This document shows positions 1-64,000 of a stretch of DNA of 64,000 nt, piece after piece. A model generated the notes under the pieces. It was not told the origin of the DNA, did no database searches, and was given only the letters and a program-made list of their open reading frames with translations. Numbering within the stretch: the stretch's first letter is position 1; every line of letters starts with the position of its first letter. A program made the translations under genes and the position numbers. The stretch comes from Aeromicrobium senzhongii (GTDB taxonomy: Bacteria; Actinomycetota; Actinomycetes; Propionibacteriales; Nocardioidaceae), in contig NZ_CP060587.1 of assembly GCF_014334735.1 (NCBI RefSeq), positions 1,736,001 to 1,800,000 on the forward strand, written 5' to 3'.

Positions 1-1073
1 CGCGCGCCTTCGCCGCGAACCTCGCCGTGGGGATCGACTGGGAGGCCTCGAACCTGCAGGTCATGGCGATCGCCCTGGCTTTCATGCTGCTGATCGCCGC
101 GATCAACCTGCGTGGCGTCAGTGAGGGCGTCAAGACCAATGTCGTGCTGACCCTCATCGAGCTGTCAGGCCTGCTGCTGGTGATCCTGGTCGGGCTCTAC
201 GCCGTCGCCGGCGGCGACGCCGACTGGGGCGCGGTCGTCGCGTTCGACACCCCGGACGACAAGAGCGTCTTCCTCGCCGTGACCACCGCCACCTCGTTGG
301 CGTTCTTCGCGATGGTCGGCTTCGAGGACGCCGTCAACATGGCCGAGGAGTGCCACGAGCCGAACCGGATCTTCCCCAAGATCATGCTGACCGGACTGGG
401 CGTCACCGGAACGATCTACATCCTGGTCTCGATCTGCGCGGTCGCGCTCGTACCGGTCGGCGAGCTCGCCGGGAACGACACCCCGCTGGTCACGGTGGTC
501 GAGCGGGGCGCCCCCGGTATGCCGATCGACGACATCCTGCCCTTCATCTCGATGTTCGCCGTGGCCAACTCGGCCCTGATCAACATGCTGATGGCCAGCC
601 GCCTGCTCTACGGCATGGCCAAGCAGGGGGTCATCCCCCACAGCCTCGCCCGAGTGAGCCGACGCCAGACGCCGTGGCTGGCGATCGCATTCACCACCGT
701 GCTCTCCCTGGGCCTGATCGCCTACGTGTCGAACGCGAGCGACGAGGCGGTCCAGGTGCTCGGCGGCACGACCAGCCTCCTGCTGCTGGCGGTCTTCGCC
801 GTGGTGAACACGGCCGTCCTGATCCTGCGCAAGGACCGGGTCGAGCACTCCCACTTCAGGACCCGGGCCCCGATCGCCCTACTCGGCGTGGTGACGTGCG
901 TCTACCTCGTGACGCCGTTGTCAGGACGGCCGGGCTCGCAGTACGAGATCGCCGGGATCCTGCTGGCGATCGGCCTGGTGCTGTCCGTGCCGATGTACCT
1001 GCTCAGCCGACGCCGGGGCGAGCGGCTGCAGGTCGGCGCACCCGACGACCTGCCGCCGCACGACATCCCTTGA
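1..1073 (+). CDS. APC-superfamily amino acid permease (5' truncated by window)
   Basis: The reading frame is open from base 3 to the TGA at 1071-1073, so the true start lies before the window; the GTG at 27 is only internal. The visible part (about 356 residues) holds roughly nine hydrophobic helices. Early in the sequence is an AINLRGV segment, followed by FFAMVGFEDAVNMAEE, the helix-6 region typical of basic or neutral amino acid transporters of the APC superfamily, then a MASRLLYGMAKQG loop. The C-terminus is short and charged. It acts in the cytoplasmic membrane as a secondary amino acid or amine transporter; the substrate cannot be read from the sequence. Only 15 bases separate it from the convergent TerC gene. 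The family call is secure, the specificity is not. Confidence 0.85.
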   Translation, partial: RAFAANLAVGIDWEASNLQVMAIALAFMLLIAAINLRGVSEGVKTNVVLTLIELSGLLLVILVGLYAVAGGDADWGAVVAFDTPDDKSVFLAVTTATSLAFFAMVGFEDAVNMAEECHEPNRIFPKIMLTGLGVTGTIYILVSICAVALVPVGELAGNDTPLVTVVERGAPGMPIDDILPFISMFAVANSALINMLMASRLLYGMAKQGVIPHSLARVSRRQTPWLAIAFTTVLSLGLIAYVSNASDEAVQVLGGTTSLLLLAVFAVVNTAVLILRKDRVEHSHFRTRAPIALLGVVTCVYLVTPLSGRPGSQYEIAGILLAIGLVLSVPMYLLSRRRGERLQVGAPDDLPPHDIP

Positions 1074-1088
1074 GCGGCCGTCCCGCGG

Positions 1089-2084
1089 TCAGTGTCCGAT
1101 GCGGTCCGGGTACTTCTTGGAGTACCAGAGACTGGCCACGGCCGTGATGGTCAGCGTCGCGATGATGACGCCCAGACTCAGCAGCGTCGGCACCTCGGGG
1201 ATCGGGACCGGCCCGATGTGGTGCACCGGATGGCCGCCGTTGATGAACGGCAGCTCGTTCTCGTGCAGGGCGTGGAGCACGAGCTTGATGCCGATGTAGA
1301 ACAGCAGGAACGCCAGGCCGTACGACAGGAACACCAGGCGCTGCAGCAGGTCGCCGAGCAGGAAGTACAGCTGGCGCAGGCCCATCAGCGCGAACACGTT
1401 CGCGGTGAAGACGATGTACGGCTCCTTGGTCAGGCCGAAGATCGCCGGGATCGAGTCGAGCGCGAACAGGATGTCGGTGGTGCCCAGGGCGATGATGACC
1501 AGCGCCATGGGGGTGATGGCGCGACGGCCGTTCTCGCGGACGACGAGCTTGAGGCCGTCCCACGTGTCACTCATGTTGAAGCGGTTGCGGGCGAACCGGA
1601 CGACGGCGTTCTCGGCGTCGTCCTCCTCGTCCTTGTCCGCGGCCAGCTTGACGGCCGTGTAGAGCAGGAACGCACCGAAGATGTAGAAGACCCACGAGAA
1701 CTCGTTGATCGCCACCGCGCCGAGCGCGATGAAGATGCCGCGGAACACCAGCGCCAGGATGATGCCGACGAGCAGCGCCTCCTGCTGGTACTTCCGCGGG
1801 ACGGCGAAGCTGCTCATGATGATGATGAAGATGAACAGGTTGTCGATCGAGAGGCTGTACTCGGTCAACCATCCGGCGTAGAACTCGATGCCGAACTGCT
1901 GGCCGTGGAAGGCCCAGACCCAGGCACCGAAGGCGACGGCCAGGCCGATGTAGATCGACAGGTAGACCGCGCACTCCTTCGTCGAGGGCTCGTGCGGTTT
2001 ACGGGCGATCACGACGATGTCGAACAGCAGGATGGCGATGGTCACCGCGAGGGTGACTCCCCATTCGAGCATGCTGACGTTCAC
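1089..2084 (-). CDS. TerC-family integral membrane protein
   Basis: This 331-residue polytopic protein starts at a GTG; an AGAGGA-like ribosome binding site lies about seven bases upstream. The helices carry the acidic TerC signatures EYSLSIDNLFIFIIIMSSF (near residue 80) and TTDILFALDSIPAIFGLT (near residue 205), in which membrane-embedded Asp residues are conserved. TerC/Alx proteins are membrane transporters now mostly linked to manganese export or metal loading of secreted enzymes, besides their historic name from tellurite resistance. A candidate yybP-ykoY riboswitch directly upstream supports a manganese role. It is convergent with the APC permease. An internal ATG at 2072 would shorten the protein by four residues. 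The family is clear; the manganese role is inferred. Confidence 0.9.
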   Translation of the reverse strand: MNVSMLEWGVTLAVTIAILLFDIVVIARKPHEPSTKECAVYLSIYIGLAVAFGAWVWAFHGQQFGIEFYAGWLTEYSLSIDNLFIFIIIMSSFAVPRKYQQEALLVGIILALVFRGIFIALGAVAINEFSWVFYIFGAFLLYTAVKLAADKDEEDDAENAVVRFARNRFNMSDTWDGLKLVVRENGRRAITPMALVIIALGTTDILFALDSIPAIFGLTKEPYIVFTANVFALMGLRQLYFLLGDLLQRLVFLSYGLAFLLFYIGIKLVLHALHENELPFINGGHPVHHIGPVPIPEVPTLLSLGVIIATLTITAVASLWYSKKYPDRIGH

Positions 2085-2113
2085 AGGCGGTCCTCTGCTT
2101 CTCTCTCCGGGTC

Positions 2114-2233
2114 ATGTGGACTCGGAGGTCTCTTCCACCGGGCTGCAGACGATGACCGGTCCGGCGCCCCGGGTGGCCCGCGAGGACCTCCGTGCTGACG
2201 ACACGCCGATGATGGGAATACTCCCCTCCACGG
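2114..2233 (-). promoter_or_regulatory. Candidate yybP-ykoY (Mn2+) riboswitch in the terC leader
   Basis: Read on the minus strand, the leader contains GTGGAGGGGAGTATTCCC near 2231-2214, then a GTCGTCAGCACG segment, a GC-rich hairpin, and finally GGAAGAGACCTCCGAG ending near 2120. The GGGGAGTA and AGACCTCC blocks form the closing P1 helix and are the conserved core of the yybP-ykoY aptamer, which senses Mn2+ and often precedes TerC/Alx genes. The element ends about 30 bases before the terC GTG, leaving room for control of translation initiation. The call rests on the motif pattern and gene context; a covariance-model score would decide it. Confidence 0.75.
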
Positions 2234-2267
2234 TCAAGTCTGACAGCCGAACGCAGGCCGCGCGAAC

Positions 2268-4352
2268 TCAGGTCCCGGCGCTGATCATCCCGCGCAGTTC
2301 GCGCTTGAGATCGCTGATCTCGTCGCGGAGTCGCGCCGCGACCTCGAACTGCAGGTCCGCGGCCGCCTGGTGCATCTGTTCGGACAGTTGGTCGATGAGC
2401 GAGGCCAACTCCCCCGACGGCAGGTCGGCGAGATCCTTCGTGTGCTGGCCCAACGGCACCGCGGCGCCCCGGCGCTTGTGATCGCCCGTCGCGGCCAACA
2501 GCGCCCGCGTGTCCTCGTCCTCACGGGCGAGCATGTCGGTGATGTCGCCGATCTTCTTGCGCAGCGGCTGCGGATCGATGCCCCGCTCGGTGTTGTACGC
2601 GACCTGCTTGATCCGGCGACGGTTGGTCTCGTCGATCGCCATCGCCATCGAGTCGGTGATCCGGTCGGCGTACATGATGACCTGGCCCGACACGTTGCGC
2701 GCCGCGCGACCGATCGTCTGGATGAGCGAGCGGCCCGAGCGCAAGAACCCCTCCTTGTCGGCGTCGAGGATCGCCACGAGGCTGACCTCGGGCAGGTCGA
2801 GACCCTCGCGCAGCAGGTTGATGCCGACCAGGACGTCGTACTCGCCCATGCGCAACTCACGGAGCAGCTCGACGCGACGCAGCGTGTCGACCTCGCTGTG
2901 CAGGTAGCGGGTGCGGATGCCGGCCTCGAGCAGGTAGTCCGTGAGGTCCTCGGACATCTTCTTGGTGAGCGTGGTGACCAGGACGCGCTCGTTCTTGGCG
3001 ACGCGGTCGTTGATCTCGCCGATGAGGTCGTCGATCTGGCCCTTCGTCGGCTTGACGATGACCTCGGGGTCGATCAGACCGGTCGGGCGGATGACCTGCT
3101 CGACGACGTCGCCGCCGACCTTCTCCATCTCGTAGTTGCCCGGGGTGGCCGACAGGTAGACCGTCTGGCCGATCCGCTCGAGGAACTCGGGCCACTTCAG
3201 CGGCCGGTTGTCCATGGCGCTGGGCAGCCGGAAGCCGTGCTCGACGAGGGACCGCTTGCGGCTCATGTCGCCCTCGTACATCGCGCCGATCTGCGGGATC
3301 GTCACGTGGGACTCATCGACGACGAGCACGAAGTCCTGGGGGAAGTAGTCGAGCAGGCAGTTGGGGGCCGAGCCCGGCGGGCGGCCATCCATGTGGAGCG
3401 AGTAGTTCTCGATGCCCGAGCAGGTGCCGACCTGCTCCATCATCTCGAGGTCGTAGGTGGTGCGCATGCGCAGTCGCTGGGCCTCGAGCAGCTTGTTCTC
3501 GCGCTCGAGCACCTCGAGGCGCTCCTCGAGCTCGATCTTGATCCGCTCGATCGCGCGCGCCATCGTCTCGGGGCCGGCCGCGTAGTGCGTGGCGGCGCCG
3601 ACGTAGAGCTCCTGGTCGTCGCTGAGGATCTCGCCCGTCAGCGGGTGGAGCGTCATGAGGCGCTCGATCTCGTCCCCGAAGAACTCGACCCGCACCGCCA
3701 TCTCCTGGTAGACGGGGAAGATCTCGACGGTGTCGCCCTTGACCCGGAAGGTGCCGCGCGTGGAGCTGACGTCGTTGCGGACGTACTGGGCCTGCACGAG
3801 CGTGCGCAGCAGGTGGTCGCGCCCCATCTCGTCACCGACCTTGAAGCCGATCCGGCGCTCGAGGTACTCCTGAGCCGAGCCGAGGCCGTAGATGCACGAC
3901 ACGGTGGCCACGACGATGACGTCGCGGCGGGTGAGCAGGGACCACGTGGCCGAGTGCCGCAGCCGCTCGACCTCCTCGTTGATCGAGGAGTCCTTCTCGA
4001 TGTACGTGTCGCTCTGGGCGATGTACGCCTCGGGTTGGTAGTAGTCGTAGTACGAGACGAAGTACTCGACCGCGTTGTTCGGCAGCAGTTCGCGCAGCTC
4101 GTTGGCGAACTGCGCAGCAAGCGTCTTGTTGGGGAGCATGACGAGCATGGGGCGCTGCAGCTGCTCGGCCAACCACGCGGTGGTGGCCGTCTTGCCGGTA
4201 CCGGTCGCGCCCATGAGCACGACGTCGTTCGTGCCGCCCTGGATCCGCTTCGTGATCTCGGCGATCGCGGCGGGCTGATCGCCGGCGGGCTGGTACTCGG
4301 AGACGACCTCGAACGGCGCCACCTGCCGCCTGAGCTCGGAGACTGGTCTCAT
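2268..4352 (-). CDS. uvrB: Excinuclease ABC subunit B
   Basis: The 694-residue protein is full length for UvrB, the helicase-like damage-verifying subunit of nucleotide excision repair that takes over lesions from UvrA and recruits UvrC. Walker A GATGTGKT lies at residues 48-55. It is followed by the beta-hairpin region rich in Tyr ([16 protein letters not shown]), the DEXX motif VVDESH, the LSATPGNYE motif, and a C-terminal UVR helix pair ([20 protein letters not shown]) that contacts UvrC. A TAGGCT hexamer ends six bases before the ATG (plus-strand positions 4359-4364), so the transcript is probably leaderless. No SOS-box palindrome is visible upstream. The next gene upstream on this strand is the CMD gene, 48 bases away. 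Confidence 0.98.
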
Positions 4353-4400
4353 GGTTCCAGCCTACGGACCCGCACCGACAGTTACGCCTCCGAAGACGGC

Positions 4401-4931
4401 TCAGCGGTCGGGCGCGATCCCCAGCACCCGGATCGTGGCGGCCAGGCCGCGGTACTGCCCGACCAACAGGCAGAACTCGATCGCCTGACGCTCGTCCCAG
4501 TACGCCCGCAAGCGACGCCATGCGGCGTCGTCGAGGTCGTCCGTGGCCATCAGCAGGTCGGTCGCCTCGAGCAGGACGGCGTCGGCGGGCCTCCACCCGG
4601 TCAGGTCGTCCACGGCGGTGCGCTCCAGTTCGGTCGCCGTCAGGCCGGCCCGGTGCCCCAGGCGCACGTGGTGACGACGCTCGTAGTCGCTGTCACAGCG
4701 ATGCGCGACCCGCAGGATGACCAGCTCGGTCTCGCGCCGCGGCAGCCGACCGCCCAGCATGAGAGCCCCGGAGTACGCCAGCCAGAACCGGAACAGCGAC
4801 CGGTTGCGGCCCAGCGTCGTGAAGAGGTGAGCCTCGCGCACCCCCGCGCCGCGCGAGAGCAGTCCCGAGAGCAGGTGGTTCACCGGACCGAGCTGGCGGA
4901 GCCGACCGGGCCGGACCCGCGGCGTCCTCAT
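4401..4931 (-). CDS. Carboxymuconolactone decarboxylase (AhpD-like) family protein
   Basis: The 176-residue protein carries the CMD-domain core: an acidic/hydrophobic helix RRETELVILRVAHRCDSDYE followed by RRHHVRLG, the Cys-x6-His-His arrangement of CMD/AhpD-like all-helical proteins. A long open frame extends upstream, but the true start is the ATG at 4931. It shares ATGA with the stop of the SDR gene, which implies translational coupling. Members of this subfamily (about 170-180 residues) often accompany oxidoreductases; the exact reaction (decarboxylase or peroxide-related) cannot be told. Most likely it is co-regulated with the SDR by the divergent TetR protein. Confidence 0.8.
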   Translation of the reverse strand: MRTPRVRPGRLRQLGPVNHLLSGLLSRGAGVREAHLFTTLGRNRSLFRFWLAYSGALMLGGRLPRRETELVILRVAHRCDSDYERRHHVRLGHRAGLTATELERTAVDDLTGWRPADAVLLEATDLLMATDDLDDAAWRRLRAYWDERQAIEFCLLVGQYRGLAATIRVLGIAPDR

Positions 4932-5794
4932 CGCGCCGCCGCCCTCACGGCGCGGGCCTCGGCACGGGTCAACTTGCGGTTCAGCAGCCGCATCGCGACC
5001 ACGTACCCCCAGGGGAACCAGCGTTGGGCGTAGTGGCCGATCGCGATGTCGCGCGAGGTGTAGACCCAGTACCGGCGGCGCACGATGCCCTTGACGATCG
5101 CGGCGGCCGCCTCGTCCGGCGTGATCGCGTGGCGCAGGAACTCCTGCTCCACCTTCTGCATCGCCGGCGCGGAGCGATCGACCCCGACGACCTCCAGCCC
5201 CTGCACCAGCGGAGTGGCGACCGCTCCGGGGCAGACCAGGCTGACACCGATGCGGTGGCGGCGCAGGTCGAAGCGCAGCACCTCGGAGATCCCGCGGAGT
5301 CCGAACTTGCTCGCACTGTAGGCCGCGTGCCACGGCAGGCCGAAGATGCCGGCGGCGCTGGACACGTTCACCACGTGGCCGCCCCGACCCGCGTCGATCA
5401 TGGCCGGCAGGAAGGCCGACAGGACATGCACCGGCCCCATCAGGTTGATGTCGATCAATCGCCGCCAGTGCTCCTCGGTGAGACGGTCGATCGTGCCCCA
5501 GATCGAGATCCCGGCGATGTTCAGCAGCACGTCCATGGGACCGAAGCGGACGTGGACCGCCTCGGCGAAGGACCTCACCGACGCGGCGTCGGTGAGGTCC
5601 AGCGCCGTGGCGACGAGGACCTCGCCACCGGCCGCACGCAACTCCTCGGCCACGGCGTCCAACGCACCCTGGTCCAGATCGGTCAGCACGAGGCGGGCTC
5701 CCTCCCGAGTGAGCGCCCGTGCTGTCGCAGCACCGATCCCGCCGGTCGCACCCGTCACCAGACACGTTTTCGTACGGATGTCCAACTTCGCCAT
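4928..5794 (-). CDS. Short-chain dehydrogenase/reductase
   Basis: The 288-residue classical SDR has the NAD(P)-binding motif TGATGGIG at residues 14-21, an NIAG motif, and an active-site Ser plus YSASK (Tyr-x3-Lys). The C-terminal extension (RWFPWGYVVAMRLLNRKLTR) is amphipathic and suggests a membrane-associated SDR acting on lipid-like or hydrophobic alcohols and ketones. The frame is open 84 codons further upstream, but that part has no homology-like features. The ATG at 5794 is preceded by TAGTGT ending seven bases before it (5802-5807 on the plus strand), a leaderless start. It is the first gene of a two-gene unit with the CMD protein and diverges from a TetR regulator. Confidence 0.88.
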   Translation of the reverse strand: MAKLDIRTKTCLVTGATGGIGAATARALTREGARLVLTDLDQGALDAVAEELRAAGGEVLVATALDLTDAASVRSFAEAVHVRFGPMDVLLNIAGISIWGTIDRLTEEHWRRLIDINLMGPVHVLSAFLPAMIDAGRGGHVVNVSSAAGIFGLPWHAAYSASKFGLRGISEVLRFDLRRHRIGVSLVCPGAVATPLVQGLEVVGVDRSAPAMQKVEQEFLRHAITPDEAAAAIVKGIVRRRYWVYTSRDIAIGHYAQRWFPWGYVVAMRLLNRKLTRAEARAVRAAAR

Positions 5795-5899
5795 GCCGGA
5801 CACACTAGGCCCCCGGACGGTCGACCTCAAGAGGTATGCCGCCACGGGGCACGCGACGCGCGCGCGGCGACCGTTGACCCAGCCGATAGGGTCGAGGTC
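5795..5899. promoter_or_regulatory. Divergent leaderless promoters for SDR-CMD and TetR genes
   Basis: The 105-base space holds two outward promoters. For the SDR gene, TAGTGT on the minus strand ends seven bases before the ATG. For the regulator, TAGGGT at 5887-5892 ends seven bases before its ATG, with TTGACC about 14 bases upstream. Only a short inverted repeat, cctcaagagg near 5825, was found as a possible operator, so the TetR site is not identified. Confidence 0.55.
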
Positions 5900-6553
5900 A
5901 TGGCCATCGTGGAGCGCCGGGCGCAGCGTACGCGCGAAATCCTTGACGCGACTCGCACGCTCTTCGACGAGCGCCGCATGCGAGATGCCCAGATCGAGGA
6001 CATCGCCCGCGCCGTCGGCATCAACCGAGCGATCATCTACCGGCACTTCACCACGAAGGAAGAACTCTTCGCGATGACGCTGGTCGACTACCTCAACGAG
6101 CTCGAGCAGCGCCTGGCCAAGTCCCAGGAGTCCGACCTCACCCCGGCCCAGCGGATCGACGTCATCACGGTCGAGTTCCTCGACTACGGCAGCGAGTTCC
6201 CGGCGTTCGTGGACTGCGCCCAGTCACTGTTGCGCCACCGCGGCTCGGAGCTGCTGGAGCAGATCAGCCTCGATCGCCTCACCGAGCTGGGTGCCGCGAT
6301 CAACCGCTGCTTCGACCACATCACCTCGGCCATCGAGGCCGGCAACGCGTCGGGCGCCTTCGACGTCAAGGACCCCGAGCTCGTCGCCAACATGATGTAC
6401 ACGCAGGGCCTGGGCATCTTGAACCTCGTGACCTTCCAGCGGTCGATCCGTGAGATGAACTCCGGGTTGCCCGCCATGGAGCACCTGCCGATGCCCGAGG
6501 TCGTCGAGCTGGCGAAGCGCTCGGTGCGGGCCATCGTCGAGGCCGAGGCCTGA
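5900..6553 (+). CDS. TetR/AcrR-family transcriptional regulator
   Basis: The 217-residue protein has an N-terminal HTH (IEDIARAVGINRAIIYRHF followed by TTKEELF, residues about 30-60) and an all-helical ligand-binding C-terminal domain typical of TetR repressors. The ATG at 5900 is chosen over a much longer open frame because TAGGGT lies seven bases upstream and the protein aligns with the usual TetR start. It diverges from the SDR-CMD pair and most likely represses it and itself. The ligand is unknown, probably a hydrophobic substrate of the SDR. Transcription ends at the strong hairpin at 6571-6604. Confidence 0.92.
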   Translation: MAIVERRAQRTREILDATRTLFDERRMRDAQIEDIARAVGINRAIIYRHFTTKEELFAMTLVDYLNELEQRLAKSQESDLTPAQRIDVITVEFLDYGSEFPAFVDCAQSLLRHRGSELLEQISLDRLTELGAAINRCFDHITSAIEAGNASGAFDVKDPELVANMMYTQGLGILNLVTFQRSIREMNSGLPAMEHLPMPEVVELAKRSVRAIVEAEA

Positions 6554-6570
6554 TCCTCCCCCAGACGTGA

Positions 6571-6604
6571 AGCGGGGCCGGTGGCTGTTGCCACCGGCCC
6601 CGCT
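6571..6604. terminator. Bidirectional intrinsic terminator
   Basis: A perfect 15-bp inverted repeat (agcggggccggtggc / gccaccggccccgct) with a TGTT loop lies between the convergent TetR and thiolase genes. There is no long U tract, as is usual for actinobacterial terminators. Confidence 0.85.
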
Positions 6605-6619
6605 GCTGCGTGCTGAGCG

Positions 6620-7960
6620 TCAGCGCTCGAGGATCGCGACGACTCCCTGGCCGCCGGCGGCGCAGATCGAGATCAGGCCACGGCCCGAGCCCTTCTCCTC
6701 CAGCAGCTTCGCCAGGTTCGCGATGATGCGTCCACCGGTCGCGGCGAACGGGTGGGCGGCCGCGAGCGACGAGCCCTTGACGTTGAGCTTGCTGCGATCG
6801 ATCGCACCCAGCGGCGCGTCCAGGCCGAGGCGCTGCTTGCAGAAGTCCGCGTCCTCCCACGCCGCGAGCGTCGACAGCACCTGGCCGGCGAACGCCTCGT
6901 GGATCTCGTAGAAGTCGAAGTCCTGCAGTGTCAGGCCGTTGCGCTCGAGCATCCGCGGCACCGCGTACGCCGGAGCCATCAGCAGGCCCTCGCCGCCGTT
7001 GACGTAGTCCACGGCCGCCGTCTCGTAGTCGACCAGGAACGCCTTGACGTCCCAGCCGCGGCGGGCGGCCTCCTCCTCCGAGGCGAGCAGCGCCACCGAG
7101 GCGCCGTCCGACAGCGGGGTGGAGTTGCCGGCCGTCATGGTGGCGGCGTCGCCGAGCTGCTTGCCGAAGACCGGCTTGAGCTTGGCCAGCTTCTCGACCG
7201 TGGAGTCCGGACGCAGGTGCGTGTCGCGCTCGACGCCGTTGAAGGACGTGACGAGGTCGTCCTGCCAGCCCGCCTCCCACGAGGCCGCGAGGTTCTGGTG
7301 CGAGCGGGCGGCCAGCTCGTCCTGGGCCTCGCGGGTGATGCCCCACTCGTGGGTGGTGAGGGCCTGGTGGTCGCCCATCGACAGGCCGGTACGCGGCTCG
7401 GCGTTGCGCGGCTGGTCGGGAGCCAGGTGGCCGGGACGGATCTTCGTCAGCAGCTTGACGAGGGCCTTCTTGTCGCCCTTGGCGTTCGCCTGGTTGGCCT
7501 GCAGCAGGATCTTGCGCAGCTTGTCGTTGACCGCGAGCGGGGCGTCGGAGGTGGTGTCCGTGCCACCGGCGATGCCGAAGTCGATCTTGCCCAGCGCGAT
7601 CTTGTTCGCGACCTGGAACGCGGCCTGCAGGCCCGTGCCACAGGCCTGCTGGATGTCGGTGGCGGGCGTGGTCGGCGAGAGCTTGGAGCCGAGGACGACC
7701 TCGCGGGTGAGGTTGAAGTCGCGGGCGTGCTTGAGCACGGCGCCGGCGACGACCTCTCCGGCGCGCTCGCCCTCGAGGCCGAAGCGGTCGACGAGACCGT
7801 CGAGGGCCGCGGTCAGCATCTCCTGGTTGGAGACGCCGGCGTAGACGGTGTTCGAGCGCGCGAACGGGATGCGGTTGCCACCGATGACCGCGACGCGACG
7901 GATGGTGTCGGCGTCCGACGACGCGGCCTTCGCGGCCTTCTTTGAGGGCTGGTTCGCCAT
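6620..7960 (-). CDS. Acetyl-CoA C-acyltransferase (thiolase, FadI/FadA2-like)
   Basis: The 446-residue thiolase catalyses CoA-dependent cleavage of 3-ketoacyl-CoA in beta-oxidation, or the reverse condensation. The nucleophilic Cys sits in QQACGTG (Cys107), the catalytic His in EIHEAFAG, and the second Cys (Cys433) in CAAGGQG. The usual GHP loop reads AAAHPFAATG. A Lys/Ala-rich N-terminal tail of about 20 residues precedes the fold. The ATG at 7960 has a GAAAGG ribosome binding site. It diverges from a FabG4-like reductase and a MaoC dehydratase, matching the remembered M. tuberculosis arrangement fadA2 (Rv0243) / fabG4-htdX (Rv0242c-Rv0241c). Together they supply thiolase, ketoreductase and hydratase steps. 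Confidence 0.93.
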   Translation of the reverse strand: MANQPSKKAAKAASSDADTIRRVAVIGGNRIPFARSNTVYAGVSNQEMLTAALDGLVDRFGLEGERAGEVVAGAVLKHARDFNLTREVVLGSKLSPTTPATDIQQACGTGLQAAFQVANKIALGKIDFGIAGGTDTTSDAPLAVNDKLRKILLQANQANAKGDKKALVKLLTKIRPGHLAPDQPRNAEPRTGLSMGDHQALTTHEWGITREAQDELAARSHQNLAASWEAGWQDDLVTSFNGVERDTHLRPDSTVEKLAKLKPVFGKQLGDAATMTAGNSTPLSDGASVALLASEEEAARRGWDVKAFLVDYETAAVDYVNGGEGLLMAPAYAVPRMLERNGLTLQDFDFYEIHEAFAGQVLSTLAAWEDADFCKQRLGLDAPLGAIDRSKLNVKGSSLAAAHPFAATGGRIIANLAKLLEEKGSGRGLISICAAGGQGVVAILER

Positions 7961-8042
7961 GAGAAACCTTTCGTCTGCGACGTTCGTCGCTTTCCTTTGC
8001 CGTGGCCCTGGGGTGCAGGCTAGAGTCACCTTAACGCGTTCA

Positions 8043-8057
8043 GATACCGATGGTATC
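8043..8057. promoter_or_regulatory. Palindrome, candidate operator between thiolase and fabG-like genes
   Basis: The sequence gataccgatggtatc is a 6-bp perfect inverted repeat around GAT. It sits in the 129-base divergent space, 33 bases before the fabG-like ATG and 83 before the thiolase ATG. It would suit a dimeric TetR or GntR-type regulator of the fatty acid genes. No regulator gene is adjacent, so the binding protein is unknown. Confidence 0.45.
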
Positions 8058-8089
8058 CGAGAGATCCGAGAGATAGGACACATCCTGCG

Positions 8090-9421
8090 ATGAGCGACCG
8101 TTACAAGTCGATGATCCAGAACCCGATCGGTCAGTTCCTGGTCAAGAACCTGGGCCTGCCGAACCCGCCGGAACTCCAGCGATACCGCGGTGGCGCCCTC
8201 GTGGACGGTCCCGTCCTGGTCGGCGGGAACGGCCTGCTGGCCGACTCCCTGCCGGGCCTGTTGAAGGCCTCGGGGATCGAGACCACGACCGTCCGCGCCG
8301 AGGGACGCCGCTACCAGGGCCTGGTCCTGGACGCGTCCGGCATCGACTCCCCCGCCGGCACCGTCGCGATCCAGGAGTTCTTCACGCCGGTCCTGCGCAG
8401 CCTGGCCAGCAACGCCAAGATCGTCGTGATCGGCCTGTTGCCCGAGCGCACCGAGACCGTCAGCGCCGCGATCGCGCAGCGCGGCCTCGAGGGCTTCGTG
8501 CGCTCGCTGGCCAAGGAGATCGGCGCGAACGGCAGCACCGCGAACCTCGTCTACGTCACGCCCGAGTCCAAGGACGCCGTCGGCTCGACGCTGGCCTTCC
8601 TGCTGTCGCCGAAGTCCGCCTTCGTCGACGGCCAGGTCGTGCGCCTGGGCACCACGGGGCTCGTCGAGGCCGACTCCCCCGCCGATCCGGCCAAGCCGCT
8701 CGCCGGCAAGGTCGCTCTGGTCACCGGCGCCTCGCGTGGCCTCGGTGCCGCCATGGCCCGCACCCTGCACCGCGACGGCGCCCAGATCATCGGTCTGGAC
8801 GTCCCGCCGCTGGCCGAGGACCTCGAGCACCTCATGGCCGAGCTCGGCGGCTCGTCGATCATCTGCGACATCACCGCCGACGACGCGCCCGAGAAGATCG
8901 CCGAGGGCCTCGGCGACGGTGTGGACTTCGTGGTGCACAACGCGGGCATCACCCGCGACAAGCGCCTCAAGAACATGAAGTCCGAGAACTGGGCCAAGGT
9001 CGTCGACATCAGCGTCGGCGCCCCGGAGCGGATCACCGCCCACCTGCTCGACAACAAGCTGATCCGTCCCGGCGGACGGATCATCGGCATCTCGTCGATC
9101 GCGGGCATCGCCGGCAACAACGGCCAGACCAACTACGGCACGGCCAAGGCGGGCGTCATCGGCTTCGTCCAGGCGCTCGCACCGCGCACGGTCGACGCGG
9201 GCATCACCGTCAACGCCATCGCCCCGGGCTTCATCGAGACCGACATGGTCAAGACGATGCCGCTGGGCATCCGCGAGGCCGGACGCCGACTCAGCTCGCT
9301 GTCCCAGGGCGGCCAGCCGGTCGACGTCGCCGAGGCCATCGCCTGGTACTGCCACCCGGGGTCCTCGGCGATCTCCGGCAACGTGGTCCGGGTCTGCGGC
9401 CAGGGCTTCCTCGGTGCCTGA
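8090..9421 (+). CDS. High-molecular-weight 3-oxoacyl-ACP/CoA reductase (FabG4-like)
   Basis: At 443 residues it is nearly twice the size of ordinary FabG. Residues about 1-205 form a degenerate Rossmann-like domain without a nucleotide motif. Residues 206-443 form an active SDR domain with TGASRGLG at 212-219, NAG near 284, Ser335/336, Tyr349 and Lys353. This two-domain form is the actinobacterial FabG4 type, an NADH-preferring reductase of 3-ketoacyl-CoA in a CoA-based elongation or beta-oxidation route. The gene overlaps the following MaoC gene by eight bases. It uses the same divergent promoter region as the thiolase. No strong ribosome binding site is visible before the ATG. Confidence 0.9.
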   Translation: MSDRYKSMIQNPIGQFLVKNLGLPNPPELQRYRGGALVDGPVLVGGNGLLADSLPGLLKASGIETTTVRAEGRRYQGLVLDASGIDSPAGTVAIQEFFTPVLRSLASNAKIVVIGLLPERTETVSAAIAQRGLEGFVRSLAKEIGANGSTANLVYVTPESKDAVGSTLAFLLSPKSAFVDGQVVRLGTTGLVEADSPADPAKPLAGKVALVTGASRGLGAAMARTLHRDGAQIIGLDVPPLAEDLEHLMAELGGSSIICDITADDAPEKIAEGLGDGVDFVVHNAGITRDKRLKNMKSENWAKVVDISVGAPERITAHLLDNKLIRPGGRIIGISSIAGIAGNNGQTNYGTAKAGVIGFVQALAPRTVDAGITVNAIAPGFIETDMVKTMPLGIREAGRRLSSLSQGGQPVDVAEAIAWYCHPGSSAISGNVVRVCGQGFLGA

Positions 9422-10301
9422 GGTGACGACACGCACGTTCGACAAGGCGCCCGCGGGGCTGCCCCTGATGCTCAAGGCGGCCTTGCCGGCGATCCCCGTC
9501 GTCGGCAACCTGCCGGGGATCAAGCACCAGAAGGGCGGGCTGCCCGAGACGACGCTGCGGCGCAACCGCGTCACGACGGACCTGGCCCACCTGGATCGCT
9601 ACAACGAGGTGTGCGGGTTCTCGCGCTCGGAGACGCTGCCGGCGACGTACCCGCACATCGCGGCGCACACGCTGCACCTGAGCCTCATGACGGACACGGC
9701 GTTCCCGTTCCCGCCCATGGGCGCGGTGCACCTGCGCAACCGCATCACCCAGTACCGCCCGATCGGCCGGGAGGAGATCTACGACCTCTCCCTGCACGCG
9801 GCGTCGGACGAGCCGCACCCGAAGGGTCGCCTCATCTCGCTGGTCAGCGAGGCACGGGTCGGCGGCGAGCTGGTGTGGGACGAGACCATGACGGTCCTGT
9901 TCCGCAGCCGCGCTGGCGGCGACGAGCCCCTCGCGCCGCCCCTGGCGGGAGTGGAGGCCCCCGAGGGTGTCGTCCACTGGAAGCTCGGCAGCGACCTCGG
10001 CCGCCGGTACGGAGCCGTCTCGGGCGACCGCAACCCGATCCACCTCTACCCGTGGACGGCCAAGGCGTTCGGGTTCCCGCGCCAGATCGCGCACGGCATG
10101 TGGACGAAGGCGCACAGCCTCGCCACGCTGCAGAACCGTCTGCCGGACTCCTACACGGTCGACGTGGAGTTCAAGAAGCCGGTGCTGCTGCCCTCGACGG
10201 TGGTGTTCGGCACCGACAGCGAGGGCGAGGTCACGACGTTCGGCGTCCGTGACTCGCGCAAGTCCGTCCCGCACCTCGTGGGGCGCATCACACCGGTCTG
10301 A
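9414..10301 (+). CDS. MaoC-family 3-hydroxyacyl dehydratase (HtdX-like)
   Basis: The 295-residue double-hotdog protein has the hydratase-2 motif in its C-terminal half, around YGAVSGDRNPIHLYPWTA and the following IAHGM. The Asp and His of that motif are the catalytic pair that adds or removes water across enoyl-CoA. The first GTG is at 9414, inside the end of the fabG-like gene; a second GTG at 9423 would remove three residues. Translational coupling with the reductase indicates sequential action, reduction then dehydration, in the reductive direction, or the reverse in degradation. It matches HtdX (Rv0241c) in size, fold and neighbourhood. Confidence 0.9.
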   Translation: MPEVTTRTFDKAPAGLPLMLKAALPAIPVVGNLPGIKHQKGGLPETTLRRNRVTTDLAHLDRYNEVCGFSRSETLPATYPHIAAHTLHLSLMTDTAFPFPPMGAVHLRNRITQYRPIGREEIYDLSLHAASDEPHPKGRLISLVSEARVGGELVWDETMTVLFRSRAGGDEPLAPPLAGVEAPEGVVHWKLGSDLGRRYGAVSGDRNPIHLYPWTAKAFGFPRQIAHGMWTKAHSLATLQNRLPDSYTVDVEFKKPVLLPSTVVFGTDSEGEVTTFGVRDSRKSVPHLVGRITPV

Positions 10302-10308
10302 CCGACCC

Positions 10309-10348
10309 GCTGGGTCCCCGCTCGCCGCACCCGAGCGTGGGACTCAGC
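10309..10348. terminator. Imperfect hairpin terminator between maoC-like and tesB
   Basis: The arms gctgggtccccgctcg and cgagcgtgggactcagc pair with two mismatches around a short loop. The right arm overlaps the tesB stop codon (10344-10346), so the convergent genes share one compact terminator. Confidence 0.6.
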
Positions 10349-11222
10349 GGTCCTCGGGGCGCTTGGCGGGGCGGATGAGCCCCTCCTGCGCCACCGTGGC
10401 GACCAGCGTGCCGTCCTGCTTGAAGACCCGGGCCGTGCTGAGTCCACGCGCACCCGAGGCCGAGGGCGACGTCTGGTCGTAGAGCAGCCACTCGTCGGCC
10501 CGGAACGGCCGGTGGAACCACACCACGTGGTCGAGCGACGCGGGCTGGACCTTGGGCGAGCTGATCAGCACGCCGTGCGGCACGAGCGCCGCGCCCAGCA
10601 GGCTGAAGTCGCTGTAGTACGTGAACGCCGCGCGGTGCAGCTGCGGGTCGTCGGGCAGCTGCTCGGCCGCGCGGAACCACATCCGCTGCACGACGGGCTG
10701 GAGCTGGCGGCTCGGGTCGTCCTCGGGGCGCGGGTCGCCCACGTACCGCATGTCGAAGCCGCCCCACTCCTGCTGCCACTGCTCGGTGCCGTCGGGGCTG
10801 ATGAACTGCACCAGGTCGAGCATCGACGTGGCCTCGTCGGGCCCCGGCGTCGGAGGGAGCACGTCCTGGTGGTCCCAGCCCGCCTCGTCCTTCTGGAACG
10901 AGGCGGTCATGTAGAAGATGACCTCACCGTGCTGACGTGCCGACACCCGGCGCGTGGCGAACGACCGACCGTCGCGGACGCTCTCGACGTCGTAGATGAT
11001 CGGGATGCTCGGGTCGCCGCCCAGGATGAAGTAGACGTGCAGCGAGTGCAGCTGCTTGCCGTCCGTCACCGTGCGCTGGGCCGCGCTGACCGCCTGGCCC
11101 GCCACCTGCCCACCGAAGACGCGCTTGAGTCGGGAGTTCTCCGGCTGACCGCCCCGGAACAGATTGACCTCGAGTTGTTCGACATCCAGTAGATCGACCA
11201 GTTCGTTCACGGAGGCAGGCAC
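10344..11222 (-). CDS. tesB: Acyl-CoA thioesterase II
   Basis: The 292-residue double-hotdog thioesterase hydrolyses medium and long acyl-CoA to free acid and CoA. Visible family blocks are the N-terminal FRGGQPENSRLKRVFGGQVAGQ-type segment (cited in part), SLHVYFILGGDP, and the C-terminal SLDHVVWFHRPFRADEW. A GTG 33 bases upstream is open, but the GTG at 11222 has TAGGAT ending seven bases before it (plus strand 11230-11235) and gives the usual family length, so I take that leaderless start. The gene faces the FabG4-like/MaoC pair and probably drains excess CoA esters of the same pathway. Confidence 0.93.
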   Translation of the reverse strand: MPASVNELVDLLDVEQLEVNLFRGGQPENSRLKRVFGGQVAGQAVSAAQRTVTDGKQLHSLHVYFILGGDPSIPIIYDVESVRDGRSFATRRVSARQHGEVIFYMTASFQKDEAGWDHQDVLPPTPGPDEATSMLDLVQFISPDGTEQWQQEWGGFDMRYVGDPRPEDDPSRQLQPVVQRMWFRAAEQLPDDPQLHRAAFTYYSDFSLLGAALVPHGVLISSPKVQPASLDHVVWFHRPFRADEWLLYDQTSPSASGARGLSTARVFKQDGTLVATVAQEGLIRPAKRPEDR

Positions 11223-11310
11223 GACCGCGATCCTATCGAACCCGGACCGTCCCACCGGCCGCTACGGTGCCGGGCTACGGTGATCTCGGTCCCACCGGCA
11301 GCGGGCTCTC

Positions 11311-11378
11311 AGCCCTGATCGTCCTTGCGCTGCCGCGCCAGACTAGCCCTGATCGTCCTTGCGCTGGCGCGCAAGGAA
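11311..11378. repeat. 34-bp tandem duplication at the 3' end of the PAC2 gene
   Basis: The unit beginning agccctgatcgtccttgcgc occurs at 11311 and again at 11345, with two mismatches in the first 30 bases. The second copy contains the PAC2 stop codon and its last codons. The first lies outside the gene in the space to tesB, so it reads as a duplicated gene end. Confidence 0.8.
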
Positions 11379-12239
11379 CTGCTCCAACTGGCTGGCGAGC
11401 TCATCGCCGGTCGGCAGGCTCGCGTCGTCGGCCAGGAGGGACTCGGCCGCACCACGACTGAAGATGTCGTACTGCTCCTCGAGCCCGGCCAGCACCTGCT
11501 CGCCGTCCTGGTCGGAGATCTGCTGCTCGATCTCGTGGATCGAGTCGGGCTGGCGGGCCCGCAGGTCCTCCAGGTCCAGATCCAGGTCCAGGCGAAGTGC
11601 GACCGCCTCCAGCAGCGCGAGCGCGGCCGTCGGGTACTCGACCTGCGTCAGGTAGTGCGGGACGTGCACCACGTAGCCGATCGCGTCCAGGCGCTGCTCG
11701 CGCATCCGGTACTCCAGCAGCGACTGCGCCGAGGACGGCACCGTCACCTCGGCGTTCCAGAAGTTCTGGCGATCGACCAGCTCGCTGCGCGTGCCGTGCA
11801 TCGTGAGCAGCGGGGGCCGGGTGTGCGGGACCCCCATGGGGATGCCGCCGAGAGCGACCGTCAGTGGGACGCCGAGCTCGGTGATGACGTCGATCGTCTC
11901 GGCGACGAAGGACTCCCAGCCGAAGTCGGGCTCGGGACCGGCCAGCAACAGGTACGGCTTGCCGGAGCGGTCGACGTGACGGGTGATCTGCAGGACCGGC
12001 TCGACGTAGTCGACGTAGTGGTCGCGTCGGAACGTGATCGGGGGCCGGCGGGCCCGGTAGTCGTAGTACGAGTCCAGGTCGAACTCGTGCACGACCTCGC
12101 CATCGGGCGTGCGCAGTTGCTCGGCCGCCAGCACGGAGGAGGAGCCCGCACTGAGGAAGCCGTCGAGGGCGACGATCAGGGGGATCGGGTCGCGCTCGTA
12201 GTCATCGGAACGTCGTCGTGAAAACCACTTCGGAGTCAA
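11343..12239 (-). CDS. PAC2-family protein (proteasome assembly chaperone 2-like)
   Basis: The 298-residue protein begins with a basic segment and [17 protein letters not shown], then [14 protein letters not shown] and [11 protein letters not shown], signatures of the actinobacterial PAC2 family. These resemble eukaryotic proteasome assembly chaperones and occur in actinobacteria that do or do not carry proteasomes; the bacterial role is not established. The C-terminus is acidic with coiled-coil-like helices ([14 protein letters not shown]). The start is a TTG overlapping the dxs stop (TTGA), so it is translated behind dxs. The link with isoprenoid synthesis is positional only. Confidence 0.82.
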
Positions 12240-14131
12240 CGCAGGTCACCCTCGGGACATTCCTTCAGCCGATCGAGCGCGTCGGCCGCGATCGCGTCGG
12301 GCGTCAGGCCGAGTCGGTCGAGGATGACGTCGCGCTTCGCGTGGTCGAGGAACTCCTGGGCCACGGCGTGGATCCGGACGGGCATGACCAGGCCCCGGTC
12401 GCAGATCTCGTTCAGGATCGTGGAGCCGACGCCGCCCTGGCGGCCGTTGTCCTCGATGGTCACGACGAGCCGGTGCTCGGCGGCCAGGTCGAGCAGCGCG
12501 GGGTCCAGCGGCTTGATCCAGCGCGGGTCGACGACGGTCGAGCCGACGCCGGAGTCCTCGAGCAGGCGAGCGACCTCGACGGCCATCGCGGCCATCGTGC
12601 CCACGCCCACCACGAGCACCTCGGGATCGGCTCCGCGGTGCAGCACGTCCATCGAGCCGACGCGATCGATCGCCTCCAAATCGGCCGGCACGGCGCCCTT
12701 GGCGAAGCGGACCACGCTGGGGGCGTCGGCGACCTCGACGGCCTCACGCAGCAACTCGCGCAGACGGCTGCCGTCGCGCGGGGCCGCCAGGTGCAGACCG
12801 GGGACGATCTGCATGAGGGACATGTCCCACATGCCGTTGTGGCTCGCGCCGTCGTCGCCGGTGACCCCGGCACGGTCGAGCACGAAGGTGACGCCCTGCT
12901 GGTGCAGGGCGACGTCCATCAGCACCTGGTCGAAGGCCCGGTTGAGGAACGTGGCGTAGACCGCGACGACCGGGTGGAGGCCGCCCATGGCCATGCCGGC
13001 GGCACTGGTGACCGCGTGCTGCTCGGCGATCCCGACATCGAGGACCCGGTCGGGGAACTTGTCCGCGAACGCGTCCAGGCCGGTCGGGTAGAGCATGGCG
13101 GCGGTGATGCCCACGACGTCAGGACGATCGTCGGCGATGCGGACGATCTCGTCGCGGAACACGGAGGTCCAGCCCGCGGGCGCGATGCTCACCGCCTCAC
13201 CCGTCAGGCGGTCGAACGGGTGCGACTGGTGCATCTGGTCGTTCTCGTTGGAGACGGCGATGTCGTAGCCGTGGCCCTTCGTGGTGATCGCGTGCACCAG
13301 CACGGGGCCGCCGAAGTGGCGGGCCGCGGAGAGCGCCTGCTCCAGCGCCCGCCGGTCGTGACCGTCGATGGGACCGAGGTACTTGATCCCCAGGTCCTCG
13401 AACAAGCCCTGGGGCGCCAGCGCGTCCTTGAAGCCCTTCTTGATCGCGTGCAGCGCCTCGTAGGCGACACCGACGACCTTGGGCCCCGTCGTCATCCGCT
13501 CACGGACGGCACTGAGCGCAGGCTCGTACCGCGGGTTCGTGCGGATCTGCGTGAGGCGGTTCGCGAGGCCCCCGACGGTCGGGGTGTAGGAGCGCCCGTT
13601 GTCGTTGACGACGATGACCACCCGGCGCGAGTTGTCGGCGCAGATGTTGTTGATGGCCTCCCACGCCATGCCGCCGGTCAGCGCACCGTCGCCGATGACC
13701 GCCACGACGTGGTCGTCCTTGCCCTGCACCGCGTTCGCGCGAGCGAGTCCGTCGGCGTAGGACAGCGAGGTGGAGGCGTGCGAGTTCTCGACCCAGTCGT
13801 GCGGCGACTCGGCCTGGGACGGGTAGCCGGACAGGCCGCCCTCCTTGCGCAGGCGCCCCTGGGCGAACTGGTCGGCGCGGCCCGTCAGCATCTTGTGGAC
13901 GTACGACTGGTGACCGGTGTCCCAGACGATCTTGTCGTTCGGCGAGTCGAAGACCCGGTGCAGCGCGATCGTCAGCTCGACCACGCCCAGGTTCGGGCCG
14001 AGGTGACCGCCGTTGGCGGCCACCGACTCGATCAGCAGCTCACGGACCTCGGCGGCGAGTTGGGTCAGCGCCTCATCGTCCAGTCCTCGCAGGTCTGCGG
14101 GACCGGACACGGAACTGAGGACAGATGCCAT
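12236..14131 (-). CDS. dxs: 1-deoxy-D-xylulose-5-phosphate synthase
   Basis: The 631-residue thiamine diphosphate enzyme condenses pyruvate and glyceraldehyde 3-phosphate, the first step of the MEP isoprenoid pathway. Visible are [17 protein letters not shown] (N-terminal ThDP region), the [13 protein letters not shown] ThDP/Mg2+ motif, the transketolase pyrimidine domain ([13 protein letters not shown]), and the C-terminal domain ending near CPEGDLR. The ATG at 14131 has TACGAT ending six bases upstream (plus strand 14138-14143), a leaderless start. A GTG at 14155 with a GAGGGGG ribosome binding site is an alternative adding eight residues. PAC2 follows with a TTGA overlap. Confidence 0.98.
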
Positions 14132-14199
14132 TGCTCCATCGTAACGACGCCCCACCAGCGCGCCCCCTCGACTGGCCGCCACCGGTCCGGCAGCAGGTG

Positions 14200-14706
14200 T
14201 CAGTCCAGGTCGTGGAACCGGCCGCGGGCGTGGGCGACGCCGGTCGAGGACTCCACACCGACCTCGTCCACCACCCCGGAGAGCCGCAGCGACCAGCCCG
14301 TCTCCGTGACTCCGTCGACGGTGGCACCCCACCAGGAGCGGCCGTCGAGCCGGGGTCCCCACGGGGACTGGACCCACTCCCCCACGGTGAACATCCCGCC
14401 CGGCGCCGGCGCGAGTCCCGCGAACACCTCGGCCAGGTAGGCGTCGCCGGCGCGCAGGACGCTGACGGCGACGCGGGACCCGACCTCGACCGACTCCCCC
14501 AAGGTGGCGTCGGGATCGACGAACGCCTCGAACCGGGCCGGATCCCCGTCGACCAGCACGATCGCCGACACGGTCAGGCCGGCGCGGTCACGCCCGGAGC
14601 CGGTGGCCACGACCGTGACGGGCGCGGGCAAACGGCCGCGCAGGCGCCGGAAGGCGTCCTTGTCGCGGTCCGGGGGTACGAAGGGGTGCTCCGAGTGGAT
14701 CGTCAC
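14200..14706 (-). CDS. Flavin reductase-like domain protein
   Basis: The 168-residue protein matches the split-barrel flavin reductase fold: [20 protein letters not shown], then [13 protein letters not shown] and [19 protein letters not shown]. Such proteins bind FMN or FAD and supply reduced flavin to monooxygenases, or act alone. The usual TxSSxTSVS stretch is replaced by [14 protein letters not shown], so activity is uncertain. The start is a GTG. It stands alone between dxs and the acnA terminator, with no partner monooxygenase in sight. Confidence 0.72.
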
Positions 14707-14747
14707 GAACCCATCCCATCATCGAACGTCGTGCCGTGGGCATGAGA

Positions 14748-14790
14748 AAGGCGCGCCCCCGCCACCGGTCCGGTGACGGAGACGCGCCTT
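14748..14790 (-). terminator. acnA terminator hairpin
   Basis: The arms aaggcgcg and cgcgcctt enclose an inner caccgg/cggtg hairpin, ten bases past the acnA stop. Transcription on the minus strand would end here before the flavin reductase gene, which starts on the same strand at 14706. Confidence 0.8.
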
Positions 14791-14800
14791 CGGCTCACAC

Positions 14801-17590
<2,790 letters not shown>

Positions 17591-17671
17591 GGGCTTCTCC
17601 TTCACTGGTGTTCCCATCCTGCCTTCGCGCGGCATCTCGTGCCGGATCAGGATGACCTAGGACGCACCATT

Positions 17672-17689
17672 TATCTTGATGTCAAGATA
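17672..17689 (-). promoter_or_regulatory. acnA: acnA promoter with overlapping palindromic operator
   Basis: The sequence tatcttgatgtcaagata is an inverted repeat with 8-bp arms and a TG spacer. On the minus strand its centre reads TTGACA, a consensus -35 hexamer, with TCCTAGGT 17-19 bases further on as a possible -10. The acnA ATG is about 80 bases downstream. A protein bound here would block RNA polymerase. The regulator is not encoded nearby. Confidence 0.65.
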
Positions 17690-17731
17690 CACGATATCAA
17701 CTGATTCTGGGCTGCGCCGCTCAGGCGACCC

Positions 17732-20242
17732 TCACCGGAGTGCGGCCAGTCGCGCGACGAGGGCACGCCCCTCGGCGACGCGCTTCTCCCAGGTCGTCCC
17801 CACCACGAGCAGCACCAGGCCTGCGGCGGCGATCAGGATCCACCGTTGCAGGGCCAACGCCGTGGGACCGACGTTCGCCAGGACCACGAGCAGCAGCACC
17901 GCCGAGCCCGCCACGACGGGCGCGCCCCAGCGCAGGACCACTCCAGCGGCGAGGCAGGCCGCCGCCACGAGCGCCAACAGCCCGGCGCGCAGGCTGGTCG
18001 GCTCGGCGAGCGCCTGGGGCAGCGACGGCAGCAACGCCAGCGTCAGACCCGGGACCAGCACCGACCAGGTCCGGCTGGCCGGATCGGTGCGCAGGCGCCA
18101 CAGTCCCGCTGCGAGGACCGCGACCGCGAAGGGCGCCGTGTACGCCTCGACCGTGCCGACCTCGCTGGCGGCCAGACGGGTCACCCACGCTCCGCCCACG
18201 AGACCGGCCGCGACCCATCGCAGGTACGTCCGGTCGTCGTCCAGGAGTCCGACGACGGCGGCCGCGACTGCCCCGATCGTGAACACCAGCGCGGCCGTCG
18301 CGAGATCGTCCGCCTCCACGAGGGCGATGAACAGCGAGAGCGCGGCGACGACCTCGACGGCGATCCGGTGCCAGACCAGCTCATCCAGGGCCAAGGTCAG
18401 CAGCAGCGCCGCTGCCGCACAGCCGGCGATGATCGGACTCCACCACGTGGCGTCCATGTCCGACAGGTTCAGGACGAGACCGATCGTCGCGATGGCGGCG
18501 CCGGCCGCGAGACCCAGCGACACCGCGGAGGTCCCCCGCCTGAACTCCTCGGGGTCGTCGAAGCCCGCAAGCGCGCACATCGCCAGACCGGCGGCGACCA
18601 GGCCCCACGTCCAAGCCGTGACCGGAGCGTCGCCCGGCACGACCGCGACGGCCGCCAGGACGGCCACGGGCGGCAGCACCGCGAACCACGCAGGGCCCCG
18701 CCGCAGAGCGAAGGCGAGACCGGCGCCCACGAGCACCACCGTGATCGCATGCACGAGGAACGGCAGTGTCGAGGACGCGACGGCCGTGACGACGGCCGCT
18801 CCCCCGGCGACGACGCCCAACGGCAGACGGAGGTGGTCGGGGACGAGCCGGGGCGAGGGCCACCGGCCCATGGCCCACCACGCCACCAACAGACCCGCGG
18901 CGACGCCGAGGACCTTCCAGTCCTCGCGAACGGCGATGTCGGAGGGGCGCACCCAGAGGTCACTCGGCGACCCGTAGCCGGAAGCGACATCGGCCCGCTC
19001 GAGGTTCATCATCGCCACCGCGCCGCCCCACAGCACCAGGGCAGCCCCGGTGACGACCGTGCCCCACCGCACACCGAGCGACCACGCATCGGGCCGCGCG
19101 ACGAGGAGGGCCAGCAGTGCGACGACCGCCGCCACCGCCACGAGACCGATGCTCCCGGCCGCGTCGGCGCGCCACGCCCATCCGGACACCGCCAACCCGA
19201 CCAGGTAGAGCAGTCCGACCGTGGCCGAGCCGACGAGCCAGGGCCGGAGGGCGACCATGAGGACACCCCCGAGGAGGGCCGCGGCGACGAGCGTGAACAG
19301 CGGCAGCGCGTCCGCGAAGGTCAGGGCCGGGGAGCCGGACTGCGCCTGGATGACGGCCAGGACGACGGAGAAGGCTCCGAGGCACAGCGCGAGCGCGGCA
19401 GCGCCCCACATGGCCCAGGGCATCGCGAGACGGACGCTGATCGCCACGACGACGAGCGGCACGACGAGGGCGGCCATCGCACTCCAGAACCAGGTGTCCT
19501 GGTCCCCCAGGTCGAGCAGCCGGTCCATGAGCGCGGGCGCGCTGACCCACGGGGCCAGACCGGCCGCGATCTGGGGCATCGCCAGGTCGTGGTCGAACGC
19601 CGTGCGGGCCCACCGCACCACCACCACGGCGGTGGCCACGACACCGGCGGTCCACACCAGGGAGACGACGGCGAAGTCGCTCCAGCTCAAGCCGAACAGG
19701 CCCTCGGCGACCGCGGCCAGGACGTCGACGGTGAGCAGTCCGAGGAACACCGACCAGAGGGCCTCGGCCGCCCCGAAGAGCCGCCGCCGGGTCGCCCAGA
19801 TGGCGCAGCCGCCGAACACCGCGGTCACCGCGAGCAGGATCAGGGCACGGCCCAGGATCCCGACGGCGGCCCACGCGATGGTCGCGAAGATCAGGCCGGC
19901 GACGATGAGGCAGACCGCACCGAGGCCGAGCAGCACGGAGCCGACCGACCACGCGTGGTGCGCGGGGGCGGGCACCACGCCCGGAACGAAGACGGGCGCG
20001 GGAGCCGGCGTGACGGGCTGCTGTGCAGCGGCGGTCGATGCTGGCCGTGCCTCAGGATCGATGCGCGGCGCGCGCGCCTGGACCGCGCGTCCCTGCGCCA
20101 CGAGCCCGTCCGCCTGGACGAACAGCCCCCAGAGCTGATGGGCCTGCTGCGAAGTCAGGTCGAAGGCACAGTGCGGACACGAGATTCCCCCCGAGATGGC
20201 GCCCCGGCAGGCCGGACACGCGTGGGGATCGGCGTACTTCAC
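17732..20242 (-). CDS. Large polytopic membrane protein with N-terminal zinc ribbon (SCO7613-like)
   Basis: The 836-residue protein opens with CPACRGAISGGISCPHCAF, a four-cysteine zinc ribbon, followed by a Pro/Ala-rich linker to about residue 95. The remainder is about twenty closely spaced hydrophobic helices with very few charged loops and no recognisable transporter motif. It resembles actinobacterial proteins labelled SCO7613 C-terminal domain-containing; the function is unknown. The start is a GTG (MKYADPH), and the gene ends 141 bases from acnA. Scaffold, sensor or polymer-export roles are possible and none is supported. Confidence 0.75.
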   Translation of the reverse strand: MKYADPHACPACRGAISGGISCPHCAFDLTSQQAHQLWGLFVQADGLVAQGRAVQARAPRIDPEARPASTAAAQQPVTPAPAPVFVPGVVPAPAHHAWSVGSVLLGLGAVCLIVAGLIFATIAWAAVGILGRALILLAVTAVFGGCAIWATRRRLFGAAEALWSVFLGLLTVDVLAAVAEGLFGLSWSDFAVVSLVWTAGVVATAVVVVRWARTAFDHDLAMPQIAAGLAPWVSAPALMDRLLDLGDQDTWFWSAMAALVVPLVVVAISVRLAMPWAMWGAAALALCLGAFSVVLAVIQAQSGSPALTFADALPLFTLVAAALLGGVLMVALRPWLVGSATVGLLYLVGLAVSGWAWRADAAGSIGLVAVAAVVALLALLVARPDAWSLGVRWGTVVTGAALVLWGGAVAMMNLERADVASGYGSPSDLWVRPSDIAVREDWKVLGVAAGLLVAWWAMGRWPSPRLVPDHLRLPLGVVAGGAAVVTAVASSTLPFLVHAITVVLVGAGLAFALRRGPAWFAVLPPVAVLAAVAVVPGDAPVTAWTWGLVAAGLAMCALAGFDDPEEFRRGTSAVSLGLAAGAAIATIGLVLNLSDMDATWWSPIIAGCAAAALLLTLALDELVWHRIAVEVVAALSLFIALVEADDLATAALVFTIGAVAAAVVGLLDDDRTYLRWVAAGLVGGAWVTRLAASEVGTVEAYTAPFAVAVLAAGLWRLRTDPASRTWSVLVPGLTLALLPSLPQALAEPTSLRAGLLALVAAACLAAGVVLRWGAPVVAGSAVLLLVVLANVGPTALALQRWILIAAAGLVLLVVGTTWEKRVAEGRALVARLAALR

Positions 20243-20264
20243 GGGGGTGACTCAACCGGACCCG

Positions 20265-21470
20265 TCAGTCGCGCGCAAGCGACACGACACATTCGACGTG
20301 GTGTGTCATCGGGAACAGCGCGAACCCGCGCAACGACTCCAGCCGGTAACCGAGGGTCGCGAAGGTGGCGACGTCACGCGCCAGGGCTGCGGGATCGCAC
20401 GCGACATAGACGATCCGCCGGGGCTCCAGCGCGGCGATGGCGGTGACGGCGTCCTTCGCTCCCTGACGGGGCGGGTCCAGTACGACGACGTCGGCGCGCG
20501 CGCCCAGCGTGCCCCGGGCGAGGGCTCGCTCGACCGGAGCGTGCACCGTCGAGGCGTTCGACAGGTCGGCGAGGTTCTCGGCGGCATTCGCGGACGCGCG
20601 CCGGTTCCCCTCGACGCTGACCAGCTCGCCCGGAGCGCACGCGGGAGCCAGGAACGCGGAGAAGAGTCCGGCCCCGGCGTACAGGTCCAGCACGCGATCG
20701 CCGGGGCGGACCTCCGCGGCCTCCATGACGGCATCGACCAAGGTCGTGGCGGCGGCGGGATGAACCTGCCAGAACCCCGAGCCGCTGACCCGGAAGTCCC
20801 GCCCGTGGACCCGCTCGACGAGCGTCCCCGTGCCCGCCCGGACGGTGCCGTCCGAGGCGACGACGCCGTCGACCTCGGTCTCGAGCCGGTCGCCGATGGT
20901 CGCGTCGGTCACCAGCAGGCGCTGGCCCGTGGACGACACGATGGACTCGACCCGCGGCTCGTCCCAGGTCTGCTCGGTGACGTCGGGCAGGTCGGGGTGC
21001 GCGATCGGGCACGACGGGATCGGCAGGACGTCGTGACTGCGGTGGCGGCGCAGTCCGGCCATGCCGTTCTCGGCCACCGACCACACCACCCGGGTGCGCC
21101 AGTCCAGCAGCGGACCGACGGCCTCGACCCGCCCGGTCCACTCGAGGCCGGCCAGCCGCTGCAGCTGCTCGCGCACGACGTCGGTGAGGAGCGTCAGCTG
21201 ACCCTCCGCCGAGACGTGCTGGAAGTCGCAGCCGCCGCAGAGTCCCGGCCCCGACAGCGGGCACGGACGCTCGACCCGGTCCGGCGAGGGCTGGAGCACG
21301 CGGATCGCGTCGGCGCGCAGGAACTTGCGCGAGCGCTCGGTGATGCGGATCTGGACGACCTCGCCGGGCAGCGCATGCCGCACGAACACGACCTGGCCGT
21401 CCAGGCGGGCCACGCAGTGGCCACCGTGCGCCACCGGTCCGACCTCGACCACGGGATCCGTCTCAGCCAC
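20265..21470 (-). CDS. TrmA/RlmD-type class I RNA methyltransferase
   Basis: The 401-residue protein has an N-terminal TRAM-like OB domain (VARLDGQVVFVRHALPGEVV), a cysteine cluster CPLSGPGLCGGC for an iron-sulfur centre, the SAM motif LDLYAGAGLFSAFLAP, VLDPPRQGAK, and the catalytic-Cys block YVACDPAALARD. Such enzymes make 5-methyluridine in tRNA or 23S rRNA; which target cannot be told. The GTG at 21470 overlaps the permease gene by eight bases and follows a GGAGG site. The gene pair, beside ceoBC, matches the remembered Rv2689c-Rv2690c order in M. tuberculosis. Confidence 0.9.
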   Translation of the reverse strand: MAETDPVVEVGPVAHGGHCVARLDGQVVFVRHALPGEVVQIRITERSRKFLRADAIRVLQPSPDRVERPCPLSGPGLCGGCDFQHVSAEGQLTLLTDVVREQLQRLAGLEWTGRVEAVGPLLDWRTRVVWSVAENGMAGLRRHRSHDVLPIPSCPIAHPDLPDVTEQTWDEPRVESIVSSTGQRLLVTDATIGDRLETEVDGVVASDGTVRAGTGTLVERVHGRDFRVSGSGFWQVHPAAATTLVDAVMEAAEVRPGDRVLDLYAGAGLFSAFLAPACAPGELVSVEGNRRASANAAENLADLSNASTVHAPVERALARGTLGARADVVVLDPPRQGAKDAVTAIAALEPRRIVYVACDPAALARDVATFATLGYRLESLRGFALFPMTHHVECVVSLARD

Positions 21471-23475
21471 CGCTCCGCCCTCCGATTCCACGCCGCACGT
21501 CACCGGGGGTCGGTCGTGCATGGTCCTTCTTCACACGCTGCGCCGAGGCCAGCTGGTACGGCACGCTGACGACCAGCACCCCGGGCAGGAACAACAACCG
21601 GGCCTTCAGACGCAGCGCGGTCTGGTTGTGCAGGAGCTGCTCCCACCACCGGCCGACGACGTACTCCGGGATGTAGATGGTGACGATGTCGCGCGGGTTC
21701 TGCGTGCGCTTGGTCTTGACGTACCTGACGATCGGCCGCACGACCTCGCGGTAGGGCGAGTCCAGCACCCGCAACGGTATCGGCACCCGCAACTCGTCCC
21801 AGCGGCGCGCGAGCTCGGCGCTGTCGTCCGGGTCGAGGTTGACCGACACGGCCTCCAGCGAGCTGGGCTGGCCGAGCCGGGCGTAGGCGATCGCGCGCAT
21901 CGTCGGCTTGTGGAGCTTGCTGACCAGCACGATGCCGTGCACCCGAGCAGGCAGCGCGACGTCACTCTCGTCGACGGCGAGCTCCAGGGCGACCCGGTCG
22001 TAGTGCCGCGAGATCCCCCGCATCACGAGGAAGACGGCGACCATCGCCAGGATCGCGATCCACGCGCCGGCGAGGAACTTGGTGACGAGAACGATCACGA
22101 GCACCGTCGCGGTCATCGCCAGACCGAACGCGTTCACCCCCCGCGACCGGTGCATCCGGCCGCGCTCCGCCGGATCGGTCTCCTCGGCCAGCAGCCGGGT
22201 CCAGTGCCGGATCATCCCCAGCTGGCTCAGGGTGAACGACACGAAGACCCCGACGATGTACAGCTGGATCAGCTTCGTGACCTCGGCGTCGAACGCCACG
22301 ATCAGCACCCCGGCCGCCGCCGCGAGGGTGACGATGCCGTTGCTGAACGCCAGCCGGTCTCCGCGGGTGTGCAGCTGGCGCGGCAGGTGGCCGTCGCGCG
22401 CGAGGATCGACGCCAGGACGGGGAAGCCGTTGAAGGCGGTGTTGGCGGCCAGCACCAGGATGATCCCGGTGCAGGCGATGACGAAGTAGAACAGCGGCGG
22501 CACGCCCTGGAACAGGGCCGCCGCGAGCTGGCCGATGACCGTCTCCTGGACGTAGCCGTCGCCCACGGGCTTGCCGTCCAGCAGCAGCTGATGGGCCGGG
22601 TCCTCGACGTAGCGAAGGTCCATCAGGTCGGCCAGGACGATGATGCTCATCAGCATCACGATCGAGATCGTGCCGAGCAGCAGCAGCGTCGTCGCGGCGT
22701 TGCGGCTCTTGGGCTTGCGGAAGGCCGGCACGCCGTTGCTGATCGCCTCGACCCCCGTGAGGGCTGCGCAGCCCGACGAGAAGGCGCGGGCGAGCAGGTA
22801 CGCCATCGCCACGCCCGAGACCGCCCCGGCGAAGGGGTCCTCGGCGGCGATGTCGTACTTCGCGCTCTCGACCTGCGGCAGCGTGCCCAGGGCGTACTGC
22901 GTGTAGCCCCAGATCGCCATCAACGCGATGGAGGCCATGAACAGGTACGTCGGGATCGCGAAGGCCCGGCCGGACTCCTTCGCCCCGCGAAGGTTCACCG
23001 CGGTCAGCAGGGCGACCAGCCCGACCGCCGCGGCCGACTCGTGTCCCTTGAGGAACGGCAGCGCCGCCGCGGCGTTCTGCACGCCCGAGGAGATCGACAC
23101 CGCGACGGTCAGGACGTAGTCGACCATCAGCGCGCTCGCGACCGTGAGGCCGGCGTTGCGTCCCAGGTTCACGGTCGCGACCTCGTAGTCGCCGCCCCCG
23201 CTGGGGTAGGCGTGCACGTTCTGGCGATAGGACGCCACGACCGTGAGCATGACGACCACGACCGCGATCCCGATCTGCCAGTTGAAGGCGTACGCCGTCA
23301 GCCCGCCCATCGACAGGGTCAGGAAGATCTCGTCCGGCGCATACGCCACGGACGACAAGGCATCGCTGGCGAAAACGGGCAGCGCGACCCGCTTGGGCAA
23401 CAACGTCTCGCCCATCTGGGAGGTGCGCAGCTTCTGTCCGATGAGAGCGCGCTTGAGCGCGCCGGTCAATCCCAC
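21463..23475 (-). CDS. APC-superfamily permease, KimA-like potassium transporter
   Basis: The 670-residue protein has about twelve membrane helices and a soluble C-terminal part from about residue 470. Helix 1 reads PVFASDALSSVAYAPDE, with Asp38 and Tyr45 spaced as the potassium-binding Asp36/Tyr43 I remember for B. subtilis KimA. The partners point the same way: it diverges from two TrkA-type RCK proteins. The GTG at 23475 is preceded by TAGCAT ending seven bases upstream (plus strand 23483-23488), so translation is leaderless. It overlaps the RNA methyltransferase gene. A high-affinity K+ uptake role is inferred; amino acid transport remains possible. Confidence 0.82.
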   Translation of the reverse strand: MGLTGALKRALIGQKLRTSQMGETLLPKRVALPVFASDALSSVAYAPDEIFLTLSMGGLTAYAFNWQIGIAVVVVMLTVVASYRQNVHAYPSGGGDYEVATVNLGRNAGLTVASALMVDYVLTVAVSISSGVQNAAAALPFLKGHESAAAVGLVALLTAVNLRGAKESGRAFAIPTYLFMASIALMAIWGYTQYALGTLPQVESAKYDIAAEDPFAGAVSGVAMAYLLARAFSSGCAALTGVEAISNGVPAFRKPKSRNAATTLLLLGTISIVMLMSIIVLADLMDLRYVEDPAHQLLLDGKPVGDGYVQETVIGQLAAALFQGVPPLFYFVIACTGIILVLAANTAFNGFPVLASILARDGHLPRQLHTRGDRLAFSNGIVTLAAAAGVLIVAFDAEVTKLIQLYIVGVFVSFTLSQLGMIRHWTRLLAEETDPAERGRMHRSRGVNAFGLAMTATVLVIVLVTKFLAGAWIAILAMVAVFLVMRGISRHYDRVALELAVDESDVALPARVHGIVLVSKLHKPTMRAIAYARLGQPSSLEAVSVNLDPDDSAELARRWDELRVPIPLRVLDSPYREVVRPIVRYVKTKRTQNPRDIVTIYIPEYVVGRWWEQLLHNQTALRLKARLLFLPGVLVVSVPYQLASAQRVKKDHARPTPGDVRRGIGGRSGG

Positions 23476-23482
23476 GCAACCG

Positions 23483-23513
23483 ATGCTAGACCGGTTCCCG
23501 ACCGGTGTACCGT
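23483..23513. promoter_or_regulatory. Face-to-face leaderless promoters of the permease and ceoB
   Basis: TAGCAT (minus strand, 23488-23483) and TACCGT (plus strand, 23508-23513) each end seven bases before their GTG starts. The starts are only 45 bases apart, so the two polymerases must compete. Between them lies a repeated accggt element (accggt-tcccg-accggt, 23490-23506). Confidence 0.6.
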
Positions 23514-23520
23514 CGCCGGT

Positions 23521-24186
23521 GTGCACATCGTGATCATGGGGTGCGGGCGCGTCGGGTCGTCACTGGCCCGCAGCCTGGAGTCCCGGGGACATTCGACCGC
23601 CGTGATCGACTCCAACCCCGACGCCTTCCGCCGTCTCGGACCGGCCTTCGCCGGGCTCACCGTGACCGGCATGGGGTTCGACCGGGGCGTCCTGGTCAAG
23701 GCCGGGATCGAGGGCGCCGACGCGTTCGCCGCCGTCTCCAGCGGCGACAACTCCAACATCATCGCCGCCCGCGTCGCCCGCGAGGTGTTCTCGGTCGAGA
23801 ACGTCGTCGCCCGCATCTACGACCCCCGGCGCGCCGAGGTCTACGAACGCCTCGGCATCCCGACGGTGGCGACCGTCCCGTGGGCCGCCGACCAGGTCCT
23901 GCGCCGCCTGCTGCCGGCCGGCTCCGAGCCGGCCTGGCGCGATCCCTCGGGCCTGCTGCGGCTCGACAACGCCTACGCCCCGTTCGCCTGGGTGGGCCGC
24001 ACCGTGGCGGCGCTCGAGGCCGAGACCGGCGTACGGGTGGCGTTCATCACCCGGCTGGGCCGGGGCGAGCTGATCGCGGCCGACACCGTCATCCAGGAGG
24101 GCGACTACCTGAGCATGTTCCTGGTGGCCGCCCGGGCCGAGGAAGCTCTCGAGGCGCTGGCCGCAGGACCGAAGGAGGACGACTGA
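23521..24186 (+). CDS. ceoB: TrkA-family potassium uptake regulator, first copy (CeoB)
   Basis: The 221-residue protein has an N-terminal RCK Rossmann domain (IVIMGCGRVGSSLARSLE, with an acidic residue at the end of strand 2 in VIDSNPDA) and a C-terminal RCK_C domain. It binds NAD(H) or ATP and gates a potassium channel or transporter on the cytoplasmic side. The GTG at 23521 has a TACCGT box seven bases upstream. It overlaps the second trkA-like gene by one base and faces the KimA-like permease, which suggests that the permease, or a Trk channel elsewhere, is its client. Confidence 0.92.
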   Translation: MHIVIMGCGRVGSSLARSLESRGHSTAVIDSNPDAFRRLGPAFAGLTVTGMGFDRGVLVKAGIEGADAFAAVSSGDNSNIIAARVAREVFSVENVVARIYDPRRAEVYERLGIPTVATVPWAADQVLRRLLPAGSEPAWRDPSGLLRLDNAYAPFAWVGRTVAALEAETGVRVAFITRLGRGELIAADTVIQEGDYLSMFLVAARAEEALEALAAGPKEDD

Positions 24187-24851
24187 TGCGCGTCGCGATC
24201 GCCGGAGCCGGGGCCGTCGGCCGCTCCGTGGCCCAGGAGCTGCTCGACCACGGACACGGTGTGCTGCTCATCGACAAGTCCGCGACCGCGATCCGCAGCG
24301 ATCTCGTGCCCGGCGCCCAGTGGCTGTTGGCCGACGCGTGCGAGATGTCCACGCTGGAGGAGGCGCAGCTGCAGACGTGCGACGTGGTGATCGCGGCCAC
24401 CGGCGACGACAAGGCGAACCTCGTCACGTCGCTGCTGGCCAAGACCGAGTTCACCGTTCCCCGCACGGTCGCCCGGGTGAACAATCCCAGCAACGAGTGG
24501 CTCTACGGCGAGTCCTGGGGTGTCGACGTGGCCGTGTCCACGCCGCGCATCATGGCCGCCCTGGTCGAGGAGGCCGTCGCCGTCGGCGACCTCGTGCGCC
24601 TGTTCACCTTCCGCCAGAGCAACATCAACCTGGTCGAGATGACCGTCCCGGACGAGTCGGCGCACGTGGGTCGGCGCCTGGGCGACATCGCCTGGCCGCA
24701 GGGAGCCACGCCCGTCGCGATCCTGCGCAACCAGCAGTCGCTGCCGCCCGAGGACGATCGCACCATCGAGGCCGGGGACGAGCTCTTGTTCGTCACCTCG
24801 CCCGACGCCGAGGCCGAGCTGTCGGCCCTGCTGGCACCGCCGAAGGACTGA
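24186..24851 (+). CDS. ceoC: TrkA-family potassium uptake regulator, second copy (CeoC)
   Basis: The 221-residue RCK protein is the same length as its neighbour. It has GAGAVGRSVAQELLDHGH, VLLIDKSATA and IAATGDDKANLVTSLLAK in the nucleotide-binding domain, followed by a C-terminal RCK_C domain (IEAGDELLFVTSP). The ATG overlaps the ceoB stop as TGATG, so the two are co-translated and probably form a hetero-octameric ring. This pairing is the ceoB-ceoC arrangement of actinobacteria. Confidence 0.92.
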   Translation: MRVAIAGAGAVGRSVAQELLDHGHGVLLIDKSATAIRSDLVPGAQWLLADACEMSTLEEAQLQTCDVVIAATGDDKANLVTSLLAKTEFTVPRTVARVNNPSNEWLYGESWGVDVAVSTPRIMAALVEEAVAVGDLVRLFTFRQSNINLVEMTVPDESAHVGRRLGDIAWPQGATPVAILRNQQSLPPEDDRTIEAGDELLFVTSPDAEAELSALLAPPKD

Positions 24852-24853
24852 CC

Positions 24854-25534
24854 TCAGGCCCTGCCGGGCTCGTCGGCGTCGCCCAGGTCGGTGACCGGCG
24901 TGCTGTTGCGGCTCAGCAGCCACACCATCGCGGCCAGGGTCGCGATCTGCAACGGCCAGCCCATGACGATCTTCGACGTGCCCAGCCAGCCGATCTGGTC
25001 GGCGGCGTAGAGCGGGTACTGCACGACGACGCGCAGGATGCACGGCAGCGCGAACACCAGGGTCAGCCGGTTGCACAGCCGTCGCATGCCCGGATCGCGA
25101 CGCCATCTGCTGAGGTCGCCGACGAGGGCGCCGATCATGACGCCGATCGCCGGCCAGCCGATGACGACGGTGGAGACCAGGACGACGGCGTACCCGGCGT
25201 TGTAGATGATGCCGGGCAGGAAGACGTCGCGGGCCTCACCGGTGCGCGAGGCGAACAACGCCGCGATGCCGATGCCCACGAGCGCGTTGATGACGAACTG
25301 CGGGTTCGACCGCTGGACGACCCGGGCGATCAGCAGCACGGCGGTGAGCGCCGAGGCGATGATGAGGCTGAGTGTCAGTTCGCGGGTGGTGAGGTAGCAG
25401 ACCGTGAACGTGATGGTCGGGACCGCGGCCTCGACGATGCCGCGCACTCCCCCGAAGGCCTCGGCCAGCCGCTGGCGCACGACCTGCTCGACGGTGGCGG
25501 CATTGACGTCCGGCTGCTCGGCGGGATCGGTCAC
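24854..25534 (-). CDS. DUF3159 membrane protein
   Basis: The 226-residue protein has an N-terminal segment (EQVVRQRLAEAFGGVRGIVEAAVP) and about six transmembrane helices with a SRWRRDPGMRRLCNRLT loop, matching the actinobacterial DUF3159 family (Rv2693c-like). The function is unknown. The GTG start overlaps the stop of the OB-fold gene upstream (GTGA). It is convergent with ceoC, with two bases between the stop codons. The long open frame upstream of the GTG is a shadow. Confidence 0.85.
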   Translation of the reverse strand: MTDPAEQPDVNAATVEQVVRQRLAEAFGGVRGIVEAAVPTITFTVCYLTTRELTLSLIIASALTAVLLIARVVQRSNPQFVINALVGIGIAALFASRTGEARDVFLPGIIYNAGYAVVLVSTVVIGWPAIGVMIGALVGDLSRWRRDPGMRRLCNRLTLVFALPCILRVVVQYPLYAADQIGWLGTSKIVMGWPLQIATLAAMVWLLSRNSTPVTDLGDADEPGRA

Positions 25535-25884
25535 GGGTCCAGCCGATACGCGGGGTTGTACATGACACGCTCCTGTCCTCGGTGACCGATCCGCCCGCCG
25601 GCGGTCAGGGAACGACCGGCGGCGATGCCCTCGATACGACGTCGTCCCAACCAGATCAGGGTGACCGTACCCGTGCCGTCGTACAGGGTGGCCTCGAGCG
25701 CCGTGGCGTCGTCGACGGGGCGCAGCGTGACGTCCTGGAGCACGCCGTGGACGTCGACCCGCTCGCGCGTCGGCGCGTCCTGGATCGCCGAGCATCCTGC
25801 GGCGGCCGTCCGGCCACGCAGCTCGGCGTTCTCCTGCTGCTCGAGCGAGAAGCGCTCGAGCCAGCGTGACACCACCCCGGCCAT
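25531..25884 (-). CDS. OB-fold nucleic-acid-binding domain protein (Rv2694c-like)
   Basis: The 117-residue protein consists largely of one OB domain (VDVHGVLQDVTLRPVDDATA, then LEATLYDGTGTVTLIWLGRR), as in RecG-wedge or tRNA-anticodon-type folds. An N-terminal helix (SRWLERFSLEQQENAELRGR) precedes it. Sequence and position match the short protein always found between DUF3159 and DUF3710. It lies in a tight unit with both, six bases from DUF3710 and overlapping DUF3159. A nucleic-acid ligand is inferred from the fold only. Confidence 0.82.
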   Translation of the reverse strand: MAGVVSRWLERFSLEQQENAELRGRTAAAGCSAIQDAPTRERVDVHGVLQDVTLRPVDDATALEATLYDGTGTVTLIWLGRRRIEGIAAGRSLTAGGRIGHRGQERVMYNPAYRLDP

Positions 25885-25890
25885 GACCGC

Positions 25891-26526
25891 CTACTCCTCC
25901 GGGATCCGCTGGGCGTCCGGCGGGAGCTGCAGCGGCAGCGACTCGCGCAGGATCCGGGGCTCATCACCGCGCCGGACCCGCAGGTCGCGCAGGATCTCCA
26001 TGAAGACGCCCTCGTTCGTCGACTCGAGCCCGGCCGCGCCCAGGACCGTGGCGCGCACGACCCAGCGAGGGCCCTCGATGCCGATGAAGCGCGCCGGCTG
26101 GATCGCGTCGTTGCCCTCGGTGTCCTTCGCGGGGAACTGCGCCAGCACCTCGGTGCCGAACGGTCCCTCGACCTCCTCGTACCGGCCGCCGCGCTTGTCG
26201 ACCTCCTCGCGGAGCTCGGCACGGACGCCGTCCCACGTGCCGCCACTGCGCGCGCCGGCGAAGGGCCGCAGCTCGACGGCGGAGCCGCCCGAGGTGACCA
26301 GGACGGCCGTGACGACGTCGTCCTCGGTGGGCAGCTGGACCTCGATGTCCCCGCGCATCTTGATCAGCAGGGTCCCCAGGTCGACGTATTCGTCCGGGTT
26401 CTCGAGCGGGCGCTCGACGAGGTCGAACGGCCCGTCGGCCCGCGGACCGGTGACCTCGACGCGCTCGACCGGCGCGGAGTCCGACCCGGAGTCGGTCGCC
26501 CCGGACTTCTTGCGACCAAACATCAC
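25891..26526 (-). CDS. DUF3710 family protein
   Basis: The 211-residue soluble protein begins MMFGRKKSG with an acidic stretch, then a domain containing [20 protein letters not shown] and [18 protein letters not shown], typical of DUF3710. Its role is not known. It begins with GTG-ATG at 26526; the dut stop TGA falls inside these codons, so it is translated directly behind dut. Conserved linkage with dut suggests a housekeeping nucleotide or envelope role, but nothing firmer. Confidence 0.85.
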
Positions 26527-26993
26527 AGACTTCCTTCCGTTGTCGCCTCGATGGAGGCGTGACCACCCGAGGAACCGTACCCGCCGGCACCCCGCACGGT
26601 CTCCGACAGTGCGTCGACCTCGACGAACTCGACCCGCTCGACCCGCTGGACCACCAGTTGCGCGATGCGGTCACCGCGCCGGATGTGGACGGGCTCGCTC
26701 AGGTCGTGGTTGATCAGCAACACCTTGACCTCGCCACGGTAACCCGCATCGATGGTGCCCGGCGTGTTCACGACCGAGAGACCGTGCCTCAGCGCGAGCC
26801 CCGACCGCGGGTGGATGAAGCCCGCGAATCCTTCCGGCAGGGCGATCGCCACGCCCGTGGGCACGAGCGCCCGCGCGCCCGGCTCGAGCGTGACGTCGAC
26901 GCTGGAGACGAGATCCGCCCCTGCGTCGGCCGGGTGGGCGTAGGCGGGAAGCGGGACGTCGGCGTCGAGCCGCCGGATCTGCACCTCGGTCAC
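26523..26993 (-). CDS. dut: Deoxyuridine 5'-triphosphate nucleotidohydrolase
   Basis: The 156-residue trimeric dUTPase converts dUTP to dUMP and pyrophosphate, keeping uracil out of DNA and feeding thymidylate synthesis. All five motifs are present: [41 protein letters not shown] and the C-terminal P-loop-like [10 protein letters not shown]. The GTG at 26993 is chosen over an upstream one because TATCGT ends seven bases before it (plus strand 27001-27006), a leaderless start. DUF3710 follows with overlap; DUF3093 diverges. Confidence 0.97.
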
Positions 26994-27036
26994 GGTGGCG
27001 ACGATACTGGCGCACACCCCCATCGGGCACAGTGGA

Positions 27037-27549
27037 GTGGTGGAAACGAACCCTCGACGTCACTCTGAACGACTCGTCGCCTCCGGCCTGTGGTGGGGCA
27101 TGGTCGTCCTGACCGCCGTCATCGTGGCGTGGTTGCTGCTGGTCGCGACCAGCCCGTCCGTCGCCGCGACCGTCGGCCTGGCGACACTCGTCGTCCTGGG
27201 CGCGGGTCTGTGGCACTGGGGCTCCTTGCGCGTCGTCGCCGAGCCCGGCCGCTTCCGGGCCGGCGACGCGCACCTCGAGGCTCCCCATCTGGGGACGGTC
27301 GAGGCACTCGACCCCGCCGCCTGGCGCGCCGCGCTCGACCGTGCCGGCACCGACCGGGCGTTCCTGCTGACGCGCCCCTGGATCGATCGCGGGGTCCGCG
27401 TCGCGGTCGCCGATCCGGACGACCCCACGCCCTACTGGCTCGTCTCCACCCGACGTCCCGCCACGGTGGAGCGCGTCGTGGGTCACACTGGTGCTGCCCC
27501 CGATGAAAGGACCACCGATGGCCAGGAAGCGCGCGAAGAAGACGACTGA
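27037..27549 (+). CDS. DUF3093 membrane-anchored protein
   Basis: The roughly 170-residue protein has two membrane helices near the N-terminus ([19 protein letters not shown] and [20 protein letters not shown]). A PH-like beta-rich domain follows ([17 protein letters not shown], then [19 protein letters not shown]). This is the DUF3093 pattern seen diverging from dut in actinobacteria (Rv2698-like). GTG codons at 27037 and 27040 are both possible starts. The gene overlaps the following DUF4235 gene by 32 bases, an unusually long overlap. Confidence 0.8.
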
Positions 27550-27886
27550 CGCGGCGACGACGTCGGTCGCCGAGGCGAAGATCCAGAAGAGTCGCGGCCG
27601 CGGCGCCTGGCGCGCCCTGGACGCCGGCTCCGGACTCCTCGCGGCGTCGCTGGCCCCCCGGGTGTCGAACCTCGCCTGGCGCGCGGCCACCGGCCGCAAG
27701 CCCCCGACGAACACGCGCAACCCCGAGCTCAGCACCAAGGAGGCCGTCGCCTGGGCGGCCATCGGCGGGGCCACCGTGCAGGTCGTGCGCACCATGGCGC
27801 GTCGCAGCGCGGCCAACTACTGGCTGCGGTCCACCGGCGACCTGCCGCCGGGCATGAAGTCACTCAAGGACCCCACCGACCGCTGA
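27518..27886 (+). CDS. DUF4235 family protein
   Basis: The 122-residue protein has a Lys/Ala-rich N-terminus ([15 protein letters not shown]) followed by two hydrophobic segments around GSGLLAASLAPRVSNLAWRA and AVAWAAIGGATVQVVRTMA. This is the small membrane-protein pattern of DUF4235, of unknown role. The ATG at 27518 follows GAAAGG by seven bases. It overlaps DUF3093 and ends at a hairpin shared with the convergent DUF4193 gene. It appears to be an addition relative to the mycobacterial gene order. Confidence 0.78.
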   Translation: MARKRAKKTTDAATTSVAEAKIQKSRGRGAWRALDAGSGLLAASLAPRVSNLAWRAATGRKPPTNTRNPELSTKEAVAWAAIGGATVQVVRTMARRSAANYWLRSTGDLPPGMKSLKDPTDR

Positions 27887-27893
27887 AGACAAC

Positions 27894-27933
27894 GACGCCC
27901 GGTCCCCCGCAACAGCGGCTGGGACCGGACGTC
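27894..27933. terminator. Bidirectional hairpin terminator
   Basis: The arms gacg-ccggtccc and gggaccgg-acgtc pair around a 14-base loop between the convergent DUF4235 and DUF4193 genes. Confidence 0.7.
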
Positions 27934-27950
27934 AGGTGGCTGCGCGAACG

Positions 27951-28250
27951 TCAGTCGGCGCAGTCCTTGCAGATCGGCATGCCGTTCTTCTCGCTCGCCA
28001 GCTGGCTGCGGTGGTGCACCAGGAAGCACGACATGCAGGTGAACTCATCGGACTGCTTCGGCACGACCTTGACGGCCAGCTCCTCGTGCGAGAGGTCGGC
28101 GCCGGGCAGCTCGAAGGACTCAGCCGCCTCGACCTCGTCCTCGTCGACCTTGCCCGAGTTCTTCTCGTGGCGACGCGCCTTCAGTTCCTCGATGCTGTCC
28201 TCGGACTGCTCTTCGTCGGTCTTGCGCGGCGCATCGTAATCGGTTGCCAT
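27951..28250 (-). CDS. DUF4193 zinc-ribbon protein
   Basis: The 99-residue protein is very acidic in its first 65 residues (MATDYDAPRKTDEEQSED onward) and ends in a zinc ribbon CMSCFLVHHRSQL...CKDCAD. This is the DUF4193 family (Rv2699c-like), abundant small actinobacterial proteins of unknown role; the acidic tail plus ribbon suggests contact with RNA polymerase or ribosomes, an inference only. The ATG at 28250 follows GGAGA by four bases. The 164 bases between it and suhB hold its promoter region and no further gene. Confidence 0.88.
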   Translation of the reverse strand: MATDYDAPRKTDEEQSEDSIEELKARRHEKNSGKVDEDEVEAAESFELPGADLSHEELAVKVVPKQSDEFTCMSCFLVHHRSQLASEKNGMPICKDCAD

Positions 28251-28414
28251 CAACTCTCCATGCTGGTTCTCGTGGAACTGTGGTCGTGTTCTTGTGGAAC
28301 GCGCAGATTCAACCACATGGGTCAAAACCGCTTGCAGCCGGAAGACCTGAACCAGCTCGTGCGGCCGACGTTTCCACTCTCACGGCGAACGCGCGAGTCG
28401 AACTCTACGACCGA

Positions 28415-29203
28415 TCAGAAGCGGCAACGCTCGACCAGCGCGAGGAATTCCGCGATCGCGGCGGCCGGGGCCGCGACGACGAGCCGCTCGTCCGGGACTC
28501 CGTCGAGGCCCGTGACCACCAGACCGGCCTCGCGGGCGATCAGGCCGCCCGCCGCATGGTCCCACGGCTTGAGGCCCTGCTCGACGTAGGCATCGAGCCG
28601 GCCCTCGGCCAGGTCGGTGAGGTCCAGGGCCGCCGCACCGATCCGGCGGATGTCGCGCACGTGCGGCAGCATCCTGCCGACGGCGGCCGCCTGGTGCTCG
28701 CGCACGCTCGGCACGTAGTTGAAGCCGGTGGCGACGAGCATCTGATCGACGGGAGCCGCGGGAGGACCGGTCAGGCGGGTCCGTTCGTCCCCGTCCACGC
28801 GCCAGGCCCCACCGCCGGCGGTGGCCTCGTAGGCCTCACCCGTGGCGATGTTGACCACGACGCCGATCTCGTCGACGCCGTCACGTCGCGCCGCGATGGA
28901 GACCGCGTACCTCGGGATGCCGTAGACGAAGTTGACGGTGCCGTCGATCGGGTCGACGACCCACTCGACGCCGGAGGTGCCCGAGACGTCCTGGCCCTCC
29001 TCGCCCACGAAGGCGTCGTCGGGGCGGGCGGCGAGGATCCGCTCGCGGATCAACTCCTCACAGGAACGATCGATCGCCGTGACGAGGTCGGTCGGGCTGG
29101 ACTTCGTGTCCGCCACCCCGACGCGGCCCCGGGGTCGAAGCACGCGCACGTGCTCCGCCGCCTCGGCGGCGACGTCGCGGGCGAGGTCGAGCAGCTCGGT
29201 CAC
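28415..29203 (-). CDS. suhB: Inositol monophosphatase family protein
   Basis: The 262-residue Mg2+-dependent phosphatase has the metal-binding motifs [22 protein letters not shown] and, near the C-terminus, [16 protein letters not shown]. It dephosphorylates inositol-1-phosphate or related sugar phosphates (fructose-bisphosphate or histidinol phosphate in some members). In actinobacteria it can feed phosphatidylinositol and mycothiol synthesis. The GTG at 29203 overlaps the hemH stop (GTGA). The position beside DUF4193 matches Rv2701c. Confidence 0.92.
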
Positions 29204-30240
29204 GCGATGACCGGGCGCTGCGACCGCGGATTGAGGCAGCAGTCCGCCGCGCAGGTGTCGGCCTTCGGGCCGAACTCGCCCACGGCCGGGCGCTCGGGCG
29301 ACTCGCCCCGCTCGGCAGCGGCGCGCTCGAGCAGCAGGTCGCGGATCATCGCGGCGTACCGGGGATCGGCGTTCGGGCTCGCCGCACGGGCGAACCGCAG
29401 CCCCAGCTTCTCGGCCGTCGCCTTCGCCTCGGTGTCGAGGTCGTAGACGACCTCCATGTGGTCGGCCACGAACCCGATGGGGACGAGCACCACGCCGGTC
29501 ACGTCCTGTCCGGCCAGTTCCTCGAGGTGGTCGTTGATGTCCGGCTCGAGCCAGGGCTGGCTCGGCGGCCCCGACCGCGAGCAGTAGGCCAGCGACCACT
29601 GCGTCACGCCGAGCGCCTCGGACACCAGCCGGGCCACGGACAGGTGCTGGTGCTCGTAGAGGCCGCACCCCGGTCCGCCGCTGGCCTCGTTCATCTGGTC
29701 GGGGACCGAGTGCGTCACGAACACGACGTGGGCGTCGGGACCAACCTGCGCCAGCGCGTCCCGGGCGTACTCGGTGAACAGCTCGACGAAGACGGGGTGG
29801 TTGAAGTGGTGGCGCAACCGGTCGACCCGGATGGGCAGGTCGTTCGACACCTCGAAGAGGTCCTCGCGGTACTGGCGGCAGCTGGAGTACGACGAGTAGG
29901 CGCTGGTCATGAAGCACGCGACGCGCTCGACCCCGTCGGCGACCATCTGCTCGAAGGCGTCGGCCAGGTACGGGTCCCAGTTGCGGTTGCCCCAGTAGAC
30001 CGGCAGGTCCAGACCTTGCTCGGCGAAGTCGGCCCGCAGCGCAGCCAGCAACTCGCGGTTGATCCCGTTGATCGGCGACTTGCCGCCGAAGCCGAAGTAG
30101 TGCTCGCCCACCTCGACGAGCCGCTCCTTCGGGATCCCCCGCCCGCGGGTCACGTTCTCGAGGAACGGCACCACGTCCTCGGGCTTCTCGGGGCCTCCGA
30201 AGGAGACCAGCAGGAGGGCGTCATAAGGCCGTGCGTCCAT
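29200..30240 (-). CDS. hemH: Ferrochelatase (coproporphyrin ferrochelatase type)
   Basis: The 346-residue enzyme inserts Fe2+ into (copro)porphyrin in haem synthesis. It begins [13 protein letters not shown] and contains the [10 protein letters not shown] active-site His block and [15 protein letters not shown] with the Glu/His pair. Actinobacterial forms carry a [2Fe-2S] centre: here Cys330, Cys334 and Cys335 near the C-terminus and a Cys in [10 protein letters not shown] are the candidate ligands. It is co-translated with suhB. A divergent MFS gene starts 56 bases away. Confidence 0.95.
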
Positions 30241-30296
30241 GCCGTCAGTCTCCCACGGCCGTGGTTGAGGCAGCCGGGTCCTAGATTGGTCCCGCC

Positions 30297-31475
30297 ATGC
30301 TCTCCGCCTACCGCACGATCCTCGCGACGCCCGGCGCTCCGGCCTTCACCGCCGCCGGCGCCCTGGGCCGGTTGCCCCTGTCGATGACGGGACTGGGCAT
30401 CGTGATGCTGATCTCGTCGCGCACGGGTGAGTACGGCCCTGCCGGACTGGTCATGGCGGTCTACGTCATCACCGCGGCGGTGTTCGCGCCGGTCCAGGGC
30501 CGGTGGGCCGACCGGCTGGGGCAGGCGCCCGTCCTGCTCGCCGCCGGCGCGATCTTCGCCACCGGCGTCACCGTGGTGCTCCTGACGGTCGACCAGACCC
30601 TGTGGGGTGCGTCCGCCGGCGCCATGATCGCGGGTGCCGGGGCGCCGCAGACCGGCAACCTCGTCCGGGCGCGCTGGACCCATGTGCTGCACGACCGCCG
30701 CCGCCTGCAGACCGCCTTCGCGCTCGAGGCGGTCCTGGACGAGGCCGTCTTCGTCGTCGGGCCGGTCCTCGTGACCGTCCTGACCCTGAGCGCCCTCGAC
30801 TGGTCCGGTCTGGCGGTCGCCGGCGTCGCGGCCATCGTCGGGGCGTGGGGGCTGGCGCTCCAGCGGGGCACCCAGCCGGCGCACCGCACCGACACCAGCG
30901 TCCCGCGCGAGCCACTGCCGTGGGCCCTGCTCGGCCCGCTCGTCGTCGCAGCCTTCGGGCTGGGCGTCCTGTTCGGCGCCACCGAGGTCCTGGTGGTCGC
31001 GTTCACCGAGGAGCAGGGCCGTCCCGGCGCCGCCGGCGTGGTACTGGCCATCTGGTCGGCGGGGAGTCTCGCGGCCGGGCTGGCCGTCGGGGCGCTGGCT
31101 CCTCCCGCCGATCCCGTCCGCCGGTTGCGCCTCACCACCGTGGCGCTCGTCGTCTTCCTGGCTCCCCTGCCCTTCGCGCCCAACATCGCACTGCTGGCGA
31201 TCGGCTTCCTGCTGGCCGGGTTCGCCCTCTCCCCCACGCTCATCACCGCGGTGCACCTGGTCGAGCTGACGGTGCCGAACACGCGCCTCACCGAGGCCCT
31301 CACCTGGACCACGACCGGCATGTCCACCGGAACGGCGCTCGGCGCCGCCGTCGCCGGCCTGATGGTCGACCGCTGGTCGGCCTCGACGGGCTTCACGCTG
31401 CCCGTCGTGGCTGCCCTGCTGACCGCCGTCGTCGCGCTCCTCTACCGCGCCCCCGCGGCGGCCCCGGTACGCTGA
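30297..31475 (+). CDS. MFS transporter
   Basis: The 392-residue, 12-helix major facilitator has a weak motif A ([17 protein letters not shown]) between helices 2 and 3 and a conserved acidic [13 protein letters not shown] block that is seen in a set of actinobacterial efflux-type MFS proteins. The substrate is unknown. TAGATT at 30282-30287 lies nine bases before the ATG, giving at most a very short leader. It diverges from hemH; no regulator is next to it. Confidence 0.87.
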
Positions 31476-31602
31476 CGCACTGACGGCTGCGGGTGGCTCG
31501 TCGGTCGAAACCAGGAGCGGCCACGGCGAGTCTCCCCTCGATCAGGTGCGGCCGTCATTAGCATCGAAGTCGGTGGCAGTAGTGACACGGGGAGGCTCGA
31601 AC

Positions 31603-32475
31603 ATGCGGGAACTCGCAACCGTGGGACTCAGCGACGACGGGCGATTCCTCGTCGCCCGGGACGCGACCACCGGAGAACGTTTCCGGCTCAGCATCGATCG
31701 CCGGCTCACCTCACTGGTCGATCGCACCCCCGTGGGTTCGAGTCGTTCCGGACAGATGGAGATTCCGATGGAGAGTTCGCTCAACCCCCGCGAGATCCAG
31801 ACCCGCATCCGTCGCGGCGAGTCGGTCGAGGAGGTCGCCGAGCAGGCCGGCATCACGGTCGAGCGCGTCCACGGCTTCGCCGTGCCCGTCATCGCCGAGC
31901 GCGAGTGGATGGCCCAGTCGGCGCGCGCCACGACCGTGCGCCGCAAGCACGTCGGCGGCCCCGCGATCGCCCTGGCCGAACTGGCCGACGCTGCCCTGGT
32001 GCAGCGCGGCATCACCCCCGAGGACGCCGAGTGGGACGCCTGGCGCCGTGAGGACGGCCGCTGGACCGTCCGCGTCGACTTCGACGGCGGCTCCGCGAGC
32101 TTCCTGTACGACCCCAAGAGCCGTTACGTCGTCGCCGACGAGGACGCCGCCCGCGATCTCGTGGGCGACCTGGCGACCGAGGAGCAGCACGACATGGCGT
32201 TGGCCGACCTGGTCACCGAAGCTCCCGAGGCGTACGGCGGCGCCGACGAGGTCGACCACGCTCCCCTCGTCCGCTCGATCAAGGAGGCCCGCGACCGCCG
32301 GGCCCTCGAGCAGGCCGTCTTCGACGAGCCCGTCGAGGAGCCGGTCGAGGACGTCGAGGACCAGGCCCTGGAAGAGCGCATCGCCGTCCCCGACACCCCG
32401 AAGCCCCGCAAGAAGCACTCGCGCCGCTCGGTGCCCAGCTGGGACGAGATCATGTTCGGCGGCTCGCCGGAGTAA
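31603..32475 (+). CDS. sepH: Cell division regulator SepH (DUF3071)
   Basis: The 290-residue protein shows the DUF3071 N-terminal domain (LATVGLSDDGRFLVARDA, then LNPREIQTRIRRGESVEEVA with an HTH-like segment). An acidic variable linker follows, with a conserved C-terminal block RRSVPSWDEIMFGG. SepH is known from Streptomyces and mycobacteria to bind FtsZ and promote its assembly at division sites. The ATG at 31603 has a GGGGAGG site seven bases upstream. TAGCAT near 31558 is a plausible -10. The gene stands alone and ends before two strong hairpins. Confidence 0.93.
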   Translation: MRELATVGLSDDGRFLVARDATTGERFRLSIDRRLTSLVDRTPVGSSRSGQMEIPMESSLNPREIQTRIRRGESVEEVAEQAGITVERVHGFAVPVIAEREWMAQSARATTVRRKHVGGPAIALAELADAALVQRGITPEDAEWDAWRREDGRWTVRVDFDGGSASFLYDPKSRYVVADEDAARDLVGDLATEEQHDMALADLVTEAPEAYGGADEVDHAPLVRSIKEARDRRALEQAVFDEPVEEPVEDVEDQALEERIAVPDTPKPRKKHSRRSVPSWDEIMFGGSPE

Positions 32476-32496
32476 CGGCGGTTTCGTCAGGTCGGT

Positions 32497-32564
32497 CGGT
32501 TTACCACGGTCCCGTGGTAAACCGTCGCATCCCCAAGGAAGCTTTCCTAGGGATGCGACGGTTT
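32497..32564. terminator. Two interlocking perfect hairpins between sepH and tdk
   Basis: The first hairpin (32497-32524) has 13-bp arms cggtttaccacgg / ccgtggtaaaccg and a 2-base loop. The second has 15-bp arms aaaccgtcgcatccc (32519-32533) and gggatgcgacggttt (32550-32564). The two share the bases aaaccg at 32519-32524, so they cannot both be fully paired. They lie between convergent genes and most simply act as bidirectional terminators. Confidence 0.75.
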
Positions 32565-32580
32565 GCCCAGGGAAATCCGG

Positions 32581-33234
32581 TCAGTCGAACGGCAGCACGT
32601 CGGGCGACAGCGCCCCGGCCTGGGCCCGCGCCGAGGTCATCCGCTTGCGGTGATGACGTCGGCACAGCACCTCGTAGCCGATCTGCGGCGTGGGGCGGTC
32701 CGGGTCCTCGACGTCGCCCACCACGATGACCTCGCCCTCGGTGACCATCTCACCGTCGGCGGTACGCGCGTTGTGCGTGGCGCGGGCGCCACACCAGCAC
32801 AGCGCCTCGACCTGCAGCGTCAGCACCCGGTCGGCCAACTCGACCAGCCGCAGCGAGCCCGGGAAGAGCCGCGTGCGGAAGTCGGTGAGGATGCCGAAGC
32901 AGTACACGTCGATCGACAACTCGTCCGCGACCTTGGCCAGCTGGTCGACCTGATCGCTGGTGTAGAACTGCGCCTCGTCGCACACCAGGTAGTCGACCCG
33001 CCCTCCCCCGGTCAGCTCACCGACGACGTCGGCCCAGAAGTCGAGTTCCTCGCCGACCTCGATCGCGGGGGTGGCGAGACCCAGCCGGCTGGACAGGACC
33101 GCCTCGCCGGCACGATCGTGCGACGAGTAGATGCGGCCCACCCGTCCCCGAGCGCGATGGTTGTGGTCCAGCTGCAGGGCCAGGGTGCTCTTGCCCGAGT
33201 CCATCGTCCCGGAGTAGAAGACCAGTTCTGCCAC
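32581..33234 (-). CDS. tdk: Thymidine kinase (type II)
   Basis: The 217-residue salvage enzyme phosphorylates thymidine. It has Walker A GTMDSGKST at residues 9-17, the DEAQF catalytic block, and a zinc-binding lasso with ALCWCGARATHNAR and VLCRRHH cysteines and histidine. The start is a GTG after a GGAGGA site. It is the last gene of the four-gene pat-DUF5998-phosphodiesterase-tdk unit, 15 bases after the phosphodiesterase. Actinobacteria do not all have tdk; mycobacteria lack it. Confidence 0.96.
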   Translation of the reverse strand: MAELVFYSGTMDSGKSTLALQLDHNHRARGRVGRIYSSHDRAGEAVLSSRLGLATPAIEVGEELDFWADVVGELTGGGRVDYLVCDEAQFYTSDQVDQLAKVADELSIDVYCFGILTDFRTRLFPGSLRLVELADRVLTLQVEALCWCGARATHNARTADGEMVTEGEVIVVGDVEDPDRPTPQIGYEVLCRRHHRKRMTSARAQAGALSPDVLPFD

Positions 33235-33249
33235 GTTCTCGGCTCCTCC

Positions 33250-34341
33250 TCAACTCGCCACGAGGACGGGGATACGACGTTCGCGGCCGGTGATCGACCC
33301 GTGGAAGCCACGCAGCAGCAACTCGACCGAGAACACGTCCGACGCGAACACGGCGAAGTCGTCCAGCGCCGCGACGACGACGTCGCCGAAGCGGCCACGC
33401 ACGGCGGGGTCCAACGGGCCGAACCACTCCTGCGCGTCGTCGCGCAGCCGCACCTCGACGCGGCCGCCGAGCACCTCGCGCCAGCGTGCCGCGACGGTCT
33501 CCTCGGCACCCGAACGGGTGTGCACGTGGCGGAAGCGGGCCTCGCCGGCGACCAGCACCACGTCGTCGCGCAGCTCGGGATGGTCGACCAGGTCGAATCG
33601 GCCCTGCATCGGGACGTCGACCATGCCGTGGTCGGCGGTCACCAGCAGGACCGCGTCGGCAGGAAGGGCCTCGCGCAGGTCGGCGACGTCGCGGTCCACC
33701 TCCGCCAGAGCCTTGCGCCACTCCGGCGAGTCGACCCCGTGTCCGTGCCCGGTGTGGTCGACCGCCGACTCGTACGCGTAGACGACCGAGCGATCGCCCT
33801 GCTCGACCGCCTCGGCGATCGCCGTCAGGCGGTCCCAGGAGCGGTCGGCACCGATGAACGGCACTCCACGCTGGCTGACCCGGGTGAGGCCGCTGCGCTC
33901 GAACCTCGAGTCGTTGACGACGGTGGCCGCGACGCCCGCGTCGGCAAGCCGGCGCAGGACCGTGGGATGGGGCTGCCACTGCTCGGGGTCGACACGGTCG
34001 TCCCACGTCAGGGTGTTGAGGAATCGCGGCGTGCCCGGGATGCGGCACGTGTAGCCGGCCATCCCGTGCTGCCCGGGCAACAGACCCGTGCCGAGCGACG
34101 TCAGGCTGACCGAGGTGGTCGACGGGATCCCCGCCAGCACTCCCTCGACATTCGTCAGCGACGACAGGAACGGCGCGAGGTCGGCGTGCTCACGGAGCAG
34201 GTCCAGACCCAGCCCGTCGACGACCATCACCACGTAGCGGTCGGCCTTCGCCAGGCCCAGGACGTCGGTGAAGCCGGCGACGCCCAGGGCACCGCCGACC
34301 GAGGTCATGATCTCGTGGATCCCGGCGCGGGCAGCGGTCAT
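33250..34341 (-). CDS. Alkaline-phosphatase-superfamily phosphodiesterase (NPP-like)
   Basis: The 363-residue protein has the metal-enzyme signature of nucleotide pyrophosphatase/phosphodiesterases: YVVMVVDGLGLDLL (metal Asp), STTSVSLTSLGTGLLPGQHG (nucleophile Thr region), YAYESAVDHTGHGHG and LLVTADHGMVDVP (metal Asp and His). No signal peptide is seen, so it is cytoplasmic. It may cleave a phosphodiester in nucleotides or lipid headgroups; the substrate is unknown. The ATG at 34341 overlaps the DUF5998 stop (ATGA). Confidence 0.87.
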   Translation of the reverse strand: MTAARAGIHEIMTSVGGALGVAGFTDVLGLAKADRYVVMVVDGLGLDLLREHADLAPFLSSLTNVEGVLAGIPSTTSVSLTSLGTGLLPGQHGMAGYTCRIPGTPRFLNTLTWDDRVDPEQWQPHPTVLRRLADAGVAATVVNDSRFERSGLTRVSQRGVPFIGADRSWDRLTAIAEAVEQGDRSVVYAYESAVDHTGHGHGVDSPEWRKALAEVDRDVADLREALPADAVLLVTADHGMVDVPMQGRFDLVDHPELRDDVVLVAGEARFRHVHTRSGAEETVAARWREVLGGRVEVRLRDDAQEWFGPLDPAVRGRFGDVVVAALDDFAVFASDVFSVELLLRGFHGSITGRERRIPVLVAS

Positions 34342-34913
34342 CGGGCGGCGGTGACCGTCGTCGCGGCCGTCAGGGTCCGGGCGAACTCGAGCAGTCCCAC
34401 GACGGCGGCGCCGCCCTCGGCCGCAGCACTGAGCCGCAGCGAGAAGTCGTCGCCGGTCAGCGTGCCGCCGTACCCGTGGTCGGCCTCGCACTCGGGGTCG
34501 TCGCACCGCGCCGGTTCGAGCTCGACGCGCGAGACCGCGCCCCACGAGACCGTCAACAGGGCCTCCTCGAGCTGCTGGGTCTGCGTCGAGACCATGCGGG
34601 TGACGACGACACCGGTGACGCGCGACAGCGGCACCGCCTCGACGGAGGTGGAGGTGTACGGCTTGGGCAGCAGGGTGTCGCCGGGGTGCTCGTCGGTGTG
34701 GGTCAGCAGGAGGCGGGAGGGCGTGAGGACCAGCACCGACATGTGCCGGCGGATCTCCTCGCGGTCGAAGGTGGGCTCGTGGTGCACCACGAACGACTCC
34801 ACCGGCTCACCGGCCAGGGCGTCCTCGAGCGCGCCGGAGATGATCTCGGGGTAGTACCCGCTGCGCGAGATGGACTCGTACAGGTCCTTCGTCCGGTCCT
34901 TGGTCTGGGTCAC
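34338..34913 (-). CDS. DUF5998 family protein
   Basis: The 191-residue soluble protein includes SRSGYYPEIISGALEDALAG, a PH-like beta region (MSVLVLTPSRLLLTHTDEH), and a Cys/His pair region ARCDDPECEADHGYGG that may bind a metal. It belongs to DUF5998, of unknown function. It is coupled on both sides: its GTG overlaps the pat stop and its stop overlaps the phosphodiesterase ATG. Its role is probably tied to one of them. Confidence 0.8.
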   Translation of the reverse strand: MTQTKDRTKDLYESISRSGYYPEIISGALEDALAGEPVESFVVHHEPTFDREEIRRHMSVLVLTPSRLLLTHTDEHPGDTLLPKPYTSTSVEAVPLSRVTGVVVTRMVSTQTQQLEEALLTVSWGAVSRVELEPARCDDPECEADHGYGGTLTGDDFSLRLSAAAEGGAAVVGLLEFARTLTAATTVTAAR

Positions 34914-37630
34914 CGACCCAGCGTATCCGCCGCGGCATCGGGCTGGCTCAGGCGCCGGACGAACCAGTCGCCGCGGCTGTCGGACGACGGGATGACCTTC
35001 GCGCGAGCGCTCAGGGCGGTGTACCCGTCGGGGTTGACCAGCACCGGCTCGAGATCGAGCGAGACGACCTCGGGCAGGTCGTCCTTGAGCGCCGCCAGGC
35101 GCAGCACGATGTCCTCGAGCGAACCCACGTCGACCTGCTCGCTGCCCTGGTAGCCGAACAGCAGGGGCGCCGCCCGGATGCCGCTGATCATGGAGCGCGC
35201 GTCGACGTCGGTCAGCGGCGGGATGCCGTAGCTGCGGTCCTCGAGCAGCTCGCTGGGCGCCCCGGCGATGCCGAACGAGACCAGCGGGCCGAACAGGCGG
35301 TCCTCCGTGGCGCGGAAGGCGACCTGGACGCCGTCGGGAGCCGACTTCTGCACGAAGAAGGTCGTGTCGGCGCGGATGCCGCTCCACGTGGTCATCTCGT
35401 CCCACGCGATCGCCATGTCGCCGGCGTCGTGGATCCCCCGCCAGACGTGCGCGAGGTCGGGCCGGGCGCGCAGGTGCTCGCTGCCGGCCTTCAGGACGAC
35501 GTCCCAGCCCAACTGCTCACCGGCCGCGATCGCCTCCTCCTTGCTGTGCACGTTGGTCCAGGTCCACAGGTCGATGCCGTAGCAGGACAGCAGGTAGTGC
35601 ACCTGCTCGGTCGAGAGGACCGCGCCGCGGGGGGCGATGGTGAGGACGTCGCGGATGAGCGCCTTGGCGTCGCCGGAGCGGTGCTCGGCCGCGACGTGGT
35701 ACTCGCCGTGGTCGCGGGCCGCCCACTCGGCGTAGTTGACCGCGCGCGCGAGCGCCTTGACGGCCGCTTCGGGAGCCGCGTAGGACGGCACCGAGCCGCG
35801 GCCGGCCGAGCCACCCTCGAGATCGGGGACGCGCAGCAGCACCGGGATGCCCTTGCTGGCCAGGAAGGTCGAGACGATCGGCTTGTCGGACTGCTCGCCG
35901 ATGGCCGCCAGCACGTTGGCGACCGCGTCGCTGTCGGTGGTGATCGGGGGCGTGTAGACCGCCACCAGGGCGTCGACGTCGGGACGGGCCAGTGCCGCCT
36001 CGATGGCGACCTCGAACTCCTCCGCGCCGGCGTTGGCCCCCAGCGGGATCGGCGGCGCGACCTGCAGACCCTGCGACTTCGCGGCATCGGTGACGATCAG
36101 CGCGACGGCGTCGGAGTTGCCCACCACGGCGATGCGGTTGCCACGCGGCAGCGGCTGGTGGGCCAGCAGCTGCGCGACGTCGAACATCTCGTCGAGGTTG
36201 TCGACCTGGATGACGCCGGCCTGGCGGAACATCGCGTCGACGGCCTGCTGCGGCGCCGAACTGCGGCGCACGGTGTGGCCGACGGGAACACCCTGGGTCG
36301 AGCGGCCCGACTTCACGGCCACGACCGGCTTGACCTCCGACACCCGCCGGGCGAGCCGCGAGAACTTGCGCGGGTTGCCGATGGACTCGAGGTAGAGCAG
36401 CACGACGTCGGTGCTGTCGTCCTGGTGCCAGTACTGCAGGAGGTCGTTGCCCGAGACGTCGGCGCGGTTGCCCGCGGACACGAACGTCGACAGGCCCAGG
36501 CCGCGCGCTGCGACGGTCTCGAGGATCGCCGAGCCGAGAGCACCGGACTGGCAGAAGAAGCCCGCGCGTCCGGGCGGCGGCATGGTCGCCGACAGCGAGG
36601 CGTTCAACTGGACGTCGGATGCCGTGTTGATGATGCCCAGGCAGTTCGGGCCGATCAGGCGCAGTCCGTGGGTGCGGCACAGGTGCAGCAGCTCCTGCTG
36701 GCGCGCGCGCCCCTCGGCGCCCTCCTCGGCGAAGCCCGCCGAGATCACGACGAGCCCGTGGACCCCCTTGGCGGCGCAGTCCAGGACGACGTCGTTGACG
36801 TGCTCGGCCGGCACCGCCACGATCGCGATCTCGACCTCGCCCGGGATGTCCCGGACGGTCGGATAGGCCGTGAGGCCCGAGACGGCCTCGGCCTGGGAGT
36901 TGACGGCGTAGACCGTTCCGCCGTAGTCGCCCAGCACGAGGTTCCGGACCATGGCCTGGCCGATCGACCCCTGGCGGCGGCTGGCGCCGACGACCGCGAC
37001 GCTGCGGGCGCCGAAGATGCGGGCGATGGACGCCGCCTCGGCACGCTGCTCGCGCGAGCGCATAACTCCGAGGGCCGAGTCGGTGGGGTTGATCTCGAAC
37101 GTGAGCCGCTGGACGCCGTCCTCGAGCGTGCCGCTGATCGTGTATCCCATCTCGCGGAAGACCTGGAGCATCCGGACGTTCTCGGGCAGCACCTCGGCGA
37201 TGAACTCGGTGAAGCCGCGCTCGCGTCCGGCCTGGGCGAGGTGCTCGAGCAGCAACTGGCCGATGCCGCGGCCCTGGTGCGCGTCCTCGACGAGGAAGGC
37301 GACCTCGGCCTCGTCCTCGGAGACCGCGTCGTACCGACCGACGGCGATGATGTCGTCGTGCTGGGTCACCACGAAGGCGACCCGCTGGTGGTGGTCGACG
37401 GTGGTGAAGCGCGCGATGTCGCGATCCGACAGGCGCGGGTAGGGCGCGAAGAACCGGAAGTACTTCGACTCGGCCGACACGCGGTCGTAGAAGGCCACGA
37501 ACTTGGCGGCGTCCTCGGGCACGATCGGACGGATCTGCGCCACGCGACCGTCCTTGAGCAGGACATCGGCCTCCCACGCGGGGACGGGGTGCGGCACGAC
37601 GGTCGTCTCCACTGATTCGCTGCCACTCAC
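34910..37630 (-). CDS. Bifunctional GNAT acetyltransferase / NDP-forming acyl-CoA synthetase-like protein (Pat type)
   Basis: This protein of about 906 residues fuses an N-terminal GNAT domain (acetyl-CoA loop VEDAHQGRGIGQLLLEHLA) to a CoA-binding and ligase module (VVGASRRQGSIGQAMVRN, GLRLIGPNCLGIIN, GFFCQSGALGSAILE) and an ATP-grasp-like C-terminal domain. Such fusions are the Pat-type protein lysine acetyltransferases that inactivate acetyl-CoA synthetase; in them the synthetase part is often catalytically dead and senses CoA esters or ATP. The GTG at 37630 is preceded by TAGGTT seven bases upstream (plus strand 37638-37643), a leaderless start. It leads a four-gene overlapping operon. Confidence 0.9.
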   Translation of the reverse strand: MSGSESVETTVVPHPVPAWEADVLLKDGRVAQIRPIVPEDAAKFVAFYDRVSAESKYFRFFAPYPRLSDRDIARFTTVDHHQRVAFVVTQHDDIIAVGRYDAVSEDEAEVAFLVEDAHQGRGIGQLLLEHLAQAGRERGFTEFIAEVLPENVRMLQVFREMGYTISGTLEDGVQRLTFEINPTDSALGVMRSREQRAEAASIARIFGARSVAVVGASRRQGSIGQAMVRNLVLGDYGGTVYAVNSQAEAVSGLTAYPTVRDIPGEVEIAIVAVPAEHVNDVVLDCAAKGVHGLVVISAGFAEEGAEGRARQQELLHLCRTHGLRLIGPNCLGIINTASDVQLNASLSATMPPPGRAGFFCQSGALGSAILETVAARGLGLSTFVSAGNRADVSGNDLLQYWHQDDSTDVVLLYLESIGNPRKFSRLARRVSEVKPVVAVKSGRSTQGVPVGHTVRRSSAPQQAVDAMFRQAGVIQVDNLDEMFDVAQLLAHQPLPRGNRIAVVGNSDAVALIVTDAAKSQGLQVAPPIPLGANAGAEEFEVAIEAALARPDVDALVAVYTPPITTDSDAVANVLAAIGEQSDKPIVSTFLASKGIPVLLRVPDLEGGSAGRGSVPSYAAPEAAVKALARAVNYAEWAARDHGEYHVAAEHRSGDAKALIRDVLTIAPRGAVLSTEQVHYLLSCYGIDLWTWTNVHSKEEAIAAGEQLGWDVVLKAGSEHLRARPDLAHVWRGIHDAGDMAIAWDEMTTWSGIRADTTFFVQKSAPDGVQVAFRATEDRLFGPLVSFGIAGAPSELLEDRSYGIPPLTDVDARSMISGIRAAPLLFGYQGSEQVDVGSLEDIVLRLAALKDDLPEVVSLDLEPVLVNPDGYTALSARAKVIPSSDSRGDWFVRRLSQPDAAADTLGR

Positions 37631-37691
37631 GAGCACAAACCTACCCCGCGGGCGGCGGGTCGGTGGCGACCGTGCGACGCGGCGCGGGAGA

Positions 37692-40169
37692 ATGGCCCGC
37701 GTGACTGGATCTGGTACCGAGACCGCGGACTTCGAGGAGCACATCCTCGACACCGACGTCGGCGACGAGATGCGCTCCAGCTTCCTCGAGTACGCGTACT
37801 CGGTGATCTACGCCCGGGCCCTGCCCGACGCACGGGACGGGCTCAAGCCCGTGCAGCGGCGCATTCTCTACACGATGGACGAGATGGGACTGCGCCACGA
37901 CCGGCCCCACGTCAAGAGCGCCCGCCCCGTGGGCGAGGTGATGGGCAAGCTGCACCCGCACGGCGACAGCGCGATCTACGACGCACTGGTCCGCCTGGTC
38001 CAGCCGTGGGCGCTGCGGCTGCCGCTGCTGGACGGCCACGGCAACTTCGGCTCGCCCGACGACCCGCCCGCCGCCATGCGTTACACCGAGATCCGCATGG
38101 ATCGCTCCGCCGAGGCGATGACGGCCTCGCTCGACGAGGACACGGTCGACTTCAAGCCCAACTACGACGGCCGGCTGCAGGAGCCCACGGTGCTCCCCGC
38201 GGCCATCCCCCACCTGCTGGTCAACGGTGCCTCGGGCATCGCCGTCGGCATGGCCACCAACATCGCCCCGCACAACCTCATCGAGGTCGTCCAGGCGCTG
38301 CGCCACCTGATCGACCACCCCGATGCCGACCTCGACGCCCTCATGCGCTTCATCCCCGGTCCCGACCTGCCGACCGGCGGCAAGATCGTCGGACTCGACG
38401 GCATCCGCGACGCCTATGCCACGGGCAACGGCTCGTTCAAGATGCGGGCCACCACCCGGGTCGAGAACGTGACGCCGCGCAGGAAGGGCATCATCGTCAC
38501 CGAGCTGCCCTACAACGTCGGTCCCGAGAAGATCATCGAGTCGATCAAGAAGCTGGTCCAGGCCAAGAAGATCCAGGGCATCTCGGACCTGAAGAACCTC
38601 ACCGACCGCAAGCACGGCCTGCGGCTGGTCATCGAGATCAAGAACGGCATCGTCCCCGAGGCGCTGCTGGCTCAGCTCTACCGCCAGACGCCGCTGGAGT
38701 CCTCGTTCGGCATCAACAACGTCGCCCTCGTCGACGGTCAGCCCCGGACCCTGGGCCTGCGCGAGATGCTGACGGTCTACCTCGAGCACCGCATCGACGT
38801 CGTCCGGCGCCGCACCACCTACCGGCGCGGCAAGGCCGCCGACCGCCTGCACCTCGTCGACGGCCTGATGATCGCCATCCTCGACATCGACGAGGTCATC
38901 CAGCTGATCCGCGGCTCGGACAACCGCGGCGAGGCGCGCGGGCGGCTCATGTCGGTCTTCGACCTGTCCGAGCTGCAGGCCGACTACATCCTCGACCTGC
39001 AGCTGGGCCGCCTCACCCGCTTCTCACGCCTCGAGCTGGAGAAGGAGGCCGACGAGCTGCGCCGCACCATCGAGGAGCTCGACGCGATCCTGGCCGACGA
39101 GCAGGTGCTGCGGGGCCACGTGGGCGACGAGCTGGCCCAGATGGCCCAGGAGTTCGGCACGCCACGGCGCACCGTCCTGCTGGAGTCGGCCGGCGTTCCC
39201 GCGCTCGCGGCCGCCGGCGGCTCCCTCGAGGTCCCCGACGACCCGTGCTGGGTCCTGCTCTCCTCGACCGGCCTGGTGGCCCGCACGTCCGATGCCGAGC
39301 CCCTGGGCACCCACGGCCGGCGCGCCAAGCACGACACCGTCGTGGCGGCCGTCCGCGCCACCGCCCGGGGCCAGGTCGGAGTCGTCACCTCGGCCGGCAC
39401 GGTCCACCGCCTCGACGTCGTCGACCTGCCGAACCTGCCCCCGACCGCGGACTCGCCGCGTTTGCAGGGCGGGCTCCCGCTGACCGAGCTGCTGAGCCTC
39501 GACGGCGACGCCCTGACCCTGATGAACTTCGACGAGGACGTCCCCGGCCTCGCGATGGGCACCCGGGCCGGTGTCGTCAAGCGGGTCAAGCCCGACCACC
39601 TGACGAACCGCGACTCCTGGGAGCTCATCCGACTCGAGGACGGCGACCGCGTCGTCGGCGCCGTGCCCCTGACCACCGGCGACGAGGAGCTCGCGTTCGT
39701 CACGTCCGAGGCGCAACTGCTGCACTTCCCGGCCTCCGTCGTGCGCCCCCAGGGCCGCAGTGGCGGCGGCGTCGCGGGCATCAAGCTCGGCGCGGGCGCC
39801 CACGTCGTGGCCTTCGGTGCCGTCTCGGACATCGAGACGGCTCACGTGGTGACGGTCGCCGGCAGCTCGTCGGCCCTGCCGGGCACCCAGACCGGCTCGG
39901 TCAAGGTGACTCCCCTGTCGGTCTACCCCGGCAAGGGACGAGGCACCGGCGGCGTCCGCTGCCAGCGGCTGGTCCGGGGTGAGGACGCCCTCGTCTTCGC
40001 CTGGGTCGGCGACGGGATGCCGGTCGCATCGGCCGCGAGCGGCTCGCCCGTCGACCTGCCCGAGGTGGTCGAGAAGCGCGACGCATCGGGCACTCCGGTG
40101 GCCCAGCCGATCGCCGGTGTCTCGGCATCCGCGTCCGACCTGCCGGGCGCCAGAAACGTGTCAGACTGA
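37692..40169 (+). CDS. parC: DNA topoisomerase IV subunit A (GyrA/ParC family)
   Basis: The 825-residue type IIA topoisomerase subunit has [40 protein letters not shown] and the catalytic Tyr in [10 protein letters not shown]. The C-terminal beta-pinwheel lacks a perfect GyrA box; the nearest stretch is RPQGRSGGG. With parE 3.3 kb away on the other strand, it is topoisomerase IV rather than gyrase. The ATG at 37692 is nine bases before a GTG (37701) that has better spacing from GGGAG, so the true start could be either. It is divergent from pat and followed by an lprG-like gene after five bases. Confidence 0.95.
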
Positions 40170-40174
40170 CCAGC

Positions 40175-40861
40175 GTGTTCTCACGACTGCTGACCGCCAC
40201 ACTGCTGACCAGCACGCTGCTGCTGACCGCCTGCACGGGTGACGACGCCGACTCCGGTGACGCCGCCGAGCGCCTTGACACAGCCGCGCAGGCCCTCGCC
40301 GACGCGCAGGCCCTGGACATCTCGCTGGCCACGTCGTCGCTGCCCGACGGCGTGCGCGGCCTGCTCTCGGCGAAGGGCGTGGGCGACCACTCCCCCGCCT
40401 TCAGCGGCGACGTCAAGATCGTCGCCGGGGGCGCCACGATCGGCGCCGAGGTCATCGCGGTCGACGACAAGGTCTACGCCAAGACAGGCTTCTCGCCGGT
40501 GTGGGCCCCGCTCGACCCGAAGAGCCTGGGCGCGCCCGACCCCGCCGACCTGCTCGGCTCCGACGCCGATTCCGGCCTGGCGGGCCTGCTGAAGGTCACC
40601 ACCGACGTCGAGACCGGCGACAAGTCCCGCGACGGCGACACCGTGCTGACCGAGATCGAGGGCGACATCCCCGGCGACCGGATCGCCACCCTGATTCCGA
40701 CGGCCGACCAGAACGAGAACTTCGACGTCGTCTACCGCCTCACCGACGACGACGAGCTGCACGACGCCAAGATCACCGGCCCGTTCTACGGGGACGACAA
40801 CGTCACCTACACCGTGGAGCTGCAGCCGCGCGACGAGCCCGCCGACATCACCGCCCCCTGA
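40175..40861 (+). CDS. LppX/LprAFG-family lipoprotein (LprG-like)
   Basis: The 228-residue protein has a lipoprotein signal with lipobox LLTAC (Cys20) followed by a beta-rich domain of the LppX_LprAFG fold. That fold holds diacyl or triacyl lipids in a hydrophobic pocket (GFSPVWAPLDP and the repeated acidic loops are typical). LprG moves triacylglycerides and lipoglycans to the outer envelope with the MFS partner P55. The same order is seen here, with the MFS gene four bases downstream. The start is a GTG, five bases after parC, so it probably shares the parC transcript. Confidence 0.88.
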   Translation: MFSRLLTATLLTSTLLLTACTGDDADSGDAAERLDTAAQALADAQALDISLATSSLPDGVRGLLSAKGVGDHSPAFSGDVKIVAGGATIGAEVIAVDDKVYAKTGFSPVWAPLDPKSLGAPDPADLLGSDADSGLAGLLKVTTDVETGDKSRDGDTVLTEIEGDIPGDRIATLIPTADQNENFDVVYRLTDDDELHDAKITGPFYGDDNVTYTVELQPRDEPADITAP

Positions 40862-40865
40862 TCCC

Positions 40866-42578
40866 GTGCCGATGAAGGAGCTCGCGTCGCGCGGGTTGCT
40901 GGCGCTCGCGGCGGTCGCGATCGGCTTCGCCGCCGCCGACACGTACGTCGTCGTGCTGGCCCTGCCGGACATGATGACGGCCGCCGGCCTCACGGTCGCC
41001 GAGCTGCAGCGCGCCGCGCCCATCATCTCGGGCTTCCTGCTGGGGTACGTCGCCGTGCTCCCGCTGATCGGACGGGTCTCGGACCTGCGCGGACGCGTCC
41101 CGGTGCTGACCGGCTGCCTCGTGGTCTTCGCGATCGGATCGGTCATCACGGCCGCCGGGTACGACCTTCCCACCATCGTGCTGGGCCGGTTGATCCAGGG
41201 CATCGGCGGCGGCGGGCTGATCCCGCCCACGCTGGCCCTGATCGCCGACACCTGGCCGGCCGAGCGCCGCGGGATGCCGCTGGGCATCATCGGCGCCGTC
41301 CAGGAGCTGGGCAGCGTCGTCGGCCCGCTGTGGGGCGCTGCGATCCTCGCGTTCGGCACGTGGCACGACATCTTCTGGCTCAACGCCGCCGTCGGGCTGG
41401 CCATCGCCGCGGCGATGCTGCGTCACCGGCCGGCGGAGCGCACGCGGGGGTTCGACCTCTGGGGGCTGATCCTGGTCGGGATCGCGTCGATCTGTCTGCT
41501 GCTGGTGATGATGGAACCGGAGTCGCTCACCACCGGCGTGACCAGCGGCCTGGCGTTCCTGCCGGTCACCGGCGACTCGCGCTGGCTCACTCCCCTGGCG
41601 CTCGCCGGCTACGCGTTCCTGCTCGCGTTCGTCGTGCGGCAGGCCACCGCGGCGCGTCCGCTGCTCGCCTGGCGCGGCTGGGGCGAGATCGCGCGCGAGA
41701 CCGACCTGTGGGGCGCCGCGGCCCTGACGGTGGCGCTCGGCGCCGTCATCGTGACCTTCGCGAGTGCCGAGCCCGAGCAGGCCGTGCTGGCCGACGACGC
41801 CGTCGTGCTGCTGCCGATCGCCGCACTCGCCCTGGCCGCGTTCGTGTGGCGCGGCCGGCGCGCCGCGAACCCGCTCATCCCGCGCGGCTCCCTCACGGCG
41901 ACGCCCGCGTGGGGGTCGATCGCCGTCTCGTTCTTCGTCGGCGCCGCCCTGATCGCCGCCTTGGTCGACATCCCGTTCTTCGCCCGCCTCACGATCGCCC
42001 CGGACGATCAGCTCGAAGCCGCGCTGGTGCTCGTGCGGTTCCTGGTGGCCCTGCCCGTCGGCGCCGTGCTGGGCGGATGGCTGTTGCGCCACGTGCCCGC
42101 CGGTCCCCTGACCGCCGCCGCCCTCACCCTGTCGGGCGCCTGCTTCCTGGTGATGGGCTCGTGGGACGCGCAGTCGCTGGAGTCCTTCTCGTCCACCGTC
42201 GTGCTGGCCGCGTGTGGCTTCGGCTTCGGCCTGGCGCTCGCGCCGGTGAACGCCGCACTGCTCGAGCACACGGCTGCCGACGTGCACGGACTGGCCAGCG
42301 CCCTGCTCGTCGTCGCTCGCATGGTCGGGATGCTGATCGGCATCTCGGCACTGACCACCATCGGGTTGCGCACCTTCCGCGGCGCGGTCGCCAAGATCCC
42401 CTCGGTCGAGAGCCTGTGCGACGGTGAGTCGACCGCGTGCGGGGCCTACACCGGCGCGATGCGCGACGCCGGGATCGCGCAATTGCAGGCCGTCTTCACC
42501 GGCGCGGCCGTCGCCGCCTTCATCGCCGCGGCCCTCGCCCTGCTGTTACTGCGTCGACGCGATATTTTCTCCTCATGA
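40866..42578 (+). CDS. MFS transporter, P55 (Rv1410c)-like
   Basis: The 570-residue protein has about 14 helices. Motif A (LIGRVSDLRGRVPVLTG) lies after helix 2 and motif C (GIIGAVQELGSVVGPLWG) in helix 5. A periplasmic segment with SLCDGESTACGAYTG carries two cysteines near the C-terminus. Context and size fit P55, which works with LprG to export triacylglyceride and affects drug susceptibility. The GTG at 40866 is four bases after the lprG-like stop; an ATG at 40872 is an alternative. The stop overlaps the carbonic anhydrase ATG. Confidence 0.87.
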   Translation: MPMKELASRGLLALAAVAIGFAAADTYVVVLALPDMMTAAGLTVAELQRAAPIISGFLLGYVAVLPLIGRVSDLRGRVPVLTGCLVVFAIGSVITAAGYDLPTIVLGRLIQGIGGGGLIPPTLALIADTWPAERRGMPLGIIGAVQELGSVVGPLWGAAILAFGTWHDIFWLNAAVGLAIAAAMLRHRPAERTRGFDLWGLILVGIASICLLLVMMEPESLTTGVTSGLAFLPVTGDSRWLTPLALAGYAFLLAFVVRQATAARPLLAWRGWGEIARETDLWGAAALTVALGAVIVTFASAEPEQAVLADDAVVLLPIAALALAAFVWRGRRAANPLIPRGSLTATPAWGSIAVSFFVGAALIAALVDIPFFARLTIAPDDQLEAALVLVRFLVALPVGAVLGGWLLRHVPAGPLTAAALTLSGACFLVMGSWDAQSLESFSSTVVLAACGFGFGLALAPVNAALLEHTAADVHGLASALLVVARMVGMLIGISALTTIGLRTFRGAVAKIPSVESLCDGESTACGAYTGAMRDAGIAQLQAVFTGAAVAAFIAAALALLLLRRRDIFSS

Positions 42579-43069
42579 CGAGCACTTTCGACGATCTTCT
42601 CGAGGCGAACCGCCGCTACTCCCAGACCCATGAGGGAGGCTTCGACGGCATCGCCCGGGCCGGCGTCCTCATGGTGACGTGCATGGACTCGCGGATCGAC
42701 CCGCTGGCCGTGATCGGCCTCCAGCCCGGCGATGCCAAGATCCTGCGCAATCCCGGCGGTCGCGTGACCGACCAGGTGCTCGTGGCGATCGTCCTGGGCG
42801 TCTCGCTGCTCAAGGTCGAGCGCGTCGTCGTCATGGAGCACACCCGCTGCGCCATGGCCACGTCCACCGAGGCGGACGTCAAGGAGAAGATCGGCGCCAA
42901 GAGCGGCACCGACGCCTCCTGGATGACCATCGGCGTCATCGAGGACCAGGAGTCCACCGTTCGTGCCGACGTCAACCGGGTGCGCAGTCACCCGCTCGTC
43001 CCCGACTCGGTCAGCGTCGGCGGATTCATCTACGACGTCGACTCCGGGCTGATGACACCGGTCGACTGA
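42575..43069 (+). CDS. Beta-class carbonic anhydrase
   Basis: The 164-residue zinc enzyme interconverts CO2 and bicarbonate. The zinc ligands are Cys36 (TCMDSRID), His89 and Cys92 (MEHTRC), and the Asp38-Arg40 dyad is intact. The short length matches the Rv1284-type, smaller than most bacterial beta-CAs. The ATG lies inside the MFS stop (ATGA), an odd coupling to a lipid exporter that may simply reflect operon drift. Confidence 0.93.
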   Translation: MTSTFDDLLEANRRYSQTHEGGFDGIARAGVLMVTCMDSRIDPLAVIGLQPGDAKILRNPGGRVTDQVLVAIVLGVSLLKVERVVVMEHTRCAMATSTEADVKEKIGAKSGTDASWMTIGVIEDQESTVRADVNRVRSHPLVPDSVSVGGFIYDVDSGLMTPVD

Positions 43070-43152
43070 GACGGCGGGACTTCAGGGCCGCCCTCACGAG
43101 CCCCGCCTCCGCTAGTGTCGTGCATCACAGAGCTTTCGAGGAAGGCAGGCGC

Positions 43153-43422
43153 ATGGCACTGGAGTTCGTCGACGAGGTCCCCGCGAGCACCGTCGGTCGC
43201 GGTCGTGGTTCGAGGATCTACACGCCCGAGGTCATCGAGGCGCTGAAGGACCATCCCGGCAAGTGGGCGAAGGTTCCCGGTGCGACGCCGGGCAACGCCG
43301 CCGCCTTCAAGCGCAGCCACGACGGCTTTGACTACAAGAGCGTGAACACGGGCAAGACCAAGAAGAACGCCAAGGGCGAGGCGGTCGCCGTCTACGACGT
43401 GTACCTGACCTTCAACCCCTGA
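43153..43422 (+). CDS. Small conserved-looking basic protein of unknown function
   Basis: The 89-residue protein begins MALEFVDEVPASTVGRGRGS and includes an IYTPEVIEALKDHPGKWAKV segment and a Lys-rich stretch NTGKTKKNAKGEAVAVYDVYL. No family could be named; the pattern resembles small phage-related or DNA-associated proteins in actinobacteria. The ATG has a good AGGAAGG site, and TAGTGT near 43113 is a plausible -10. It ends just before a very strong terminator and stands alone between the carbonic anhydrase and parE genes. Confidence 0.7.
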   Translation: MALEFVDEVPASTVGRGRGSRIYTPEVIEALKDHPGKWAKVPGATPGNAAAFKRSHDGFDYKSVNTGKTKKNAKGEAVAVYDVYLTFNP

Positions 43423-43427
43423 CCTGC

Positions 43428-43470
43428 GCGACAGAGCCCCCGTACGTCGGACGTACGGGGGCTCTGTCGC
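43428..43470. terminator. Very strong bidirectional terminator (20-bp perfect arms)
   Basis: The arms gcgacagagcccccgtacgt and its exact complement are separated only by CGG. It lies between the small protein gene and the convergent parE gene. Confidence 0.9.
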
Positions 43471-43489
43471 GCCGTGGCGAACGGCCGGG

Positions 43490-45580
43490 TCAGGCGTCGA
43501 TCAGCTCGCTGTCGATCTCGTACGCACCCTGGATGATGAACTCCTTGCGCGGCGGCACCTCGTTGCCCATGAGCAGCTCGAAGACGGCGGCCGAGTCCTC
43601 GGCGTCGTCGACGGTGAGCCGCCGCAACGTCCGGTGGCGCGGGTCCATCGTGGTCTCGGCCAGCTGGTCGGCGTCCATCTCGCCGAGGCCCTTGTAGCGC
43701 TGGGGCGCGTCCTTCCAGCGGACGTTGCGCTTCTTCAGCTGGGCCAGCGTGCGCTGCAGCTCGGCGTCGGAGTACGTGTAGATGTACTTGTCCTGGCCCT
43801 TCTTGGGCGAGACCAGCTCGATCCGGTGCAGCGGCGGCACGGCCGTGTAGACGCGGCCGGCCTCAACCATGGGGCGCATGTAGCGGAAGAACAACGTCGC
43901 CAGCAGGCAGCGGATGTGGGCGCCGTCGGAGTCGGCGTCGGCCATGAAGATGATGCGACCGTAGCGGGCGGCATCGAGGTCGAACGTGCGTCCCGAGCCC
44001 GCGCCGACCACCTGGATGATCGACGAGCACTCGGCGTTCTTGAGCATGTCGCCGATGCTGGCCTTCTGGACGTTGAGGATCTTGCCCCGGATCGGCAGCA
44101 GCGCCTGGAACTCGGCGTCACGCGCCGACTTCGCGGTGCCGAGGGCCGAGTCGCCCTCCACGATGAACAGCTCGGAACGCTCGATGTCGGTGCTGCGGCA
44201 GTCGGCGAGCTTCGCCGGCAGCGCGCTGGACTCGAGGGCGTTCTTGCGTCGCTGGGCGTCGCGTTGCTGGCGCGCTGCCAGCCGCGTGCGCGAGGCGCCG
44301 ACGACCTTCTCCAGGACCTGACGGGCCTTGGCCTTCTGCGCCGCCTTGGTGGACGTGAGGAAGGCGCTCAGCTCGCGCGTGACGATCTTGTTCACGATGC
44401 GCGTGACCGCCGGGGTGCCCAGCACCTCCTTCGTCTGCCCCTCGAACTGCGGCTCGGCCAGGTTGACGGTGACGACGGCGGTGAGGCCCTCGAGCACGTC
44501 CTCCTTCGTGACGTCCGGATCGCCGTTCTTGAGCAGCCGGGTGTTGCGCAGCACCTCGTTGAAGGTCTTGGTGATGCCGCGCTCGAACCCCGAGACGTGC
44601 GTGCCGCCCTTGGGCGTCGCGATGATGTTGACGAACGACTTCATGACCGTGTCGTAGTCGGTGCCCCACCGCAGCGCGATGTCGACGCCCAGGGTGCGCT
44701 CGACGTCCTGCGGGGTCATGTGACCCTTCGTGTCCAGCACGGGGACCGTCTCGACGAAGGTGTCCTCGCCCTGGATCCGCAGGACGTCGCAGACCGGCGC
44801 GTCGGGCGCCAGGAAGTCGCAGAACTCCGAGATGCCGCCCTCGTGGAAGAACTCCTCCTCGCGCGGCTCCTCGCCCCGCTCGTCGCGGATGACGATGCGC
44901 AGGCCCGGCACGAGGAAGGACGTCTGACGGGCGCGGCCGACCAGGTCCTCGTACGAGAACTTCGCGCCCTTGATGAAGATCTGCGGGTCGGCCCAGTAGC
45001 GCACGCGGGTGCCGGTGCGCGACTTGGCGACCTTGCCGATCTTGCGCAGCGTGTTGTCGGGGGTGAAGTCCGCGTCGGCGCCGTCACCGGCGAAGACGCC
45101 CGGCGTGCCGCGACGGAACGACATGGCCCACGTGGCGCCGCCCTTGTCGACCTCGACGTCGAGCCGCTCGGACAGCGCGTTGACCACCGAGGCACCCACG
45201 CCGTGCAGGCCGCCGGTGGCGTTGTAGGACCCGCCGCCGAACTTTCCGCCGGCGTGCAGCTTGGTGTAAACGACCTCGACGCCGGTCAAGCCGGTCTTGG
45301 GCTCGATGTCGACCGGGACGCCACGGCCGTCGTCACGGACCTCGACGGACCCGTCGGCGTACAGGATGACGCCGATGTGCGAGCCGTGGCCACCGAGCGC
45401 CTCGTCGACGGAGTTGTCGATGATCTCCCACAGGCAGTGCATGAGGCCGCGCGTGTCGGTCGAGCCGATGTACATGCCGGGCCGCTTGCGCACCGCTTCG
45501 AGTCCCTCGAGGACGAGCAGATTGCGTGCGTCGTAAGTCGAAATGTCCTGTTCCTCCTGATCAGGTTCCCCACCTGCCAC
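43490..45580 (-). CDS. parE: DNA topoisomerase IV subunit B (GyrB/ParE family)
   Basis: The protein of about 696 residues has the GHKL ATPase motifs VRKRPGMYIGST, DNSVDEAL, DDGRGVPVD and GGLHGVGASVVNALS, and the Toprim motifs FIVEGDSALG and MADADSDGAHIR. Topoisomerase IV decatenates chromosomes with ParC. The start is uncertain. A GTG at 45580 is used here, but the only strong ribosome binding site (GGAGGAA, around 45557-45551) sits six bases before an ATT codon at 45544, which would give a start at ISTYDARN, exactly where many GyrB/ParE proteins begin. It diverges from the DUF7455 gene. Confidence 0.93.
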   Translation of the reverse strand: MAGGEPDQEEQDISTYDARNLLVLEGLEAVRKRPGMYIGSTDTRGLMHCLWEIIDNSVDEALGGHGSHIGVILYADGSVEVRDDGRGVPVDIEPKTGLTGVEVVYTKLHAGGKFGGGSYNATGGLHGVGASVVNALSERLDVEVDKGGATWAMSFRRGTPGVFAGDGADADFTPDNTLRKIGKVAKSRTGTRVRYWADPQIFIKGAKFSYEDLVGRARQTSFLVPGLRIVIRDERGEEPREEEFFHEGGISEFCDFLAPDAPVCDVLRIQGEDTFVETVPVLDTKGHMTPQDVERTLGVDIALRWGTDYDTVMKSFVNIIATPKGGTHVSGFERGITKTFNEVLRNTRLLKNGDPDVTKEDVLEGLTAVVTVNLAEPQFEGQTKEVLGTPAVTRIVNKIVTRELSAFLTSTKAAQKAKARQVLEKVVGASRTRLAARQQRDAQRRKNALESSALPAKLADCRSTDIERSELFIVEGDSALGTAKSARDAEFQALLPIRGKILNVQKASIGDMLKNAECSSIIQVVGAGSGRTFDLDAARYGRIIFMADADSDGAHIRCLLATLFFRYMRPMVEAGRVYTAVPPLHRIELVSPKKGQDKYIYTYSDAELQRTLAQLKKRNVRWKDAPQRYKGLGEMDADQLAETTMDPRHRTLRRLTVDDAEDSAAVFELLMGNEVPPRKEFIIQGAYEIDSELIDA

Positions 45581-45612
45581 CGTATCGACCCGCACCCATC
45601 GGACCGGACGTG

Positions 45613-45631
45613 ACACGCGGCCCCCGCGTGT
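45613..45631. promoter_or_regulatory. Perfect palindrome in the parE / DUF7455 divergent space
   Basis: The sequence acacgcggcccccgcgtgt has 8-bp arms around CCC and lies 33 bases upstream of the parE GTG and 77 bases from the DUF7455 GTG. It could be an operator shared by both genes or a leader hairpin. No regulator can be assigned. Confidence 0.4.
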
Positions 45632-45707
45632 TCGTGCGGATTTGGCTCGGTGAGAGAGTATTCATGGTGTAGTTCGACCCATCTCCCCCCGACGAAACGA
45701 GGACACC

Positions 45708-45905
45708 GTGAACGCCACTGCCGAGTTCCCCGCCCTCACCACCGCCGACCGCTGCGACCGTTGCGGCGCGCAGGCCTTTGTCCGCGTCGAGCTCTCTGCC
45801 GGCACCGACCTGATGTTCTGTGCCCACCACGGCCGTCAGCACGAGGAGCGGCTGCGTGAGATCGCCGTGTCCTACCGCGACGAGAGCGACCGCCTGTCGG
45901 TCTGA
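45708..45905 (+). CDS. DUF7455 small zinc-binding protein
   Basis: The 65-residue protein contains CDRCGAQAF and MFCAHHGRQHEERL, a Cys-x2-Cys...Cys-x2-His zinc ribbon pattern of the DUF7455 family common in actinobacteria. The function is not known. The start is a GTG five bases after GAGGA. It diverges from parE and ends at a hairpin terminator. Its position between topoisomerase and sigma factor genes is common in actinobacteria. Confidence 0.85.
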   Translation: MNATAEFPALTTADRCDRCGAQAFVRVELSAGTDLMFCAHHGRQHEERLREIAVSYRDESDRLSV

Positions 45906-45943
45906 GTCCGGTCGGGCCCGGCCCGAAGACCCCGAGCAACGAG

Positions 45944-45992
45944 AACGGCTCGCGGCGCGCATCCCCTCTCGGGGCGCGTACCGCGAGCCGTT
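45944..45992. terminator. Bidirectional hairpin terminator
   Basis: The arms aacggctcgcgg (45944-45955) and ccgcgagccgtt (45981-45992) form a 12-bp stem, with a further cgcg/cgcg pairing inside. It separates the convergent DUF7455 and phospholipase-D-like genes. Confidence 0.8.
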
Positions 45993-46020
45993 GCCGTTGG
46001 CGGGCCCAGGACGTGCGGGC

Positions 46021-47547
46021 TCAGTACTTGAACGCGCCGTAGGCCTTCGTCTGCGTGACCGAGCGCCAGTGCTCGACGTAGGCGTCGTATACGTCCGCGT
46101 CGGACGTGATCGTGGTGATCTCGTCGCTGGCGACCAGGTTCGAGCCGGTCAGGTTGGCCGAGCCCGCGACCGTCATCTTGACCCGCGAGCCGCCCTTGGG
46201 CCAGGCGCGGCCGTTCGGCAGCCGCTCCTCGGGGTTCAGCCGGTTCGGCGTCATCTTGGCGTCGATGAGGATCGTCTTGTCGTGGATCTGGGCGTACGCG
46301 GCGTCGACCTCGGTGCGCGAGGTCTTCAGGACGTCCAGGATCGGCTTGCACACGCGCAGCACCTGACGGCAGTGCTCGAGGTAGTTCTTCTTGTTGTCGT
46401 CCTTGAACCCGACCACCGAGACGCGGCAGCCGCCGTTGTTCAGCGCGGCGAGCTTGTACGCCAGCGCGATGCGGCGGTACTTGAAGCGGTTCTCCATCAC
46501 GCGGATGCGGCACTGCTCGTCCGGGACGACACGGTTCAACACGTTGAGGATCGGGTCGCGACCGTTCGTGGGCGTGGCGCGCAGCGGCGACACGTGGACG
46601 GTGTAGTTGGACAGGTTCGAGTACAGGACGCCGCGGCGCGCGAAGGCGCTCGTGTACCCGTCGCGGGTCGCGGTCTTGTAGCCGTAGCGGCTGTTGCGCT
46701 TGGCGATGTAGCGGCCGTAGTCCTTGCCGATCTTGCGCTTGGCCCACATGTCGTTCCAGACGGCGCTCATCTGGTACCACAGCTTCTTGTCGTTGTAGAC
46801 GGTCGTGCCGTTGTTGTACGTGCGCTCGGCGCTGCGGCCACCGAAGTTGCTCGAGCCGGTCCACACGACACCCCGGGCGCGCTTGCCGCTGCGGGTGTAG
46901 GTGTCACTGACCATGACGATCTTGGAGTGCATGAGCGCCCCGTTGACCCGCGAGAGGCAGGCCATGGACTTGCCGTTGGAGCAGGTCTTGAACTTGCCGT
47001 ACTTGGTGGCGTTGAGCTGCTTCCTCAGCTTGTTCGACGCGGGCGACTGGTGCGCGTTCGGGTGGATGAAGCGCACCTTGACGCCGGCCTTGGCGGCCTT
47101 GACCAGCTCACGGCCGACCCGGACCGAGTCCTCCATGCGGGAGTTCGCGGCGTACACCGACGTGGCGCGGCGCTGGCTCTTGGACTTCATCTTGCCGTCG
47201 GGGGTCTGGTACGACCCACGGATCAGGCGCTCGAGGTCGTTCAGCAGCGAGTAGTCGCGGTTGGAACCGCCCTTGTCGAAGTACGGGCGCGAGAAGTTGG
47301 GCTCGACCTCGACCGGGTAGGCGGCACCGAAGGGGCGCCGATCGGTCGCAGCAGCGGCGGCGGGCGCCACGGCCTGCGGCGCAGCGGCCTGCGGTTGGGC
47401 GGCCTCGGCCTGGGGGACGACCGCCGGGGCCTGCTCGGCGACCGCGGACTCGTCGACACCGAAGGTCGAGCTGGTGGCCACGAGCGGCAGGACGAGTGCG
47501 CCGACAGCGGCGACACCCGCAAGTCGAAGCCGGTGACTGACGGACAC
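46021..47547 (-). CDS. Secreted phospholipase-D-like (HKD) protein
   Basis: The 508-residue protein has a signal peptide (RLRLAGVAAVGALVLPLVA region), an Ala/Pro/Gln-rich linker of about 50 residues, and two HKD half-sites: ALMHSKIVMVSDT with GSSNFGGRS, and QIHDKTILIDAK with GSANLTGSN. The pattern fits phospholipase D or endonuclease-type phosphodiesterases outside the cell. The catalytic His and Lys are present in both sites; the Asp at H-x-K-x4-D is Ser in the first and Asp in the second. The GTG at 47547 is chosen because of a GGGGGAG site; an upstream TTG has none. TAGTCT near 47600 (minus strand) is the likely -10. Confidence 0.85.
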   Translation of the reverse strand: MSVSHRLRLAGVAAVGALVLPLVATSSTFGVDESAVAEQAPAVVPQAEAAQPQAAAPQAVAPAAAAATDRRPFGAAYPVEVEPNFSRPYFDKGGSNRDYSLLNDLERLIRGSYQTPDGKMKSKSQRRATSVYAANSRMEDSVRVGRELVKAAKAGVKVRFIHPNAHQSPASNKLRKQLNATKYGKFKTCSNGKSMACLSRVNGALMHSKIVMVSDTYTRSGKRARGVVWTGSSNFGGRSAERTYNNGTTVYNDKKLWYQMSAVWNDMWAKRKIGKDYGRYIAKRNSRYGYKTATRDGYTSAFARRGVLYSNLSNYTVHVSPLRATPTNGRDPILNVLNRVVPDEQCRIRVMENRFKYRRIALAYKLAALNNGGCRVSVVGFKDDNKKNYLEHCRQVLRVCKPILDVLKTSRTEVDAAYAQIHDKTILIDAKMTPNRLNPEERLPNGRAWPKGGSRVKMTVAGSANLTGSNLVASDEITTITSDADVYDAYVEHWRSVTQTKAYGAFKY

Positions 47548-47661
47548 TGAGGAACTCCCCCGAGAAGACAACGAAACGGTTGCCCCAGACTAACCCATCC
47601 GGACGGGGCCCTCGGGCACCGCGGCATCGGCCGGTGCGGCGGCACGACCACCCGACGACGA

Positions 47662-47695
47662 AGCCGGCCCGCGACCATGAGGTCGCGGGCCGGCT
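47662..47695 (-). terminator. rpoD terminator
   Basis: A perfect inverted repeat agccggcccgcgacc / ggtcgcgggccggct with an ATGA loop lies 20 bases past the rpoD stop. Confidence 0.88.
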
Positions 47696-47714
47696 CGGTC
47701 GGATCTGGCTCGAC

Positions 47715-49046
<1,332 letters not shown>

Positions 49047-49147
49047 CGGGACATCAACCTCACAACGTCGTTTCGGGCATGACAATGAGGCCTGCGGTCA
49101 ACCTCTGGCACCAGTCTGCCACGAGCCCCCACACGGCTCCGAATCGG

Positions 49148-50623
49148 TCACCCGACGGGCCAGGAGTGCACGGGTTCGCCCTCGCCCATGTGCTCGGCGT
49201 AACGCCTGGTCAGCGCGCGCATCGAGTCGGCGACGTCCGAGCCACGTCGGTGCAGGCGGTCGAACTGCTCGATCATCCAGGTCGAGCCGTTGCGCCCGGT
49301 GACGCAGCGTCGCTCGATGATCTGGAGGAACTCGTCGATCACGGCCCCGTCGACGCCGCGCTTCTCGAGTCCCACGTGGGCCAGCGGCAGCAGGTGTTGC
49401 AGGACGAGCTCACGCACCGGGACCGTGCCGACTCCGGGCCAGAACGCCTCGGCCTCGATGCCGGCGACGGCGGCCTCGTGGAAGCCCTGCTCGGCGGCCT
49501 TGAACGGCAATTGGCTCCACACCGGCCGCTCCTGCTCGGTCAGTGCCGTCACCAGCCCGTAGAACAGCGCGGCGTTCGCGACCGTGTCCTTGACGGTCGG
49601 ACCGGCCGGCAGCAGCCGGTTCTCGACCCGCAGGTGCGGCCTGCCGTCGACGACGTCGTAGATCGGCCGGTTCCAGCGCCAGATGGTGCCGTTGTGCAGG
49701 CGCAGCTCGGGCAGGATCGGGATCCGGCCGGCCTCGACCTCGGCCACGGGGTCCTCGTCCTCGACGATCGGCAGCAGGGCCGGGAAGTACCGCGAGTTCT
49801 CCTCGAACAGGTCGAACACGGAGGTGATCCAGCGCTCGCCGAACCACACCCGCGGGCGGACGCCCTGGGCCTTCAACTCGGCCGTGCGCGTGTCGGTGGC
49901 CTGCTCGAACAGAGCGATGCGCGTCTCGTGCCACAGTCGCTTGCCCAGGAAGAACGGCGAGTTGGCGCCCACCGCGATCTGTACGCCGGCGATCGCCTGG
50001 GCCGCGTTCCAGGTCGGCGCGAACTCGTCGGGCTCGACCTGCAGGTGCAGCTGCGTGCTGGTGCACGCCGCCTCGGCGATGATCGTGTCGATCGTCGTCC
50101 GCAACCGCTGGACGCCGTTGATGACGATGTGGATGTCCTCACCGCGCGCAGTCAGGATCTGGTCGGACAGCAGGTGGTACCGCGGGTTGGTCGAGATCGC
50201 CTCGCGCGTGAGGTGCCGCGAGTCCAGGGTGGGCAGGATGCCGATCATCATCATCTCCGTGCCGATGCCTCGGGCCTTGTCCTGCGCCGTGTTGAGGTCG
50301 TCGCGCATCCGGTCGGCCATGGCGGCCAGACCCCGACCAGCGACCGGCGACGGCGGCACGTTGATCTCGACGTTGAACTGGCCCAGCTCGGTCTGGAAGT
50401 CCTCGGCCGCGATCACGTCGAGCGTCTCGGAGTTCCGCAGCGCGGGGTCGCCGACCTCGTCGACCAGGTTGAACTCGATCTCGATGCCGACGTGCGGATC
50501 GGGCACGGAGAAGTCCTGCTGGCCCAGCATCGCGGCCAGGACATCGAGGTTCCGGCGCACCTTCGCGCGGTAGCGTGCGCGGTCCTCGCCGGTGAACTCC
50601 CGGGCTTCGACATCTTGTCCCAT
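49148..50623 (-). CDS. Glutamate-cysteine ligase family (GCS2) protein
   Basis: The 491-residue ATP-dependent ligase family member has PHVGIEIEFNLVD (ATP/metal Glu block), GQFNVEINVPPSP, and downstream LHLQVEPDEFAPTWN with conserved acidic and aromatic residues. The family makes gamma-glutamyl amides such as gamma-glutamylcysteine (in ergothioneine or glutathione routes); actinobacteria that use mycothiol keep such enzymes for other substrates. The ATG at 50623 has TAGGGT ending six bases upstream (plus strand 50630-50635), a leaderless start. The substrate is undetermined. Confidence 0.87.
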   Translation of the reverse strand: MGQDVEAREFTGEDRARYRAKVRRNLDVLAAMLGQQDFSVPDPHVGIEIEFNLVDEVGDPALRNSETLDVIAAEDFQTELGQFNVEINVPPSPVAGRGLAAMADRMRDDLNTAQDKARGIGTEMMMIGILPTLDSRHLTREAISTNPRYHLLSDQILTARGEDIHIVINGVQRLRTTIDTIIAEAACTSTQLHLQVEPDEFAPTWNAAQAIAGVQIAVGANSPFFLGKRLWHETRIALFEQATDTRTAELKAQGVRPRVWFGERWITSVFDLFEENSRYFPALLPIVEDEDPVAEVEAGRIPILPELRLHNGTIWRWNRPIYDVVDGRPHLRVENRLLPAGPTVKDTVANAALFYGLVTALTEQERPVWSQLPFKAAEQGFHEAAVAGIEAEAFWPGVGTVPVRELVLQHLLPLAHVGLEKRGVDGAVIDEFLQIIERRCVTGRNGSTWMIEQFDRLHRRGSDVADSMRALTRRYAEHMGEGEPVHSWPVG

Positions 50624-50642
50624 GCAGACACCCTAGGACGGA

Positions 50643-51614
50643 TCAGGCCGTCACATCAGCCTGAGACCACCGGTCAGGATGGATGCCGGCCTCGAGCACG
50701 TCCTGCAGCAACAGACCCATCCGGTAGCGGGGCTCCAGCCGCAGCGCCCGGTCCAGGGCGACGAGGGCCCGCGCGCCGTCGCCCATCTGCCAGGCGGCGA
50801 ATCCCGTGAGGCACAACGGGGCCGGGGCGAAGTCCGGTGACGCGACCCGTGAGACCGCCGCCCAGAGGCGGTGCATGCCGCGTGCGTTGTCCCGCCCGAT
50901 CCCCGCCCAGACGGCGTCCCGCACGTTCATCGACGACGTCAGGACCGCGAGCTCGACCAGGTCCTCCTCCGCCAGATCAGCGCCACCGAGGGCACGTTCG
51001 ACGAGGTGAGCGACGCGCGCCCGCTCGGCCGTGAGGAAGCGGGCCGGATCGGTCGTCGTCGCGCGCTCGAGGAATCGTTCGAGGGCGACGTCGTGGGTCC
51101 GGTCGAGTCGTTCCTCGTCCTGCTCCGCAGGTGGCGCCACCTCGTCCGCGAGCTCGGACCGGTCCGCCAGGATCACCTGGCCCTGCGCGACGGCGCGCAC
51201 GATCGCCTCGTGGTGACGGTCGAGGGCGTAGGCCACTCCCTCCTCGGGGTGCCCCGGCGCGGCGGACCACACACGGTCCTCGTCGGCCCAGAGCACCAAC
51301 CAGGAGCGTCCGATCGGCAGGGCGTCGCGCAGGGCCGTGACCATGACGCGCGCCCGCTCGGCGTCGGCGGACAGCGCGATCAGGAAGAAGCCCTCCCGTC
51401 CATGGCGGACGAGGTGCTCGGCGAGCCCCGCCGCCACGGCCTCCTCGCGGCCGCGCGGCGGCAGGTCGTGTCGCAGGCGGAACCCGAACCGGCACGTCGG
51501 CCCGGACACCGACAGGCCGATCACGCACTCGCGCGGCACGAAGCCGAACAGGGTGGGCAGGGCGTTCAGGAGGTCGTCGAAGGAGTCGACCCGGAACATC
51601 TCGTCGTCGTTCAT
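50643..51614 (-). CDS. DUF4192 family protein
   Basis: The 323-residue soluble protein has the family start FDDLLNALPTLFGFVPRECV followed by VIGLSVSGPTCRFGFRLRHD. The C-terminal half contains a TPR-like helical repeat (GFAAWQMGDGARALVALDRAL, residues about 270-300). This is the actinobacterial DUF4192, of unknown function, usually next to the principal sigma factor or GCS-like genes. The ATG abuts a perfect palindrome. It ends 19 bases before the GCS2 start. Confidence 0.87.
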   Translation of the reverse strand: MNDDEMFRVDSFDDLLNALPTLFGFVPRECVIGLSVSGPTCRFGFRLRHDLPPRGREEAVAAGLAEHLVRHGREGFFLIALSADAERARVMVTALRDALPIGRSWLVLWADEDRVWSAAPGHPEEGVAYALDRHHEAIVRAVAQGQVILADRSELADEVAPPAEQDEERLDRTHDVALERFLERATTTDPARFLTAERARVAHLVERALGGADLAEEDLVELAVLTSSMNVRDAVWAGIGRDNARGMHRLWAAVSRVASPDFAPAPLCLTGFAAWQMGDGARALVALDRALRLEPRYRMGLLLQDVLEAGIHPDRWSQADVTA

Positions 51615-51637
51615 GCCCTGAGCCTCGTGCTCAGGGC
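51615..51637 (-). terminator. Perfect palindrome abutting the DUF4192 start codon
   Basis: On the minus strand gccctgagc-acgag-gctcagggc ends one base before the ATG of DUF4192. It lies 68-90 bases past the stop of the copper operon, so it is most likely that operon's terminator, but as an RNA hairpin it would also cover the DUF4192 ribosome-binding region. Confidence 0.6.
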
Positions 51638-51704
51638 CGCCCGGCAGAACCCGCCGGCACCCGGTTGTGGACGGGCTCCCGACGGAGGTCGACGCTGTGG
51701 ACCG

Positions 51705-52289
51705 TCAGCCGGCCCGCCCGCGTCGTCGGCCCGCCACGGCGACGGCCGCACCCACCAGGGCCGCGAATCCCACGACCGCCACCGCGATCTGACGGCCGTC
51801 CGCCCCGGCCGGGACCTCCTGCGGGACGCTCACCGTCATGGCCGGGTCGACCGTCTCGGCGGAGGCGGTGAACCCCGGCGTGGACCGGGTGTCGCTCGTC
51901 CCGTCGTCGCATCGCTGCTCGGCCATGAGCGTGACCCGCTCCCCCGCCGGCGCGCCGATCCGCGCCGTGAGGAGGAACTCGGCCACCTGTCCCGCGGGCA
52001 GGGCGCCGCCGGCGAAGTCCACGCGCCGACCATCCAGGACACCGGTCCAGCCGTCGGGCGCGGTCGCACTGACCACCGCGGACCCCTCGGGGACCTCCAG
52101 CGTCAGCCCGGTGGTGTCGGCATCGCCGCACCCCGGCGCGACGGCGACGACGAGGGCGACGGTCCCGTCCCCCTGCGGCACCACCGTGTCGACGGTCACG
52201 TCCGCGGCTGCCGACGACGCGCCGGCCACCAGCACGAAGGGCAGGGCGACCAGGGCGCCCGCGAGTCGACGCCCGCTGCGGGTCCTCAT
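51705..52289 (-). CDS. DUF1775 (YcnI-like) membrane-anchored protein lacking the N-terminal His
   Basis: The 194-residue protein has a signal peptide (ALVALPFVLVAGASSAAA), one DUF1775 domain (APGCGDADTTGLTLEVPEGS, TAPDGWTGVLDGRRVDFAGG), and a C-terminal helix with Arg-rich tail (VAVAGRRRGRAG). In YcnI the mature N-terminal His binds copper; here the mature end begins near ADVTVDT, without His, and the domain is shortened. A copper role is therefore less certain than for its paralogue. The ATG overlaps the CopC-CopD stop (ATGA), last gene of the unit. Confidence 0.78.
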   Translation of the reverse strand: MRTRSGRRLAGALVALPFVLVAGASSAAADVTVDTVVPQGDGTVALVVAVAPGCGDADTTGLTLEVPEGSAVVSATAPDGWTGVLDGRRVDFAGGALPAGQVAEFLLTARIGAPAGERVTLMAEQRCDDGTSDTRSTPGFTASAETVDPAMTVSVPQEVPAGADGRQIAVAVVGFAALVGAAVAVAGRRRGRAG

Positions 52290-53938
52290 GGAATCTGCAC
52301 CTCTCCGGAGACGACGGGCTCCTCGAATCGATCGATTCGCACCGCGACGGACACGCGCCACGCACCGGCGAGCGGGAGGTCGGCGGTGGTCTGCCAGTGT
52401 CCCGCCCGCGTCCTGGTCAGGGTCCGGTTCAGCGCACCCACCCCCGCCTCCTCGAGCCCCAGCTGCAGGCGAGGGGCGTCCGGGACGTCGACCGCCGCGC
52501 CCTCACGGTCGGTCAGGGAGACCTGGATCGCATTGGGGCCGCGCCGCGCCGGGGAGACCACGACGGTCACCCGGTGGGCGTCGTCCAGGTCGAGCTCGAG
52601 GCGCTGCACGGTCGAGACGCCGATGACCACGGTGTCGGCCCGAGGCGGAGGGGTCTGACCCACGAGCACTCCCGTGGCGACCAGCACGCCGGCGACGACG
52701 ATCAGCTCGAAGGTCACGGTGCGTCGCAGCAGCGCGGTCGCGGCCCCTGCCTCGCGCCCGGTCAGTCGACGCACCAGGACGAAGCGGTTCCACGCGGCCA
52801 CGGCGACGACGGGCACGAGCAGCAGGGCCTTCACCAGCACGGCTCGGCCGTAGCCGGTCTGCCAGAGCGCGGGCAGCGAGTCCGCGATCCGCCAGTACAG
52901 GACGATTCCGGCGGCCACCAGGGCCACCAGCACGAGTCCCGCGACCGCCGAGAACCGCGCGATCGCGGTGGCGCGGTCCGCCACCCTCAGCGCCGAGCCG
53001 GCAGCCAGGACGATGGCCAGGCCGACGAGCCCGCCCCACCAGAGGGCGGCGGCACTCACATGGACCAGGTCGGCGGTCAGCACGAGCCAGGCCGGGCCGT
53101 AGCTGCGGGTGTGGCCCACCGGCAGCAGGGACGCGACGGCCAGCGCCACGCCGACCGCCGCGACGACGGGACGACGTCGCCGTCCGGCCACGGCGAGGGC
53201 GGCGCCGAGAACCACGACGAGCACCGCGACGCCCGCCGCCGAGGTGAGCCCGTCACGCCATGCGTCCACACCCCACGCCGACGCGAGGGTCCGACCGGAC
53301 TCCCACGTGGCCGTCAGGGGTGCGAGCAGGAGCGTCGAGACGACGGCGAGCCCGGCGAAGCCGTACGTCGCGCCGCGGGTGCGGCGCGCGACCAGCGGCT
53401 GCCGGCGCACGGCCGAGGGGACGATGAACAGGGAGAAGACGACGAGCCCGGCGAGGCCCAGGACACCGGCGTACCGCAGCGCGTCGACCGTGGTCCGCAC
53501 GACGGACAACTCGCGCTCGGCCTGGGAGTCCGGGACCCCGATCGCGCCGGGCGTGGCCTCACCGACCGCGAACGTGAACCCGCCCGTGACGGGGTGGGAG
53601 TCCGCCGACACCACACGCCAGGTCACGACGTGGCTCCCCCGCGGCAACGGCTGCTCGGGACGGATCGTCAGCACCCGCCCACTGACCGAGAACGTCGTCG
53701 GTGACGGCTCGCCCGTGGCGTCCAGCACCGCGTTGCCCGTGCCGCCGAGCGTCACGGGCTCCGTGAACGACACGGTCATCTGGTCCGGCGGCGTGGTCAG
53801 CACCTGACCGTCGGCGGGGGTGCTCCCGATCGGCGAGGCGTGGCCGAACGCCGCGGCGGGCCACATCACGACGAGCAGGAGCAGCCCGGAGAGCACGGCG
53901 GCGAGCCGTGCCCTCCGGGCAGGAGCGGGCAGGGTCAC
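52286..53938 (-). CDS. CopC-CopD fusion (copper resistance / import protein)
   Basis: The 550-residue protein joins a CopC domain (mature N-terminus HASPIGSTPADGQV, and SADSHPVTGGFTFAV supplying the Asp and His of the Cu site) to a CopD membrane domain of about nine helices (residues about 150-430). A C-terminal extracellular beta domain of about 110 residues follows. CopC passes copper to CopD, which imports it across the cytoplasmic membrane. It is co-translated between the two DUF1775 genes (GTGA and ATGA overlaps). The start is a GTG. Confidence 0.9.
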   Translation of the reverse strand: MTLPAPARRARLAAVLSGLLLLVVMWPAAAFGHASPIGSTPADGQVLTTPPDQMTVSFTEPVTLGGTGNAVLDATGEPSPTTFSVSGRVLTIRPEQPLPRGSHVVTWRVVSADSHPVTGGFTFAVGEATPGAIGVPDSQAERELSVVRTTVDALRYAGVLGLAGLVVFSLFIVPSAVRRQPLVARRTRGATYGFAGLAVVSTLLLAPLTATWESGRTLASAWGVDAWRDGLTSAAGVAVLVVVLGAALAVAGRRRRPVVAAVGVALAVASLLPVGHTRSYGPAWLVLTADLVHVSAAALWWGGLVGLAIVLAAGSALRVADRATAIARFSAVAGLVLVALVAAGIVLYWRIADSLPALWQTGYGRAVLVKALLLVPVVAVAAWNRFVLVRRLTGREAGAATALLRRTVTFELIVVAGVLVATGVLVGQTPPPRADTVVIGVSTVQRLELDLDDAHRVTVVVSPARRGPNAIQVSLTDREGAAVDVPDAPRLQLGLEEAGVGALNRTLTRTRAGHWQTTADLPLAGAWRVSVAVRIDRFEEPVVSGEVQIP

Positions 53939-54627
53939 CCGCGGCTCCGCGTCCGAGCCAGGGCGGCGCCGCCGGCGACGAGTCCGAGCGCACCGAGCAC
54001 GACACCACTCCAGCCCAGCGCGTCCGAGCCGGTTCCCGCCTCAGCGGGCTCGTCCTCGGCCTTCGCCGCACCGTGACCGTGGCCGTCGCCCTCGGCCTCG
54101 GTCGTCACGACGAAGGGAGCCGGCGACTCGGGCTCGTCCTCGCCCTCCTCGTAGGTCTGGGTCCACGCGGTCTCGCCCTCCTCGCAGGTCTGGATGACCG
54201 GGAAGACGAGCTTCTCGCCCTCCTTCTCGGGCAACGGCAGCTGCAACGAGATCGTGTCGCGCATCCCGTCGGCCAACGGGGTCTTCGCCGTGTAGACGAC
54301 CTCGGCGACCCGCTCGGACTGCTCGGCACCGTGGCCGTCCGAGGAGGGCGACTCGAGCTTGGCCATCTTCTTCTCGACGGTCCAGTTCGGGTTCACCGTC
54401 GGGGTGACCGAGAGGACCTCCTCGGGCACCTGGACGGCGAGCTTGGTCGTCGGCGAGGTCCCGCACCCGTGACCGACGGAGAAGGTCAGCACGGCGTACG
54501 ACCCGGCTGCGGTCGACGACGGGGTGACCGACACGTGGGCCGAGGCGGCACCCGCCGCGACGGCGACGAGGGCGGAGGAGCCGAGGGCGAGCGCCGCCGT
54601 GCGGGCAGCGTGCTGGGCAAAAGACAT
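53935..54627 (-). CDS. ycnI: YcnI-family copper-binding protein (DUF1775)
   Basis: The 230-residue protein has a signal peptide ending ASA and a mature start HVSVTPSS, giving the exposed His that forms the mono-histidine brace for Cu(II) in YcnI. DUF1775 blocks follow (SVGHGCGTSPTTKLAVQVPE, NPNWTVEKK), then an acidic His-containing linker (EAEGDGHGHGAAKAEDE) and a C-terminal helix. It likely collects copper at the surface and hands it to the downstream CopC-CopD fusion. The ATG has a GGAGAA site. Its stop overlaps the next GTG. Confidence 0.88.
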   Translation of the reverse strand: MSFAQHAARTAALALGSSALVAVAAGAASAHVSVTPSSTAAGSYAVLTFSVGHGCGTSPTTKLAVQVPEEVLSVTPTVNPNWTVEKKMAKLESPSSDGHGAEQSERVAEVVYTAKTPLADGMRDTISLQLPLPEKEGEKLVFPVIQTCEEGETAWTQTYEEGEDEPESPAPFVVTTEAEGDGHGHGAAKAEDEPAEAGTGSDALGWSGVVLGALGLVAGGAALARTRSRG

Positions 54628-54671
54628 GGTTCTTCTCCTGGTTCGGGACCGCCCGGACGGGCGGGACTGGG

Positions 54672-55217
54672 TCACCGGCAGGTGCCGGCGACCGGGGCGA
54701 GGTCGACCCGGGAGAAGGGCGGGCCGCGTCGCACCAGGACGTGGTCGAGCAGGTCGACGTGCCGGACGGGCCCGGCCGCACGGGGCGGCACCGGGGCCGC
54801 CACCGGCCGGCGGGACCGGTGCACGGGACGCAGGACGAACGAGACCCGCGCCCACCACGACCACCAGAGCCGCTCGGCCACCGCGATCCCGGCGGCCACC
54901 ACCACGAGACCTGCGGCGTGGGCGGCGAGCATCGCCGGCGTCGACGGCACGATCGCGTGGCCGTGCACGTACCCGGACACCACGTGGACCCCGAGCTGCG
55001 GCAGCGCCAGCAGGACGAGCGCCCCGGTGAAGCCGATCCGGCGGCCGGCGGCCCACCACGCGAGCCCGGCACCGGCCGCGACGACCGGGAGGAGGGCCAC
55101 GACCGACGGGGCCTCACCGCTGCCCGCCACGTGGGCGGCGACGGCCATGAGAGTCGCCCACAGGCTCACCGCACCGGCGCGCACGAGGCGCGCGATCGGG
55201 GCTCCGGGGGCTGACAC
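54672..55217 (-). CDS. Small polytopic membrane protein, first gene of the copper operon
   Basis: The 181-residue protein has four or five hydrophobic helices, with a loop GVHVVSGYVHGHAIVPST containing four histidines that might touch metal, and a basic C-terminal tail (VLRPVHRSRRPVAAPVPP). No family is recognised, but similar proteins often lead YcnI/CopD operons. The GTG at 55217 is confirmed by TACGCT ending seven bases upstream (plus strand 55225-55230), so the operon is leaderless. YcnI follows after 44 bases. Confidence 0.72.
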   Translation of the reverse strand: MSAPGAPIARLVRAGAVSLWATLMAVAAHVAGSGEAPSVVALLPVVAAGAGLAWWAAGRRIGFTGALVLLALPQLGVHVVSGYVHGHAIVPSTPAMLAAHAAGLVVVAAGIAVAERLWWSWWARVSFVLRPVHRSRRPVAAPVPPRAAGPVRHVDLLDHVLVRRGPPFSRVDLAPVAGTCR

Positions 55218-55515
55218 GGACGTCAGCGTACGACCTGCCTGACCGGACTCCGGCAGCGGTGACGAGATGTTTACACGGTCGTCATCGACCCCCGTGCGTC
55301 ACGACGTCGGACCCCTGTGACGGGCGCTGCCGCGGCCCGCCCCGGCGACGACTGCAATGACGGGAGATTCCCATTCGGTGTCTCATTCACCGTCGCGACA
55401 CCTTCACAGCCGGGTCGTTCTCGTAACCCACCGGTTCCCGCGGCGACCGCCACGCGAAACGCACCGCATCCAGATTGAGGGCCGAATCGACTCCCCCGCC
55501 GAAGGAACTTCCCCG
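55218..55515. promoter_or_regulatory. Divergent promoter region between the copper operon and the secreted Ig protein
   Basis: This 298-base space holds the minus-strand TACGCT box for the copper operon at 55225-55230. The remainder has no gene-like frame. For the plus-strand gene no consensus promoter stands out, and the ribosome binding site GAAGGAA is at 55501-55507. No clear CsoR-like or CopY-like operator palindrome was found. Confidence 0.45.
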
Positions 55516-57003
55516 ATGACTGTCACCCGAGTCCTGTCCCACCTCACGGCCGCAGCAGTGGCCGCGACCGCCCTGGCGCTGCCCTCCGCGGCTGCACACG
55601 CGGAGGCCACCGGCGTGATCCGGGGCACGGTCCTCGAGACCGGCCACGTGATCGCCCCCAGCCTCGACGTCTCGCTCTACAAGACCGACGGCGAGTTCGT
55701 GAAGTCCACCGTGACCAACTCGTCCGCCGGCGCGTACGAGTTCCGCGGCGTCGAGCCCGGCGCGTACGTCATCTGGTTCGAGAACCAGAACGAGGCCGTC
55801 CAGGAGTGGTACGACAACCAGCCCGACCAGGACCACGCCACCCCCATCACCCTCGCGGCCGGTCAGACCTTCGTCGCCGACGCGTACCTGACCCAGATCA
55901 GCGAGAACATCGTCCGGCCGACGATCACCGGCACCCCGGCGGTGGGCTCGACCCTCTCGGCCGCCCGCGGCACGTGGTTCCCCACCCTGGGCGTGGACTT
56001 CAGCTACCAGTGGCTGCGGGGCGGCGCCCGGATCGAGGGCGCGACGGCCTCCACCTACCGCCTGCGTGACGCCGACTCCGGGCACGCCGTCTCGGTCCGG
56101 GTCATCGCCACCGTCCAGGGCGCCCAGGAGTCGGCCACCAGCGCACCCACCGCCGCGGTCACGGGCGGCACGCCGTCGGTCCCGGCCGTCGCGAACTCCA
56201 CGAAGCCCTCCGTCACCGGGTCCGTCGTCGCGGGCTCCGTGCTGACCGCCACGAGCGGCGGCTGGACGCCCTCGGACGCCGCCGTCACGCTGCAGTGGCT
56301 GCGCGGGGACGTCGTCGTGGGGAGCGGACCGACCTATCGCACCACGACCGACGACATCGGCTCCGGACTGCGCGTGCGCGCCATCGCGACGAAGTCGGGC
56401 TGGACGTCGGCCGTCGCCGAGTCGGACGTGTTCGGACCGATCGCGACCCCGGCCCCGGTGCTGAGCGCACCGGTCAACACGGTCCCGCCCATCGTCTCGG
56501 GCACCACGCGCGTCGGCAGCACCGTCACCGCGAGCACGGGCTCCTGGAGCTCGTCGGCCTCCCACACCTACCGCTGGACCCGCAACGGCACGACCATCCC
56601 CCGGGCGACCGCTCGCTCGTACCGGCTCACGGCCTCGGACGCCCGGGCACGGATCGCCGTGGTCGTGACCGCGACCAACACCGCCGGAACCACCAGCGCC
56701 ACGAGCGCCGGCCGGACCGTCGCGAAGGCCACCGCCCGGCTCCGCGTCACCACCAAGTCGCCGGCCAAGGGGCGACTGAAGATCACCACGAAGGTCACCT
56801 CCGCGGGCGCCCGGACCGGCCGCGTGACGATCACCGTGAAGGCCGGCGGCAAGACCAAGGTCAAGCGCACGACCGTGAAGAAGGGCACGCGCACGATCAC
56901 CGTCACGGGCCTGCGCAAGGGCCGGGCCACCGTCCGCGTCGTCTATGCCGGCGACGCCTCGACCACCCGCGCCTCGACCTCGAAGAAGGCCACCGTGCGC
57001 TGA
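55516..57003 (+). CDS. Secreted multi-domain Ig-repeat protein
   Basis: The 495-residue protein has a signal peptide (LTAAAVAATALALPSAAAHA), a carboxypeptidase-regulatory/SdrD-like domain (residues about 35-130, GVIRGTVLETGHVIAPSLDV), and three repeats of about 85 residues. Each repeat has the pattern P-x-I/V-x-G-T...G-S-T-L/V-x-A-x-x-G-T-W-x...Y-x-W-x-R-x-G/N. A Lys/Arg/Thr-rich Ig-like end domain follows (TKSPAKGRLKITTKV). No anchor motif is visible. The same two module types occur in the tail of the amine oxidase downstream, so both probably bind or decorate the cell surface. The GAAGGAA site supports the ATG at 55516. Confidence 0.8.
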   Translation: MTVTRVLSHLTAAAVAATALALPSAAAHAEATGVIRGTVLETGHVIAPSLDVSLYKTDGEFVKSTVTNSSAGAYEFRGVEPGAYVIWFENQNEAVQEWYDNQPDQDHATPITLAAGQTFVADAYLTQISENIVRPTITGTPAVGSTLSAARGTWFPTLGVDFSYQWLRGGARIEGATASTYRLRDADSGHAVSVRVIATVQGAQESATSAPTAAVTGGTPSVPAVANSTKPSVTGSVVAGSVLTATSGGWTPSDAAVTLQWLRGDVVVGSGPTYRTTTDDIGSGLRVRAIATKSGWTSAVAESDVFGPIATPAPVLSAPVNTVPPIVSGTTRVGSTVTASTGSWSSSASHTYRWTRNGTTIPRATARSYRLTASDARARIAVVVTATNTAGTTSATSAGRTVAKATARLRVTTKSPAKGRLKITTKVTSAGARTGRVTITVKAGGKTKVKRTTVKKGTRTITVTGLRKGRATVRVVYAGDASTTRASTSKKATVR

Positions 57004-57030
57004 TGCCCGGCGGTCCGCCGCCCACCCAGA

Positions 57031-57063
57031 CCTCGGCCCGCCGCCCCTGTCGGTGGGCCGAGG
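57031..57063 (+). terminator. Hairpin after the Ig-repeat gene
   Basis: The arms cctcggcccgcc and ggtgggccgagg form a 12-bp stem with one G-U pair, 28 bases past the stop. It separates the Ig-repeat gene from the oxidase operon. Confidence 0.7.
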
Positions 57064-57138
57064 GACCGGCTCCCCACCCGGTCCCGACGGTTCCGGTCCC
57101 TCCGGCGCCGATCACTTCCAGCCCCACAAGGAGACCAT

Positions 57139-57894
57139 GTGAATGCGTCACAGCGCGTGCCCTGGAGGACACGCAGAGTCGCCGTCGCTGCCCTCGCCCT
57201 CGGACTGACCGCTGCCGCCACGACCTACGTCATGGCCCAGCAGGACGTCAGCGGCACCGACTCCGGCACCAGCACGAAGTTCACCGTCGTCGGCGATGGC
57301 GAACTGCCCACCAAGAAGCCCAAGCTCGGAGAGAGCCGCTCGGCGCTCTCGGCCGAGGAGACGGGCTATGCCATCCACGTGGCCTCCACCGACGGCAGCG
57401 TCCCCTCGGACGCCACCGACGTCCGCGGCAAGCCCGGGCCGGAGTTCCTCTACGCGGACCTGCCCGACGTCGGTGAGGAGCTCAGCGGCCGCAAGGCCGT
57501 CGTCGCCCTCTACGACTACACGCACGACGTGGCCTACGACCAGATCGTCGACCTCGCCGCCGGCAAGGTCATCGACTCCACCAAGTCCACCAAGGCCCAG
57601 CCGCCGACCTCGTCCACCGAGGCCGACCTGGCGATGAAGCTCGCGGTCGAGTCCGACGCCGACCTGGCCTTCAAGGCCGAGTTCGAGGAGAACATGGGCG
57701 TCCCGCTCATCGATCCCGACCAGGTCGACTACGTCGCCGGCGCGTGGGTCTACGACAAGACCACGAGCAAGGGCAAGGAGTGCGGCGCCGACCGATGCGC
57801 CCAGCTCATGGTCTCGACCGCATCCGGGGTGTACCTCAACACCTTCGACTTCGTCGTGAACCTGTCCACCCAGAAGATCGTCCGCACCCAGTGA
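57139..57894 (+). CDS. Secreted N2/N3-domain half of a split copper amine oxidase
   Basis: The 251-residue protein has a signal peptide (RRVAVAALALGLTAAATTYVMA, cited by residues 13-33) and then two domains that follow the copper amine oxidase N2/N3 pattern. One is VALYDYTHDVAYDQIVDL with AAGKVIDSTKSTKAQPP; the other is a helix-plus-sheet domain ending FDFVVNLSTQKIVRTQ. In ordinary oxidases these domains precede the catalytic domain in the same chain; here the protein stops there. A Cys pair (CGADRC) may form a disulphide. The GTG at 57139 follows AAGGAG. The catalytic half begins 17 bases downstream in another frame with its own ribosome binding site and signal peptide. The domain call rests on remembered family patterns. 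Confidence 0.75.
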   Translation: MNASQRVPWRTRRVAVAALALGLTAAATTYVMAQQDVSGTDSGTSTKFTVVGDGELPTKKPKLGESRSALSAEETGYAIHVASTDGSVPSDATDVRGKPGPEFLYADLPDVGEELSGRKAVVALYDYTHDVAYDQIVDLAAGKVIDSTKSTKAQPPTSSTEADLAMKLAVESDADLAFKAEFEENMGVPLIDPDQVDYVAGAWVYDKTTSKGKECGADRCAQLMVSTASGVYLNTFDFVVNLSTQKIVRTQ

Positions 57895-57911
57895 GCAGGG
57901 AGAGAAGTCCG

Positions 57912-60014
57912 ATGCGCAAGAAGACACTGACGCGGATCGTCGCCGCCGGCGCGACCGCACTGATGACGGCAGGGCTGATCTCGGCCCAGCCCTCGGCGGC
58001 GAGCGCCGCCGAGGACACGCCGCTGGCGTGTGCCGACAGCCTCGTCACCAAGAAGCTCGAGAACGGCTCCAGCTGGCGGATGTGTGCGCGCATCCACCCG
58101 ATCAAGGGCCTCATCCTCGAGCAGATCGAGTTCAAGCCCGCCACCGGCGAGTACGAGTACGCCGGGTACAAGCGGGTCCTGGACCAGCTCAACATCGCCC
58201 AGCTGAACGTGCCGTACGACACCGGTCACGTCCAGTACAACGACATCACCTCCTACGGTTTCGGCAAGCAGTACCTGCAGTCGCAGGGCCCCGAGGTGTG
58301 CACGGGCGAGGCGCTCGACGTGGACCAGTCGTTCACGTACAGCGGCCGTCTGGTCGAGCGGACCATCCCGGGCATCTGCGTGCAGGAGGACCCGACGGGC
58401 CTCATGACTCACGCGCAGGAGACCCAGATCGGCGGCGGCACGCTGTACGCCGACCAGGGCACGGCTCTCGCGGTCTCGTCGATCTCCAAGATCAGCTGGT
58501 ACGAGTACCAGCAGCGGGTCGTGTTCGACGACCACGGCCAGATCGAGGTCGGGCTCGGCGCCACGGGCGACATCGCCCCGGGCTGGGCCTCCGACAGCGC
58601 GAACCAGTTCTTCGGCAACAACCCGAAGACGGGGTGGCCGCTGTCGGGCAAGTCGACCGTGACGACCACGGCCGGGGGCGAGACCACCACCAAGGAGATC
58701 CAGTCCTACGCGGGCTCGCACTGGCACAACGCCATGTACAAGGTCGACTTCGGCATCGACAAGGGTGAGAAGCAGACCGTCGAGCAGTGGGACTTCAGCA
58801 GTCCCGGTGCCGGCGTGCGCGCGCCCATCGTCGAGGGCACCGGAACGGTCAAGAGCTCGGCGTTCTCGTCGGTCGAGAACGAGGACCACGACCAGTTGAG
58901 CTGGTGGCGCGTCCTGAACCCGAACAGCAAGAACAAGGACGGTCACGCCCGTTCCTACGAGATCGTGAACAACAACACGTCGAACCTGTTGATGCCGGAC
59001 TGGTCGCCGTCGGTGACGTTCACGAACTACCGCTCGTGCGAGGAGTACGGCTCGGACAACCTCAACGCGGGCTGCCCGAACCAGAGCATCTTGGACTACG
59101 TCAAGAACGACACGCACGAGCTGACCGATCCGGTCGCGTGGGTCAACGTCGGGTTCCACCACACGGACAAGGACGAGGACCAGTCGCCGATGCCGATCCA
59201 CTGGCAGAAGTTCCAGCTGGTGCCGCGTGACTTCTTCGCCCAGAAGCCGACCGTGAAGGATGCCCGCAAGTGCATCAACGGCCCGTTCTCCTCGGTGAAC
59301 GCGGTGACCAAGCCGTGCACGCCGGAGAACACGGTCGCGCCGAAGATCAGCGACAAGGCCGACGGCACCGCCGCGGTCGTGCCGGCGGTCGGCAAGACCC
59401 TGACGGCCAGCACCGGCACGTGGCGCAGCGCCGCTCAGCGGTTGACGTACGCCTTCACCTGGTTCCGCAACGGTGAGGCCGTGTCGACCGGTCAGGACTA
59501 CACCCTGACCGAGGCCGACATGAACGCGTCGATCACGGTCAAGGTCAACGCCTCGGCTGCCGGGTTCCCCACGAACGTGGCGGAGTCCGAGCCGGTCGTG
59601 TGGGGCACTCCGCCGACGACGGTTCCCACCGAGGAGCCGACGACGGCGCCGACCACGGCCCCGACCACCGCCCCGACGACGGCGCCCACCACGGCTCCGA
59701 CGACCCGCCCGACGCCCGCACCGGTCGTCAAGAAGGCGTCGAAGCTCACGGTCAAGCTGTCGAAGACGACGGTGAAGCCGGGCAAGAAGAACAAGGTCGT
59801 CGTCGCGGTGACCGTCGGTGGCAAGCCCGTCTCGGGCAAGGTCAAGGTGACGGTCAACGGCAAGGTCCGCACGCTGACGCTCAAGGGCGGCAAGGCGAAC
59901 CTGACGTGGACGGCCCCGAAGAAGGTGAAGACCTACACGGTGAAGGTGTCCTACGCGGGCAGCAGCACGGTGAAGGCCGCCAGCACGACGGTGAAGTACA
60001 AGGTCAAGAAGTGA
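57912..60014 (+). CDS. Secreted catalytic half of a split copper amine oxidase with Ig and Thr-Pro tail
   Basis: The 700-residue protein has a signal peptide (residues 1-33) and an amine-oxidase catalytic domain (about 40-450). The candidate catalytic base is Asp111 (NDITSYGFG), the TPQ precursor Tyr197 (SWYEY), and the copper ligands His270, His272 (SHWHNAMYKVDFGID) and His417 (HTDKDEDQSPMP). Spacing between these agrees with family members. The residue before Tyr197 is Trp, where NYD/EY enzymes have Asn. An Ig-like domain (about 465-560), a Thr/Pro/Ala repeat linker (568-605) and an Ig-like end domain follow. It oxidises a primary amine to aldehyde, ammonia and H2O2, if active. The site GGGAGA precedes the ATG. 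Confidence 0.82.
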   Translation: MRKKTLTRIVAAGATALMTAGLISAQPSAASAAEDTPLACADSLVTKKLENGSSWRMCARIHPIKGLILEQIEFKPATGEYEYAGYKRVLDQLNIAQLNVPYDTGHVQYNDITSYGFGKQYLQSQGPEVCTGEALDVDQSFTYSGRLVERTIPGICVQEDPTGLMTHAQETQIGGGTLYADQGTALAVSSISKISWYEYQQRVVFDDHGQIEVGLGATGDIAPGWASDSANQFFGNNPKTGWPLSGKSTVTTTAGGETTTKEIQSYAGSHWHNAMYKVDFGIDKGEKQTVEQWDFSSPGAGVRAPIVEGTGTVKSSAFSSVENEDHDQLSWWRVLNPNSKNKDGHARSYEIVNNNTSNLLMPDWSPSVTFTNYRSCEEYGSDNLNAGCPNQSILDYVKNDTHELTDPVAWVNVGFHHTDKDEDQSPMPIHWQKFQLVPRDFFAQKPTVKDARKCINGPFSSVNAVTKPCTPENTVAPKISDKADGTAAVVPAVGKTLTASTGTWRSAAQRLTYAFTWFRNGEAVSTGQDYTLTEADMNASITVKVNASAAGFPTNVAESEPVVWGTPPTTVPTEEPTTAPTTAPTTAPTTAPTTAPTTRPTPAPVVKKASKLTVKLSKTTVKPGKKNKVVVAVTVGGKPVSGKVKVTVNGKVRTLTLKGGKANLTWTAPKKVKTYTVKVSYAGSSTVKAASTTVKYKVKK
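59613..59727 (+). repeat. Thr-Pro-Ala tandem repeat linker in the oxidase tail
   Basis: A 12-base period (four codons, P-T-T-A) is repeated about six times, with silent third-base differences between copies. It encodes a flexible, probably glycosylatable linker between the Ig domain and the C-terminal domain. Confidence 0.85.
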
Positions 60015-60030
60015 CCATGCGCTGATCCAC

Positions 60031-60092
60031 GGACCGGGGCGCCACCTGCTCGGGCGGCGCCCCGGTCCCCCTCTCCCACGGCTCGCCGTGGG
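60031..60092 (+). terminator. Double hairpin after the oxidase gene
   Basis: The first hairpin has 13-bp arms ggaccggggcgcc / ggcgccccggtcc (60031-60068). The second is cccacgg-CTCG-ccgtggg (60075-60092). They stand between the oxidase and DUF305 genes, 26 bases before the DUF305 start. Confidence 0.75.
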
Positions 60093-60118
60093 ACCGCACC
60101 ACCCACGATGGAGCTCCC

Positions 60119-60808
60119 ATGCGCATGAACGTCGTCCTCCGCCCGGTCGCACTCGCCCTGGCCGCGCTGGCCCTGGCCGGCTGTGGCACCCGGCCCCAGC
60201 AGGTGTCCCTCGGTGGCACGAAGGCCGCCGACACCGCGGAGCAGCGCGGGACGGTCGAGCGCCCGTGGGGCACCGTGAAGACCTTCCCCCGCCTGCAGAA
60301 GGCCGAGCCGCCGAGCGCCGCCGACGTGACCTTCACGCGGGACATGATCATGCACCACCGCCAGGCCGTCGAGCTGTCCGAGAACGTGCGCACCCACCGC
60401 GGCCTCGACGCCCGGGTCGGCTCCGCCGCGCGGTTCATCATCCAGGACCAGAAGAACGAGATCACGACCATGCGGGCCTGGCTCCAGGCCTGGCAGGACT
60501 CCGCCGGCACCGAGAGCCACGACCACGGCGCGGACGCGATGCCCGGCATGCTGGCGCAGGCGCGCGTCGACGAGCTCGCAACCCTGGATCGCCCGGCCGC
60601 CGAGGTGGCCTTCCTCGTCGCGATGATCGAGCACCACGAGGGTGCCATCACGATGTCGCAGGACTACCTGCCCGAGCAGACGAACGCCTTCGTCCGCAGC
60701 ACCGCGACGCACATCATCGGCGAGCAGACGACCGAGATCGCCTACATGAGGAACCTCCTCGACGAGCGGTGTGGCCCGAAGGGGCCCTCGACGTGCCCCC
60801 GCGACTGA
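60119..60808 (+). CDS. DUF305 lipoprotein
   Basis: The 229-residue protein has a lipoprotein signal with lipobox LALAGC (Cys22), then a four-helix DUF305 domain with paired-His motifs MIMHHRQAVELSE and MIEHHEGAITMSQ. DUF305 proteins are extracytoplasmic and frequently encoded with copper proteins; a metal-binding role through these histidines is inferred. A His/Asp segment (SHDHGADAMPGM) lies between the two halves. The ATG at 60119 has GGAG five bases upstream. The gene overlaps the signal peptidase by 16 bases. Confidence 0.88.
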   Translation: MRMNVVLRPVALALAALALAGCGTRPQQVSLGGTKAADTAEQRGTVERPWGTVKTFPRLQKAEPPSAADVTFTRDMIMHHRQAVELSENVRTHRGLDARVGSAARFIIQDQKNEITTMRAWLQAWQDSAGTESHDHGADAMPGMLAQARVDELATLDRPAAEVAFLVAMIEHHEGAITMSQDYLPEQTNAFVRSTATHIIGEQTTEIAYMRNLLDERCGPKGPSTCPRD

Positions 60809-61371
60809 GCCCGGCCCGTCCCCGGCACGCGGGCTGGTGGGCCGCGGCCGCGGTCGCTGCGCTCGTCGCCGGGTCGCTCGCGACCGGGGTGGTCGGCCAC
60901 GCGACGGTCACCTCGCCGTCCATGGCGCCGACCCACGCGACCGGCAGCTCGGTGATCACCACGCGGATCGGCGTCGACCGGGTCGAACCCGGCGACGTGG
61001 TGGTCTTCGAGGTACCGCAGCCCTGGCGCGCGGCGGAGCGCGAGCGCGCCGGTCGGTCCGAGGACTCCTCCGGTGGTGAGGCGATGGTCAAGCGCGTGAT
61101 CGGCCTGCCCGGCGACCGGATCACCTGTTGCGCTCCGGGCGGCCTGCTGATGCGCAACGGGAGCCTGCTCGACGAGCCGTACCTGGCGGAGCCGCCCGGC
61201 GACCTGCTGAACACGACCTACGACGTCACGGTCCCTCCGGGTCACGCCTGGGTGCTGGGCGACAACCGGCGCCGCTCGTTCGACTCTCGCGCCATGCAGG
61301 CACGCACGGGCGCCTCGGGCTTCCTGCCGCTCTCCTCGATCCGGGCCCGGGTCCTGTTCGGCTGGCCCTGA
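60793..61371 (+). CDS. lepB: Type I signal peptidase
   Basis: The 192-residue enzyme has one N-terminal membrane helix (WWAAAAVAALVAGSLATGV), the catalytic Ser in VTSPSMAPTHATGS, the catalytic Lys in MVKRVIGLPGDRI, and the GDNRRRSFDSR box of the family. It cleaves Sec or Tat signal peptides on the outside of the membrane. The start is a GTG inside the end of the DUF305 gene. It is short and lies beside four secreted proteins, which suggests a pathway-specific peptidase in addition to the housekeeping one. Confidence 0.9.
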   Translation: MPPRLSPARPRHAGWWAAAAVAALVAGSLATGVVGHATVTSPSMAPTHATGSSVITTRIGVDRVEPGDVVVFEVPQPWRAAERERAGRSEDSSGGEAMVKRVIGLPGDRITCCAPGGLLMRNGSLLDEPYLAEPPGDLLNTTYDVTVPPGHAWVLGDNRRRSFDSRAMQARTGASGFLPLSSIRARVLFGWP

Positions 61372-61379
61372 GGAACCAC

Positions 61380-61688
61380 TCAGTCCTCGTGACCGGGGTC
61401 CGTCGGCTCCATCGCCCCGGCGAGATCGCGCACCCGCTGGCCCAGCGCGAAGCCCGACAGGTCGGGGCTGCGGACGAGATACTCCTGCTGGACGAGGTGC
61501 TTGAGGATCCGGTAGGCCGTCGCGCGCGGCATCTGCAGGTTCTCGGCGATCTCACGCGCCGACACCCCCGCTCCCGACCGGGCCACCTCCTCGAGGATCG
61601 AGAAGGCGTTGTCGACCGCACCGGGCTCGCGACCGCGGAAGGGCGCGGGCGGCACCTTCGGCTGCGGATCGGTCATGCCGGTGCTCAT
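61380..61688 (-). CDS. Single-domain IclR-type HTH regulator
   Basis: The 102-residue protein has only the winged-helix domain of IclR regulators: [20 protein letters not shown] and [20 protein letters not shown]. The roughly 170-residue effector domain is absent; the sequence ends shortly after the wing, so it either responds to another partner or is a truncated derivative. The ATG overlaps the permease stop (ATGA). It is convergent with the signal peptidase gene. Confidence 0.8.
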
Positions 61689-63169
61689 GCGCCCAACAGA
61701 TCCGTACGGATGGTCTCGTCGTGGATGCCCATGCGGCGCAGCGCGCGACGCCGGTGGGATCGGAGCCACCCGAACCACACCATCGAGAAGACCAGGGTGA
61801 CCCCCGCGAGCACCAGGCCCGAGGGATCACCGTCGCGGACGTCCCGGACGGTGTCGACGGAGGCCAGCGCGAGAGTCAGGACGACGGCCGTCGCGGCCAG
61901 GACCACCGGGCCGACCGTCAGCTCGTCGAGGCGATGCAGGAAGGCCGGCAGGGACAGCGCGACGAGGGCGTAGGCGATGAACAGGACGAACACGGCGGAC
62001 TGCAACAACGCCGTCGAGAGGGGCCCCACCTCCCGACCGACGAGCAACGTGACGGTGGCCGGGGCGATCGCGAACGGGGCGATCACCAGCAGCGCCCCGA
62101 CCGGAGACGCCCACCGCGGGTGCGTGTAGCCCAGCACCGCCGGCAGGATGCCCTCGCGGGCGAACGAGAAGACGACCCGCGCCAGCGCATTCCAGGCACA
62201 CAGGGTCAACGCCAGGAACGAGACCGCCAGCAACGAGCTGAGGACCGCGTCCGCGTGGTGGGCGTCGACCGTGTCGGGGAACCACCGCTGCGCCGGCCCG
62301 CGGGGATGGCCCGGAGCCGGGACCAGGGTGCTGGCGGCCAGGAAGCTGACCACGTACAGCGCCGCGGCGACGAGCACCGATCCCGTCATCGCCCGCGGCA
62401 CGCTCCAGAACGGGCGCTCTGCCTCGCTCGCGAGCGCCGCCGAGGCCTCGAACCCGACCGTGATCCCCAGGACGATCGTGGCGCCCAGGACGATGCGCCA
62501 CGGGTCGGCACCCTCGAGGGAGAGGACCGCCGGCGAGGGCAGGCCCTCACGCCCGATCGTGAGGACGACGAGGCACGACAACCCCACCACGAGCGCCGAC
62601 TCGACCACGAGGGCCAGCCGGGTCGCGACGCGAACCCCGCGGATGGAGACGACGAGGCAGAACACGAGCACGGCGACGCCGATCCACCATTGCGGCCACG
62701 GCCCGGCAGCGGTCTGGCCCGGGGACGTCGGCGAGACGGCCTCGGTCGATCTGCGGATCGTCTGGGAGACCCCGAACGCGACGAGGATCCCGTAGCCCAG
62801 CAGCATCGACGTACCGACGAGGAGCCCCGGGAACGGTCCCAGCGACCGGGTGACCCACGTGTACATCGAGCCCGCCGCGGCGATCCGGGTGGCGAACTGG
62901 GAGAAGACGCCCGCGAGCAGCAGGGCCAGGCCGAAGCCCAGCACCGCGCTGAGCCAGGCGCCGGGGCCGACCACCCGCATGAGGACGAACGGGACGCTCA
63001 GAGCACTCGCCGCCGGAGCGATGACAGCCACCGACAGACCGAGCAGGTCACCGGGCAGCACCGAGCGCCGGTCCAGTCCCGCGAGGTCCGATTCCGCCCG
63101 CACCTGGGGCACCGCCGGCGGATGGGCGATCGCCTCCTCGAGTGCGGGCACACCGGATGGTCGGTTCAT
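61685..63169 (-). CDS. APC-superfamily amino acid/amine permease
   Basis: The 494-residue protein has about twelve helices. The helix 1 block [20 protein letters not shown] is followed by [22 protein letters not shown], and [15 protein letters not shown] in helix 6, typical of APC transporters. It is convergent with the oxidase module, and its partner is a one-domain regulator. An amine or amino acid substrate linked to the oxidase is possible but not shown. TAGGGT lies nine bases before the ATG. Confidence 0.85.
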
Positions 63170-63268
63170 GGCGTCGCCACCCTAGGAAGGCGGCGTGTCG
63201 TGCCTGTTACGCCGCGGTGTCACCGGGCGAACAGCATCAGCGTGGGCCCGACCGGCGACAATGGCCCC

Positions 63269-64000
63269 ATGCGTCCGACCGCCTCGATCCTGCACCTGGA
63301 TCTGGACGCGTTCTTCGCCTCGGTCGAGCAGCGTGACAAGCCGTCGTTGCGCGGCAAGCCCGTGATCGTCGGCGGCATCGGCCAGCGCGGGGTGGTCTCG
63401 ACGGCCTCCTACGAGGCACGCCGCTACGGTGTCCGCTCCGCCATGAGCATGGCCGAGGCGCGCTCGCGGTGTCCCCATGCGGCGTTCCTGTCCGGTCGCT
63501 TCGACGCCTACCGGGCCGCGTCGGCCGTGGTGATGGAGCGACTGCGCAGCCTCTCCCCCGCCGTCGAGCCGCTGTCGTTGGACGAGGCGTTCGTCGATCT
63601 CGCCGCGGACCCGGAGTTCGACCCCGACACCGTGCCCGAGCTGGTGGACCGGCTGCGACGCGACGTCGCCGAGCTCACGGGTGGACTGACGGCGTCCGTC
63701 GGGGTCGCCACGTCCAAGCTCATGGCCAAGATCGCCACCGAGATCGACAAGCCGGACGGCTCGTTCATCGTCGCGCCCGGCACCGAGCGCGACCTGCTGG
63801 AGCCGATGCCCGTGACCGTCATCGCCGGGGTCGGTCCGGCCACGGCGGCGCGACTGCACCATGTCGGTGTGACCCGCGTGGGCGACGTCTGGCGCCATTC
63901 CGAGGCGGAGCTGATCGACCTGCTCGGCCAGGCCGCGGGGGCGTCGCTGCACCGGCTGTCGCGGGGCATCGACGACCGTGCCGTCAGCTCGCACCGCGAG
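63269..64000 (+). CDS. dinB: DNA polymerase IV (3' truncated by window)
   Basis: The first 244 residues of a Y-family polymerase are present; the frame runs off the end of the window without a stop. Motifs visible are [14 protein letters not shown] (metal Asp and steric-gate region), [28 protein letters not shown] (catalytic Asp-Glu) and [16 protein letters not shown]. It performs translesion synthesis opposite damaged bases. The ATG at 63269 is preceded by GACAAT six bases upstream, probably a leaderless start. No SOS-box palindrome is seen in the divergent space to the permease. Confidence 0.93.

Follow-up and report, generated by a model that had tools for sequence, protein, structure and literature searches.

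A conserved two-gene arrangement in Aeromicrobium senzhongii and other Actinomycetota that divides a copper amine oxidase into D2-D3 and catalytic chains with predicted secretion

The window, a stretch of 64,000 nucleotides from Aeromicrobium senzhongii, carries two adjacent genes, P1 and P2, that lie in different reading frames of the + strand with 17 bases from stop to start (Table 1). Both starts are preceded by purine-rich ribosome binding sites (AAGGAG for gene 1 and GGAGAGAAG for gene 2), and both products have N-termini that are hydrophobic on sequence inspection. The exact coordinates and these N-termini agree with the preliminary description, which had reported separate ribosome binding sites and signal peptides, different frames and the 17-base gap. 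The genome consists of a single 3.13-Mb contig in which the P1-P2 pair is present once. P1 after its signal end (217 aa) and the catalytic part of P2 (about 415 aa) sum to about 632 aa, in keeping with the earlier remark that the mature first chain plus the catalytic domain reach the length of a one-chain oxidase; chains of the Arthrobacter globiformis phenylethylamine oxidase (AGAO) have about 620-640 residues. The Ig-like and PT-rich modules of the P2 tail recur in several other proteins of the same genome, and this tail may have a role in wall attachment.

Table 1. Features of the P1-P2 locus and its downstream neighbours (positions in the window).
Feature	Position	Strand	Details	Basis
Gene 1 (P1), D2-D3 (N2/N3) chain with predicted secretion	57139..57894	+	251 aa, GTG start	ORF, hhalign, AlphaFold/Foldseek
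P1 signal peptide or membrane anchor	57139..57240	+	about 34 aa, hydrophobic; possible cleavage after VMA	sequence, crude hydropathy
P1 D2-like (N2) domain	57322..57603	+	approximate boundary	hhalign, model secondary structure
P1 D3-like (N3) domain	57604..57891	+	conserved CGxxRC motif; approximate boundary	hhalign, model, alignment
17-base intergenic gap	57895..57911	+	ribosome binding site GGAGAGAAG	sequence
Gene 2 (P2), catalytic chain with predicted secretion	57912..60014	+	700 aa, ATG start	ORF, PF01179
P2 signal peptide	57912..58010	+	ASA-A region, putative cleavage	sequence
P2 catalytic (D4) domain	58014..59291	+	match at aa 54-447	PF01179
P2 Asp111, catalytic base	58242..58244	+	VPYDTGHVQYND; invariant 54/54	alignment to copper amine oxidases
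P2 Trp196-Tyr197	58497..58502	+	Tyr at quinone-cofactor precursor position; Trp in place of conserved Asn; both invariant 54/54	
P2 His270-Trp-His272, copper ligands (HxH)	58719..58727	+	invariant	family alignment
P2 His416-His417	59157..59162	+	second His aligned to third copper ligand	
P2 tail of two Ig-like modules joined by a PT-rich linker	59292..60011	+	missing from many relatives	sequence
DUF305/CopM-like putative copper-binding lipoprotein	60119..60808	+	conserved downstream neighbour	
Signal peptidase I (PF10502)	60760..61371	+	uncertain start	profile match
IclR-type helix-turn-helix protein	61380..61778	-		
APC-type amino-acid permease	61685..63169	-		

P1 would be annotated as hypothetical because no Pfam family matches it; in a Pfam profile search the P1 of the window has zero matches of its own. 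It shows a weak match to the NCBIfam primary-amine-oxidase model (aa 116-175 to profile positions 65-123, E 0.002), which is matched by 30 of 32 members of the P1 family (best E 1.9e-5), and the Pfam family matched by the largest number of P1 members is AGAO-like_N2 (7/32, weak). Comparison by hhalign of the P1 profile with 35 one-chain copper amine oxidases (CAOs) gave a Prob of 96.4, an E of 1.1e-9 and a score of 76.5, with columns 27-222 of 227 in P1 aligned to CAO columns 23-217, the N2-N3 region; the controls scored at most 19.9 when column-shuffled, 13.9 when reversed and 21.9 or less against eight decoy families. An earlier profile-profile run against eight CAOs had given a weaker match (Prob 57, E 1.1e-4). 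The P1 HMM matches the N2 part of one-chain CAOs, which is also its sole genome-wide match in each of two pair-less genomes of the genus (E 2.4e-6 and 1.4e-5). The D2 motif HPLDPLT..E of one-chain actinobacterial CAOs is shared by P1 as RDPLT..E. A PDB sequence search with P1 alone matched nothing, and one with the P1 profile returned a protein L match at chance level only. The AlphaFold model of P1 has a pLDDT of 92.3, and in a Foldseek search of the PDB all 50 chains with E<0.001 are CAOs, at a TM of about 0.5; given this value, the inter-domain angle of the modelled P1 would be either different from that of solved CAOs or unconstrained in the lone chain. P1 is a homologue of the CAO N2-N3 (D2-D3) domains, as had been read from its N2/N3 pattern, and these domains of the Copper amine oxidase (PF01179) superfamily are present at the locus, though in a separate polypeptide.

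The second gene, earlier described as the catalytic domain, matches PF01179 with an E of 4.3e-32 and 112 bits against a Pfam curated cut-off of 27, and P2 is by homology a CAO catalytic (D4) domain with conserved catalytic residues. The partner Tyr (VPYD), the Asp base, the cofactor Tyr, the HxH and the HH are invariant in 54/54 P2 members, which gives all of them the three His copper ligands of the superfamily (HxH and a later His) together with its catalytic-base Asp and topaquinone (TPQ)-site Tyr (VPYD..ND). A change in the cofactor motif, going beyond the preliminary description, was also found. The window has SKISWYEY, where one-chain CAOs from its phylum have NY(E/D); the Tyr is retained and the Asn is replaced by Trp in every split sequence read. 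In one family (L149-L155; G755, G637, G850, G702, G794, G890 and G836) the last acidic residue of the motif is Thr (WYTY). Its members are large-genome actinobacteria with a split pair, in which P2 is without the C-terminal extension and the copper and base residues are all kept.

The pair belongs to a widespread actinobacterial family, with the split kept by dozens of actinobacteria from soil, a scope that the preliminary description of a single locus did not have. In an order-level survey, a close P2 was found in 8 of 198 genomes, with P1 directly upstream in 8/8. A scan of 84,980 species, whose probes were conserved short peptides including one around WYEY, so that motif-less relatives may escape it, yielded 53 loci, all in Actinomycetota, each of which has its own P1 ORF immediately upstream of P2 (53/53); the P1/P2 junctions are mostly overlaps of a few bases or gaps of up to about 35. 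A class-wide profile survey of 395 genomes, independent of the peptides, found P2 in 39 and an adjoining P1 in 38 of these. No fused P1-P2 occurs in the 39 P2-bearing genomes of the class survey or at the 53 scan loci. Nocardioides, Microbacterium, Agromyces, Actinoplanes and Jiangella carry the pair, and Streptomyces probably does too. In a tree of 40 split and 36 one-chain catalytic domains, the split ones form one side of a 100/100 branch; the tree is unrooted with a long joining branch and is compatible with either fission or fusion. Microbacterium yannicii has two divergent copies of the whole pair (L035/L039 and L036/L042), in which the P1 and P2 of each copy go together. The P1-P2 split is old and conserved.

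Several other loci and records were noted in the surveys. Genome G727 (L156) has a lipoprotein-like P2 and no P1 found genome-wide, and offers a natural test of a lone catalytic chain. The catalytic chain of Phytohabitans suffuscus (L071) lies in two frames, probably through a frameshift or sequencing error in the record. An apparent internal TGA in family f92 was considered as a further split and rejected, being the end of the reading frame. Plasmid records hold distant relatives only, about 24% identical over the catalytic domain.

A conserved neighbourhood accompanies the pair, an observation added by the present analysis. Among the 53 loci, a DUF305 gene lies downstream of P2 in 45, a type I signal peptidase gene is found in 26, an IclR gene in 30 and an APC permease gene in 29; all four are present in the window. 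At Streptomyces-like and f92 loci there is no DUF305 gene within about 3-4 kb. One DUF305 protein, CopM from a cyanobacterium, binds copper both in the periplasm and extracellularly (PMC4335983). The signal peptidase I of the window is perhaps dedicated to the secreted P1 and P2 chains, and the presence of the regulator and permease is suggestive of the use of amines or amino acids. Just upstream of the pair, at 51705-54744 (-), are genes for two DUF1775 (YcnI-like) proteins and a CopC-CopD fusion; L025, the nearest named relative, is the only other locus where these copper genes adjoin the pair, and the association is therefore not general. Directly upstream of P1, 55357-57003 encodes a secreted Ig-like-repeat protein (Big_3_5, SdrD_B-like), with a full relative in L025 and weak matches in three other loci.

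A relative from Actinopolymorpha (L026), with P1 and P2 in one frame and a single TAA between them, allowed the paired structure prediction called for earlier. In this linked model the TAA was read as a residue and the P2 signal peptide served as linker; the alignment held paired rows from three loci, other P1 and P2 rows unpaired, and zero one-chain CAOs. The AlphaFold model has a pLDDT of 83.8, falling below 50 in the linker only, and a pTM of 0.86. Its Foldseek alignment with entire one-chain CAOs spans about 700 columns (E about 1e-31), with a TM of 0.70 on AGAO (621 residues) and an rmsd of 8.7 A. This TM corresponds to about 435 residue equivalents; P2, with 419 residues, could not supply them all, and part of P1 is therefore predicted to sit at the D2-D3 place; the rmsd indicates that part of the modelled arrangement differs from one-chain CAOs. 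The linked model supports a P1-P2 assembly, short of proof, the predictor having seen CAO structures. A mirror-tree comparison was dropped as contact evidence because other operon genes score at least as high: the P1-P2 distance correlation of 0.63-0.67 is no higher than that for DUF305 or the permease.

Our proposal is that the product of the locus is probably a secreted amine oxidase of the copper/quinone type, built from two chains. An operon would supply P1, the D2-D3 half, and P2, the D4 half, and each would leave the cell separately by its own signal sequence. Outside the cell P2 would take up copper, probably helped by the DUF305 neighbour, and its Tyr197 would be converted to a quinone. 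P2 would dimerise and bind P1, which would pack at the D2-D3 place of one-chain enzymes and help to shape the amine entrance. The assembled enzyme would convert an extracellular primary amine to an aldehyde, ammonia and H2O2. The docking of the chains is predicted by the model, and we infer their assembly and dimerisation, the delivery of copper, the cofactor, the substrate and the amine oxidase activity.

P1 could instead be a dedicated chaperone or anchor that serves P2 folding, copper loading or membrane proximity and then leaves, with P2 acting as a lone D4-only oxidase. Such a role would suit a P1 whose hydrophobic N-terminus may be an anchor instead of a cleaved signal and which evolves faster than P2, as well as the putative lipoprotein P2 of G727, which is without P1. 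We consider it unlikely, since P1 retains both D2 and D3, in order, the pair is kept in 53/53 loci and 38/39 genomes, and the linked model gives P1, at least in part, the placement seen in one-chain enzymes.

The cofactor site raises another alternative, namely that the pair assembles but is no TPQ amine oxidase, its Trp-Tyr motif serving a different cofactor or reaction, such as a cross-link between Trp and Tyr, chemistry by copper alone or a substrate other than an amine. The Asn preceding the cofactor Tyr is reportedly strictly conserved and important for cofactor formation, and in the yeast enzyme HPAO-1 the N404A substitution lowers TPQ formation to 5-10% (PMC3382800). The Trp at this position in every split sequence and the change of Glu to Thr in the WYTY family would fit such a departure. 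Against it, the residues needed for TPQ formation (the Tyr, the Asp base, the VPYD partner Tyr and the three His) are all kept, and holo structures of AGAO N381A exist (7wir, among the Foldseek structure matches); the Asn is therefore not absolutely needed, and its change to Trp is unusual but in principle not fatal. We regard a pair devoid of TPQ amine oxidase function as distinctly improbable. A last reading, in which the gene pair arose through faulty assembly, a frameshift or the decay of a one-chain gene, and to which only the rule of one-chain CAO enzymes lends anything, is refuted by the genome survey and has next to no likelihood. Both frames are intact in four genomes of the genus, including that of the window, and in eight loci down to 44% identity, which excludes sequencing error. 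The separate starts and signal sequences persist undamaged in more than 80 genomes from many genera, the P2 chains form one well-supported clade, and the two frames are adjacent and never fused. The preliminary description had already set aside a simple frameshift.

The two-chain amine oxidase reading joins a hypothetical gene (P1) and a gene known by its catalytic domain alone (P2) into one predicted enzyme. Divided naturally where D3 meets D4, and maintained across a whole class, the pair provides a ready system for the role of D2-D3 in catalysis, which can be asked because the two parts can be expressed separately and mixed. With Trp where an Asn is reportedly strictly conserved, it also opens the rules of topaquinone formation to direct testing. 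Tentatively, and with more doubt than confidence, we suggest that naturally heteromeric (P1-P2)2 amine oxidases make up a clade widespread among actinobacteria. Their substrate-channel domains would be secreted apart, as an exchangeable subunit, and the Trp-Tyr site would hold a quinone formed in a different local environment or a modified cofactor.

A crystallography review describes all structurally characterised CAOs as homodimers of a single D2-D3-D4 chain (PMC3382800). AGAO shares with P2 a D4 domain with the HxH and His ligands, the Asp base and the cofactor Tyr, and its D2-D3 is homologous to P1; it differs in having D2-D3-D4 in one chain and Asn-Tyr-Asp where P2 has Trp-Tyr-Glu. The actinobacterial one-chain CAOs read begin directly at the D2 motif without a signal peptide and look cytosolic from their sequences, whereas P1 and P2 each have a predicted signal sequence. 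The E. coli tyramine oxidase TynA (ECAO) is a secreted CAO whose residues 96-720 form a single alignment with the combined P1+P2 profile, but it is a single chain with an extra D1 domain and the canonical Asn-Tyr motif. Methylamine dehydrogenase and quinohemoprotein amine dehydrogenase also oxidise amines with a quinone cofactor and more than one chain; their folds and cofactors (TTQ and CTQ) are unrelated to those of CAOs, and they are not known to use O2 as electron acceptor. In this analysis no sequence or fold link of P1 or P2 to these dehydrogenases was seen. No published description of a two-chain, split or heteromeric CAO was found in the open-access literature searched, PMC12058724 included. 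The preliminary description had suggested that a two-subunit secreted amine oxidase would be a new architecture; its sequence-level claims hold, its interpretation is largely borne out, and the assembly is predicted. The canonical TPQ copper amine oxidase has D2-D3-D4 in one polypeptide, and here and in all paired relatives these domains are divided between two genes; this two-gene architecture and the changed cofactor motif differ from the one-chain form of every characterised relative found.
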